Source: Spiroplasma sp.
Lineage (GTDB): Bacteria; Bacillota_I; Bacilli_A; Mycoplasmatales; VBWQ01
Length of the DNA: 64,000 nucleotides
Reading direction: 5' to 3'
Assembly: GCA_031119525.1 (NCBI GenBank)
Contig: JAVHXO010000002.1
Coordinates: forward strand, 63,903 to 127,902
Of the stretch, positions 1-64,000 are shown piece by piece (position 1 is the stretch's first letter; every line of letters begins with the position of its first letter). A model generated the notes under the pieces. That model was not told where the DNA came from. It did not search any database and saw nothing but the letters and a program-made list of their open reading frames with translations. Position numbers and translations under genes: made by a program.

Positions 1-347
1 ATAATTACTGTTTTAATTGTTGTTAAACCAGCAATCTCAGCCGCTTTCTTTCTTCTCTCACCAGCAATTAACTGATAAAAATTACTATCTTTAATTTTGG
101 CAACAATAATTGGTTGAATTAAACCATGAGTTTTAATTGATTGACTTAATTCTTCTAGTTCTTGAGCATTAAAAACTTTTCTTGGTTGATGGGGATTAGG
201 AATAATTTTGCTTAAAGATATTTCTTGCGCTAAATTTTGTTGCACCTCTGGTGATTTCTCAATATTAGTAATTAAATCATTAATACCATCACCAAAAATT
301 GTTTCTAGTCCTTTTGTTCCAATACGATTCTTTTTATTATTAGCCAT
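1..347 (-). CDS. parB: ParB/Spo0J chromosome partition protein, N-terminal part (cut by window edge)
   Basis: ParB binds parS sites near the origin, spreads along DNA as a CTP-dependent clamp, and works with ParA in origin segregation. The visible 115 residues start at the ATG at 347 and hold the ParB nuclease-like N domain: the segment NPHQPRKVF followed by LIQPIIV and the box GERRKKAAEIAG, close to the family GERR-x-RA box. The helix-turn-helix and dimer domains lie outside the window. The start overlaps the end of parA by 8 bases, so the pair is translationally coupled. A matching parS site is present at 53457-53472. Identity is clear; only the C-terminus is unseen. Confidence 0.95.
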   Translation of the reverse strand, partial: MANNKKNRIGTKGLETIFGDGINDLITNIEKSPEVQQNLAQEISLSKIIPNPHQPRKVFNAQELEELSQSIKTHGLIQPIIVAKIKDSNFYQLIAGERRKKAAEIAGLTTIKTVI

Positions 348-1104
348 TATTTAACACCTCACTAACTAAATTACGATAAGCTACAGCACCACGACATCTT
401 GGTCGATAATCAAAAATATTTTTACCATGTGATGGTGCTTCACTCAAGGTAATATTCCTTGGAATATAATTTTTATAAACTTTTTCTTTAAAGTTCTTTT
501 TAATTTCTTTAATCACCTCAACTGATGAATTAGTATGAATATTAACCATTGTTAATAAAATACCTTCAATTTCTAAATTTGGATTAAATAATTGTTGTAC
601 CAAACGAATTGTTGATAACAATTGTACTAAGCCACCTAGAGCATAAAATTCAGCTTGTAATGGAATAATCACTGAATCAGATGCTGCCAAAGCATTCCGA
701 TTAATTAATCCTAAACTTGGTGGGCAATCAATAATAATATAATCATATCAATTACGAACTGGTGAAATTTTTTCTAATAAAACATTTTTCTTTGTTTTTG
801 AATGTTCTAATAAAAAAATCTCGGCCCCTGCTAAAGAGATTGTTGCTGGTACTAAGTCAACTCCTTGACAGACATTAGGTTTAATAACTTCTTCAATTGT
901 TGTTTCATTAACAATAACATCATAAACATCTTTATTAAGATTATTAAAACTAAAACCCATTGAAATTGTAGCGCTACCTTGAGCATCCAAATCAATCAAT
1001 AAAACTTTTTTATTTTCTAAACCTAATCCAGCAGCTAAATTTGTAGCAGTCGTTGTTTTGCCAACCCCACCTTTTTGATTGGCAACGGCAATAATTTTAC
1101 CCAT
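340..1104 (-). CDS. parA: ParA/Soj chromosome partition ATPase
   Basis: A 254-residue P-loop ATPase of the ParA/MinD family, the partner of ParB in origin positioning. The deviant Walker A box KGGVGKT is at residues 11-17, with the ParA signature lysine at 11. A switch I-like [10 protein letters not shown] and a Walker B-like [12 protein letters not shown] follow. One in-frame UGA near position 745 encodes Trp. The length matches B. subtilis Soj (253 residues). The ATG at 1104 is preceded by AAGGTGAAAGA, an adequate ribosome site. It is followed at once by parB with an 8-base overlap, and rsmG lies just upstream, the usual origin-side neighbour of soj/spo0J. Confidence 0.97.
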
Positions 1105-1164
1105 ATTCTTTCACCTTAATTATTTTCTTTCTTACACTATATTAAAAATTTTAACAAATTAAAA

Positions 1165-1860
1165 TTATAAAGGTTTATTCTTGATTTGTTGATATGCCCT
1201 AGGATACTTTAATGGTGTTAATTTATTCTTTTTGAAAATTAATAAATTTCTTGTTCCATAATTATTTGGTAATTGATAAGTATCTTGTTGCATTAAACTA
1301 CCACCCAACAAAGATAAACTATTTTTACTAATATTTAATTCTGATTCAACATTTAAAGCTTTATAAGCAACAAATGATCCTGAAATTTTAACTAATGGTA
1401 AACAAATTTCATTAAGAATATTTAAAGCAGCAACAGCTCTAGCAACGACTAAATCAAAAGTTTCCCGATATTGGTGAGCAAAAATTTCAACTCTTTGATT
1501 AACAATATAAACATCTTGTAACTTTAAATGATCAACAACTACTTTTAAAAATTGACATTTCTTTTGGTTAGCTTCAATCATTGTTAATTGTAAATTGGGA
1601 AAACAAATTTTTAAAACAATTCCAGGAATTCCAAGGCCAGAACCAACATCACAAACATTTTGATCATTTAAACTAATTGAATTAGTAATTAATAAGGCAT
1701 CATAAAAGTGTTTATAATAAACTTCGGTTTCTTCTGTAATTGTTGTTAAATTAAATTTTTGATTATATTCAATAATTAACTGATAGTAGCTTTGTAATTT
1801 TGTTGCGATATCTTTTGTTAATTGAAAATTCTTTAAATTAGTATCCCATTTATCAATCAT
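1165..1860 (-). CDS. rsmG: 16S rRNA (guanine-527-N7)-methyltransferase RsmG (GidB)
   Basis: A SAM-dependent methyltransferase that makes m7G527 in 16S rRNA. The 231-residue frame is uninterrupted. Motif I is VCDVGSGLGIPGIVLKI, followed by LTMIEANQKKCQFL for SAM ribose binding and FDLVVARAVAALNIL near the active site, all typical of GidB. The length is near the family norm (about 240). It lies upstream of parA, a conserved Firmicute order (gidB-soj-spo0J). The ATG at 1860 follows GGAGAGAAATAAT. No anomaly seen. Confidence 0.95.
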   Translation of the reverse strand: MIDKWDTNLKNFQLTKDIATKLQSYYQLIIEYNQKFNLTTITEETEVYYKHFYDALLITNSISLNDQNVCDVGSGLGIPGIVLKICFPNLQLTMIEANQKKCQFLKVVVDHLKLQDVYIVNQRVEIFAHQYRETFDLVVARAVAALNILNEICLPLVKISGSFVAYKALNVESELNISKNSLSLLGGSLMQQDTYQLPNNYGTRNLLIFKKNKLTPLKYPRAYQQIKNKPL

Positions 1861-1910
1861 TATTATTTCTCTCCAATTTAATATTAATTAAATAAATTAT
1901 ATTATTTTAT

Positions 1911-3584
1911 TTACAATTTACTAATTCAATCTTCAAATAATTTAATAGAAAATAAATTTTCAATTTCAAAAAATGCTGTTCTCAAACTTGATTTAGTTTT
2001 TTTTCATCCTGCACCATCAGTAACTCAAACAAAAGTGAGATTTTGTTTTTTTAAAGCATCATTACATGTAATATATGAATTCGCAGTTTCGTTCAATTTT
2101 GAACCTGAAGAATTATAAAAGTTACATTCTAAATAATATTCTTTATTGTTTTTAATAAATTTAAAATCAAATTTCTTTTTTTTACCAAGATTTTTTAAAT
2201 ATAAAGAACATTGTGTTTCAAATTCAATATTATTTTTTCTTAAAATTTTAATAATAGTATCTTCCATAATTTTACCAGAACGATTTTTTCTGGCATTACT
2301 ATCTAAACCTATTTCCATTCCATAAAAATATGTTTTAAAATCAAATCTTTCATCACCAATAAATAAATGAATCAAATTAGTGTCTTTTAAAAATTTAATT
2401 ACATCATCTGAATCACTAAATTTTAAATTACTAAAATATTGATTTTCATCATTATTAATAAAAATATTATTTTCTCTAGCAGCTAATAAAATATAAAATT
2501 TTTTATACGAATTTAAATGGTGAAATCAATATTTATGAATTTTTTCTTGTAATTTTTTTTCATCTTTAGAATGTAAAAGATTAAAAACTGAAAGATCTCC
2601 TTTATAATCTGAAATTTTATTATTAATCTTGTTCCAATCAACAAAATTATTTAATTTACTATTTGTTTCAATAAAAGTATTTAAAAATTTAATAAATTTT
2701 AATTCTTTTTTAGTTTCTTCAGTCAACATCTTTTCGTCCTCACTATAAATATTCTCATAATTAAAAATAAAAAGTTCATCAGCTGCATTAATTCTATTTT
2801 TGCCATTACAATTAATAAAGCGATTAGTTTTTTGTGGAATACAAAAATAACTTTTATATAATTCCCTAATAAATGGATGATCATTATTAGTTAATAATCA
2901 ATTTGCTCCCTTTTTTTCTGCTGATTTAAGAAATTTAAAAAGTTTTCTTTGATCTTGCTCAGTAAATTTATTAACATCATATGAATTAAAACCTTTATTT
3001 TTTGAAAAATAATAAGGTGGATCAACAAATAAAAAATCGTCAGGTTCAATATATTTTAATATATTTTTATAATTATGATTAAAAATCTTAATTTCATTAG
3101 TTTTTAAATACTTAGTAATATTATTAATATTATTTGAGTCGTATAAATTTGTTTTATTTTTATTTGCAAAAGGTACATTAAATTCACCTTTTGAATTTAC
3201 TCGATAAATACCATTGAAACCATATTTATTCAAAAAAATTAATCTTGCAGCAATATCATTTTTATTTAATAAATTAATATTTTTTTGTCTTAAATCTTGA
3301 TAAAAACTTTTCAAATCTTGTGAATTATTTCATTTTTCTAAAGTTTTAATTAAATTTTCAGGATTATCTCTAATTACTCTATAAGCAGTAATAAGTTCTT
3401 TATTAATATCATTAATAATTACTTTATTATGAGCAAAATTAAAAAATACTGCTCCACCACCAACAAAAGGTTCAATAAATTTATTAATCTTTTTCGGTTT
3501 TAAAGCATTTATAGTATCAAGAACTTGAGATTTTCCACCCACTCATTTAATAAAGGGTTTCATCTTTATATTATTTTCTTCCAT
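1911..3584 (-). CDS. Fused GATC methylase and DpnII-type restriction endonuclease
   Basis: One open frame of 557 codons joins two proteins that are normally separate. Residues 1-285 are a Dam/DpnM-type adenine-N6 methylase: KPFIKWVGGKSQ at the N-terminus, SAM box FVGGGAVFFN, and catalytic DPPY at 188-191. It ends in FIFNYENIYSE, about where DpnM-type enzymes stop. Residue 286 is a Met at 2729 and begins a DpnII/MboI-type endonuclease of 272 residues, with FVDWNKI near its start, RKNRSGKIMED, catalytic D473 and E486-x-N488 in the PD-(D/E)xK layout, GSKLNETANSY, and late WVTDGAGW. I read each codon from 2900 down to 2727 and found no stop. The Met at 2729 has its own ribosome site (GAGGAC), so fused and free endonuclease could both be made. 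A lost stop codon or an assembly error is the main alternative. Expected target is GATC. Confidence 0.9.
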
Positions 3585-3667
3585 TACTTGACCTACCTAA
3601 AAATTAATATAATCATTATATAATAATAATATATTGACCTACAAATAAACAATTTTTTCTTAAAGTT

Positions 3668-4576
3668 TTATTTTATTTTATCCTTAATGTATGGTTGAGC
3701 CCACATTGGTGGTAAAGCAGGATCATAACGAAACACCATCAAAAATACTAAAGTAGCCAAATAAGGAATCATACCAATAAATCAGTTTGGTAAAATTTCA
3801 GTAATGCTACTTATTGCATCCAACTCAATACTCATTTGAAAAATAAAAGCAAATAGTAAACAAATAATACTCGTAAAAACAAAACGATTTCGACCAATCA
3901 TCCACAAAACAATAACTAAAAAACCTAAACCAGAAAAATTATTATTAACAATAAAGAAGTTTGGATTAATATACACTAATAAACCACCACCAAAGCAAGC
4001 TAAACTTGAACTAAAACAAGAAATTAAATATTGTGCTTTACCAATTTTAAGATAATTACGAACAGCAAAATTACGATTTTCACCAATAACTCTAACATAC
4101 AAACCAAATCTTGTTAAAAACAAAATAATCGCAAAAAGATAAAGTAACACTAAAGTTAGAACAATTGCAACAACTGGATATAACTTAATTGATATTGAAG
4201 ATAATGAAAAATTTAATGAACCCGTGAAAGTAATTGGTAAAGCAACAGCTAAACCATAACCTAAAAAATTAATCGCCATTGAAGTCAGCATTTGATCTGC
4301 CTTACAGGTTATTGTTGCAAAACTATAAAGCAGACTAAAAAGTAAACCCATAATAATTGTTAAGAAGAAAGCAAAAACAATTACCGCACTACCCATTGAT
4401 GCTCGCAGTTGGGAAATAATTAAACAATATAAAGAAGCACCAACACACATAATACCGTCAAAACCAAAATTTGCAATGCCAACTTTTGTATTTAAAATTC
4501 CACCAGTTGCTAATAAAATTAAAGGACACGAAATTAATAAAGTACTAAGCAAAACTTCAATAATATTTAAACTCAT
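3668..4576 (-). CDS. ABC nucleoside/simple-sugar permease, NupQ-like
   Basis: A 302-residue polytopic membrane protein with about eight hydrophobic segments, of the BPD_transp_2 permease class (relatives NupQ/YufQ, RbsC). The N-terminus LATGGILNTKVGIANFGFDG resembles the conserved G-x-x-N-hydrophobic-G-x-x-G region of this family. Later IGENRNFAVRNYLKIGK is the cytoplasmic loop that contacts the ATPase, comparable to G-x-N-x-x-A-A-x-x-x-G-I in relatives. The ATG at 4576 follows GGAGTTTAAAAG. It is the last gene of a four-gene transporter cluster running leftward from 8749. Substrate is not readable from sequence; nucleosides are inferred from the NupOPQ-like gene set. Confidence 0.8.
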
Positions 4577-4587
4577 CTTTTAAACTC

Positions 4588-5850
4588 CTAATCCTTATCT
4601 TGTTGATCTTGTTTTTTGGGCAGATCTTTTTTTGCTTTTTTTGCCAATTTTTGTTTGTTAGAATCACCTTGTTTGTCTGGTTCTAAATCAATTTGCAATC
4701 TCTCAAGCGAGCGAGTCGGTTTAGTTTTTTTAATTTGATTAAGTTCAGCTTCAATTGGTGTTGCCAATTTAAATAATTTTCGTTTAAACTTCAACCAATT
4801 CTCCTGAATTTTGGGCGATGCTTGTCAAAGATAACAAAATAACGGAAAAATACCCATTAAATAAATTGCAACGCCAACAATAATAACTGCTAATCCTGGA
4901 TTACTTAAATAAATAAAACCATCAAATTCAATTGGACGAATAAATAAAGTGAAAATAAAGGTACTAATTGGAATTAAAAGCAATTGATAAAACACTAAAG
5001 CACCAATCACAACTCCATAAAATCCATATTGTGGAATACCACTAATTTCTGGTAAATGATTATTAGTCGCCAAAAAAAGTAAATAACCAGCAAACCCAGC
5101 AATTGCACCAGCAATGATTAAAATTTTTAAATTTTCAGGATTTGGATTAATTCTTGCTTGTTTTGCAACTGATTGATTTTTACTAAAAACTGTTAATTTA
5201 AAATCAAAAATTCGATTGCTAAAGAAAAAAATTGTAATAAGAAAAATAGCAATAGCTAAAATAATTCCGGCAGAAAAAAGATTGCTATTGTTAAAAGGGC
5301 CACTCGTTAAAGAAAAACGTAAACTAAAAATCTGAGCAATTGCTTTATTTTGATAACTAGGACTAGCAAGTACCCCTTTATAACCCTGTCAGGCAATAAA
5401 ATTAAATAAAACTGTACTAATAATTTCATTAATTTTAAAATAATTTTTTAATATCGCAATTAAAAAACCACTAAAAGCACCAGCTAAAATTGTAATTAAC
5501 AATAAAAATATAACAATAACACGATTAGTACCACCAGCATCACTAATAGCTGTTCCAACAATAAATGTCACTAAAGCACTAAACAACATCTGCCCAGCAA
5601 TACCAAAGTTATAAATTTTATATTTGAAAGTTATTGCTGCAGCTAAACCAATTAATAATAAAATTGAAAAAATGTGAAGAAAACCACTAAAATAACTTAA
5701 ATTCTTTCATGGTTCAATAAAAATAATATCCAAAAATGTTAAAGGATTAGTTTTAGCTGCTAACAAAATTAAACTAATAACTAATAACATTAAAACTGTT
5801 AAAACTAAATTAATTAACCAAAAACTTAATTTATTAAAACTAATATTCAT
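4588..5850 (-). CDS. ABC nucleoside/simple-sugar permease, NupP-like, with charged C-terminal tail
   Basis: A 420-residue membrane protein and second permease subunit of the importer. After an N-terminal helix come segments such as AAAITFKYKIYNFGIAGQMLF, the conserved N-I-G-x-x-G-Q region of BPD_transp_2 permeases (NupP/YufP), and LKNYFKINEIISTVLFNFIA, matching the N-E-V-x-x-T-x-x-x-N box. About eight to nine helices are visible. The last 65 residues are soluble and very rich in Lys, Glu, Asp and Gln, an extension absent from typical NupP. It starts 1 base after the stop of the ATPase gene and ends 11 bases before NupQ, so the three genes form one unit. Confidence 0.8.
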
Positions 5851-5851
5851 A

Positions 5852-7609
5852 TTAAACCACCCTTGACTTTATTTTATCAATCATTTTCTTAATTGATTTT
5901 CTAACAATAATCAATGGTTTAAAAATAAACAATAAAACACGTTTAATACCATGTTTTCAAACAAATCATTTTGTTTCAGAAAATTTATGCATTTTATCTG
6001 ACTTAATAAAGGTTTCATTTTCTAGGGGATAATCTGCCCAAACTGATGAATTTATTAAATGATTTGCTTTTACTTGATTACCAACCATTTTAGCAACAAA
6101 TTCTTTATGATATAAAACAGCAACTCTTTGACATAATAATTCTAAAATAAACGGATCATTATCAATAATTAAAACTGCATTACCTTTATTAAGTAATTTT
6201 TGCAATTGTTTAATGATTAATTTTGTTGAATTATCATCCAAATTAGCAAATGGATTAGCTAAAACCAATAACTTTGGTTGATCTTCTAAAATTCTTGCAA
6301 AAGCAAATCGTTGTAATTCACCTTTTGATAAATGATTAGCAATACCTAACCCCGCTTCACTATCAGGAATTTTATACTTTTTTGTTAAATCAATAACTTT
6401 ATTTTTAACATCAAATTTTTTTATTACTCCTGTTTTTGTGACATAATTTTTCTTATTATAATTTCAAAGTAAAAAATTCATAAACAAATTATCATTTTTA
6501 AGAACGGCATTTTTATCATATTGTGCTGGTAATGAATTAATATTCAATTTGGCAAATTTTTTTGGTTTGTAAAAGGTAACCTCTTTTTCTTCAAATCAAA
6601 TTCTGCGAACAACATTTTTTATTAAACCAACTAAACTATTAGTTAATACTTCACCATATAAATTTTCATAATCATAAATACCATAAATTTCACCAGGGCG
6701 AACAGCAAATTCTAAATTAAAAAAACTTGGTAAAATATCATCATTCAATGAAAAATTACTAACATATAGTAATGGAACTTCATTTTTAATTTTTGGTTTT
6801 TGATAATTAATTAAATCTTTCCTGCTATTTTCCCTAAATGATTTAATATTATTTTTCGGTTGATTTAATTTTGGATTAGTAATTTTTACTTTTTTAATTC
6901 ATGAAATTCGATCAGCAACGGCAGTAGCAAATTCTTGATCTTTTGTTGTAAAAACAATTGTAAACTTTTGTTCCCGCAAACATTTAAAAGTTAATCAAAA
7001 ATCAAGTTTTTGATGTAATGATAAACCAGCAGTCGGTTCATCCAACAATAAAACTTTTGGTTGTTTAAATAAAGCCCACAATAATGCCAACTTCTTTTTT
7101 TCTTCAATTGATAAATCTCGCACAAATTTGTCCAAATTTAATTTAATCTGATATTTTTCCATTAATTCGGTAATTTTAAATTCTGATTCTTTAAGATTAG
7201 TAAAAAAATAAGCTCGACTTTTTTCAAAACCTAAAATAATAGTTTGTTTGACTGTTAAATTTTCATCAAAATCATCATCTTGACTAACATAAACAATATT
7301 AAAATCACGCATATTACTTGGTTTTTTAAGTTTATCATAAAAACCACTAGCATCAAGAATTAAAATTTCACCTTTGGATGATTTTTCAAGTCCTGCTAAC
7401 ATCCTCATTAAAACTGTTTTACCACTACCATTAGGGCCAATAATAGCATAAATTTCATTATTAATTGTTAAATTAACCTCATAAAAAAGTAATTTTTGTA
7501 TTTTATCATAAGATTTTGTTAAATTTTGCAATTTAATAATTGGTTGACCTTGCTGTTGTGATTTTATTTGATTTAAATTCTTTTGATTTTTTACCATCAT
7601 TTGTTTCAT
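5852..7609 (-). CDS. ABC importer ATPase with two nucleotide-binding domains, NupO-like
   Basis: A 585-residue tandem ABC ATPase, slightly longer than NupO/RbsA-type proteins (about 510). Domain 1 has an intact Walker A (GPNGSGKT), signature-like LSIEEKKKL and Walker B LLLDEPTAGL. Domain 2 has a recognisable signature LSKGELQRFAFARIL but its Walker A region reads GIYDYENLYGEV, with no GK[ST], and its Walker B reads LVLANPFANL, without Asp-Glu. Domain 2 therefore looks unable to hydrolyse ATP. Relatives of RbsA are also asymmetric, but the loss here is more complete. It sits between the binding-protein-like gene and the permease pair with 21- and 1-base spacing. Start at the ATG at 7609; another in-frame ATG follows three codons later. 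Confidence 0.85.
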
Positions 7610-7630
7610 AATTAAACCTAACTTCTTAAC

Positions 7631-8749
7631 CTATAAACCATCAACAAAAATTAAATTATTATTAAGTCCATAAGCGCGAAGATTTTCTTCAGCAGTGTCT
7701 AAAACTTGATATTGATCTGGAATGTTATTTTCTTCAGTATACTTCAAGACATCAATTTCCAAATGATATGAAAATAACATATAATTAATATTTTGATATT
7801 GATAATCATTTTTATTAAAAACATTATTGGCAATAAACTTAATTGTTTTAGTGTATTCTGGTTTTTGGGTTGTATGACTTGCTGCATAAGCGATTGCATT
7901 ATTAAATCAATTATTACTATTAAAAATAAAATTAACCCGTTCATCTTGATAAAATTTTAACGCCGCTGTTTGAATTCGCTGAATATTATCAAAATTATAA
8001 TTAAGATTAAATTCTTTAAACTCGCGTTCTTTAATATCTCAAACTGTTTTGGGAATAGAAATACTACTCAAAGCAGCAACAAATTCATTAATTACTTTTT
8101 GTTGATAAGGATTACCAATATTATTAATTACACCAATTTTAATAACTCATTGACCATTATCATTAGTATCAAAATTATATTTATCAGCAGCAATTTCTCC
8201 AGTATTTGAATCAATTAATTGTTGAACAAAATGTTCGGCAATACTAGCACCATAAGTTAATGACGGATTAGGTTGTTCTTTATTACCTTCATCAAACCGA
8301 AATTCATAAATATTATTAGCAACAACCTTAACATTATTAGCAATTTGATTATTAAAGAAATAAAAATCAACATTAGTAAATTCTTGTAAGACTCTAATTA
8401 AATTTGAATTATTAACTTTATTTGCACTATTACTTGGTAAATAATTACGAAAAGCAGGATCTAAAATAAAAACTTTTTTTAAGTTAAATCGCGTAATTAA
8501 ACTAGCTAAAATATAAGCATAAGTATTATCTTCACCATGACTAAATACTGTCGTCACAACTTTGTCACCATAAACATCTTGTAGTTTATGATAAATTAAT
8601 TGATCAGCAGAACTTTGTCTTTCAGCGTACTCATAACTAGTTATTAATAAAACTTTTGGTGCTAAATCTCATTGGTAGATAATAATTTTACTACTAAATC
8701 CTAATAATGTTGGAAGAGCAACAGTTAGTAACAAAAACCGTCTTAACAT
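7631..8749 (-). CDS. Membrane-anchored BMP-like substrate-binding protein of the importer
   Basis: A 372-residue protein with an N-terminal hydrophobic segment (MLRRFLLLTVALPTLLGF) and a soluble remainder, expected outside the membrane. The layout resembles BMP/Med-type periplasmic-binding proteins: alternating beta-alpha units, a mid-protein LTYGASIAEHFVQQLID followed by KIGVINNIGNPYQQ that matches the G-x-x-A-A and G-f-i-g-G region of that family. No Cys is present at the end of the signal segment, so it is not a classical lipoprotein. It is the first gene of the four-gene importer unit, which supports the role. Sequence resemblance is weak; a specific substrate cannot be given. Confidence 0.6.
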
Positions 8750-8855
8750 CTTAACCACCTATCATTTTCTATACATTATATTAATTATACAAAAAAATAA
8801 ATTAAATATCTCATAATACAATTATTAGTAAAATTAAATATCCTAAATTAATAAT

Positions 8856-8888
8856 TAAAAAATGCCAATTAAAAATTAATTGGCATTT
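8856..8888 (-). terminator. Rho-independent terminator of mnmG
   Basis: An 11-bp perfect inverted repeat (AAATGCCAATT and AATTGGCATTT) is followed on the minus strand by six T. The mnmG stop codon (8876-8878) lies inside the hairpin. Confidence 0.85.
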
Positions 8889-10786
8889 AAATACGGATAT
8901 TTATTTTTTAAAAAGAATAACAACATATGAATATCAGAAGGAGTAATCCCTGGAATTCTTGTTGCATGAGCAATTGTTAAAGGTCTAATTTGTTGTAACT
9001 TTTCTTTTGCTACTAAAGTAATATTATCAATTAAATCATAATCAATATCTTTTGGTATTTGCTTTGTTTCTCAATTTAACATTTGTTGGGCATTTTTTTC
9101 TTGTTGTTTAATGTAACCAGCAAACTTAATTGAAATTTCTAATTCTAAATTTTGATGATAATTTAAATCATTAATTTCAGGAATTACTGTTTTAAAATAC
9201 TCTAATTTAATTTCTGGGCGTTTTACTAATTCAAAACAACTAATACCATTGTCAGGGATAAATGTTTGATAATTTGTTGTTAAAAATTGACCAAAATCAC
9301 TACTTTGGTTAACTTTAATTGTTTGTAATTTTGCTGTGATTATCGTACTTAAATTTTGTTGATATTTAAATTCTTCTAATTGTTTATCAGTAACTAAACC
9401 AACATGGTAACCATAGTTAATTAATCGCGTTTGAGCATTATCATTTCTTAATAATAAACGATATTCTGCTAATGATGTTAACAAACGATAAGGTTCAAAA
9501 CCATTACCTTTTGTTGTTAAGTCATCAATTAAAACACCAATATAAGCTTCATCACGTTTTAAAATTAATGGTTCTTGATTAGTTAATTTTAAATGAGCAT
9601 TAATCCCAGCAATTAAACCTTGACAGGCAGCTTCTTCATAACCACTAGTACCATTAATTTGACCAGCAGTAAAAAAGTTTTTAATAATTTTTGTTTCTAA
9701 ACTTGGTCATAATTGTCTTGGATCAATCGCATCATACTCAATCGCATAAGCTCATTTCAATACTTGACAATCTTTTAATCCTGGTAGCGTTCTTAGAATC
9801 TGATCTTGTTGTTCAATTGCTAAAGAAGTTGATAAACCTTGCACATAAATACTTGATAATTGAGTTGATTCTGGTTCTAAAAAGATTTGATGCCTTGATT
9901 TATCGGCAAAACGAACAACTTTATCTTCAATACTAGGACAATATCTAGGACCATTGGCCGTAATTGTTCCATTGTACATTGGCGATTTATCTAAATTATT
10001 ATTAATAATTTCATGAGTTTTAGCATTAGTATAAATTAAATAACAAGGTAATTGATCTTTAATTGGCAGAAATTTTTTTGTTTGATGACTAAAAGCTAAT
10101 GGTAAATCACTACCTAATTCAACCTTTGTTTGAGAAAAATCAATACTACTACGAAGTAATCTTGGTGGAGTTCCCGTCTTTAAACGAACCAATTGAAATC
10201 CCAAATTTGCTAGTTGATCAGAAATACCATTACTTGTTCTTTGTTGATCTGGTCCTTCACTTTTTTGATCAAAACCACGCAAAGTTAAAGAACGCATATA
10301 AGTTCCAGTTGTTAAAATAACAACCTTACTTAAAAGGGTTGACCCATCCTCTGTTTTAATCCCATAAGCTTGATTATTTTCATCAACCAACAATGATTGC
10401 ACCATCGTTTCAATAATTGTTAAATTTTCTTGCCCTTCTAAAACTTGCTTCATATATTGTGAATAAGCAATTTTGTCTGATTGTGCTCTAATTGCTCATA
10501 CAGCTGGCCCACGAGAATTATTTAACAATTTCATTTGCAATGCCGTAGCATCAGCAGCTTTGGCCATTTCGCCACCCAAAGCATCAATTTCGCGCACAAC
10601 AATGCCTTTTGCTGAACCACCAATTGAAGGATTACAAGGCATTAAAGCAATTTTATTTTTATCTAAGGTAACAATAGCAGTTTTATGACCAGATCGAGCA
10701 CAAGCAAGAGCTGCTTCAACGCCAGCATGCCCAGCACCAATAACAATTGTTTCAAAATCATATTTAATTTTTTCTTCTTTTTGCAC
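8876..10786 (-). CDS. mnmG: tRNA uridine-34 carboxymethylaminomethyl synthesis enzyme MnmG (GidA)
   Basis: An FAD-dependent enzyme that, with MnmE, installs the cmnm5 group on wobble U34. The 636-residue protein begins with the FAD site [19 protein letters not shown], has [13 protein letters not shown] with the catalytic Cys, and [12 protein letters not shown] with the second conserved Cys. The length equals the family norm (about 630). The start is a GTG at 10786 with AGGAG nine bases ahead; no ATG fits better. It stands alone between secA and the importer, ending in its own terminator. Confidence 0.96.
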
Positions 10787-10835
10787 TTTCTGATCTCCTA
10801 ACTATTTTAAAAATTATCTTAAAGTTTAATTTTAA

Positions 10836-10882
10836 TATCACAAATTAAAATTAATAGCGTTATAAATGTTATCACAAATTAA
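10836..10882. repeat. Two 13-bp direct repeats upstream of mnmG
   Basis: TATCACAAATTAA occurs at 10836-10848 and again at 10870-10882, start-to-start 34 bases apart, in the leader region of mnmG. On the minus strand the second copy overlaps a possible promoter (TTGTTA then TATAAC). The spacing is about three helical turns, so a protein-binding role is possible but unproven. Confidence 0.5.
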
Positions 10883-10950
10883 CAAAAATTGAAAGTCTAG
10901 GTTTTATTAATTAATTTTAAAACTTATAATATGCATTTAAACTAATTATA

Positions 10951-10980
10951 ATAAAAAAACTTACACATACATGTAAGTTT
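10951..10980 (-). terminator. Rho-independent terminator of secA
   Basis: A 9-bp stem (AAACTTACA with TGTAAGTTT, 6-base loop) followed on the minus strand by seven T, six bases after the secA stop. Confidence 0.85.
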
Positions 10981-10986
10981 AAAAAA

Positions 10987-13371
10987 TTAACCAAGTTTTG
11001 TTTTCGTTTCTGGATTAGCAGCTAAGACAGTATCAAGAATTTCTTTTTCACCACGAACTTGCATTTGATTTGGATCAATACTATGTAACATAATTACAAC
11101 TTGGTGGGCAATATTAATTGTCATTCGACTGAATAGTTTTGAGGCTTCATCAATATAAGCTTGAAGGGGATTCAATTGGGCATAACCACGTAAATGAATT
11201 CCTGCTCGTAACTTACTTAAACCATCAATATGCTCAGTTCAATACTTATCAAAAACTTGTAATAAAGTTGCGTATTCAATTTGAGCAATAATTACTTCAT
11301 TCAAGTTTGCCCGTTTTTCTAAATAGAATTCATAAGCTTTTTTGCTAATTAAATCAATGACATCCTCAGGATTCATTTTCTTTAATAATTCTGCTTTTAA
11401 AACTCCCGATTTTATAATCTTATTTTCAATTCCCTTAACTAACTCTTGATAATCAATATAATGCTCTCGACCTTGAACTTTAGTAAAAATTCTTAATAAA
11501 TCACGAGCAACTGTGCGATGCATTGTCGTTAAAATTTCAAGGATATTTTCTGCTTGCAAAATTTTATCTCTTTGACGGTACATTGCTTCTCGATGTTGAG
11601 CAATAACATTATCATAATCTAAAATATTTTTTCTCGCATCAAAGTTTAAACCTTCAATTTTTTGTTGTGCTCTAGTGATTGCTCTTGTTAACATTTTAGA
11701 TTTGATATAATCTTCACCTAAACTAGCAAAAGCTTTTTTTAATCTTTCACCACCAAAACGCATAATTAATTCATCTTCAATTGATACATAAAATCGTGAA
11801 AACCCAGGATCACCTTGTCGTCCAGATCTTCCACGTAATTGATTATCAATTCTTCGAGCTTCATTTCTTTCTGTTCCTAAAACAGCTAAACCACCTAATT
11901 CTATAACACCAGCAGCTAATTTAATATCTGTTCCTCGACCTGCCATATTTGTCGCTAAAGTAACAGCATGTAATTCTCCAGCTTTAGCAATAATCTCAGC
12001 TTCACGAGCATGATTTTTAGCATTTAAAATTTCATGGTTAATACCTTCCAAACGAAGCATATTTGATACTCGCTCTGAAACATCAACATTGGCAGTTCCA
12101 ATTAAAATTGGTTGCCCCTTAATATTTCTTTCTTTTACTTCTTTAATTAATGCTTTAAATTTAGCATTCAAAGTTGCAAAAACATAATCTGATTTATCAT
12201 CTCGAACAATTGGTTTATTAGTTGGAATTGAAATAACTCGCATATTATAAATCTTAACAAATTCTTCTTCTTCAGTTTTTGCTGTACCAGTCATACCACT
12301 TAATTTACTATACAATCGAAAGAAATTTTGGTAGGTAATTGTTGCAACTGTTGTTGTTTCTTGTTGAATTTCTACTTTTTCTTTAGCTTGAATTGCTTGA
12401 TGTAAACCATCACTATAAACTCGTCCTGCCATTAATCGGCCAGTAAATTGATCAACTAAAATAATTTCAGAATCTCTAACAACATACTCAACATCTAGTT
12501 TAAAAATATAATTTGCTCGTAACGCATTTTGAATATGATGAAATAGTTCTGAATTTTCAATATCAAATAAATTTTTTAATTTAAAGTAATTTTGTGCTTT
12601 TCTGACACCAAAGGCTGTTAAAGCAATTTGTTTACTTTCTCAATCAATTTTATAATCTTCTTTAACTAAAGATTTTGCAAAAGCATCCGTTGCCTGATAT
12701 AACGGTGTACGATTTTTTGAACCACCAGAAATAATTAATGGTGTTCTAGCTTCATCAATTAAAACTGAATCAGCTTCATCAATAATTGAAAAATTTAATT
12801 CTCGTTGCACTTTTTCACTAAAAGTACGAACCATATTATCACGTAAGTAATCAAAACCTAATTCAGCATTAGTTGTATAAGTAATATCTTTGTTATAGGC
12901 TTCACGTTTTAAATGTGGTGGATAATCCCTCATATTAACACCAATCGTAATTCCTAAGAAATCAAAAATTGGTTTATTTAACTCAGCATCTCTTTGCGCC
13001 AAGTATTCATTAACAGTAATAATATGAACACCTTTACCACTCAAAGCATTTAAATAAATTGGCATCACCGCTGTTAAAGTTTTACCTTCACCAGTTTTCA
13101 TTTCAGCAACATCGCCATTATGTAAAACAATCCCACCAATTAATTGTACTGGATAAGGATGTAAACCTATTACCCTTCTAGATACTTCCCTAGCAACAGC
13201 AAAAGCCTCAACTAAAATATCATCTAAAGTTTCACCATCTGATAATCTCTTACGAAACTCATCAGTCTTAGATGCTAATTGAGGATCTGGTAATTGTTGC
13301 ATTTCTGTTTCTAAAGCTAGAATTTCTTTTACTTGCTTTTTAATTCTTCCTAAGATTTTACGATCTCACAT
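10987..13371 (-). CDS. secA: Preprotein translocase ATPase SecA
   Basis: The motor that pushes preproteins through SecYEG. The 794-residue frame (several UGA Trp codons) has the SecA Walker A MKTGEGKT at 91-98, the DEAD-like [18 protein letters not shown], helicase motifs [26 protein letters not shown] and [18 protein letters not shown], and the helical scaffold domain near the end. The length is normal for Firmicutes. The C-terminus ends ETKTKLG without the Cys-rich SecB/zinc tail, usual in mollicutes. A good promoter lies ahead at 13451-13478, divergent from the secreted-protein gene at 13570. Confidence 0.97.
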
Positions 13372-13450
13372 TAATTAAATCACCATCATTTTTTTCTTAT
13401 AGTTTAATATTTTTTTTAAAATAAAATAAAAAAAATAAACTCCATAGTTA

Positions 13451-13478
13451 ATTATAAACTGAATATTTTTTTTTGCAA
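13451..13478 (-). promoter_or_regulatory. secA promoter
   Basis: On the minus strand TTGCAA (13478-13473), 16 bases, then TATAAT (13456-13451). It places the start of transcription about 75 bases ahead of the secA ATG. Confidence 0.6.
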
Positions 13479-13481
13479 ATA

Positions 13482-13509
13482 TAGCAAGATTTATTGATTT
13501 TAGTATAAT
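13482..13509 (+). promoter_or_regulatory. Promoter of the secreted-protein gene at 13570
   Basis: TAGCAA (13482-13487), 16 bases, then TATAAT (13504-13509). It is divergent from the secA promoter, only three bases separating the two -35 boxes, so the two could compete or share a regulator. Confidence 0.45.
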
Positions 13510-13569
13510 TATTTTTAATCATGATTAGGTAGATAAAATTTATAAATTTAAAAGTCTAAAGGGGGGAAA

Positions 13570-14259
13570 ATGAAAACATTTTTAAAGACTTTAACAATCA
13601 CTAGTTTAAGTTTATCTTCAATAATTCCACTAACAAAAATAAATGAAAACATAAATGAAAATAAAATTGCCAACCAAGAAATATCAAAAACTTATCAATA
13701 CCAATGAACAAACGATGGTCGAGATCTACAATCTTATATCTGAATGCACTCAAATACTGATAATGAAGCAAAATATGATTTATTCTTTTATGAAGATATT
13801 GACTTAGAAACAGCAACAAAGAATGATTTAACTAATATTGAACAAATTACTAATATCACAATCAAACCCCAACGAAAAATTTTAGCATCTGCCATTGCTT
13901 GAAAGGGTGAAAGATTTATTTCAAATCCAGAAAATACAATTGATAAAATTATGGCAGCAAGTTCATTAACAGAAAAAATGTCAGGTAATAGCCATGTTAG
14001 CAATAATAAAGATTTATATGATGGTGCTCAATATCAAATTTTAGAATTAGATACAATAAATCGTGAAGGCAAAGCTTTTAAAGCCGGAATTACATTTGGT
14101 CTTGAAGTTTATTATAATGAATTTAACAATAATCATCTAACTGCGACTGTTTGAAGTGCTTTATTTTATCAAATGTCTGAAGCAATTGATTATTTAGGAG
14201 TTTACAATAGTGCTCTATTACAAATCGGACAATCATTACAATTTGATTATAATTATTAG
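13570..14259 (+). CDS. Secreted protein of unknown function
   Basis: 229 residues with a clear N-terminal signal peptide (MKTFLKTLTITSLSLSSIIPL) and no lipobox Cys, so a secreted or signal-anchored product. The rest is soluble, Asn-rich, with Trp codons written as TGA. I do not recognise a family; the segment FKAGITFGLEVYYNEFNNN and the aromatic content suggest an all-beta extracellular protein, but this is only an impression. A strong purine ribosome site (GGGGGG) sits four bases ahead of the ATG. Divergent from secA, with its own promoter and a terminator hairpin at 14327-14356. Confidence 0.85.
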
Positions 14260-14326
14260 TTTTGATTGGTAATTTACTAAACCCTCAATCATGATTTAAA
14301 TTATCAAACTTAATTTTTACAATATA

Positions 14327-14356
14327 TTAAAAGGAGGTTACATAACCTCCTTTTAA
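14327..14356. terminator. Bidirectional terminator between the secreted protein and the PTS gene
   Basis: A 14-bp perfect inverted repeat whose arms contain AAAAGGAGGTTA and TAACCTCCTTTT. It lies 67 bases after the plus-strand stop and 18 bases past the minus-strand stop of the PTS gene, so it can serve both converging genes. Confidence 0.75.
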
Positions 14357-14373
14357 TTTAATATTTTATTATT

Positions 14374-16428
14374 TTAAATCTTTCATAAAGTTAATAAATC
14401 GTTCTTAATATTGCCTACCTCTAAACCATAAATAACTTGAATTGCATTACCTTTTTTAACAACCCCAATTGCACCAGTTGATTTTAAAATTTCTTCATCA
14501 ACTTTATTAGGATCAACAACAGTAACTCGCAATCTTGTCGCACAGTTATCAAGGATATTAACATTATCTTTACCGCCTAATCCTTTAAAAATCGTTTCTA
14601 ATCGATCATTATTTTGAGTATTAGACTTATTTTTACTGTCCTTACTTGATATTGTTTTTTTATTCATTTCATTTTGCAATTGTTTTTCAATGACATCAGC
14701 ACCATCAAGATAAGTAATTTCAATTTTTTGATTTTTTACTTTAATGGTTTTTGTGCCGCTCAAACGAATCAATGGGCGAGAAATTAATTTAATATCTTTT
14801 AAATTTGCCAATAAAATTTTATCGTTAACTTCTAAATCAAGAATATTATTTTTGCCACCCAAACCATTCAATAAATTTACAGCTTTATTATCTGACTTCT
14901 TGGTACTTTTTTCTAAAACTGCTTCAGCACCTTGCAATGCTAAATTACTTTCTAAAATGCTACCTTCTCGTCCTAAAGTTTTATAATTTCTTCATTTAAT
15001 AAGGTAATAGAAGCCAAAGAAGTAAGCTGGAGCCATAATTAGACCGGTCGCAAAAATTCAATAAAATCCAGTTGCCTGATTAAATGCTACTTGTGGTAAA
15101 ATTCCAAAAATTGTAAAGTCAATAAATCCAGCAGCGAATCCTTGTCCAACAACAATATTTAAACAATATGCCATCATAAAACTAATACCCGCTAAAACTG
15201 AGTGGAGAACAAAACACAAGGGAGCAACAAATAAATAAGAGAATAATAATGGTTCAGTAATACCTGTTAAGAATGATGTTAAAGCACCTGCTCCTAAAAT
15301 TCCCGCAACTCGCTTACGATTTTCTGGTTTAGCAAGCATTCACATTGCTAAAGCAGCAAAAGGATAACCATATTGCATAAAAGCAAAACGTCCAGACATA
15401 AACATTGTTCCTACTGTTTGATTAAAATGGCCACTACCAGCACCAAATTGGTTAAAGAAAATATTATAAGCTCCATCTCAAACATCACCATTAGCAGCAA
15501 CTCAAGTACCACCAACTGCTGTATATCAGAATGGCGCATATTGCACATGGTGTAAACCTGTAGGAATTAATAATCTTTCAGTCATACCAAAAAATAAAGC
15601 AATAAACGCACCACCAACAGTTGGTTTAAATGTATCACCCGTTAATTTACCACGTTCTAAATTAGTTTCAAATCCCATGGCACTACCCATACCACTACCA
15701 ATTGCTTGGAAGGCTTTAAATAATGCTGGTCAAGCAAAGAAGATTAAAACTCCAATTCCTAAACCTAAAAATACTGCTAAGATTGGAACAAATCTTTCAC
15801 CAGCAAAGAACCCTAAAACCTTAGGCATTTTAATATTATAAGTACGATTATGAATCATTGATACTAATCAACCAACAATAATTCCACCAAAGATTGATGT
15901 ATCAAATGTATTTGGAATTCCTAAAACGTTTTTAAAAACCCCAAGCTTTTCATCAAATAAACCACCGCTTGATTTTGTTAAACCTCATGGATCAAAACCA
16001 GCAACTAAATCACCAGCAATATTTTTATATGGGAAAAATAAACCAGCAATAACAGCACTCATAACAGCAAAAGTAATGAACCCTGATAAAGCTGCCACCC
16101 CCTTACTTTGCTTAGCAAAACCAAAAGCAATTGAAATAGCAAATATCGCACCCAAATTAGCAAAAACAATACTACCTGTTTGCTTCATAACATTAAAAAT
16201 TCCAATTGCACCAGTTGCAGTTGGATCTAATCTTTCAATAGCTGATGCAACCCCACCACCAATACCAAGCAATAAACCAGCAATTGGTAAAACAGCAATT
16301 GGTAAAACTATTGCCCTTGATAAATTTTGCATTCGACCAAACAAATGGCCACCAAATTGACGCAATTTGAAACTAAACTTTTTTTCGTTTTGTGTTTTAC
16401 CAACACTATGTGAAAAAAGTTTGCCCAT
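14374..16428 (-). CDS. PTS EIICB permease of the glucose/N-acetylglucosamine family, with two EIIB-like domains
   Basis: A 684-residue sugar transporter of the phosphotransferase system. Residues about 15-490 are an EIIC membrane domain: early [20 protein letters not shown], then PFWYTAVGG and the family signature GITEPLLF. Residues 516-575 begin with [19 protein letters not shown] and look like an EIIB domain that lost the phospho-Cys. Residues 610-684 are a complete EIIB with [13 protein letters not shown], Cys629 being the phosphorylation site. No EIIA domain is present, so EIIA must act in trans. Of two in-frame ATGs, 16428 is chosen because AAAGGAGGT ends six bases ahead of it; the ATG at 16434 touches the ribosome site. 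Sugar specificity (glucose or GlcNAc) is not decided. Confidence 0.88.
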
Positions 16429-16520
16429 ATTCATACCTCCTTTTTTCGTTTATTTTTTCATTCAAAAAACTAACTTTTTGAAGTTCCTACTTAAAAGTAT
16501 AAATCAATTTTTATCCCAGT

Positions 16521-16573
16521 TAAAAAATATTCTTGAGAATTTTAGAAAATTTATTTCTTTTTGGAAAAGAAAT
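16521..16573 (-). promoter_or_regulatory. Possible leader hairpins (antiterminator/terminator) ahead of the PTS gene
   Basis: On the minus strand a 9-bp hairpin (16553-16573) is followed by a second hairpin with a core of ATTCT/AGAAT (16529-16540) that ends in a run of T. This order recalls GlcT/BglG-controlled leaders of ptsG genes, where an RNA stem bound by the regulator prevents termination. No close match to the ribonucleic antiterminator consensus was found, so the role is a guess. Confidence 0.35.
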
Positions 16574-16684
16574 ATTTAAAAAAATAAAAATTTCTAATTT
16601 TTAAAGTACAATTAGAAAAATGCTATTAATCTAAACAAAAAAAATTATTTTTTGAATAATTTTTAGAGAGAAAAGAATTAGCTT

Positions 16685-17821
16685 ATGAGAAAAACAAAGA
16701 AAAATAAAAATAATTTAATTTTTTTTACCAAAAAAACAAGTCGTGCTTTTTTCTTAATACCTTTAATAACAATTGTTGTTATTAGTGTTGGTTTATTAAT
16801 AGCTACTGGCTGGTATTCAATTGACTATGATATTGCTAAAATATTTGCTAATGGCTTAAATAGTGAGTTTGGTAAATATTGAAGTAAATTTTATGATCAA
16901 TTAGGTAATACTGAATTATTTATTATTTTATTAATCTATTTAACCATCTTATTAGAAACTTGATTTTTAGTAAAAATTAACCAAAAAAATAATAATTTTA
17001 AAAAAAATTATTGAATTGTTAATAGTTTTTACATCATCATCATTATTGGCTGAATAACTTTTCAAATTATCAGAATTCTTTTAATGCCTTATGAGGATTT
17101 AGGTTTTGGTGTTGGCATTGATTTTAGCCTACTTGATAGTGTTAAATATAAAATAATGGGGGCAATTTTTTCATTCTCTTATCAAAGTTTACTTTTAGGT
17201 CTTGGTTTATATTATGTTCGCTACAAATTAGTTAAAACCAAACAAATTTTAATCAATCAAGAATGAATTAAAGCAGTTAAAGGATTAAGTTTTTTAATTA
17301 TTACTTATCTTGTCATTGTAATTTTGAAGGGTACAACACAAAGAGTTTATTATTTCAATGTTATTTTTGGTGATTTATTGCGTGCTCGCCCTGATTTACA
17401 AGAATATTATTTACAATCTGGACTCCATTATGGTTATAACAATGGTAATGGTTGAGTTGATAATATCCCATGAGATAAACAATACCCTTGATGAAAACCA
17501 ATCGGATCACTACGGTCTGATCCTAATATGCCAACTTTTGCTCTACCATGAGATTATGCTTTTCCTAGTGGTCATATTAATGCAACATTTTGTATCGCAT
17601 CGGGAATTCTCTTATTTTTAAAAAATAAAAACAATGAAAAAATTAATTGAAAAATTAAAATTGCTTTTATTATTTGATTAATTCATATTCTATCAATGAA
17701 TTTTGCTTTAATGGTTGAAATGCTCCACTGAATTTCTGATATTGCTTTTACTTTCATTTTCTCAATAATGATGATTTTTGTGATTCACTTTTCAGTCAAT
17801 AAAATTTTCAAAAAAAAATAA
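16685..17821 (+). CDS. PAP2-family membrane phosphatase
   Basis: 378 residues with about six membrane helices. Phosphatidate phosphatase type 2 motifs are visible: KGTTQRVYYFN (motif 1, K-x6-RP-like), FPSGH (motif 2, PSGH) and LHWISD (H-x3-D of motif 3). In motif 3 the Arg that normally lies six residues before the His is Leu here, while motif 1 lacks the usual Pro after Arg. It probably removes phosphate from lipid phosphates or polyprenyl diphosphates at the membrane; the substrate is unknown. A separate plus-strand gene between the PTS gene and the ATPase operon, ending in a strong hairpin. Confidence 0.8.
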
Positions 17822-17851
17822 AATAGTAGTTATAAAAATATAACTACTATT
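17822..17851 (+). terminator. Terminator hairpin of the PAP2 gene
   Basis: A 13-bp perfect stem (AATAGTAGTTATA with TATAACTACTATT) and AAAA loop directly after the stop codon; the downstream T content is modest. Confidence 0.65.
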
Positions 17852-18077
17852 ACATCATTTTAATTTAAAGTTTAACAACCAAATTATTTATATTAAACCA
17901 TAAATTAATTTTGCCATATTCCTGTATCACACTTGTACGATATTAGCATACTTTTTGATTAAACTAACAAACAAAAATAATAAAATTAGTAAAATTTATT
18001 AATTAATATAAACCTATACCAATTTAATTATACATTAATAAATTAAAGTTCAAGATTTAAAGCAAATATTTTGTTAA
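17852..18077. other. Non-coding stretch between PAP2 and ATPase operon ends
   Basis: 226 bases without a usable frame. It separates two converging transcription units. A short less AT-rich patch near 17916-17960 shows no recognisable gene or RNA. No clear terminator for the ATPase operon was seen. Confidence 0.5.
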
Positions 18078-18305
18078 TTATTTACTAGGAAATCAAATAT
18101 CTAAACCAATAAAATTAGTAATTAATCCACCAATACAAAAAGTAAAAACTAATACTGTTAAGATATATAAAATTCAAGCTTCCCTAACTTTACTATGATC
18201 TAAAAATTTATGAAAAGGAATTGCCTTAATAGCAACAGCACTAATAATAAAACTAAATATATAAACAATAATTTCAATGATATATTTTAATAAACTATTA
18301 TCCAT
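18078..18305 (-). CDS. DUF1146 (YwzB-like) small membrane protein
   Basis: 75 residues, two hydrophobic segments separated by AIKAIPFHKFLDHSKVREAW, the polar middle that is typical of DUF1146. In B. subtilis the YwzB relative also lies just downstream of the ATP synthase operon. Function unknown. The ATG at 18305 follows AGAGGTCATT. It ends the upp-atp unit 24 bases after atpC. Too short for many gene finders. Confidence 0.8.
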
Positions 18306-18328
18306 AATGACCTCTTTTTTAAATTTTT

Positions 18329-18646
18329 TTAATCTTCAGTTTCTAAACGCTGCTTTGTTTGAGGATTATTTTTTTCTTGACGATTTAAATTTTTTGTATA
18401 TTGAATTGTATCACTAATAATTCTTACTTCATGAAGGGTAGTAATTAAAATTCCACCCGCAATACTTAAATAATGGGGGTGACGATTAATGCGATACATC
18501 ATTGGTGCAATCGCAATATTAGCAATCAGAGGGGTATGCCATTCTAAAATGGTAATATATCCTTCTGTTGTTTTAATATTAACACTATCAACAGAACCAT
18601 TAAAAAAAATCCCATCTGGCGTAATAATTTTTAAATTTAAAGCCAT
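18329..18646 (-). CDS. atpC: F1Fo ATP synthase epsilon subunit, short form
   Basis: 105 residues: N-terminal beta-sandwich (MALNLKIITPDGIFF through IAGGILITTLHEVRII) that docks on the c-ring and gamma. Most family members have 130-140 residues; here the two-helix inhibitory C-terminal domain is cut to about 22 charged residues. The ATG at 18646 gives the normal family start; an upstream in-frame ATG at 18661 has a poorer ribosome site. Last ATPase subunit gene of the operon. Confidence 0.93.
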   Translation of the reverse strand: MALNLKIITPDGIFFNGSVDSVNIKTTEGYITILEWHTPLIANIAIAPMMYRINRHPHYLSIAGGILITTLHEVRIISDTIQYTKNLNRQEKNNPQTKQRLETED

Positions 18647-18672
18647 ATCATCACCAACCATGAATTATTAAT

Positions 18673-20184
<1,512 letters not shown>

Positions 20185-20191
20185 TTACTAA

Positions 20192-21052
20192 TTAGTCTGG
20201 CGCTTTTTGAGCATCAGCACCGCCAATAATTTCAGAAATTTCTTGGGTAATTGCCCCCTGCCTTGCTCGGTTATAACTAATTAATAAATTATTCTTCATA
20301 TCATTAGCATTCTTTGAGGCATTTTCCATTGCCAATCTTCTCGATGCTTGTTCTGCTACTTGTGATTCAACTAAAGCACCATAAATAATTGCACCAACAT
20401 ATAAAGGAATTGCAGTCTCAATTACTGTTTTAGCATCTGGTTCAAAGTCAGCCAAAATAATATTATGCTTTTTTGAATCTTTATTGCGATTAATGATTGG
20501 CAATAAATCAATAACTGCTGGTTCAAATGTCACAGTATTAATATACTTTGTATAAGCAACTTTAATACTATCAACTTTTTTATTATTATATTTTGAAATT
20601 AAATTTAAAGTTAATTCTTGTGAATCAGTATAAGTAGAATTAATATTAAAATCATTATATTCTTCAATGACATTTCTATGATGTCCCTTAAAAAAGGTAG
20701 CACCCCTGCTACCAATAGCAAGAATCTCATCATCAAGATTTAATCGTTCTAAAACCAATTTATTAATATTATTATTAAAACCACCACATAATCCTAAGTT
20801 AGAAGTAAAAATAACTCATAAAGTTTTTCGCGATTTAATTGCTTGATTTTTAAGATAAAATGAATTTTCTAATCTCGGTAATAATTGATGAAAAGCATCA
20901 TAAATTTCAGAATAATAAGGTTTAATATTCTCAATCCTACGACCAATTCGTTTTAATTTTGCTGTTGCTACAAGCTGAGTAGCTTTAGTAACTTTATAAC
21001 TAACATCAACAACTTTAAGTCTGTGCCGAATTTGTTCAATTCCTTGCGCCAT
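20192..21052 (-). CDS. atpG: F1Fo ATP synthase gamma subunit
   Basis: The rotary shaft of F1, 286 residues, normal length. The N-terminal coiled-coil helix begins MAQGIEQIRHRLKVVDVSYKVTKATQLVA, and the C-terminal helix is RRLAMENASKNANDM plus YNRARQGAITQEISEIIGGA, the family signature. The ATG at 21052 has AGGAGGT seven bases ahead; the TTG just before it is not needed. One UGA Trp sits in the SNLGLCGG region. Between atpA and atpD as usual. Confidence 0.95.
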
Positions 21053-21080
21053 CAATCTTACCTCCTACCTAAAAAATTTC

Positions 21081-22667
21081 CTAATTTCTACTAGAACTTA
21101 CTAACGTCTTTCACTCATCAGGATCACCATATTTTGTAACATCATAATTAGAAATTTTGTTAACCAAAGTAACAACAACTTTAACAATACCATGACTAAT
21201 ATTTTTTATTAACTCATCATCAAAAGCTAAATTAGTTTCTAATTTTTGATAATCTTTTCGTTGATTTTTGGGAAAATAAATCATTAATTCTCGTTTCAAA
21301 TCTTCCATCATTTCCGCTGGCAATCATTTAATTGTTTTATTTTTAATTGCCAATAAAATAATTGCTTGATCAATTTGGTTTAAAGGGTTATTTTGTTTTT
21401 GTTTTAACAACTCAATCACCCTTTTACCATGTTCAATGACTGTTTTTGTACTTTCATCCAAATCTGAACCAAATTGAGCAAAAGATTGCAATTCACGAAA
21501 TTGTGCTAACTCTAATTTTAAACTACCCGAAACTTGTTTAATTGCTTTAATTTGGGCTGCTGAACCAACTCGAGAAACTGATAAACCAACATCAACCGCT
21601 GGTCGAACACCAGAATTAAATAACTCACTCATTAAAAAAATTTGACCATCAGTAATTGAAATAACATTAGTTGGGATATAAGCAGAAATATCACCAGCTT
21701 GTGTTTCAACAATTGGTAGTGCCGTAATACTACCACCACCATATTTTTCATTCAATTTAGCAGCTCGCTCTAATAATCGCGAATGTAAATAAAAAACATC
21801 ACCTGGATAAGCCTCTCTGCCCGGCGGTCTTCGCAAAAGTAAAGAAATTGAACGATAAGCAACAGCATGTTTGCTTAAATCATCATAAATAATCAAAACA
21901 TCTTTGCCTTGCTCCATTCATTCCTCAGCAATTGTTACACCCGTATAAGGCGCTAAGTATTGTAGTGGCGCCAATTCACTTGCTGTAGCACTAACAATTG
22001 TTGTATATTCAATTGCTCCCAATTGTGTTAATTTTTCAACAATTTGTGCCACTGTTGAGGTTTTTTGACCAATCGCTACATAAACACAATAAACATCTTT
22101 ATTTTTTTGATTAATAATTGTATCAATGGCAATTGTTGTTTTACCAGTTTGACGATCACCAATAATTAATTCTCTTTGACCTTTACCAATCGGAATCATC
22201 GCATCAATTGCTAATAAACCAGTACTTAGTGGTTGCGATACCGACTTTCTTGTCATAACACCCAAAGCAATTCTTTCAACAGGTCTTGTTTTAGTACTTT
22301 TAATTGGCCCCTTACCATCAATTGGTTGCCCCAACGCATTAACAACTCTTCCTAGCAATGGATTACCAACAATAGTTTCAACAACATTACCAGTTCGCTC
22401 AACAATATCATTTTCTTTTACCGTTGCATCACTACCCATTAAAACAGCACCAACAGCATTTTCTTCTAAGTTTAAAACCATACCATAAGTATTAGACTTA
22501 GGAAAAAAAACTAACTCACCATTCATGGCTTTATCTAACCCATTAATTAAGGCAATCCCATCACCAACCATAAGAACATTACCTTCTTCATTGGAAATAA
22601 TTTTTTGGCCATAATTTTTAATTTGGATTTTAATAATTTTTGCAATTTCATCAATATTTAAGGGCAC
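21081..22667 (-). CDS. atpA: F1Fo ATP synthase alpha subunit
   Basis: The regulatory F1 subunit, 528 residues spread over three UGA-separated stretches. Walker A-like [24 protein letters not shown], and [30 protein letters not shown] (catalytic Arg-finger subunit interface downstream at [13 protein letters not shown]) identify it. The start is a GTG at 22667 with AGAGGT six bases ahead. About 20 residues longer than B. subtilis AtpA, mainly at the C-terminus. It begins 10 bases after the atpH stop. Confidence 0.97.
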
Positions 22668-22677
22668 CTTATTACCT

Positions 22678-23223
22678 CTATTCTTGATTATTTTTTTCTA
22701 AACTAGATTTAATTTGCTCAATTTGTCCTTTAACTGAACCATCAAAAACCTGATTTTTAACTTTAACTTTGACACCAGCAATCAAACTTTGATCAATTTT
22801 ATTTACTAATTCAACAGTTTTACTAATAATACTACTAATTTTTTGTTCTAATTTCTTAATTTGCCTTGCTGATAATTCAACAACTGAATAAACAACACCA
22901 TATTGAATCCCTTGATATTCATTACATAACCTACGAAATTCTTTTAAGATTAATAATGAATAACGAAAATAACCTTCTTGTGTTAATAATAAAAAGAAAT
23001 TAATCATATACCGAGAAAATTTATCAAATGTTGTTTTAATAATTTTACTTTTTTCTGAAAATGACAGCACAGAACTGCTAACAACATCTAAAAATTCTGG
23101 ATATTTAGTAAATAAATCAATTAAAATACCTGCTTCATTACTATATTGTTTAACTTTTTTTTCTTCTTGTGCTAACTGAAAAAAAGCATTACTTCAGTGG
23201 CTAACTATTGTATCATCAATCAT
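22678..23223 (-). CDS. atpH: F1Fo ATP synthase delta subunit
   Basis: The peripheral-stalk cap linking F1 to subunit b, 181 residues, family length. The N-terminus ([25 protein letters not shown]) matches the helical bundle domain, and the C-terminal [21 protein letters not shown] corresponds to the family ending D-x-S-v-x-g-r-l-x-x-l. The start at 23223 lies in a double AGGAT context. 23 bases separate it from atpF. Confidence 0.9.
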
Positions 23224-23246
23224 ATCCTATAACATCCTGTAACTTT

Positions 23247-23774
23247 TTAAATTTTATCAATAAAGTCATCAATAAACTTTTGATGCTTTGTTGGATTTAT
23301 TTCAGAAGCTAAAATTACTTTCGCTAACTCCAAAGAAATTTGTTCAATTTCGGCTTTAATTTCTTTTTCAGCAGCCTTTTTTTGTTTTGCAATATCATGT
23401 TTTGACTGGTTAGTAATTCGCATAGCTTCTTCATGCGCTTGATCAATAATTTCTTTTCTTTCATCATAAGCTTTAGTTTTAGCATCATTAACAATACCAT
23501 CAGCCTCAACTTTAGCATTATTTAACATTTGTAAAGCATTACCACGATCTTGATTTGCTAATGCTTGTTTGATTGCTGCATCATCTAACTTATTCTTAAT
23601 TTCTAAATGGCGATTATGCAATAAGCGACGAAACGGATTGTAAACTCAACGTCAAAGAACAATTAATAAAATAATCGTTGAAATTACATGAGCAATTAAA
23701 ACAGGAATATTAGGAAATAATTGATTTACAATATCATCCCCATTAATTGCTTCAGAAAATAAACTTCAATTCAT
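23247..23774 (-). CDS. atpF: F1Fo ATP synthase b subunit
   Basis: The peripheral stator, 175 residues: one N-terminal membrane helix (VLIAHVISTIILLIVLWRW, with TGA Trp codons) then a long charged amphipathic helix (RHLEIKNKLDDAAIKQAL on to DDFIDKI) that forms the b dimer coiled coil. Shadow frames on the same strand come from its repetitive Lys/Glu content. Start at the ATG at 23774; a weak AAGG lies 11 bases ahead. Confidence 0.93.
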
Positions 23775-23812
23775 AAATTTCACAACCTTAATATTTTTAA
23801 CTTTTGTTTAGC

Positions 23813-24124
23813 CTAAGCAACAAAAATTAAAATTAACGAAATAACTAAACCATAAATCGCACCAGATTCAGCAATCGCAGCACCAATAATAAACATACTT
23901 CGAATTTTTGATTCAACTTCAGGATTTCTAGAGACAGCCTCGACAGCTTTCCCAGCAGCATAACCTTGACCAATCCCTGCACCAAAGCAAGTAATTGTTG
24001 CAACACCAGCTCCTAAAAATTTTAATCCATCTGAAATACTTCCAGTTACTTCAAAAAGATTTCAAATGTGACCAAAAAATACTGTAACAGCATCTAAATG
24101 ACTTGCATTAGCAAATATACTCAT
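23813..24124 (-). CDS. atpE: F1Fo ATP synthase c subunit
   Basis: The proteolipid ring subunit, 103 residues, two membrane helices with the polar loop KAVEAVSRNPEVESKIRS between them. The ion-binding carboxylate is the Glu in AAIAESGAIYGLV on helix 2; the residue context fits a proton rather than sodium ring but this is not certain. About 25 residues longer than E. coli c at the N-terminus. A single TGA Trp near the start breaks standard-code frames. Strong AAGGAG ribosome site. The 112-base gap to atpB may hold signals for the high translation c needs. Confidence 0.94.
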
Positions 24125-24236
24125 AATTTATATTCTCCTTCTTATTTCTTTCATCATTTATTTGTTTTATTTAATATAATATATTAATTTTATTAAAAAA
24201 ATTAAAAGAGCAAAAGAATTTTAATTTATTTTTGAT

Positions 24237-25061
24237 TTATTTTCTTTTCAAACTACGATCTAAGAGTAATCGTTCTTGATGAGTCGTATCATCAAGGTTT
24301 TGTTCTTGCTCTTTTTTTCGCTGTTTTCTAATCTTCTTAGGCAACTTAAGTTCTAATTCTGCTTTCGACTCAGACTCCATTTGTAATTTTCAATACACCA
24401 TCGTTAACATACCAAAAATTAATGCCTGAATCGAGCCAGCAAATAAATCAAAATACATATGCAAAAACGGCCCAACAGTACCAATTAAAAAATTAACTTG
24501 TCCTATTACAGGAATATTTGCTCAAACATTACCAGTAAATGTATAAAGTAAAAGCATAATAACCGAACCACCGGTAATATTGCCAAATAAACGGAAAGAC
24601 AAAGAAATTAATGGTGCAAATTGAGTAATTAGTTCTAGAGGATTAGTAAGAAATTTTTTAAAAAACAATAATTTTTGAAATTTAATACCAATATAATAAA
24701 TTCCAATAAAAGTTACTAATGCTAAAGACAGGGTTACTGTATACATTGAGGCTTGAGAATCAATCCCAATAATTGATAATCAATTACCAATTAAAATGTA
24801 AAGCATTAAATACATTAAATAAATTGTTAAATTTTTATATTTTGCGCCTAAAACATCAATAACAATTTTCTCAACATAAGTTACAACTAACTCAACCACA
24901 AGCACAATCCCCCTTGGTTCAGTATTAGTTTTCATTTTTTTAACTTTCCTTTGATAAATAAAACTAATAGTGACAATAATAACAGTTGTAATAATAATTG
25001 TTACTATTTGAGGCATAATTGCTCAATAATTTCAATTTGCTAACCCCGTTGAAATTAACAT
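24237..25061 (-). CDS. atpB: F1Fo ATP synthase a subunit
   Basis: The membrane subunit that forms the proton path, 274 residues. The family box is SLSFRLFGNITGGSVIMLLL, with the essential Arg. A hydrophilic Lys/Glu-rich C-terminal tail of about 45 residues (from WKLQMESESKAELE) extends past the last helix and is unusual. The ATG at 25061 shares its A with the stop of the gene upstream, and AAGGAT lies ahead. Confidence 0.94.
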
Positions 25062-25510
25062 TATCTTGTATCCTTCATATTCTTTTTCTCGTTAAATCTT
25101 TGTTTAGTACTCAAAAATTCATTAGTAAAAACTGCAATCAATAATAATGAAAAACCAGCAATTAAACTAAAAAGATTTGAAAATTTAAAATAAATTACTA
25201 AACCAATAACTGTAGCATATAATAAAATTCGAAATAAAAAAATAAAAAAAGCTAAAGCTTGTTTATAAACAGCTTTACTAAAAAACCAATTACTAGTTTT
25301 GGATAATATTAAAAAACCACACAAACTACTAATACAACCCAAATTAAAACCAATAATAATTTTTCAATCATAATTAAACAGATTAATTAAACTTAATAAA
25401 ATTGTATTAATTAACAATCAATAACCAATCATAACAATAATAATTCGATAATTATTATTCTTAACTTTAATTAATCAAGAAAATTTATTTTGTTCCGAAG
25501 ATTCGATCAC
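25061..25510 (-). CDS. AtpI-like membrane protein ahead of atpB
   Basis: 149 residues with four hydrophobic segments. It holds the atpI position before atpB, and the four-helix layout fits AtpI (an assembly or Mg-uptake factor), though the sequence itself is barely conserved. I chose the GTG at 25510, inside the end of upp, because AGGAG lies six bases ahead; it gives VIESSEQNKFSWLIKVKNN, a soluble N-tail before helix 1. The ATG at 25453 would remove that tail. Overlaps upp by 26 bases and atpB by one, so translation is coupled. Confidence 0.7.
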
Positions 25511-26147
25511 CTGCATCTCCTAATCCAGGAATAATAAAACCATTTTCATCTAACTTTTCATCTAAAGCAGCTAAATAAATTTTAACATCTTTATGTTCCT
25601 TATGAACTTTATTAATTGCTTCTTTAACGCCAACAATTCCAATAAAAGTAATATTCTTGACACCAATCGCTTTTAATTTTTTAATTGCTGCCAATGTACT
25701 TCCACCAGTAGCCAACATTGGATCTAAAACATACACCAAATTATCTTCATGGTTTTTTACATTAGGGTATTTAAAAAAATACTCTTGTGGTTGTAATGTT
25801 ATCTCATCACGATATAAGCCAATATGACTGACAATTGCATTAGGCAATAAATGTTCAAGACCATTAACCATACCCAACCCTGCCCTTAAAATTGGACAAA
25901 TAATAATTGTTTTTGTTAAATTTTTTCCCTTAGTTTTGCCAATAGGTGTTTCAATTGAAACAGAATCTAAAGGAATATCTTTAAAAACCTCATACGCCAT
26001 CAAACTAACAATTTCCGTTAAGTTTTCTTGGAAATCTTTTTTTTCCGTATTTTTATTTCGAATTCTTGTTAACTTGTCTAAAATTAAAGGATGATTAATA
26101 ATAAACACATTTTCTTTTGCCATTTTTTTATCAACGATATCTGCCAT
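25485..26147 (-). CDS. upp: Uracil phosphoribosyltransferase
   Basis: Converts uracil and PRPP to UMP in pyrimidine salvage. Family features: VFIINHPLILDKLTRIRNKNT at the N-terminus, ILRAGLGMVNG, and the PRPP loop YVLDPMLATGGSTLAAIKKL; the end GLGDAGDRIFGTK is the uracil-binding C-terminus. Length 220. Start uncertain: AAGGAG lies six bases before a TTG at 26153, and 12 before the ATG at 26147; the ATG at 26120 (MAKENVF) would match the usual family N-terminus. Leads directly into the ATPase operon, as in many Firmicutes. Confidence 0.95.
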   Translation of the reverse strand: MADIVDKKMAKENVFIINHPLILDKLTRIRNKNTEKKDFQENLTEIVSLMAYEVFKDIPLDSVSIETPIGKTKGKNLTKTIIICPILRAGLGMVNGLEHLLPNAIVSHIGLYRDEITLQPQEYFFKYPNVKNHEDNLVYVLDPMLATGGSTLAAIKKLKAIGVKNITFIGIVGVKEAINKVHKEHKDVKIYLAALDEKLDENGFIIPGLGDAGDRIFGTK

Positions 26148-26234
26148 CAACAATAATTGCTCCTTCTTATTCTTTTTAGCTTTTAATTTTCGAGTGTTAT
26201 TTTATTAAGGTTTTATTAATTATACTAATAAAAA

Positions 26235-26263
26235 ATTTTACGCTCTTTATAAAAATAATTCAA
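26235..26263 (-). promoter_or_regulatory. Promoter of the upp-ATPase operon
   Basis: On the minus strand TTGAAT (26263-26258), 17 bases, TAAAAT (26240-26235), about 80 bases upstream of upp. No other promoter as good was seen before atpC. Confidence 0.5.
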
Positions 26264-26346
26264 CTATAATAATAGAAAAAAGGGGAACTAGGCGAATAAC
26301 ATTAGGACATAAAAAATAATTTAAGTTATCAATAAAACTTATGCTA

Positions 26347-27081
26347 TTAATTAACAACCTCCGCAAGACTAATCGCTAATTGAAAACTAAAACTTCCTTC
26401 CAATAAATGGTTTTGTTCATTAGTTATCGCATTAACATTTACATCTTTAATACCTAAATCATTTTTATTTATTTTAGCAGATTGTTCATAACCTTCAATA
26501 TTAACTGCATAATGAACTAAAAATTCAGCATCTTGCACTTCACTTTTAATTGTTTGACTAATAATTTTGATACAACTTTGTAGTGCTTGAAAAAAAGTTG
26601 TTTGGTTTAAAATAACTTGATCAAAGACTTGTTTTTTAATCACAAGATGATTAATTGATTTAGCCTTCCGAACCAACTTAACTTGAGTATCAAAACTACC
26701 AATAATTTTTTTACTACTAATACCAGCATTAACATTAACGGTAATAACTTCAAATTTTTTAATAGTCTCATAAGGATCAATACCTTTTAACTTAAAATAA
26801 TAATCAACACCATAATCTAAAGAAATTTGATACTCAGAAGCAAATTTTGTCATAACATTAATTAATGAACTTTTAAAACTGTTTGGCTCATCATTAATTA
26901 AAATATTTTGATACTTATCAACATCCAATTCAACTTTAGTTGTTATAACTTCCATTGCAAGATGATTAATATTTAACCTAGGATTTTTAACTTCTTTGCT
27001 CACACTGTTGATAGTTAAAGGAACAAATAACAATGTTAAAGTAATAAAACTAACTTGTAAAATAATTAAAATTTTTTTCAT
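26347..27081 (-). CDS. Secreted or membrane-anchored protein of unknown function
   Basis: 244 residues with an N-terminal signal/anchor (MKKILIILQVSFITLTLLF) and a soluble extracellular part; no lipobox Cys. Two stretches look alike in style: VEVDVDKY-type beta strands and a hydrophobic end SFSFQLAISLAEVVN. No family recognised. GAGG lies before two in-frame ATGs (27090 and 27081); the MKK start at 27081 is preferred because it gives the standard signal peptide. Last gene of the tsaC group, separated from upp by a promoter region. Confidence 0.8.
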   Translation of the reverse strand: MKKILIILQVSFITLTLLFVPLTINSVSKEVKNPRLNINHLAMEVITTKVELDVDKYQNILINDEPNSFKSSLINVMTKFASEYQISLDYGVDYYFKLKGIDPYETIKKFEVITVNVNAGISSKKIIGSFDTQVKLVRKAKSINHLVIKKQVFDQVILNQTTFFQALQSCIKIISQTIKSEVQDAEFLVHYAVNIEGYEQSAKINKNDLGIKDVNVNAITNEQNHLLEGSFSFQLAISLAEVVN

Positions 27082-27160
27082 AAATAACATAACCTCAAAA
27101 CTTTAAAAGTAATAAAAATTTATTTTATTTAATTTTAACAAAATTAAAAAATAAAATAAA

Positions 27161-27781
27161 TTAATCTAAAATAGTATTAAGACAAGCAAGAAATTTTAAT
27201 AATTGTTGATAAGTTTGAAATAATAAAAAATAACTTTGATTATTAACTTGAAATCCAACACCAGGAAAAAAGTCTTTCGTTTTAAGTAAACGATTTTGTG
27301 CTCAAAAAATTGTTAAATTTTTAATTTGCTTAAGATTAATACTTTCTGGATCTAGCGGATGATAAATATACAACTTGGTTTTAGTTAGTAACAACTCAAT
27401 TGTATTTAAAGGAATAAATTTAGCACGTCTAAAGTTAATAATTTTATAATGATAAGAAATTTTATTTTTATTATTTTTCAACGAGCTGGTAACATCATAA
27501 TTTTTATCATTAATAATTTTCCTTGGATTTTCATACTGACCAACCAATGCTCGATTACAATAATAAATACTACTTTTTGTCGGTAATTTTTCTTCACTCA
27601 TTGGTAAATCTTTAATGGCAATTGGTTGTAAAAAAAAATTATTATAACGTTGGTTTAAATCATTAGTAAAGTTCGCCAAAGTTAATTTACGATTTTTTTG
27701 ATAAAGTTTAAGCAGTAAAAAAACTAAGAAAATTAAAAATACTAAAATTACAGATAAAGTTATGATAATTGCTAAATTCAT
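27161..27781 (-). CDS. Membrane-anchored protein of unknown function
   Basis: 206 residues: one strong N-terminal membrane helix (residues 4-26) followed by a basic cytoplasmic-type segment and a soluble domain with FIPLNTIELLLTKTKLYIYHP, which resembles a PH-like beta strand pattern only in a loose way. Function unknown. It lies 36 bases after tsaC and before the secreted protein, so the three may share a transcript. One UGA Trp. Confidence 0.8.
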
Positions 27782-27817
27782 TTTTGCCCTACGTTCTCAT
27801 CTTTATGTTTTGGTTTA

Positions 27818-28369
27818 TTAATTACGAATAATTGTTTTTGTTAGACTATTATAAACTGCTGAAGCTTTACCATTAATTATTTTGCCATTAACAACATAAT
27901 CTAAATTTGGTAAATTAATTTTACTAGACTCATTAATTGGCGATTCTTGACTAAGATTACAACTACTTGCTGCTAGTGGTCCAACATGATCAATAATTTT
28001 TTGAATAAAAGTAGAAGCAGTAACTCTAATGGCAATATTATCTCATTGATTTCAATAATCATTTTTTATCATTGCTGGTTTTGGTTTTAAAATAACTGTA
28101 ACTTTACCAGGTGAAAATTTTTTTTCTAACTCGTGAATTAATTGATCATCAATAACTGCTAAATTTTTTGCTTGCTGCCAATTACTTACTAAAATTTGCA
28201 GTGGTTTAGTCACTGGCCGTTGTTTAATTAAATAAATTTTTTCAATTGCTGAAACTTGATCAAACTTACAAACAAGCCCATAAACTGTATCAGTTGGCAA
28301 AGCAATAACAGCACCAGCTTCAAGAATTCTAACAATTTTTGTTAACTCCGTTGCTTCAAGTCTAAGCAT
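27818..28369 (-). CDS. tsaC: Threonylcarbamoyl-AMP synthase (YrdC/YwlC family)
   Basis: Makes L-threonylcarbamoyl-AMP for t6A37 in ANN-decoding tRNAs. The 183-residue protein contains only the YrdC domain: IALPTDTVYGLVCKFD with the conserved Thr-Asp-T-x-Y-G, IYLIKQRPVTKPLQILV (K-x-R-x-x-x-K-P-l), FSPGKVTVILK and the late SSCNLSQESPI (S-A-N-x-S-G region). The ATG at 28369 has AAGGAG seven bases ahead. The Sua5 C-terminal domain is absent, as in E. coli TsaC. Confidence 0.9.
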
Positions 28370-28442
28370 AATTAAACTCCTTATAATTACAATAAAATCT
28401 GAAAAAATTATATCATTTATCATGAAAAAGTCAAAAAACAGA

Positions 28443-28484
28443 TTAAAAATTGCCGAGAGTTTGGGGTTGAACTCTCGGCAATTT
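28443..28484 (-). terminator. Strong Rho-independent terminator
   Basis: A 15-bp stem with a GC-rich core (GCCGAGAG and CTCTCGGC), 8-base loop, and five T on the minus strand. It ends the regulator gene at 28483-30387; the stop codon lies at its foot. Confidence 0.92.
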
Positions 28485-30387
28485 ATAACAGAAAATTATT
28501 AATGATTTGATATAAATTCTTGACACTACTAATTTGAAGATTAAAATTAGTTTTAACAAAATCAAGGTATGACAGTAATCCCTGATATTGATATAAAGTA
28601 TCAGAATTATTGATTAAGATGAAAATAAAATTGATTGGGAACTTCTTATGAAAAAATAACGGACTTTTTAAATAAATTAGGATAATCGGCAAAGTAACAT
28701 TATTTTTTGATACTAATTTATGAATTACTAACATCTTATTCGTTGAATAAGTACTGTTAATAAAACTATCTCTTAATTGAAAATTAAGCGAATTTAATTT
28801 AAATTTTCTAATTAAAGCTTCTTGCAAATAAAATAAAAAGCTTTTGATACTTGAAAATCTTTGTTTTGAAAAGAATTTAAAAACTAAAATTGAACTACGA
28901 ATTTTATCAATTAACATTTTTTTAACTACAATATCCAAGTTTTGTTTTAATTGTTGATTTAACAAAAACTGATCACTATTAATGAGAAAAAACCTTTTAG
29001 TTGGCAGTATATTATTATCTTCAGAATCAAATAAAATTGCATAATTTTTATTTAAAAAATTTATTTTGTAGTGGCTATTACTTATATCTAAGGATTCCAA
29101 AATAATATTTTTATAACTACTTTTAATAAACAAAATTAACTTTTTAATTTGATGAGAAAAACTGTTATTTTTTTGATAATAGAGAGGAACTTTTCAGTTT
29201 ATTTCTTTACTATCCAAATAAAAGCTATTAAATATCATTAAAAGTTGATCACTGATAAATAAACGGAATTTAACATTAATGTTAAATTTTCTTAAAACAA
29301 AAACAATAATATTAGCAATCTCTCAACCATATCAATAAGTATTACTCCAAAAATAATTATCATTAATAAAATTAAAGTTAAAATCTTGATAAAAATTAAA
29401 TATTAACTTCAAAAAATTTTCATTCAAAAATTCATTAATTCTTGTTTGAATTTTTTTAATTGCAAACAAAAGTTGATATTCTTTAAAAATTAATTGATTA
29501 ATAAAATTATTAATTGATGAAATTAAATTTGAAATCATATCATAATTTAATTTTTTTTGGTTAAGTAACATTAACGATGTAAGATAATCTTTTTCATAGT
29601 AATTAAATTTTACATTAAATTGCTTTTCTAAAATATTCGTTAATTTATTAAAATTATTTTCAATAATTTTGTCATTAATTAATACTTTAAACAACAAAGG
29701 ACAACAGTAAGAATCTAAAAATTGATTAAATTTTATTCTCTTAATTACAATAATTAAAAATCAAATAATGTCTTTCAAAAAATAATCAGAGAAATTATTA
29801 TTAATTAAAAGTTTTGATAATTTATTTTGCAAATTAAGTAAACTAGTATCTAAATAATTGTTAGGATGTAATGGACTATTTAATTGATTGATTAAAATTT
29901 TCATTGCAATTCGACGCAAATCAAATTCAGAACCTTCCAAAAATCAACCTTGTTTCATTTTAAATTTTAATTTAAGAACTAAATCATAATAATTAAAATA
30001 ATTATTAATTAAATTTATCTCTTTTTTTAAATTGTAAAATGTACTATTAGTAAAATTAAGTAATTTAGTATTAGTTAAAGGTTGGTTTTCTCAAATATGA
30101 TAGAAAATTAACTGATAAGAATTCACAACATCATTGCATTTTAATTTTATTAAAAATTTTTTTAATAAAACATCAATTGCAACTTTAGGATTATCACCAA
30201 TAATTATTAGCTTTTCTTGATTCTTAACAATTTTACAATTATTAATTGGTGCTAATAATCGATTAATTTTTTGAATATCTTTTTGTAAAGTTCTAACAGT
30301 TAAACTAAATTTTTCTATTAAATAAGATATAGAAACAAATTCTAAATTAATTTGAAACATTTTTAATATTTCAATAATTCGTCTCAT
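28483..30387 (-). CDS. BglG/Mga-type transcription regulator with HTH and PRD-like architecture
   Basis: 634 residues. The N-terminus has a winged HTH of the HTH_11/Mga kind: FVSISYLIEKFSLTVRTLQKDIQKINRLL. The middle is all-helical with repeats the size of PTS regulation domains, and the end (GLLSYLDFVKTNFNLQISSVKNLYQIINNFLL) resembles the tail of EIIA-like domains in MtlR/LicR activators. Conserved regulatory His residues of PRDs are not evident. Extremely Asn/Ile/Phe/Lys-rich, more so than neighbours. It may control sugar genes; a link with the PTS gene at 14374 is only conjecture. Ribosome site GGAGG before the ATG at 30387. Confidence 0.65.
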
Positions 30388-30444
30388 TAATTGCCTCCAT
30401 TATCCTAATTTAGAGAATATGGAGCAATTTCCTTTTTATAAAAT

Positions 30445-30484
30445 AAAAAATATCATTATCTTAATGAAAAAAATAATGATATTT
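30445..30484 (-). terminator. Terminator after prmC
   Basis: A 12-bp stem (AAATATCATTAT with ATAATGATATTT), 13-base loop, and a T run on the minus strand, 16 bases after the prmC stop. Confidence 0.75.
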
Positions 30485-30499
30485 AAAATTAAATTTATG

Positions 30500-31342
30500 T
30501 TATAATTTGCAACTACTAATAAATAAAAATCTTCAATGATTGCTATAATCTTTTTCAAATCAATAAAAATAATTTTGAAAATTTAATGCTAAGATTGATT
30601 CTAATGCTGATTTTTGATCAAAACCAATTTCAAAAGCAATTAAAAAATCTTTATTAGTAAAATTTAAAACAGATGCTAAAATTTTTTGATAATATGCTAA
30701 TCCAAAGTTATCAGCAAATAACGCTAATTCTGGTTCATGTTTTAAATTATTAATTTGATAATCTTTTTTACTTTTATCAATGTAGGGCGGATTGCTAATA
30801 ATAATATCAAATTTTTCATTAGTTAAATTATTAAATAAATCACTTTTTACTAAAGTAAGCCGATCTAAATGATAAAACTCCTGATTTAATTTAGCAATTT
30901 CCAAAGCTTTATCACTAATATCACTAGCAAAAATTTGTCATTCTGGTTTTTTCAAAGCTAAACTAATAGCAATACAACCACTACCTGTCCCCAAATCTAA
31001 AACCTTAATAGGCATAAAAGAAAATAATTTTTGGCTTCAAAATAAAACTCGTGAAACCAAAAGTTCTGTTTCATTTCTCGGAATTAAAACATCTTCATTA
31101 ACAAAAATTTTATAATTATAGAAAAAAACATGCCCTGAAAGATAAGCTAAAGGCCAACCAGAAGCATATTTTTTTACTAAAGATAAATATTTTTGTAAAA
31201 AAAATCGATCAGTATTGACAACATTCAAGTTAGCATAAATTCAAGTTAAATTTTTTTCTAACAAATTAGCTAAAATTAGTTTATTAACATTTTCATTTTG
31301 ATTAATTTTTCTAGCAAGACTCAAAAATTGATAATATTTCAT
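30500..31342 (-). CDS. prmC: Release factor glutamine N5-methyltransferase PrmC (HemK)
   Basis: Methylates the Gln of the GGQ motif in RF1. 280 residues: an N-terminal helical domain with PLAYLSGHVFFYNYKIFVNEDVLIPRNETELLV (family signature P-x-Q-Y-i-x-G, with Y-L here), SAM motif VLDLGTGSGCIAISLAL and the NPPY box IISNPPYIDKS. Its substrate gene prfA lies upstream, separated by a small extra gene. Start at the ATG at 31342. Confidence 0.94.
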
Positions 31343-31353
31343 TTTAATAACTA

Positions 31354-31587
31354 CTAAAATTGACCGCTATTAAATGATCCGTCATCATTTCCCATATCAT
31401 TCGAAGGTTCGTCAGAACCACCATCGGAACTATGATGTTTTTTCTTGGCTGGTTTTTTTTTCTTGGCTGGTTTTTTCTTAGCAGCAAAGAAGATGCTAGA
31501 TAATGCATCAACAATTTTTAAAAACATAAGATTAACTGTTTGAAGAAATAACATTTTAATACGTTGACTAAAAGAAATAAAATTCAT
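31354..31587 (-). CDS. Small protein with basic Lys/Pro/Ala repeats and an acidic tail
   Basis: 77 residues between prfA and prmC. Residues 1-35 are amphipathic to hydrophobic, 36-51 are Lys/Pro/Ala repeats (KKKPAKKKKPAKKK), and 52-77 are Ser/Gly/Asp-rich and acidic. A very good ribosome site (GGGGAGG, seven bases before ATG) argues that it is translated. The basic part recalls histone H1-like tails; the first part may touch the membrane. No family recognised. Confidence 0.75.
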   Translation of the reverse strand: MNFISFSQRIKMLFLQTVNLMFLKIVDALSSIFFAAKKKPAKKKKPAKKKHHSSDGGSDEPSNDMGNDDGSFNSGQF

Positions 31588-31632
31588 ATAAACACCTCCC
31601 CTATTTCTTTAATTTAAATTATAAAGATATTT

Positions 31633-32736
31633 TTAAATTAAACTTGAAATATCATTTTCAAGTGTTTCTAATTTCTTTCTTTGCTCATTACTTATTAATG
31701 CTAGAATAATTTCATCTAAATTACCTTCGATAATTTGATCTAATTTATTTAATGATAAACCAATTCTATGATCAGTAACTCTATTTTGTGGGTAATTATA
31801 TGTGCGAATTTTTTCTGATCTTTCACCCGAACCAACAGCACTCTTCCTTAAACTACCAATTTCTCCTTTTTGCTGGGATAATTGAAATTCATATAATTTT
31901 GCTCGTAAAACTTGCATTGCTTTATCTTTATTATCGTGTTGACTTCGACCATCTTGGGAAGTTACAACAATGCCTGAAGGTAAATGAGTAATCCGTACGG
32001 CTGAATCAGTTGTGTTAACATGCTGACCACCAGCACCACTAGAACGATAAGTATCAATTTTTAAGTCATTTGGATTAATATTAACTTCAATATCGTTAGC
32101 CTCTGGTAAAACTGCAACGGTAGCAACTGATGTATGAACTCGACCTTGCGATTCAGTTTTTGGTACTCTTTGAACACGATGTGCGCCAGCTTCAAATTTT
32201 AACTTAGCAAAAACTTGTTTACCTTTAACAATAAAACTAATATAAGTAAAACCACCCGTTGTTGATTCTTTTGCTTCAATTGTTTCAATTTTTCAAGTTT
32301 GATTTTCGCAGTATTTTAAATACATCCGATATAAATCAGCAGCAAAAATATTTGCTTCTTCGCCACCAACAGCACCGCGAATTTCTAAAATAACATTTTT
32401 ATTATCATTTACATCTTTAGGAATTAAAATTAATTTTAAACGTTGCTCAACATCAACAAGTTTTTGTTCATTAGTTTTAATTTCTGACTTTAACATTTCA
32501 ATCATTTCTGAATCTTTTTCAGTATCTAAATATTGTTTAGCTTCATTAATTGTTGTTAACAACTTTTGGTACACTAAAAATTGGTTAATAATTGGTTCTA
32601 ACCTTTTTTGTTCTTTAGTTAATTCAGTATACTTTTCTCGCTGTTTCTTAACATCTAAAGTCAATAATTGCTTTTCGATTTTTTGATATTTCTGATAGAG
32701 TAATGTTAATTGTTGGAGAATTTTTTCATTAATCAT
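31633..32736 (-). CDS. prfA: Peptide chain release factor 1
   Basis: Decodes UAA and UAG and triggers peptide release. 367 residues, family length. The codon-recognition tripeptide region reads [14 protein letters not shown] (P-K-T), and the catalytic loop is [18 protein letters not shown]2, which reads UGA, is not expected in an organism where UGA is Trp, and none is in the window. Follows tdk by 19 bases in the same direction. Confidence 0.96.
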
Positions 32737-32755
32737 CTAAATAGGAACCTAACTT

Positions 32756-33349
32756 TTATTTTAAAACTTTATGATGCTCACGACATCTTGCTTCATATTT
32801 TTCTTGAGCACCAATTTCAATGATTGGATCATTATACTTTGCTTCTTTACCATTAATAATTTTTTGTGTTCTAGTTGCTGCTGCACCACAAATAACACAA
32901 ATTGCATCCAATTTTGTTACAAATTCTGCTATTGGTAAAATTTCTGCCATAACTGGAAATGGTTCAGCGCGAAAGTCTTGATCTAAACCAGCAACAATTA
33001 CTTGTTTATTATTATTTGCTAATTTCGTTAAAATTTCAATAATTTTTTTATTAAAAAATTGAACTTCATCAACTGCAATAGCAGCCACATCTTGATTTTC
33101 TTTTGCTTTTAAAATATTTAAAATTTCTTCAGGTTTATTACGATCAATCATAATCGCTTCAATTGACACCCCTTTATGAGTCATAACTCTTGTAGCACTA
33201 TAGCGAATATCAATACTTGGTTTAAAAACTAAAACCTTACGATGAGCATATTGCAAACGAATAATTCTCCGAATAAACTCCTCAGTTTTCCCAGCAAACA
33301 TACATCCTGTTATTACCTCAATTCAACCATCATTATAGCGGTTATACAT
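32756..33349 (-). CDS. tdk: Thymidine kinase
   Basis: Phosphorylates thymidine for dTTP salvage. 197 residues with start at the ATG at 33349 (not the internal Met 16 codons later): the true N-terminus reads YNDGWIEVITGCMFAGKTEE, with the P-loop containing Cys where most relatives have Pro. Walker B is VAAIAVDEVQFF, the lasso/zinc part CVICGAAATRTQ with a second Cys pair region ARCREHH. AAGGAG precedes the start. Belongs to the tdk-prfA unit. Confidence 0.95.
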
Positions 33350-33386
33350 TATTTATTTTCTCCTTATCTTTCTGTTATATAACTAA

Positions 33387-34433
33387 TTATTTAACATTTG
33401 GTTCTGAATTTGCCAGATTATCTAAATCATGTAATAAATTTTCAACAATTGATAAATTCTTAACTTTTACTCCAGCAGCATATTTATGGCCACCTCCGCC
33501 AAACTTTACCGCCAATTGATTAATTGTTCACCTAGCACTGCGAATACTAATCTTAAATTCATTATCAATCTCACTTTGACACGCAATAAACCAAATTTTG
33601 ATTGTTGCTATATTCGCCATTAAATTAACTTGACTAGTAATATCTTCTTGAAGAATTGTTATTTTTTCTTTATCTTCTGTAAGTTGCTGATTTAACTGCT
33701 GCTCCAATTTTTTTAAAGTTTCTTTAGTAACAATAATATAAGCAACACCATTCTTGGTAACTTGAAAATTATTTAAAATATAACCTTTAATTCGTGTTGT
33801 TTTTAAATCTTGTAAATATAATTTTTCATACAAATCTAAAAGACTAAAATTTGTTGCAACTAAAAAACTAGCAATATCAAATGTTTCATTATTAACCGAT
33901 CGATACATGAACCTTCCTGAATCTGTAACTAATCCAAAAAATAAATATCTGGCAGCATCGTTTGATAATTTTAATTTCATCATTTTTGCTCACTTGGCAA
34001 CTACTTGACAAGCAGCAACTGCTGAACTTTCAACTAAATTAAGGGTGCCGTAATTATCAACTTCAGGATGGTGATCAATTTTAATAATATTTTTTGCTGT
34101 TTGCCAAAACTGACCACTAATTCTTTCACGATTTGCTGTATCACAAACAATAACCAAAGCATTTTCATAATCTTTACTGTTAACAATCATCGCTGGGGGA
34201 AAAAACTTAAGCATATATTCTGTCATATCACCAGGAACTAAAACTTTTTTATTACGAAAATTTTCTTCAATCAGAGTTTTTAACCCTCATTGTGATCCTA
34301 AAGCATCACCATCAGGATTAATATGACGATGAATAATAATTGGATTACTTTTTTTAATTAGGTTCAATATTTCTTTAGCATTTTTTAAAAAATTTTTTGA
34401 TATTTTAATTTGTGCCATTTGTTTTATCACCAT
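33387..34433 (-). CDS. DHH/DHHA1 phosphoesterase, NrnA-like
   Basis: 348 residues. DHH domain motifs: HRHINPDGDALGSQ, VIVCDTANRERI, IIKIDHHPE and GLVTDSGRF, which bind the two Mn ions. The DHHA1 domain ends with FGGGGHKYAAG. This is the NrnA layout (nanoRNase and pAp phosphatase) and also fits c-di-AMP hydrolases of the same family. The start at 34433 is preferred to the upstream TTG at 34487 because GGAAGG lies six bases ahead. The degenerate ABC gene ends 48 bases upstream. Confidence 0.88.
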
Positions 34434-34480
34434 TTTAATCCTTCCAATGCAATTTCTAAATAATTTGACATAGTTTTTTT

Positions 34481-36445
34481 CTATCAAGTGCTAATTAATT
34501 GTTTTGTATCAGGATCAAAAATATAAATCGTATTTTTAACAATTGATAATCAACCCTTTGTCCCAATTTTAAAAGTATTATTATCAACTAAAACTTGAAT
34601 CACAGTGTCATCAAATGCTTCAAATGTTAAAAATGAATATTTGTCATTAAATTTAGTAATATTTTTAACTTGACCATTAATTGTTATTAACTTACGAAAA
34701 ACAGTAAAAAATGGTTTTTTATAACTAAAAGCAACATCACTAAATTTTAAAGCAATAATTGGATTTTTGCTAATATTAGGTAAATAAGCAATTTTTTTAT
34801 CATAAAAAAATAACTCTGGTTTTTTTCATTTACCTTTTAAAATATTTACTTGTTGTTGATTCATTTCTCGCAATAAACTCAATGATAAAGGTTTTGACAC
34901 CATCTCATTGGTTTTACCTTGTTGAATCACAACTTGATTCTCAATCGCACAAATGTTAGAAGCTAATAAACTAATATCTTGATTTTCTTTCGAAGAAAAA
35001 ATAATAATAATTTTTAATTTTGCTGCTAAAGTTTTTAATCAAACTGCCAGTTTTTCTCGATCTTTTACTTCTAAAAATTGAAATGGGTTCTCCAAAAGTA
35101 AAATTTTAGTTGGAACAACAAGTTTTTGAGCAATATTAGCAAATCTTCGTTCTAAAAAAGAAAGTTGTGGATAGTTTTTAATTAGGGCATTAGTCAAGGA
35201 GATTGATTGAAAAATTTCTGAAATATTATTATTAATAAAATCTCTGGCATCAATTAAATCGTCTTCTAACAATTGCAACTTCTTATTATAGATTTCTTGC
35301 GTTGAAAATTTTTGATCAGTTAAAAGTTTATTATGGTAATCTTTAATTTCTGCTTGAATATTTCTTAAAAGTAATTGCATTTCATCAGGTAATACCTGCA
35401 TTGAAATAAAATCTTGTTTCATATTAAACTGAACTCTTTGTGTTTCAGCTAAATCAATCCAAGCATCAATAATTTGATCAATTTCAGATCGTGAAATTTT
35501 AATTGTTTTATAAAGTAAGGCTTGATTTAATTCAGAACTAAAAATCTGATTATGATTATTACAACTTTTTAATGTTGTCCTAATTGCCTTCCTTGTTTCA
35601 AAAATTTTATCGTTTAAATAATTATTAATTTCAGCAATAATATAATTAATTTCTTTTAATTGAAATTCTTTTCGTCTAATTTTGGGAGGCTTACACCCAC
35701 AAAAACATTGACCAGTTAAACTTTCTAAACTTGAAATTCGATCTTGCAATGATTGAAAAAATATCAAATTGTTATTAACAATAATATTATCTTCTTCAGC
35801 ATTAAATTTTCTAACTAAAATTGCTGACAAATCAGTCGAACCAGGAAAGTTAAAATTTTCTTTGGCGTATTCTTGATGAAAATGATTAATTGTTGCTTCA
35901 TATTCTTGAATAAGCAAATTTCTTGATTTTTGGGTTTGACCAATAAACTCTTTAATTAAAGTAATAACTTTAGTTTTAAATTCCTCAGTGTTTAAATTTA
36001 ATCCAGTATTCTTTAAATTAGCAATGGCAGTTTTAATTTTAATATTATGATTACTAATTGCTTGTAAGTAAGGTTTTGTTTTTTTAGCAACTTTAAATAA
36101 ATTATGTTTTAAAGAAAGAACTTTATTTCAACCTTGTTGTTGATTGGGCAGATAAGCAATCTGTCGTTCTCAACCAAAGACATTATAAGTTGCATCTTGA
36201 TTATTTAAAATAATTTTTCCTGAAATAATATTATCAATCCCAGCAAATGCTTTTAAAATATTATTTAGATTATCATCTTCATTGCTATATAACGCTAAAA
36301 TTTCAGGTGATTTACAAGCAAAATTTCAATCTTTAATTCCATTTTTAATAGTTAGTTGTTCAATTTTTAAATTTAACTGATAACTACTATCATTATGATA
36401 TTTAAGATTTTCATTAAGATTTCAATCAAGCGTTGCTTCTTTCAT
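34481..36445 (-). CDS. Degenerate ABC ATPase-like protein with long helical insertion
   Basis: 654 residues. The frame of an ABC domain is visible but each motif has decayed: the Walker A place reads ALYSNEDDNLNNILKAFAG, the signature place LSFLERRFANIAQ, Walker B LLLENPFQFL (Asp-Glu changed to Glu-Asn), switch-His place IFSSKEN. Between the halves lies a roughly 350-residue helical insertion, with Cys-Phe-Cys-Gly-Cys at 247-251. The last 80 residues (GQVKNITKFNDKYSFLTFE) look like a TOBE/OB domain, as in PotA/MalK. Mycoplasma PotA also has a large insertion, so it may descend from such a subunit, but no partner permease is nearby. Ends with TGA (Trp) then TAG. Confidence 0.75.
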
Positions 36446-36537
36446 TATCGAGCCTAACTTTCTAATCAAAGTAATTCATATAAATAATTTTAACTGAAAT
36501 TTTAAAAAAAATATCTTTGATAAAACAATATTAGTTT

Positions 36538-36577
36538 ATCAAAAAAATGGAAAATCATATAAAATGACTTCCCATTT
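36538..36577 (-). terminator. Terminator after rpmE
   Basis: An imperfect stem (AAAATGG with CCATTTT at its base) and seven T on the minus strand, 18 bases beyond the rpmE stop. A second small hairpin (TTGATAAA with TTTATCAA, 36517-36542) abuts it. Confidence 0.6.
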
Positions 36578-36594
36578 TAAATTAATATTTTAAA

Positions 36595-36933
36595 TTATTT
36601 TGCTTTTGTATCAGAATTAATCTTTTTTTCTGATTTCTTTTCTACTCTAAAATTATCTAAACTAATTACCTTAGAACTTTGATTTTCTGTTTTTGGTTTA
36701 GCTTTCTTTTCAACTTTAGTTTCAGTTTTTTTACTTGCTTTATTTAAGAAACGTTCTACTCTACCCTTAGCTGCAACAAATGTTTGTTTTCCAGTATAAA
36801 ACGGATGACAGTTAGAACAAGTGTCAACACGAATTTCTGAACCTTTTGTTGAACCACTTTTAAAGTGATTGTTACATGTTATACAAGTAATTTCAGTCAC
36901 AAAATATTTAGGATGAATGTTAGCTTGAGCCAT
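36595..36933 (-). CDS. rpmE: Ribosomal protein bL31 with long basic tail
   Basis: 112 residues. Residues 1-70 match bL31: ANIHPKY, zinc Cys pairs TCITCNNHF and DTCSNCHPFYTGKQ, then GRVERFLNKA. The zinc form (C+ type) is retained. Residues 71-112 are an added Lys/Glu/Ser-rich tail not seen in B. subtilis (66 residues). Separate transcription unit between lysS and the degenerate ABC gene. Confidence 0.95.
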   Translation of the reverse strand: MAQANIHPKYFVTEITCITCNNHFKSGSTKGSEIRVDTCSNCHPFYTGKQTFVAAKGRVERFLNKASKKTETKVEKKAKPKTENQSSKVISLDNFRVEKKSEKKINSDTKAK

Positions 36934-37058
36934 AAGTAGGCACCTCTCTTTAAATTTGCTAAAATTTACTTAATAATCTATTTTTTTATATTTTTATAAA
37001 TAAAAATTACCTAAAAATATTATCATTATCAGAATAAAAAAGCAAACATTTATTAATA

Positions 37059-38696
<1,638 letters not shown>

Positions 38697-38784
38697 TAAT
38701 TTCATCCTTTTTTTATTAATATTATTGATATTATTTTATCTAATTATTGTTAATAAATAAATATAAATATAAAAATAAATTCAC

Positions 38785-38813
38785 TTGGTTTATCTCATAT
38801 TTTTATTTATAAT
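38785..38813 (+). promoter_or_regulatory. Promoter of the DUF3800 gene
   Basis: TTGGTT (38785-38790), exactly 17 bases, TATAAT (38808-38813), about 53 bases ahead of the ATG. Confidence 0.6.
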
Positions 38814-38866
38814 TACACTTATCACAATATAAATAAAACCTTCAGTTTTAGAAAAGAGTTAAAATT

Positions 38867-39604
38867 ATGAATAATAGTACTATATACATAGTCTTAGATG
38901 AAATTGGTGCTCTACATACAAAAAATGAAAACTATTTTGGCGTTGGCGGATATATTACAAATGATTACAGTCTTGTACAAAGAAAATGCCAAAATATTGA
39001 AAAAAAATTAAAAAAAGATAATGACTATATAAAAAGAATGCCAGAAATAAAGGGATGACGACTAAAACCTGAACATATTACTCAATACATTTCCTTTATT
39101 AACCAAGAAACCTACAAAAACAACATTCTTTTTATTCCAGTACATATTCTTGTAAATAAATTGGAAGTAAAACATTTAACATTAAACGAAAATGAATCTT
39201 ATAATTTTTTTGTTAAATGATTATTAAATTACTTAATAAAATGTAAAATTATAAATAATTGTAATCAAATATTGCTTCTTTTAGATAAAAGAAGCATTAG
39301 CACTAAATTTAAGCATTCTTTGCAAACGCATTTAAATTTATTTTTTTACAATTATGCAATTACTTTTCAAGTTCAATATAAAGATTCTGCTAACAATTCT
39401 TATATTAGACTTGCTGATATTATATGTCATTGCTTATTTAGAATGAATAATTATATTTCAACTCTAAAAACTAATAAAATTTTATTTTTTCTTACTCAAA
39501 ATAAAATAAATTTGAACAAAAATAAAGCAATTTTTCCTTACAAAAAGAAAAAAGAAAAAATTATGCAAAAGATTGATTTAATTTCAAAAAATGATAATAT
39601 GTAA
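38867..39604 (+). CDS. DUF3800 family protein (RNase H-like fold)
   Basis: 245 residues. The N-terminal strand YIVLDEIGALHTKNENYFGVGGYI matches the DUF3800 opening (D-E-S-G then a-v-G-G-y-i). Asp11/Glu12, Asp140 (LLLLDKRS) and Asp184 (YIRLADIICH) fit the acidic triad proposed for this RNase H-like family. The family is common near phage and mobile genes and its function is not known. One UGA Trp. It stands alone on the plus strand between lysS and an ABC exporter, with its own promoter, and a compact structured RNA follows four bases after its stop. Confidence 0.82.
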
Positions 39605-39607
39605 TTG

Positions 39608-39681
39608 TAAGTCCTATCTGCAAGCTGATGACAGTTGGAATCTAACCGTATGTTAAGTACGGAGCCCAGTAGGCTTTTTTT
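39608..39681 (+). ncRNA. Structured RNA at the 3' end of the DUF3800 gene (candidate)
   Basis: About 70 bases, clearly richer in G and C than the surroundings. Visible pairing: closing stem CCTA (39613-39616) with TAGG (39670-39673); hairpin CAA-g-CTG / CAGTTG with ATGA loop (39621-39637); hairpin CCGTA / TACGG with 7-base loop (39646-39662). A run of seven T follows. An alternative AGCC/GGCT hairpin (39663-39675) would use part of the closing stem and end the transcript. Comparative work has described several RNA motif families named after neighbouring DUF3800 genes; this may be one of them or a new relative. Confidence 0.6.
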
Positions 39682-39700
39682 ATATTGAAAACACTAAAAT

Positions 39701-39734
39701 AAAAAAAATCCAAATATCAATTTGGATTTTTTTT
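39701..39734. terminator. Bidirectional terminator between DUF3800/RNA and the ABC exporter
   Basis: A 15-bp stem (AATCCAAAT-type core) flanked by A8 on one side and T8 on the other, so it works in both directions. Confidence 0.88.
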
Positions 39735-39747
39735 CAAAACCACCATT

Positions 39748-40704
39748 TTAACCCCAACTAATCTCACTAGGTTTCTTGGGGTGAGCATTATGTTTAACAC
39801 TGGTGATAATACCATTGCGAACATTAATCACAGTATCAGCAACATATTGAAAGTTTGGGTTATGGGTAACCATAATCACTGAGGTTTTAAAGGCTTTATT
39901 AACATCCAATAAAATTTCTAAAACTTTACGACCCATCTCTTCATCCAAAGCACCAGTTGGTTCATCACAAAATAAGATTTTTGGGTTTTTAGCTAAAGCT
40001 CGACCAATTGAAACTCGCTGTTGTTGACCACCAGATAATTGACTTGGAAATTTATTCATATGTTGATCCATCTCAATTACCTTAAAAATTTCTTCAATTC
40101 CTAACTCTTTATTTTTTGTTTTAGCTAGATTTTCGCCAACTTCAGCATTTTCTCTCGCTGTTAAGTTTGTTAATAAATTATATTGTTGGAAGATAAACCC
40201 AACATTATCTCTCCTAAACTTTGTTAGGTGGCTATCTTTTAATAACGACAAGTTATAACCGGAAACAAAAACATCACCTTGATTAGCTTTATCTAAACCA
40301 GAAATAATATTTAACAACGTTGTTTTACCAGAACCACTGGGACCTAAAATTACGACAAAAGTTTCTTTTTTAATTGCTAAATTAACACCCTTTAAAACTT
40401 CGTATTCTAAATCACCCGTTAAATAAGATTTCTTAACATCAAATAATTCAATAATATTTTCTTCAATATTAGGGATATTATTATTAATTGAAACAATTTT
40501 ACCTTCTAAAATCTCTTTTGAATGGCGTTTAGTAATCTTACTTAATTTTCGCTCGCGCTCTTTAAATTCTTTGCGTGCTTTTTTTTCACTTTTTTCGTCT
40601 TTTTTAGTTTCACCCTGATCGGTGGTTGCATGTTTTTTAATAATTTCTGCTTCAGTTTCAGACTTCTTTTTTGCTGTTTTATTTTTATTTTTTTTAAATG
40701 GCAT
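39748..40704 (-). CDS. ABC ATPase of a MacB/LolD-type exporter
   Basis: 318 residues. Residues 1-75 are a Lys/Glu-rich extension (KKNKNKTAKKKSETEAE and on). The ATPase domain is complete: Walker A GPSGSGKTT, Q-loop FIFQQYNLL, signature LSGGQQQR, Walker B ILFCDEPTGALD, switch His VTHNPN. The DEPTGALD form is typical of LolD/MacB/FtsE partners of FtsX-like permeases, and such a permease lies directly upstream. The ATG at 40704 follows GGTGAGGAC. Substrate unknown (peptide, lipoprotein or lipid are family options). Confidence 0.92.
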   Translation of the reverse strand: MPFKKNKNKTAKKKSETEAEIIKKHATTDQGETKKDEKSEKKARKEFKERERKLSKITKRHSKEILEGKIVSINNNIPNIEENIIELFDVKKSYLTGDLEYEVLKGVNLAIKKETFVVILGPSGSGKTTLLNIISGLDKANQGDVFVSGYNLSLLKDSHLTKFRRDNVGFIFQQYNLLTNLTARENAEVGENLAKTKNKELGIEEIFKVIEMDQHMNKFPSQLSGGQQQRVSIGRALAKNPKILFCDEPTGALDEEMGRKVLEILLDVNKAFKTSVIMVTHNPNFQYVADTVINVRNGIITSVKHNAHPKKPSEISWG

Positions 40705-40791
40705 AATATATGTCCTCACCTTTAACAAACTACAATTGCTGATTTAAATCCTAAATCATATATTTAATTATAACAAATATCTAATTTTTAA

Positions 40792-43700
40792 TTATTCTGA
40801 TTGTAACAAACTAGTTACTGGCTTAAACTTAATAAAATATAAACCAATAATATAACCAATTGTAATGACAAGAAAAATTAAAACAAATGAGACAAGAATT
40901 GTGGCAGCACTAACTGGTAAAAGAAAAATTGTACTAGATAGTTCAGCAACTAATAATAAAATAAGTCATCAAGTGACATAACCTAAAATAGTACCAACAA
41001 TATAAGCTAAAATTAAAGCAAAAATGTAGGAGCCAATAATTAAAGCATTAATTTCATTAATGCGATAACCCAAGGCTTTCATCATAGCAATAATCATAAT
41101 ATTATTATCTAAAATCATATTAATAATAATCACCAAAACAAAAGCTAAAGCAATAACTGTTAATCACTTAGTAATATCAATAATACTCTGAATTGACTGA
41201 AACATTTCAATTAAACGTCCTTTAATTAAAGGAAAAACAAGCGGATCACGTGGAATTAAACCTCAACCACCTTGTAACCCAGTGAGCGAATAATCGTTAT
41301 TTGATTGAACAATATTAATACTATTTAATGGTAAAACTGATTGGTCTTTTGAATAATAATTATTAAAAGCATCTTGACGTGGCCGACCACTAGGCTGATC
41401 ATCATCTGTATAACCAATTATTTTTCTTAAATCATCAATGTGAACGTAAAAATGTGACATATCTAAATTTGTTATTGTAATTCCTTTAATATCAAAAATT
41501 ACTGGAACAAATTTATTATTAGCATTAAGGATCATTAAAACTTGATCATTAACTTTATATTTATTTAATACTGCAAGTGATTTAGAAATTACTGTTGGTA
41601 AAACATAAGCTTTGCCAATTTTTTCTTGACCAAAACTATCAATATATGTCACATCTTGAAGTTTTAAAGTATGGGAACTATTAAAAACTGGATCAATATC
41701 TAAACCATGCTCCTCTTTTAAATTAAATCAACTTTTTCATGCTAAAGGATTATCTAAATCGCTATTATTATATAAACTAACAATCATATTTCGTTTTGAA
41801 ACCATTGGCCCTAAATCATGACCAATTCATGCCGCTGGGTTATTAAGACCAAATTCCAAGTTTGGGTAATAATTATTATTAACAACAATCTGACCAAGAG
41901 CAATCCCTGGCAAGGGTTGGACATCAGGATTAATGCCACTATAACTAGTAATCATATCAAAAAACTTTGTTAAAGCAGTACAAGCTAATTGGGCCTGCAA
42001 ATCAGGAATAAAATTAGTTCCTGGTGGTTTAATATATTCTAAACAATTATTAGGCGCATGAGTATTTTGATACAATAAATTGATTTCTTGACTTGAAATA
42101 TAATACCCTTTAAAATTATTTGCTTGATAAATTGCCATCAACCGATCATATTTTTCTTGACTATCAATATGAAAACTATCTGATTTTAATTGTTTTTCTT
42201 GATCAATTTTTTTTTCAATTGTTCAATCATACACCTGTGATGTAATTTTACCTTGACTATCAAATTTATACATATCAACAGTTTTTGAAGTTACATAAAC
42301 ATTGGAATTAACATAATTTTGCAAATTGTCAATCTTACTATCAAAAACATCAGAAACAATTGTTTGGAACAACAAAAGAAAACTAACAAAAACAAAAGTA
42401 AAAAAAATTAATGCTAACTTGCCAAATGATTTTAAGGCAAAAGAAATTGCTAATCGTGGTTTAAAACTTCAATAATTAAAAGGTTTTTTAAAAAATGCTA
42501 ATCACATTGTACTAGTACCAGATGTTCGATCATGAATTAAAGTTAACGGATTTTTAGTTAAAACACTAAAAGACTGTAAATAACTAGCAAGAGTAAAAAT
42601 GATTGTTGAAAGAATAACCCCAATAACTAAACCAATAATACTAAAATGAATTGTTGGTAAAGGCAAAACATAACCAAAATTACCTAAGCCATTAAAATAC
42701 ATTTGCAAAGGTAATCCTAAAACAAAACCAAACACCGTAGAAAAAATTGAAATTATAAAAATTAAAAAAGTAAACCCAAAACTAACTTCATTATTGCTAT
42801 AACCTAAAGCTTTAATTAAACCAATTTGCTTCTTTTGTAAATCAATTTCTTTTCTAACATATGATAAAACAATAAAAACTGCAGCCAACATAACAAAAAA
42901 ACTAATCGCAGAATAAATAATGTTCTGCATATCAAAACTTTGTTTTAAAAAACCACTCCGATAATCATTAGTATCGGGGCTAATCAAATTACCATAATTA
43001 AAATTAAAGGTTGCACTAAAAATATTTTCAATTTTATTTTCCAAAAAATCATCTTTATTTTTTACTTTTAAGAAAAAAGGTGTTACTGTTTTAGCACCAC
43101 CAGTAATATTTGCACCCAAGTATTGATTACTTCACTCCCTAGTTGTAAAAACTTGAGTTGTATTATTGGGAGTTGGAGCAATATTGTCGGGGGTTGGTTC
43201 ACCAATAATACCCCAATATGTATAACCATAACCAACTACTTTTAATGTTTCATCAGGTAAAAATTGATACTCTTCATTTAATGTAATATTATTTTTTTTA
43301 GCAAAAGTTGGATTAATAATTACTTCATTAATTGCTGTTGGTTTGCGCCCATCAATAATATATACTTGATTAAAACCATCACGAAATGGTGAAAAATTAA
43401 ACCTAAGAGTCTCATCAATTAATCATGGTGGCATTTTTTCAAGATAAAAAGCATCCTCAAAAGAAAAAAATAATTGCTTTTTTTTATTAATATCAAATGA
43501 CTTTAAAAATGATTTTTCAATTTGATAATAACTAGTTTTTGAATCTTCTTTAACTTCTTGATTCAAAATATCATTTATTAAAATTGCTTTATAGTTAACT
43601 CCCCAATTTAATAATAAAAGTTTTAAATCAACATCAATGCCATCAGCAAGAGTTGGAAGTAAATTATTTTGAACATCATTACTGTTAATCTTATCAATTT

Positions 43701-43998
43701 GATTAATAATCGTATCATAGTTAGGTAAAGTATTAGGGAATTCTTTTTTTAAAACCTCTTTAACTCTAGTTAACGCAGTATCAATATCTATAAAATCATT
43801 TAATTTTTCAACTTTAATTCGATAATCATAATTACCACTATTATTAGCAACATTATAAAAACCAGCACTAACTCGCTCTGAACTACCATAAAGTCCTGTC
43901 ATTGAAGCGACAACAATAATTAATAAAACTACAATTCCAAGATATTGAAATAGTCTTCGCCTTACACCACGCAAAACATTTTTTACTAAAGTAAACAT
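40792..43998 (-). CDS. Large FtsX-like ABC permease
   Basis: 1068 residues with several UGA Trp codons. One N-terminal helix (YLGIVVLLIIVVASMTG) is followed by a 300-residue outer domain, then three helices with the FtsX motif region KKQIGLIKALGYSNNEVSF, one helix after a linker, a second outer domain of about 400 residues, and a last set of three helices containing IMIIAMMKALGYRINEI. Two FtsX domains in one chain is the layout of MacB/YknZ-like duplicated permeases. It is followed 87 bases later by its ATPase gene. The outer domains probably bind the cargo. Confidence 0.9.
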
Positions 43999-44103
43999 TA
44001 CACACCCTAAATTACATTAAATATGTTAACTACCACAAATTAATTGCAAATTACTGAATTAATTTTAACATATTTAATTTTTGTTAAAGTTAAATGTAAA
44101 ATA

Positions 44104-44140
44104 AAAAAACACTAGTTAATTGAGTTAACTAGTGTTTTTT
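44104..44140 (-). terminator. Terminator of hpt, partly inside its coding end
   Basis: A 16-bp perfect stem (AAAACACTAGTTAA with TTAACTAGTGTTTT core) and 5-base loop, T run on the minus strand. The hpt stop codon (44112-44114) lies in the 3' arm, so the last codons form the 5' arm. Confidence 0.9.
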
Positions 44141-44702
44141 GATTCGCTTCTAATTTCTTAATTTTTTCTAAATCTGCTATCGCAATATAAGGTAAATTTC
44201 TTAGTTGTTCTTGATAATCTAAACCATAACCAACTAAAAAACTATCTGGGACTTCAAAACCAAATCAATCTGCTTCAATTTCAACTTCCCTTCGAACTTT
44301 TTTATCTAAAAGAGTCAAAATTTTGATTGACTTTGGTTGTTTTAATTTTAAATGCTCAACTAATTTAACTAATGTTCTACCAGAATCAATAATATCTTCA
44401 ACAATTAAAACATCATGATCTTTAATATTAGTAAAAATATCTAATTTAATTCTTGGATCAAAAGCTCTAGCTTTACCACCAGCATAAGATTCAACATACA
44501 TAAAATCAACAGCACATGATAAACTTAACTCCATCATAAAATCAGATAAAAAGAATAAACAACCTCGTAAAATGCCAATTAAAACTAATGGTTTTTTCAA
44601 ATTTGGATAAGATTTTTTAACTTCAACAGCTAATTGACTAATTCTTCTTTTTATTTGAGTTTCAGAAATTAAAATTTCTTTTACTAAATCATGTTTAATC
44701 AT
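44112..44702 (-). CDS. hpt: Hypoxanthine-guanine phosphoribosyltransferase
   Basis: Purine salvage enzyme, 196 residues. PRPP-binding box [17 protein letters not shown], loop I region [24 protein letters not shown] and the base-binding [19 protein letters not shown] (Trp written TGA). The order tilS, hpt, ftsH of B. subtilis is changed: here ftsH precedes hpt directly and tilS lies beyond ftsH. The last 15 codons are shaped by the terminator hairpin. Confidence 0.95.
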
Positions 44703-44800
44703 TATTATCTCCTAAATCAATCTTAACCTAAATCAATCTTAAATAAAATTTAACAAAACCTACAAGAAAGTAAGAATTGTTAAATTTACTTGTTTTAAAA

Positions 44801-46789
44801 CTACTTTTTCTTTGGAGTGACAGAAATTGTCTCATCAGATTCATGATCAGAAGCATCATCAGATGGTTCATCCGTTACTTTTTTATCAATACCTTTTTTT
44901 AATTCTTTTTGTCGATCAACAACTTCTTGTGGTAACTTATTATGCTCATTAATAAATTCAATTTGTTCAGCCGTAATTGTTTCTAAGGTCATTAAAGAAG
45001 TAGCTATTAAATCTAAAGTTTTACGATGTTCGTTTATTACTTTAAGTGCTTCTTTATAACATTGATCTAAAAGTTGTTTTACTTCATCATCAATACGATT
45101 AGCAATATTATTAGAAATTGTACTTTGCGCAAATGGATTCCCTTGATCAGCAGGATTTTCAAATTGTGCTAATCCTAAAGTATCTGACATTCCATACTCG
45201 GTAATCATTCTTCTAGCAATTGTTGTAGCTTTTTGTAAATCATCATGAGCACCAGTTGTAACATTAGGTTTACCAAAATTAATTTCTTCTGAAGCTCTCC
45301 CACCCAAATAACCAGTAATTGTAGCAATTAAATGCATCTTAGAATAAAACATTGTTTCTTCTTTTGGGGTCATAATTGTATAACCACCAGCTTGGCCTCG
45401 GGGGATAATTGTTACTTTTTGAACTTTTGATGCATATTCTAATTTTAATCCAATTAAAGCATGCCCAGCTTCATGGTAAGAAACAATTTTTTTATCATTT
45501 GGGGTAATAACGCGGGAAGTTTTAGCTGGTCCACCGACAACTCGATCAATCGCTTCATCAATTTCTGTTAACCCAATAACATTCTTATGATGTCTTACAG
45601 CCAATAAAGTTGCTTCATTTAAAACATTTTCCAATTGAGCACCACTAAATCCTGGTGTTCTTTCAGCAATTCTTTCAAAATTAACTTTAGGCGAAATATT
45701 TTTATTTCTTGCATGCAATCTCAAAATTGCTTCACGCTCTTTAATATCAGGTAAACTTAAACTAATTTCACGGTCAAATCGTCCTGGTCTTAATAACGCA
45801 TCATCAAGAACATCACGCCTATTAGTTGCAGCCATAATGATAATCCCAACGTTTGTTTCAAAACCATCCATCTCAACTAATAATTGATTTAAAGTTTGTT
45901 CATTGGCAGTTGTCGCTGCTGAAGCACGTTTTCTACCAACAGCATCAATTTCATCAATGAAAATAATACAAGGAGCAGATTTTTTAGCAGCAGTAAACAT
46001 TTCCCTTACCCTTGAAGCACCAACTCCAACAAATACTTCCTCAAATTCTGCACCAGAAATTGAGAAGAAAGGAACCCCAGCCTCACCAGCAACAGCTTTA
46101 GCAAGTAAAGTTTTACCAGTACCAGGAGGACCAACTAAAAGTACTCCTTTTGGTGTTCTAGCACCCATTTGCGAATAACGTTGAGGAAATTTTAAATAAT
46201 CAACAATTTCTTCCAATTCTAATTTTTCTTCTTTAATTCCAGCAACATCACTAAATTTAGTTTCTGATTTTTGTGTTCGAGCACGATTTTTCCCCATTGA
46301 AAATGGATTCATTCCACCCGCACTTGATTTGCTTAATCTTGTTAGTAATCAGAATGAACCAAAAACTAAAAGTAAGATTGGTAATAAGTTAATTAAAAGA
46401 CTTTTTCAAATTGATACAGCTTGATTATCGTAGATCCAATAACCTAAACCAGCAACTTTTGATTCAGCACCACTTAATAATAATGACGAAATCGTACCAT
46501 CCCAAAAACCACGAGATAAGGTTGCAGCATAGTGAATAATCTTACCATCAATATCCAAATAACCATCCAAATTGACAGTATTAGCATCAAAAGTAACAGA
46601 AAAACCACTACCAATCGAGGTAACTGTTAAATCATCTAATATACCATTTTTAAATAAATTAAATAATTGATTTTCTGTTAATTTAATAACATTACCTTTA
46701 AGAAAATATCAAATTAAAAAACCAACAAATGCTAAAAATAAAATAAAGACAAGAATAACCATTCAATTAATTTTCATTTTTGGTTGCAT
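44801..46789 (-). CDS. ftsH: ATP-dependent zinc metalloprotease FtsH
   Basis: Membrane AAA protease that degrades unneeded membrane and regulatory proteins. 662 residues: two membrane helices (about 8-29 and 125-145) around a small outer domain, Walker A GPPGTGKT at 220-227, [14 protein letters not shown], second region of homology RPGRFDREI, and zinc site HEAGH at 439-443. The tail is Asp/Glu/Ser-rich. Start at the ATG at 46789 with AGGTGA upstream. Family length (about 640). Confidence 0.97.
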
Positions 46790-46970
46790 TATAAATTTTT
46801 CACCTGTTTTTAATTTCTTTCCATAATTTTTAACTATGTATAATAATATAACTTAAAATGATAAAAAATACTAGATTTTTATTATTAATTTCATTATCTA
46901 TAATGATTATAAACTAATTATTAACAAACTTAATAAAATAAACATTATCAAAAGATTAAAGCATTAAATC

Positions 46971-48254
46971 TTATTTAATAATAAAAATATTTGGTTCAGA
47001 ATCAAGATTATGTTTATTAATTGCTAACCCTGGAATTGAAATTACTTGATCTTGAGCATTAACAATTACTGGTCAAGTTAATCTTTGACGGTAAGGAATT
47101 TTATTATCAATGAATAAACGATTAATTTTTTTTGTTCCAAAACTCACATGAATATGTTCTTTACCAGTATTATTTTTAACTATTAAAGGAAATTCATCTT
47201 TATTAACATGTAAGGCTTGAAAATTACCTGAATTTGGTGCTTGTTTTAAAATTTTTATTTCATTAAAATCATAATCAGCAAGTCTTCGAATTGTATATTG
47301 ATAATTTTTAACCGATTTTTTTTCATTAATAAAAGCATAATTATATTCTTTAATTAAACTAATACTATTTGTTAAATTAATACTAATATTTGGTCTTCTT
47401 GATTTTGTCAAAACTCTAACAATTTCTTTAATTTTAGCTTTTTTTAATCGTAAAACTAAATCCTCACTATAATTAAACAAAAATTCATAAACAATCATTT
47501 GTTGTAGTCGTGAGTTATCATTATATTTATAAAATTCCTTAATTGATAAAGTATCATCAGCAACAATTACAGAGTTATAAATTACTTCCAATTGATCTTT
47601 TAGTAACTCTTGTTCACTATTTAATGATTTAATTTCACTCAACATTAAATTAATATCAAGATCAGTTAATTTATTAATTGTTTGTTGGCGAATTTTATTT
47701 CGCTCATAAATTTCCAATTCATTTGTTTCATCAAAACCATACTTAATCCGATACAATGTTAAATAATCAATAATATCTTCTTTTTTTAATTCAAGCATCG
47801 GACGATAAATTGATAAACTTTTATAAGTGCTTTTAAATTTTAAACCATAATAAGAAACAATAGCTCGTCTTTGTTTTTGGATTAAATAAGTTTCTAATAA
47901 ATCATATACATGATGAGCGACACCCAAATTATAAACTTGATACTTTTGTGCAACCTCATTAAAAAAATCATAACGAATTATTCTTGCTTGATCTTGAAAA
48001 TTACCCTTAGTATATTCAGAAGGTTTAACATTTTTAATTTCTAAAGTTATATTATGTTCTCGACAATAATCTTCAACAATTTTTTGATCAACATTACTAC
48101 TTCATCTTTTATGATAATTTACATGGCAAACAATAATATCAAATTTATTTTTAACTAAATTATCTAATAAAAACATACTATCAGGGCCACCAGAAACAGC
48201 AACAAGATAGTTTAATTTTTTATTTAATTTTCCTAATCAATTAAAATAAACCAT
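46971..48254 (-). CDS. tilS: tRNA(Ile)-lysidine synthase
   Basis: Converts C34 of tRNA-Ile(CAU) to lysidine so that it reads AUA. 427 residues: PP-loop ATP site LVAVSGGPDSMFLLDNL, CHVNYHKR, GNFQDQARIIRYDFF (family A-R-x-x-R-Y) and GVAHHVYDLLETYLIQ (H-H-x-D-D-x-x-E-T, with one Asp replaced by Tyr). The C-terminal RNA-binding domains are short. Standard ATG start at 48254. 15 bases after the methyltransferase gene. Confidence 0.92.
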
Positions 48255-48268
48255 AAAATAATCCTTAT

Positions 48269-49009
48269 TTATTTATTATTTTTATTATATCATTTTGCAA
48301 TTTCACTATTATAACTATTATTCTCATTATGACAAATTAATGGTGGCTCAATAATTAAACCCGTGTTAGTTTTAAAACCTGCTTCAATTAAAACTCGATT
48401 AGCATTCTTATTTATTTTAGGATAAACAATTTGCATTCTTTTTACTGAAAAATTATATTGTTGTAACGTAAGTAATAATTGATCAACTCTGGTTGCTGGA
48501 TATGTAATAAAAAAAATACCTTTAACTTTTAATAATTTAGCAGCACTAGCAATAATATCTTTCAAATCAATAGATACTTCGTGTCTAGCAGGAATTTTTA
48601 ATGGCGCCAATTTAAAATTAGTTTTTGCTAACACTGGAAAAAATGGTGGATTGCAAACAATAATATCAACTTTTTTATTACCATCATCATTAGCATAATC
48701 TTTAATATCTTTATGAATAATCGTAACTTGATTTTGTAAATTATTTTTAGCAATATTTTCAATTGCTAATTCAACAGCTTCTTTTTGAACTTCAATGCCA
48801 ATAATTTTAATTGGAAATTTTTTAGCTAATAAAATTGCAATTGCCCCATTATTAGTACCAAAATCAATTAAGGTTTCAGTTTGATTTTTAATTTTAATAA
48901 AATTAATTAATAAAATTGTATCTAAAGAAACACAAAACATATCTTTTCTCTGATTAATTGACACAACATGATGATCAATTTTTAATTTTAATGTTTTATA
49001 ATTTGTCAT
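48269..49009 (-). CDS. TrmN6/YabB-type RNA or protein N-methyltransferase
   Basis: 246 residues. SAM motif LIDFGTNNGAIAILLAKKF, acidic loop IGIEVQKEAVELAIENI, and the target-adenine box VCNPPFFP (NPPF) identify the tRNA1(Val) A37-N6 methyltransferase family. In B. subtilis the relative yabB also follows holB. Whether the same tRNA is modified is inferred. AAGGAT lies five bases ahead of the ATG at 49009. Confidence 0.85.
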
Positions 49010-49012
49010 TTT

Positions 49013-49900
49013 TTAATCCTTAATAAATTCTTGATAAATAGCAATAAAAAAATAATTTGCTAACAAACTTAAATTGATGTTTTTAACATTATTAAGTTTA
49101 TTGATTACCTCAATTAAAATGCCAACTAATTTTTTTAAAAAAAACTGATCTTCATTTTTTCAATTAATAATAATTTTATTTACTAATTGAGGACTTGGTT
49201 TTGATAAATTATTTAATTGAGCGATTTTAGTTGTTGTTAATTCTAATAAAAATTGAAAAAATAACAATAAATTTTCTTTTAATTCTGTCATTTTTTTAAT
49301 TAAAAAAAAGTTTTCAATAAATCTTTTTTCATTATCATAATTAATAAATTTTGTGATTAAATTAAGAATTAATTGTTGGTGTTCATTATCTAAATTTAAA
49401 AAATTATCTTTAAACGGATTAGTTTGCGATAAATTAAAAATTTGACATCGTGATTTAATTGTTGGTAATAATTTTTCAATATCATTTGTTGTTAAAATTA
49501 AAAAAGTATTTTTAGGAACATTTTCTAAAAATTTTAAAAAAGTATTACTTGCTTCAAGAGAACTATATTCAATTGCTTCAAGTAAACAAATTTTTGGATT
49601 TTGACCTTCTAAACTTTGAAGTGACAAATTATTAATAATATTAACAACATCTTGTTTTTTCATTGAATTACTTTGATTAAATTGCAATTTAATCAAATCA
49701 AAATAATGATTATTAATTAATTTTTGACAATTATAACAAAGTTGATTATTTTGGCAAAATTTTTTTTGGCAAATAATTCGTTTGAGGAAAAAATTGATTG
49801 CTGGTTGAAAAGAATTGTTGCTTCCTAAGTTAGCTGATAAGAGAATAACTTGTGGGATAAATTTTAAATATAAAAAAAAGTTTTCTTCTTGATTATTCAT
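49013..49900 (-). CDS. holB: DNA polymerase III delta-prime subunit
   Basis: Clamp-loader subunit, 295 residues. Like other delta-prime proteins it lacks a working Walker A (SANLGSNNSFQ). The Cys cluster CQKKFCQNNQLCYNCQKL is the zinc module. ICLLEAIEYSSLEASNTFLKFLENVP is the usual box containing the Ala-x-N-x-x-L-K-x-L-E-E-P core, here with E-N-V-P, and IKSRCQIF the SRC motif. Overlap-like spacing with tmk (2 bases) and the methyltransferase (3 bases) marks one operon. Confidence 0.92.
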
Positions 49901-49902
49901 AA

Positions 49903-50571
49903 TTAAACCCTTAAATTTTTAACTAAAGTTTGATAATTATTTTTTTCAATAAAAATTTTAATAAGTTTGTAAACTTCTTCAAAAACTTCATTAAATTTCT
50001 GATTTGCATTAACTATTTTAATTCTGTCCTTGTTATGTTTAGCAATTGTTTTATAACCCTGATAAACTCTTTCGTGAAATTCTAAGTCTTCTTTATCTAA
50101 CCGATCATGTTTATGATTTAGTAAGAATTTTCGTTTTCAAATTCTTTTTAATCCAATCTTTGGATCAACATCAAAGAAAATTGTTAAATTTGGCTCAAAA
50201 TTATCAAAAGCAATTTCTTGAATTTTATTAATTTTATTAATATCTAATTTTCGACCATAACCTTGATAAGCTACTGTTGAATCAGAAAAACGATCACAAA
50301 TAATAATTTTCTTACTATTTTTCTCTGGAAAAATTTTTTCTTCTAAATGTTGTCTTCTAGCAGCAACATACAACAAAACCTCAGTTCAAGGATCCATTGT
50401 TTTATGTGTTTTATTTAAAATAATTTGCCTTATTTGTTCAGAAATAACACTACCACCCGGTTCTCTTGTGGCAATAACTGCAAGTCCTTCTTTTCACAAT
50501 CGTTCTTTTAACTTTTCAAGAATACTAGTTTTTCCAGATCCTTCAGGTCCTTCAAAAGTAATAAATATCAT
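49903..50571 (-). CDS. tmk: Thymidylate kinase
   Basis: dTMP kinase, 222 residues. P-loop [30 protein letters not shown], and [18 protein letters not shown], all diagnostic. The protein supplies dTDP from both salvage (Tdk) and any de novo dTMP. Between ybaB and holB as in B. subtilis. UGA Trp occurs three times in the frame. Start at the ATG at 50571. Confidence 0.95.
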
Positions 50572-50594
50572 TTTAATTAAAAATTTATTAATGT

Positions 50595-50870
50595 TTACAT
50601 AACATTAATAAGTTTATTCTCCCTTTTCTTAACTTCAGAAATTGCTTTGTTAATTGCTACTTGAATCATATCATTAAGCATTGCATAATCATTCTCTACG
50701 ATTTTTACAAGTTCTTGAAAATTAATTTTTAACTCAATTTGATAAGACCCAGAAACACTAATTTTAATTAAATCTCCTTGTTCTGAAAACTCAAATAATT
50801 CTTTTTTAAATTGTTCATGTTTTCGTTGTACCATTTTAGCTTGATTTAACATTTGTTGAAAGTTATTCAT
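50595..50870 (-). CDS. YbaB/EbfC nucleoid-associated protein
   Basis: 91 residues. The N-terminal helix MNNFQQMLNQAKMVQRKHEQFKKELF matches YbaB (M-x-x-m-l-k-q-A-q-x-m-Q), followed by the small beta-sheet VSGSYQIELKINFQELV. DNA-binding dimer in relatives, often between dnaX and recR; here followed by tmk and with no recR. Start ATG at 50870 with GAGATGAGAAATAA ahead. Confidence 0.88.
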   Translation of the reverse strand: MNNFQQMLNQAKMVQRKHEQFKKELFEFSEQGDLIKISVSGSYQIELKINFQELVKIVENDYAMLNDMIQVAINKAISEVKKRENKLINVM

Positions 50871-50947
50871 TTATTTCTCATCTCCTCATTCTCACACTAT
50901 TAATATAATAATATATTAAATATATTATAGTAATAATTTAATGTAAA

Positions 50948-50980
50948 TAAAAAATTATCATTATTATTGAATGATAATTT
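50948..50980 (-). terminator. Terminator after dnaX
   Basis: An 11-bp stem (AAATTATCATT with AATGATAATTT), 7-base loop, six T on the minus strand; separates dnaX from ybaB. Confidence 0.75.
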
Positions 50981-51003
50981 CAAAATAATTATTAATAAAT
51001 TAT

Positions 51004-52725
51004 TTATATTTCTTCAATTTCACCAAAAATATTTTGTAAAAACATTAAAGTTTCACTTTTAGTTATTGATTTTTCTTGAATTCGTACTTCAGGAATAATA
51101 ATTGGTTTTGCAGCAGGCAAATTATTATCTTTTACTAAAGTCTGATATTTTTCGCCAACAACTCTTCATTGTTTTCGATCAAGAGCATAAACCATAAATT
51201 CTTTCTTTAAAACAAAATTTAAAAAATTTCGATGTTCTTGATAAAGAAAATTTTTATTAATCAAATCTGCTTGAATAATATTATCACAAATAATAACAAT
51301 TGCATTTGAACTAGCAGCACTAATAATAGTATTTAAATAAATTTTGCTAAAATCATGAAATTTATGATTTTCAGTTAATTGCGAAATTTTTTCTCAATGA
51401 CTTTTTAATTCTTTTCTAATTTCTTTATTAGCTTGAATAATAACATTAAGAACATCATTAAACAATCTTGAGTCAATTTTTAAATCATTTTTAACAGCTT
51501 TTATTGCTGGTTTTTCTTTAACCAGCAAGGGTTTAAATTCTTTAATTACTGGTTCTTCTTTACTATTTGTTGACTCAAACATTTCTTTAGATTCAATATC
51601 TGTTTTTAATTTTAAATCAGTTAATTGCTGATAAGACAAATCATATTTAGAAAATTGATCAAATCAAGTTAAAATTTTTGTTATTAATAAAGCTTTTAAA
51701 TTATCATCATCAAAATTTAAAATTAAAACTTCCTCAAACAAAAATAAAAGTTGCTTCAAATCTTGATCAGTAACAACATTAAATTGAGTTATTGTTTCTA
51801 AATCTAAATATTTACTAATTTTAATATTCTTAGTTAAGCGGTAAATTAATAAATCTTGAGTGACATAAATTATTTCAATCAAAAATTTTTTAAAATTTGT
51901 TAAATAATCGTTAATCTCATCAAAAAGTAAAACTATTTTATTGATATCTTGACTAAAAATAGCTATTAAGAAACTAATTTTTTGATTTAATGGGAGAACA
52001 TTAAAAAGTTTATTAACACTTTTAAGTGTTATATTATTAGAAAAGTTAAAAACCTTTTCCAAACTATTAATCCCATCTCTTAAGGATCCTTGACTAAATA
52101 AAGCTAGTTGCTTTAAAGCTATTGGTTCAAAATCAATTTTTTCTTTAACCACAATATCTTGAAAGATTTTAACTAAATCAGAATTATTAATTTTTCCAAA
52201 TTGAAATCACTGACAACGAGAAATAATTGTATCTGGAATTTTATGAGGTTCAGTTGTTGCTAAAATAAAAACAATATGTTCTGGCGGTTCTTCTAACGTT
52301 TTTAATAAAGCATTAAAAGCTGAAGTTGTTAACATATGAACTTCATCAATAATATAAACTTTATATTTTAAATTCATTGGTAACAAATTGATATTATTAC
52401 GAATTCGTCTAATTTCTTCAACACCATTGTTAGAAGCACCATCAATTTCTAAAATATCAATTTCATCACTATTATTATTAATAAATTTACAATTAACACA
52501 TTGATTGCATGCTTCACCAGCAATATTATCTTGGCAATTAATTGTTTTTGCTAAGATTTTGGCAACTGATGTTTTACCAACGCCCTTTGGACCAGAAAAT
52601 AAATAAGCATGCACAAAAAATTTATTAATAATAGAATTTTTTAAAATTGTCATAATATTAGTTTGACCAATAACTTCATTAAAACTACTTGGTCGATATT
52701 TACGATATAAAGCTTTATGATTCAT
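51004..52725 (-). CDS. dnaX: DNA polymerase III gamma/tau subunit
   Basis: Clamp-loader motor, 573 residues. RKYRPSSFNEVIGQ at the start, Walker A GPKGVGKTS, zinc Cys set around EACNQCVNCKF, Walker B YIIDEVHML, and ISRCQWFQF (SRC motif with the Arg finger). Residues 370-573 are a divergent tau-type tail with DNRIIQADL-like segments. No slippery A run with stop is obvious, so only the long form is predicted. Directly downstream of tadA (18-base gap). Confidence 0.95.
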
Positions 52726-52743
52726 ATTTAACCTCCAAATTAA

Positions 52744-53220
52744 TTATATAATATCATTTTGATTACGTAATTTATTAAAAAAAGATTGTAACATTTCCCT
52801 ACTAGTTTTTCGACTAGACAAAGTTAAGTCATATGTATAATTAATTGAATGATTAAAATCTTTAGTATCTTTTAATTTATCTAAAATTCTAACTGAACCA
52901 AATTTTTCAGAAGTTAAACCAAAAACTACTAAATTAATTCGAGATTCTAAAATTGCCCCCAAACACATTAAACATGGTTCTAAAGTTGAATAAATAATAC
53001 AGTTTTCTAATCTCCAACTACCAATTTTCTTAGATGCATTACTAATAGCAATCATTTCTGCATGCCTAATTGGATCTTTATCTTTTTCTTTTTTGTTGTA
53101 ACCTTTACCCAAAACATTACCATTTTCATCAATAACAACAGCACCAACAGGAATATCACCATTAAGTTCTGCCTTTTTTGCTAATGATAAAGCTATTTCC
53201 ATATATTTCTGATTATCCAT
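52744..53220 (-). CDS. tadA: tRNA-specific adenosine deaminase TadA
   Basis: Deaminates A34 to inosine in tRNA-Arg(ACG). 158 residues with zinc motifs HAEMIAI (His-Ala-Glu) and TLEPCLMCLGAI (P-C-x-x-C). Family length. The ATG at 53220 has AAAGGGG about ten bases ahead; a longer in-frame start at 53253 is not needed. Its placement next to SRP RNA and dnaX equals the B. subtilis order. Confidence 0.95.
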   Translation of the reverse strand: MDNQKYMEIALSLAKKAELNGDIPVGAVVIDENGNVLGKGYNKKEKDKDPIRHAEMIAISNASKKIGSWRLENCIIYSTLEPCLMCLGAILESRINLVVFGLTSEKFGSVRILDKLKDTKDFNHSINYTYDLTLSSRKTSREMLQSFFNKLRNQNDII

Positions 53221-53283
53221 TATTATTTTTCCCCTTTCGTTTTTTGTTGGCATCTTTTTGATTGATTTTAAAATTTTAGTAAT

Positions 53284-53366
53284 AAAAAACCACTACACAC
53301 AATCCTTAATCTTATGGCTGCTACTTTTCAGTCCTGACCAGGTTCGAATGTAATTGTTGTAATGGC
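53284..53366 (-). ncRNA. ffs: Small SRP RNA (4.5S-like)
   Basis: The RNA core of the signal recognition particle. The minus strand shows the conserved apical part: CCTGGTCAGGAC, then TGAAAAGTAGCAGCCA, the Ffh-binding loop region. The 5' GCCATTAC pairs base for base with 3' GTAGTGGT, closing a rod of about 80 bases, and six T follow at 53284-53289. It lies between serS and tadA, as scr in B. subtilis. Confidence 0.92.
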
Positions 53367-53372
53367 ATTATA

Positions 53373-53402
53373 ATTATAACAATTTTTTATTAAAAAGTTA
53401 AA
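53373..53402 (-). promoter_or_regulatory. Promoter of the SRP RNA gene
   Basis: On the minus strand TTTAAC (53402-53397), 18 bases, TATAAT (53378-53373); transcription would begin at about 53366, exactly the 5' end of the folded RNA. Confidence 0.65.
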
Positions 53403-53456
53403 AAATAATTATTTTTTTACTGATATTCCAAGCACTTTTTAAATTATTTTATTAAT

Positions 53457-53472
53457 TGTTTCACGTGAAACA
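53457..53472. other. parS centromere site, perfect consensus
   Basis: TGTTTCACGTGAAACA, identical to the 16-bp consensus bound by ParB/Spo0J in B. subtilis and most bacteria. Here it is the core of a 28-bp perfect palindrome (53451-53478) that abuts the serS stop codon. ParA and ParB are encoded at 1-1104, about 52 kb away on the same replichore. Confidence 0.95.
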
Positions 53473-53477
53473 ATTAA

Positions 53478-54761
<1,284 letters not shown>

Positions 54762-54779
54762 AATTCCACCTCATTATTA

Positions 54780-57314
54780 TTAAATCAAATTATTAGTTTT
54801 ATTAACATCATTAACGTTAACAACTGGAATTGGGTTAATAACTTCAACTGCTCCAATACTATCTTCTTGATTTTTTAATTTAATTAATTTAACTCCTCTA
54901 GTATTTCGTCCAGTAATTCTAATGTCACTTAAAGAAAAACGAATTGTTAAACCTTTCAAGGTAACCATTAATAATTCTGTACTACTATAAGAGTTATTTA
55001 ATGTTTTAATTGTAATTAATTTCCCTGTTTTGTCATTAGTTCTCATCGTAAGAACACCTTTAGAACCGCGATTTAACAAACGATAATCTTCAAAGGCACT
55101 AATTTTTCCAAAACCTTTTTCACTAATTGAAAGAACTAAATTAGCATTTTCATTTGAGCAAATACCAATAACATAACTACCAGCAACATTCATGCCTTTA
55201 ATTCCCATCGTATCACGCGACATTAAACGAATTTGAGTTTCATTAATTCTAACTGCACGACCATTAGCAGCAGCAATAATCAATTGATTATTACCATTAG
55301 TTTTAATTACTTCAATTAATTCATCTTCAGGTTTAATTTTAATAGCTTTTTTACCATTAGTTCTAATTGAATTAAAATTTGTTAAACTACAACGTTTAAT
55401 AATTCCCTTTTTGGTAATAAAAACTAAATTCTCTTGTGGATTATAGTCAGAAATATTTATCACTGTTCTAATTTTTTCATCTTTTTCAATGCCAATTAAA
55501 TTAATAATTGGAATGCCCTTAGCAATTCGCGATTTAAACATTGGAATCTTATGGGCTCTAATACGATATACTTTGCCCTTCGAAGTAAAGAATAAAATAT
55601 CACTATGATTTGAAGCAACTAAAAGTTTGTCAATATCATCTTCGTCATTAACTGAGTTTGAAGCTTTAACACCAACACCACCACGGTTTTGTGTTCGATA
55701 AACTTCTAACGGCAGACTTTTAATATAATTATTTTTTGATAACATCACAGCAATTGATTCTTCTTTAATTCACGATTCATCATTAATATCTGTTTCATCA
55801 AAATCAGTAAGAATTTCAGTTCTTCTTTCATCACCATAATTCCTCTTAATTTGATTTAAACGATCAATCAATTGTTTAATTTTTTCTTCATCATTATTCA
55901 ATAAAAATTGTAAATTTTTAATTTGTGTTTCTAAATTTACTAATTCTTGATTTAATTTAACTTTTTCTAACCCTGTTAAACGTTGTAACTTCATTTCTAA
56001 AATAGCTTTAGTTTGTTCAACACTTAAATCATATTTTTCTTGTAAAACATTAATGGCGTCATTTGTACTTTGAGCTTTTTTAATTAAATGAATTACAGTA
56101 TCAATATTTTCTAAAGCTTTAACTAAACCACTAATAATATGATATTGTCTTTCAGCTTTTTTTAATTCAAACTTTGCTTTATTAGTAATCATTAAAATTT
56201 GATGATCAAGATAAACTTCAATTAATTCTTTTAAATTCATTGTCTTGGGCACTGAATGATCTAAAGCTGTTAAATTAATATTAAAAGAGGTTTGAACTAA
56301 TGTAAATTTATAAAGCTGATTTAAAACAACTTCACGATAATTTTCATCTTTTAATTCTAAAACAATTCTAATTCCTTGATAATCAGATTCATCTCGTAAA
56401 TCAGTAATATATTCAATCTTTTTTTCTTTAACTGCTTCAACAATAGTATTAATTAAGGTAGTTTTATTTACTTGGTAAGGAATTTCTTCAATAACAATTG
56501 CATGTTTATTATTACTTAATTTTTCAAACTTTGTTTTACTTCTAACTTTAATAACTGCCCGACCAGTTGCGTAAGCTTTTCTTAAATTACTTGTTCCTAA
56601 AATTATTGCTCCTGTTGGAAAATCTGGACCTTTAATAATATCTAATAATTCTAAAACATCACAATTACGATTATGAGCAACATAAATAACTGCATCAATT
56701 ATTTCATTTAAATTATGGGGCGGAATACTTGTTGCCATAGCAACAGCAATTCCCATTGTTCCATTAGCTAATAAGTTAGGAAAATATGATGGTAGGACAA
56801 CTGGTTCTTTTTCTGTAGCATCAAAATTAGGAATAAAATTAACAGTTTCCTTTTCTAAATCTTTAACCAATTCACCAGCAATTTTACTAATTCGTGATTC
56901 AGTATAACGCATCGCAGCTGCACCATCGCCATCAATTGATCCAAAGTTACCATGACCATCAATTAAAGGATAACGATAAGAAAAGTCTTGCGCCATTCGG
57001 ACCATTGACTCATAAACAGCTGTATCACCATGTGGGTGATATTTACCAATTGTTTCACCAACCATTCTGGCTGATTTTTTATAAGGTTTATCATGTGTTA
57101 TTCCCAAACTGAACATACTATATAAAATCCGACGATGAACAGGTTTTAAACCATCCCTTGCATCAGGTAATGCCCGAGCAGTAATAACTGAAACAGCATA
57201 TCATAAATAATCTTTTCTTACTTGATCAGAAATATTGGCTGCATCACTCATTGCTTCATTCGTTGCTTCATGCAACTGCTCATCTGTAGTTATTTTTTTT
57301 CTATTATCTTTCAT
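54780..57314 (-). CDS. gyrA: DNA gyrase subunit A
   Basis: 844 residues. The breakage-reunion domain includes [27 protein letters not shown] and the quinolone-pocket segment [20 protein letters not shown], then [21 protein letters not shown] with the catalytic Tyr. The C-terminal six-bladed domain has the expected repeats such as [12 protein letters not shown]. The GyrA-box region reads [13 protein letters not shown]. The residues equal to E. coli Ser83 and Asp87 are Thr and Glu, as in many Gram-positives. Start at the ATG at 57314, 29 bases after gyrB. Confidence 0.97.
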
Positions 57315-57343
57315 AATCAACTAATTCCTTATTTTTTTGCCTT

Positions 57344-59287
<1,944 letters not shown>

Positions 59288-59353
59288 CTAAAAACTAACT
59301 AAAAATAAAAAAAGCCTAAAAATTTATTTTTAATTACTTTTTTTCCTATATAA

Positions 59354-59382
59354 ATTATACCTTTTTTTGCTTGTAATAACAA
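59354..59382 (-). promoter_or_regulatory. gyrBA promoter
   Basis: On the minus strand TTGTTA (59382-59377), exactly 17 bases, TATAAT (59359-59354). The region overlaps a small CTTGT/ACAAG hairpin. The rest of 59267-59554 shows no gene; it also serves the Abi gene. Confidence 0.7.
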
Positions 59383-59554
59383 GTATGAGACAATTGAATA
59401 TTAAGTAAAATTGCAAGTTTAAAAGTGTTAGTTTAAAAGGATAATGATTTTTAAACTGCTATTTTTTTTTTTCATTTAATTATCAAAAAAAGTTGTTTTA
59501 AATTAAAAAAAATATAACATTAAAAGTGTAAAAAAAATGAGAGGAAAAGAAATC

Positions 59555-60646
59555 ATGAACAGAGAAAATAAAGATAAAATTATTGACGAAATTACTTTAA
59601 ATACACCTCGAGAAGAATTAGATCCTCGTGATTTAATTGTTGATGTTGAGGAACAAATCCACTTTTTAATTAAAAAAAATTTAAAAATTACTGACCAAGA
59701 AGAATTAAAACATATTATTGAAAATTACGGATTTAATAGATTATTTAGAAGATATTCTAAACCTTTTATAACTAATATTAACGGTGAAGAAAAATATAAA
59801 AAAAATACTACTGAAATAACAATTTTACAACTTTATTACTTTGATTATAAATTAACAAATATATTAATTAAATATTTAGGTTTATTGGAGGCAAAATTAA
59901 CAAGTAATATAACTCATAGTCTTGATTTACAAATTCCTAATGTTGTAAATCAAGCAAGCTTTTTTAGTAGAAAAAGATTACGTAATACAAAAAATATTAT
60001 TAAAACAAATGCTAAAAATGGTTCAACATATTTACAAACATTTGTTGATGCTGATATATATCCAGGATGAGTTCTTTTAGGAAATATGCCTTTTGGTGAT
60101 AAATTATTTTTATTTCCAAAATTAAAAAATACTAATTCAACTTTAAAAAATTTCTATTTAGAAGGATTCGATAACAACTCATTTAAAACTATCTTTTTTG
60201 ATTTTATTCGTCCTTTTCGTAATATTTCAGCTCATTTTGATCGTTTATTAAAATTTCATGTTCAATTAAATTCCAATCAAATAAGTATATTTAAAACTTT
60301 TATGAAAAAAATTATTCCTAATTCTAATTATTTTAATAAAACAATGATAAAAAATAAAAATAAAGTTCATTCTTTTGATTTAATTCTTATGTTAACTTAC
60401 TTATTGGGAAGTAGTGCAGCTGAAGTATTTTTTGAAGTATTAACAGAATTTATTAGCAAAGAAAAAGTAAACATAAATGGTTTTTTAGTTGAGGAATTTT
60501 TAGTAGATGAAAAACTATACAACTGACCTAATGAATGAAAAGAAATTTTACTTAATGTTTTACAAGCTAAAACTAAAGATGAATCAAGTAAATTTAATAA
60601 TCTTTATAAAAGCGATATTCCGCAAGAAGAAGATATAACAAAATAA
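59555..60646 (+). CDS. Abi_2 (AbiD/AbiF) family HEPN protein, candidate phage-defence RNase
   Basis: 363 residues, all-helical. Features of the AbiD/F family: early FLIKKNLKITDQEELKHIIENYGFNRL and FSKPFIT-like segment, middle ILQLYYFDYKLTNILIKYLGLLEAKLT, and FIRPFRNISAHFDRL, the HEPN R-x4-H motif (Arg222, His227) of RNA-cleaving HEPN proteins. The start at 59555 is favoured: GAGG lies ten bases before it, while the ATG at 59537 precedes that site. A lone plus-strand gene between gyrB and the ABC-F gene; Asn-rich and AT-rich as expected for a late arrival. Confidence 0.82.
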
Positions 60647-60712
60647 AATTTAATCTTTAAAATCATATGTAATTTCTTTTATAAACTACAAGATATTAAT
60701 CATTTAAATAAT

Positions 60713-60767
60713 TGCTTTGTATAAATTTTGGCAGCCAAATAACCAAAATTTATACAAAGCATTTTTT
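60713..60767 (+). terminator. Terminator with 18-bp perfect stem
   Basis: Arms 60714-60731 and 60743-60760 are perfectly complementary with an 11-base loop, followed by TTTTTT on the plus strand. It ends the Abi gene; it also lies just beyond the ABC-F stop on the other strand. Confidence 0.9.
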
Positions 60768-62310
60768 ATTTTCCTACTGCTAAATCAGAAAAATTTAAAC
60801 TATGATTTGCCCATGTTTGATCAAAATTAAGATCATGAGTTGTTAAAATCACTGATCCAGAAAATTTATTAATTGCATTAAGTAATGCCATTTTAGCATT
60901 ATTATCCAAGTGATTAGTTGGTTCATCCATAATTAATAAATGATATTGTTTTGTTGATAAAGCAGCTAACTGAACTTTCGTTTGTTCACCACCCGATAAA
61001 GTTTTAATTGATTGAAACATTAACCCACGTTTAATACCAAAATTTGCTAATAAAGTTTTAATTTGAAAATCAGTTAGTTGATTATTTAGTTCTTGTAAGT
61101 ATTGAATTGCTGTTAAATCTTTTAAAGTAATGATTTGTTGAAAATAACCAATTGAAAGATTATCAGCAAAGTTAATTTTGCCCTTGAGTGGCTTTATATA
61201 CCCTGTAATTGTTTGTAATAACGTTGTTTTGCCAACTCCGTTATCACCACTTACTAACCATTTTTCTCCCGCTTTAATTGTAAAATTAATTGGTTTAATC
61301 AAAGGTTTTTGATAACCAATTATTAAATTATGACTACTGAGAATAATATTGTTAGTTGTTCTTTTACTTTCAAAATGAAAATTAGGTGGCAACTGATCTT
61401 TTTGTGGTTTAGCCATAATATCCATTTTTGCTAATTGTTTAACTCTTGATTGAGCACTTTTTGCTTTACTGGCTTTGGCTTTATTTTTAGCAATAAATTC
61501 TTGCATTTTTTTGATTTGACCTTGTTGAACTTTATATTTTTTTTCATATTGTTTATGATGTAAATCTTTTAAAGCTAAATAATCATCATAATTACCAACA
61601 TAACGATTAAAAACTAAATTATCAATTTCATAAATAATTTTAGCAATTTGATTAACAAATTTTTGATCATGAGAAACAACAATAAAAGCTTGTGGGTAAG
61701 TTTGCAAAAAATTAGCCAATCAATTAATTTGCTTAATATCTAAAAAGTTAGTTGGTTCATCTAATAATAATAAATCATAATTTGATAATAGAAGCTTTGC
61801 TAATAAGATTTTACTTTTTTGTCCCCCACTAACACTAGCCAATTTTTGATTTAATAAGATTTTGTCAATATTTAAACCAATAATCAAATTATTAATGATT
61901 TTATTAATCGTATTAAATTCACTAACATCTAATTCATGTTGAATTTTTAATGCTTGTTCCAACATTTTTTCTTGATAATTTTCTGCCATTGCTTGGTATA
62001 AATCATTCATTTTTGTTTCTTTATCAAATAGTGCTTGATAATTAGTTTTCAAATACTGATCAACAGTTAAATCATTATTAACTACTAAATGTTGATCTAA
62101 ATAACCAATCTTAACATTGCTTGCAAAAGTAATTTTTCCTTGATCAGGTTTAATATTTTGATTAATAATATTTAACAATGTTGTTTTTCCAGAACCATTA
62201 GGTCCAATTAAGGCAATATGTTCGCCTTTATTTATTTTTAAATTAGCATTTTGATATAATTTTTTATTACTTGTTTCATAAGATAAATTTTCAATTGTTA
62301 TTAAACTCAT
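60766..62310 (-). CDS. ABC-F family ATPase (ribosome-associated)
   Basis: 514 residues, two ABC domains with no membrane segment, joined by a charged linker (KKYKVQQGQIKKMQEFIAKNKAKASKAKSAQSRVKQL) that in ABC-F proteins reaches into the ribosome. Domain 1: GPNGSGKTT, SVSGGQKSK, LLLLDEPTNFLD; domain 2: SGDNGVGKTT, TLSGGEQTK, LIMDEPTNHLD. Both sites look active. Whether it is a translation factor (EttA/Uup/YbiT-like) or an antibiotic-resistance type cannot be read here. Its leader has a possible uORF and terminator. Confidence 0.92.
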
Positions 62311-62341
62311 GATATATCACTCCAAATTATTGTTATTTTAA

Positions 62342-62374
62342 TAAAAGAAAAAAATGAATTATTAAAAATTCATT
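62342..62374 (-). terminator. Possible attenuator hairpin ahead of the ABC-F gene
   Basis: On the minus strand AATGAATT, 6-base loop, AATTCATT, then seven T, C and four T, placed 40 bases upstream of the ABC-F ribosome site. It would stop transcripts before the gene. In such AT-rich DNA a chance hairpin is possible. Confidence 0.5.
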
Positions 62375-62414
62375 AAAAAATATTTTTTTTCAATCAAAAA
62401 CTCAATAATTATAG

Positions 62415-62507
62415 TTAAGATATAACAATTTTATTTTTTTTAATAATAAAAATAAAATAAAAATTTTCTTTATTGCTTTTTTTATTAGAACCTATTTTAA
62501 ATTTCAT
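62415..62507 (-). CDS. Possible 30-residue leader peptide ahead of the ABC-F gene
   Basis: A short frame (MKFKIGSNKKSN and on, ending KNKIVIS) with TAGGAG ten bases ahead of its ATG. It is followed by the hairpin at 62342-62374 and then the ABC-F start. Several ABC-F resistance genes are controlled by a stalled leader peptide and attenuation. Too short for coding statistics, so only tentative. Confidence 0.4.
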   Translation of the reverse strand: MKFKIGSNKKSNKENFYFIFIIKKNKIVIS

Positions 62508-62660
62508 TTTTATTATTCTCCTATTTCATTCTTAAATCTTAAATCAAAAATATTTTAACATAAAACATTATATTAATCAGTAATTAAGTCTTGTATTATT
62601 TTTATCATTTAGTAAGTATGTTAAAATCAAAATAATAATAAAAATTTAAGGAGTAAAAAA

Positions 62661-63323
62661 ATGGCAAGTAAAGTTCTAGTAATAATTTCATCAATGATTG
62701 AAGAAAAAAATTCTTTTTCAAATGCTTTAATAAAAGAATTTGTTAAACACTATCAAGAATTTAATCCTAAAGACGAAATTACCTATTTAAATCTTAATGA
62801 TCTTCCAATGGCTTCAAAAACAATAACAACCCATAATTTTAATAATTTTTTTAATCAAGAAGACAGCGATAAATATATTAATCAATTAAAATCAATCAAC
62901 AAACTTATTTTTTCAACGCCAATGACTAACTTTAATGTTACGACCATGACAAAAAATTATTTAGACCATATTTTAGTTGCTGATAAAACATTTTCATATA
63001 AATATAGTAAAAAGGGTGAGGCAATTGGTTTGTTAACAAAATTAAAAGTACAAATTTTAGCAACACAAGGCGCACCGTATGGTTGATATTTATGAGGAAA
63101 CCATACCAAATATTTAGAAGAAACCTGAAAATTTGCTGGTGCTACTATTGCACCATCAATTTTAGTTTGTGGAACAAAAGTTAAAGACATTCATGAAAAT
63201 GATGTTAAATTAGTTATTGGTGATAAATCATTAGAAAAAGGTGATAGTTTACCACTTTTAGGACCAGAAAAGACAATGAAAAAATTTGAAAAATATATTA
63301 AAGAAGCTGCAAAAAAATTTTAA
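62661..63323 (+). CDS. FMN-dependent NADH-azoreductase family protein
   Basis: 220 residues with the flavodoxin-like fold of AzoR/AcpD: VLVIISSMIEEKNSFSNALI (phosphate-binding start), FSTPMTNFNVTTMTKNYLDHIL (P-M-x-N-F-x-x-P/T-x-x-L-K-x-x-x-D), and the late region LATQGAPYGWYLWGNHTKYLE. It transfers electrons from NADH to quinones or azo compounds in relatives. AAGGAG lies seven bases ahead of the ATG. Plus strand, flanked by the ABC-F gene and dnaN. Confidence 0.9.
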
Positions 63324-63348
63324 AAGTTGTTAAATAACAACTTTTTTT
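63322..63348. terminator. Terminator between the reductase and dnaN
   Basis: An 11-bp stem (AAAAGTTGTTA with TAACAACTTTT) followed by more T on the plus strand; its foot touches the stops of both converging genes. Confidence 0.8.
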
Positions 63349-64000
63349 AATTTTTAATAGTTGGCAATACTAATTGAGCTAAACCTGAATCTTCATCACT
63401 AGTAATTATTGTATGATTCTTATAATTACTAATAATATTCAAAGTAACTTGCTTACATTTAATAAAAGTTTTTAATGCATGAGTTAACAAATAATAATTA
63501 AAAACAATTTTCAAATTTTTAACTTCTTGTGTTTGATTTAAAATTTGCATATTGCTAATTGTTTCTTGTAATTCACCAAAATTACTATTTTCATTAGTTG
63601 TCACAACAATTGGTTGTACTTTTTTTTCTTGATTTAAAAAAGTAACATTATTAAATTGTTCATGAACTTCACCAAAACTATTATTATTTGAAATACAAAT
63701 AATTTCAATTTTTTTATTAGTTTTATCAAAAAGTAATTGAACTAAAGGTATTGATTCTTTTTTTGCCAAAACTACTGCCAACTCAATTGTATTTAAAAAA
63801 GTTTTTAAATCATTAATGATAATTTTTTCTTGAGTATTTGAATTTAAGTATTGTTGAATAACATTTTGAATTTTGGGATATTGACCATCAATTAGTCGCC
63901 CTTTAAATAAAAAATTATTAATTTCAATTACTAAAGTTTGATCATCATTTAAATAAAAAAGATAATCACTATTAATATCATTTGTTACTTTTTCAATATC
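63347..64000 (-). CDS. dnaN: DNA polymerase III beta clamp, C-terminal part (cut by window edge)
   Basis: 217 codons of the sliding clamp are visible. FKGRLIDGQYPKIQNVI is the family G-R-l-I-d-G-x-y-P box at the start of the second-to-third domain region, and the chain ends SGLAQLVLPTIKN, matching the C-terminal M-P-x-R-x region in position. The frame is open to the right edge. dnaA and the origin are expected beyond 64000. Confidence 0.93.
   Translation of the reverse strand, partial: DIEKVTNDINSDYLFYLNDDQTLVIEINNFLFKGRLIDGQYPKIQNVIQQYLNSNTQEKIIINDLKTFLNTIELAVVLAKKESIPLVQLLFDKTNKKIEIICISNNNSFGEVHEQFNNVTFLNQEKKVQPIVVTTNENSNFGELQETISNMQILNQTQEVKNLKIVFNYYLLTHALKTFIKCKQVTLNIISNYKNHTIITSDEDSGLAQLVLPTIKN

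What the first reader, a model, noticed from the sequence alone, without database searches (positions are those of the whole stretch)
38867..39681. DUF3800 gene with a compact structured RNA at its 3' end
Seen: a lone plus-strand DUF3800 gene with its own promoter, and four bases after the stop a GC-richer 70-base element with a closing stem, two hairpins and a T run. Known: the DUF3800 family has an RNase H-like acidic triad and no settled function, and several RNA motif classes have been described next to DUF3800 genes by comparative genomics. Inference: protein and RNA form a two-part system, for example a nuclease with its guide, substrate or inhibitor RNA. The closing stem and an AGCC/GGCT terminator hairpin exclude each other, hinting at a switch.
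Basis: partly seen in the sequence, partly recalled or inferred. Interest (0 to 1): 0.82.

Follow-up and report, generated by a model that had tools for sequence, protein, structure and literature searches.

The report
Nuclease gene with dedicated small RNA
A gene for an RNase-H-like enzyme of unknown function is followed by its own small structured RNA gene, and the same gene-RNA pair turns up in dozens of gut and insect-associated bacteria, so the two very probably work together, most likely with the RNA holding the enzyme in check.

Summary
ORF 38867-39604 (code 4) is a DUF3800 protein with all acidic residues that are invariant among its relatives; its predicted fold is closest to RNase HII. 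The element behind it (39609-39681) is a real structured RNA. A covariance model built only from gut Bacilli/Clostridia, with no sequence from the window's family, finds it at 48.0 bits (E 7e-12), full length, top hit of the window. Those relatives covary strongly in a three-way junction: closing stem, small hairpin, invariant UAA, second hairpin. A pattern search found at least 116 such RNAs; 69 of the 70 with a DUF3800 gene within 1.5 kb lie directly behind it on the same strand. Nearly all carry their own sigma-70 promoter; the window has a weaker one in place. So this is an independent small-RNA gene paired with a nuclease gene: a compact subtype of the DUF3800-I RNAs that Rfam mostly misses (1 of 19 over threshold). 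It has no variable segment that could be a guide, and the proposed switch is not conserved. A type-III-antitoxin-like inhibitor is the best-supported role (about 0.45), but no function is shown. Two further DUF3800 genes in this genome carry other, apparently undescribed RNAs.

The parts
38785..38813 (+). possible promoter of the DUF3800 gene (TTGGTT - 17 nt - TATAAT)
   Evidence: read from sequence; perfect -10, poor -35, so not listed by the scan
38867..39604 (+). DUF3800 gene, 245 aa, RNase-HII-like nuclease fold; D11, E60, D140, D184 kept; S13 replaced by I
   Evidence: Pfam E 2.5e-11; alignment A6; AlphaFold pLDDT 86.9; Foldseek RNase HII E 5.9e-5
39573..39600 (+). candidate promoter of the small RNA, inside the gene's 3' end: TTGATT - 16 nt - TAATAT, 8 nt before AAGTCC
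   Evidence: same place and spacing to the RNA as the TTGACA-17-TAWWAT promoter of relatives; weak itself (8 of 12) and not listed
39609..39681 (+). compact DUF3800-I-type small RNA, about 66-75 nt, ending in the T run; start inferred near 39607-39609
   Evidence: model R1: 39609-39680, 48.0 bits, E 7.3e-12; Rfam DUF3800-I 19.9 bits
39613..39620 (+). closing stem P1, 5' strand (CCUA-U-CUG), pairs with 39667-39673
   Evidence: covariation
39624..39626 (+). inner stem P1b, 5' strand (GCU), pairs with 39663-39665
   Evidence: MFE; GUU/AAC in the same-genus relative
39627..39642 (+). hairpin P2 (GAU/AUC, 10-nt loop)
   Evidence: MFE; position as in R1
39643..39645 (+). invariant UAA 5' of P3
   Evidence: present in all 34 RNAs lined up; later sequences were partly selected for it
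39646..39662 (+). hairpin P3 (CCGUA-UGUUAAG-UACGG)
   Evidence: 97% cognate pairing against 71% swapped
39667..39681 (+). closing stem P1, 3' strand, plus U run; P1 doubles as terminator stem
39700..39735 (.). separate hairpin (AATCC...GGATT) with T runs, probably the terminator of the converging ABC operon; not part of the system
   Evidence: read from sequence

Best explanation
A two-gene cassette: a DUF3800 protein (RNase-HII-like fold, acidic active site intact) and, directly behind it, a separate small-RNA gene for a compact three-way-junction RNA of about 70 nt. Shown by comparison: the RNA is real, conserved in structure, tied to DUF3800 and, in relatives, independently promoted. Inferred: the RNA binds its neighbouring DUF3800 protein through the invariant UAA-P3 part. 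Inferred with less certainty: binding keeps a potentially harmful nuclease inactive, as an RNA antitoxin does in type III toxin-antitoxin pairs or RCd22 does for AbiF, and the nuclease is freed when the RNA is lost or outrun (phage infection, loss of the cassette).
For: RNA membership by an independent model. Covariation: 64 double-changed cells against 18.3 in shuffles, 94.7% paired against 30-46% when slid; P1 alone 50 against 17.2. Association: 69 of 70 gene-linked RNAs lie directly 3' on the same strand; in the wider DUF3800-I family the RNA sits 5', 3' or convergent, and divergent beside a broken gene, which speaks against a cis-acting leader. Own promoter at least 9 of 12 in 66 of 69 gene-linked RNAs. 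Protein tree and RNA type agree. Nuclease fold and invariant acids. Cassette-like spread: 13 of 20 tested flanking proteins matched Pfam and their families differ from locus to locus, mostly housekeeping; one copy in a viral contig. RNAs outlive genes: 7 of 14 examined genomes have the RNA but no DUF3800 hit, and one RNA keeps its stems beside a wrecked gene. No room for a guide. AbiF/RCd22 shows that such pairs exist (PMC12373285).
Against: No binding, toxicity or nuclease data. Orphan RNAs look slightly eroded (full P1 in 12 of 17 against 44 of 49 gene-linked; promoter 15 of 18 against 66 of 69), so their persistence may be slow decay of a small target. A DUF3800 clade at one chromosomal spot has no such RNA nearby, so DUF3800 need not be restrained by one. 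Classic type III antitoxins are tandem repeats upstream of the toxin; this is a single unit behind it.
Confidence: 0.45

Rival explanations
1. Activating ribonucleoprotein: the RNA is an obligatory cofactor or scaffold that turns DUF3800 into an active, targeted nuclease.
For: Strict pairing with the gene; RNase H fold as in many RNA-directed nucleases; other DUF3800 proteins accompany Cas12a2-type and VI-F CRISPR loci (PMC10910872; PMC12669027); orphan RNAs seem to erode after gene loss.
Against: No variable segment long enough to aim at anything. A DUF3800 clade without the RNA nearby keeps the gene.
Confidence: 0.27
2. Independent small RNA that happens to travel with DUF3800: it regulates other mRNAs or is processed by DUF3800, without controlling the protein.
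For: Own promoter; genomes with the RNA and no DUF3800 hit; DUF3800 could be its processing enzyme.
Against: No cognate pairing with the start region of its own gene (-19.65 against -19.64 kcal/mol swapped); conserved bases lie in stems and the P3 loop, not in an open seed; tight linkage to the gene.
Confidence: 0.15
3. Mobility element: the RNA and an RNase H-fold protein are parts of a mobile unit, the RNA being needed for insertion or maintenance.
For: Scattered insertion among unrelated genes; discrete RNA blocks with no similar flanks; some orphan RNAs beside transposase-like ORFs.
Against: No terminal repeats or insertion boundary was established here; gene arrangement differs between families.
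Confidence: 0.08
4. Plain mRNA tail: terminator with incidental folding, or a cis-acting switch.
For: Folding energy of the single sequence is ordinary; the closing stem does end in a T run; an alternative hairpin can be drawn.
Against: Covariation, sequence conservation far beyond a terminator, own promoters, RNA found on either side and strand of the gene, alternative hairpin not conserved.
Confidence: 0.04

Closest known systems
DUF3800-I RNA (Rfam RF02969)
   Same: next to DUF3800; P1 enclosing P2, UAA and P3; P3 loop; direct full-length but weak match
   Different: compact: no 5' hairpin, no separate terminator hairpin, AAGWCC start and GGC end; 19.9 bits against 44.2; 1 of 19 compact relatives passes Rfam's threshold
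DUF3800 proteins (Pfam PF12686), including the TPR-DUF3800 of Cas12a2 loci (PMC10910872)
   Same: same domain, RNase H fold
   Different: stand-alone 245-aa protein, no TPR, no CRISPR effector beside it
RNase HII (PDB 1eke)
   Same: nearest solved fold (E 5.9e-5, TM about 0.5); DE-x-G motif on the first strand
   Different: sequence profiles not significantly alike; last acid sits at the ADI position; no GRG motif
AbiF / RCd22 (C. difficile) and type III toxin-antitoxin pairs such as ToxIN
   Same: protein plus neighbouring structured RNA that could bind it directly
   Different: unrelated protein and RNA; single RNA unit behind the gene; no toxicity shown

Membership tests
DUF3800 (PF12686) | domain match above Pfam cut-off | tested here: met
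   44.9 bits against 21
DUF3800 (PF12686) | conserved acidic active-site residues | tested here: met
   D11, E60, D140, D184 invariant in 33 sequences including the window; the window alone lacks S13
DUF3800-I RNA (RF02969) | score at or above gathering threshold | tested here: not met
   19.9 against 44.2 bits; not recovered genome-wide with this model
DUF3800-I RNA (RF02969) | P1 / P2 / UAA / P3 core beside a DUF3800 gene | tested here: met
DUF3800-I RNA (RF02969) | 5' hairpin and separate terminator hairpin of the model | tested here: not met
   absent in the window; P1 itself precedes the T run
compact subtype defined here (model R1) | significant full-length match to a model built without the window's family | tested here: met
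   48.0 bits, E 7.3e-12
type III toxin-antitoxin | RNA antitoxin of tandem repeats upstream of the toxin gene | tested here: not met
   single unit, downstream
type III toxin-antitoxin | protein toxic, RNA binds and neutralises it | not testable with these tools
   needs expression and binding assays
RNA-guided nuclease | variable guide segment in the RNA | tested here: not met
   relatives vary in paired positions and loops of a few nt only
RNase HII | fold | tested here: met
   Foldseek E 5.9e-5, probability 1.0
RNase HII | sequence-level homology | tested here: not met
   profile-profile probability 2%, P 0.008

The most novel reading that the evidence does not exclude
A new kind of RNA-restrained nuclease cassette: an RNase-HII-like toxin or phage-defence enzyme kept inactive by a dedicated small RNA with its own promoter, spread across Bacilli, Clostridia and mollicutes and on at least one phage, with several RNA classes each tied to its own DUF3800 subfamily in the same small genome.
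Probability: 0.35. Interest if true: 0.85.

Novelty: new variant of a known kind. Interest (0 to 1): 0.62.

Why it matters
DUF3800 has no settled function, although RNAs have been known beside it for years and related domains sit in rare CRISPR loci. This work defines a common compact RNA subtype that Rfam mostly misses, shows that its relatives are independently promoted small-RNA genes rather than mRNA tails, argues against a guide or a switch, and gives a minimal gene-plus-RNA unit that can be tested in a few experiments.

Tried and rejected
Anticodon-arm mimicry by P3 (5-bp stem, 7-nt loop): loops vary too much. Switch between P1 and AGCC/GGCT: not conserved. Antisense control of the gene's start region: no cognate advantage. 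RNase HII kinship by sequence: not significant. Named relatives by protein search in genome contigs: nothing by single protein, alignment too diverse. Phage and plasmid records with the protein: only a Fusobacterium record in the plasmid collection, unannotated there. PADLOC: no hit. Early MAFFT alignments misplaced P1; solved with 5'-tagged and then near-equal-length sequences. Literature queries gave nothing on DUF3800 function beyond CRISPR association; the 2017 RNA-motif paper is not held.

Full report
What was claimed. A lone DUF3800 gene with a structured RNA at its 3' end, perhaps a two-part system, perhaps a switch.

The gene. ORF 38867-39604, read with code 4, is a 245-aa protein with a Pfam DUF3800 match (E 2.5e-11). 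In an alignment of 33 relatives D11, G14, E60, K62, D140, S174 and D184 are invariant; the window's protein keeps all of these but alone has I instead of S13. The AlphaFold model (pLDDT 86.9) has an RNase H fold whose nearest solved relatives are RNase HII (1eke, E 5.9e-5) and human RNase H2; the best viral match is a phage DUF3800 protein. Sequence profiles do not by themselves prove RNase HII kinship. This fits the published remark that DUF3800 is an RNase H fold with a catalytic rearrangement (PMC10910872). The host genome has two more DUF3800 genes. Its family contains Spiroplasma ixodetis: contig G003:C1 and record NZ_AP026933.1 have the same length of 2,102,039 bases.

The RNA, first pass. 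The single sequence does not fold unusually well, and no Rfam family reaches threshold in the window except the SRP RNA. A permissive search gave a full-length, same-strand, sub-threshold match to DUF3800-I (19.9 bits). Relatives in the genus gave the first comparative hints: a tail-side RNA in G002 with different but paired stems and a DUF3800-I RNA 5' of its gene, and a partly degraded copy at the corresponding place in G001 without a gene.

Wider family. RF02969 occurs in 24 of 395 sampled genomes of the class, and the RNA lies 5' on the same strand, 3' on the same strand or 3' convergent to DUF3800 genes. Lined up by hand, all 34 RNAs share UAA directly 5' of hairpin P3. The stems were picked by eye, but cognate pairing (P1 162 of 162, P3 97 of 100) far exceeds pairing between strands of different sequences (51% and 71%).

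The decisive set. Features outside the pattern are therefore independent evidence. Of these loci, 70 have a DUF3800 ORF within 1.5 kb; in 69 the RNA is 3' on the same strand (63 intact, 6 fragmentary), one is convergent, 19 have none nearby and 27 lie near an end of the stretch. The RNA starts AAGACC 9-99 nt behind the stop in the loci measured. A sigma-70 promoter of at least 9 of 12, mostly TTGACA-17-TAWWAT ending about 8-9 nt before AAGACC, is present in 66 of 69 gene-linked RNAs and 15 of 18 orphans. The window has TTGATT-16-TAATAT at the matching place (39573-39600), weaker but in register. In 32 distinct RNAs the structure has 94.7% standard pairs, 64 double-changed cells against 18.3 in shuffles, and a covariation score of 0.312 against 0.167; sliding the partners destroys it. 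RNAalifold finds nearly the same fold unaided. The covariance model R1 from these sequences, none from the window's family, finds the window element at 39609-39680 with 48.0 bits, E 7.3e-12; the next hit is at E 0.57. R1 also finds the same-genus and same-family copies and several Rfam DUF3800-I members, which links the two. Rfam itself catches 1 of 19 loci of this subtype.

Gene-RNA pairing. In the protein tree, proteins with the compact RNA fall on one side together with a clade that lacks it; proteins with convergent RNAs form a supported clade; proteins with 5' RNAs group (the window's own branch is long and its exact place unsure). Flanking genes differ from locus to locus and are mostly housekeeping. 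A viral contig carries DUF3800 followed by the RNA on the same strand. So the pair behaves as a movable cassette.

Orphans. Among 14 chosen genomes with a DUF3800-I-type RNA, 7 have no DUF3800 hit. L037 keeps intact stems beside a DUF3800 gene full of stops, with some paired changes relative to L027. Yet compact-subtype orphans look slightly eroded compared with gene-linked ones. These facts suit a partner RNA that decays last, or a retained antitoxin; they do not decide between them.

Mechanism. Shown by comparison: a real, structured RNA tied to a nuclease-fold protein, with its own promoter in relatives. Argued against: guide (no variable segment), switch (not conserved), antisense control of its own gene, cis-acting leader (variable placement). 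Inferred: direct binding. Best guess: inhibition, by analogy with AbiF/RCd22 (PMC12373285) and type III pairs; main rival: an activating cofactor. No experiment here separates them.

Novelty. The kind is known: DUF3800-associated RNAs have been described (own knowledge; two such families are named in PMC11701678). The compact, widely distributed subtype with its own promoter is not covered by Rfam 15 thresholds, and two more RNAs in this genome match neither Rfam nor R1.

Noticed in passing
L003 about 2330-2440 (G000:C6), L007 minus strand 3' of its gene, L019 about 3330-3450: Class B RNA 3' of another DUF3800 subfamily in three genomes (GGCCATAGG...TTGGTAAGANCGTANGTYCG): consensus TTGACA-17-TAAGAT or TATTAT promoter, covarying stems, no relevant Rfam or R1 match. 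In G007 the gene is broken.
   Followed up: partly
L002 and L006, minus strand, directly 3' of the DUF3800 genes (G000:C4, G001:C1): Class C RNA (AGTTRCTGG...TTCGAGAGCAGGTAAGCTGCCCAAC plus terminator), conserved in two genomes, no relevant Rfam match. With the window this gives three DUF3800 genes with three different RNAs in one genome of about 0.8 Mb.
   Followed up: partly
L016 3590-3677 (+) and 4587-4645 (-): G002 DUF3800 gene flanked by two related RNAs: one 5' on its own strand and one window-type RNA convergent at its tail, with no gene of the window type found in that genome.
   Followed up: yes
L015 2997-3059 (-): Partly degraded copy of the window RNA in G001 next to the same ABC permease; the DUF3800 gene is gone and cas1, cas2 and an ATPase gene lie 1-3 kb away.
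   Followed up: partly
L074, L075, L076, L080: Window-type RNAs in the sister genus (including Spiroplasma ixodetis SHM), some in several copies, beside broken or absent DUF3800 genes and transposase-like ORFs.
   Followed up: partly
L052-L064: DUF3800 gene in many species of a sister family (mostly one genus) with no adjacent R1 RNA, nested among proteins that have it: DUF3800 can persist without the RNA nearby.
   Followed up: partly
L038 and L040 1501-1620: Two related species share a DUF3800-I RNA although no DUF3800 gene was found in either genome; flanks are conserved too, so selection cannot be judged.
   Followed up: partly
L008, just upstream of its DUF3800 gene: GC-richer, hairpin-rich stretch with a strong terminator-like hairpin; possibly yet another RNA.
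   Followed up: no
window 53277-53373 (-): Bacterial small SRP RNA (Rfam, 65 bits).
   Followed up: no
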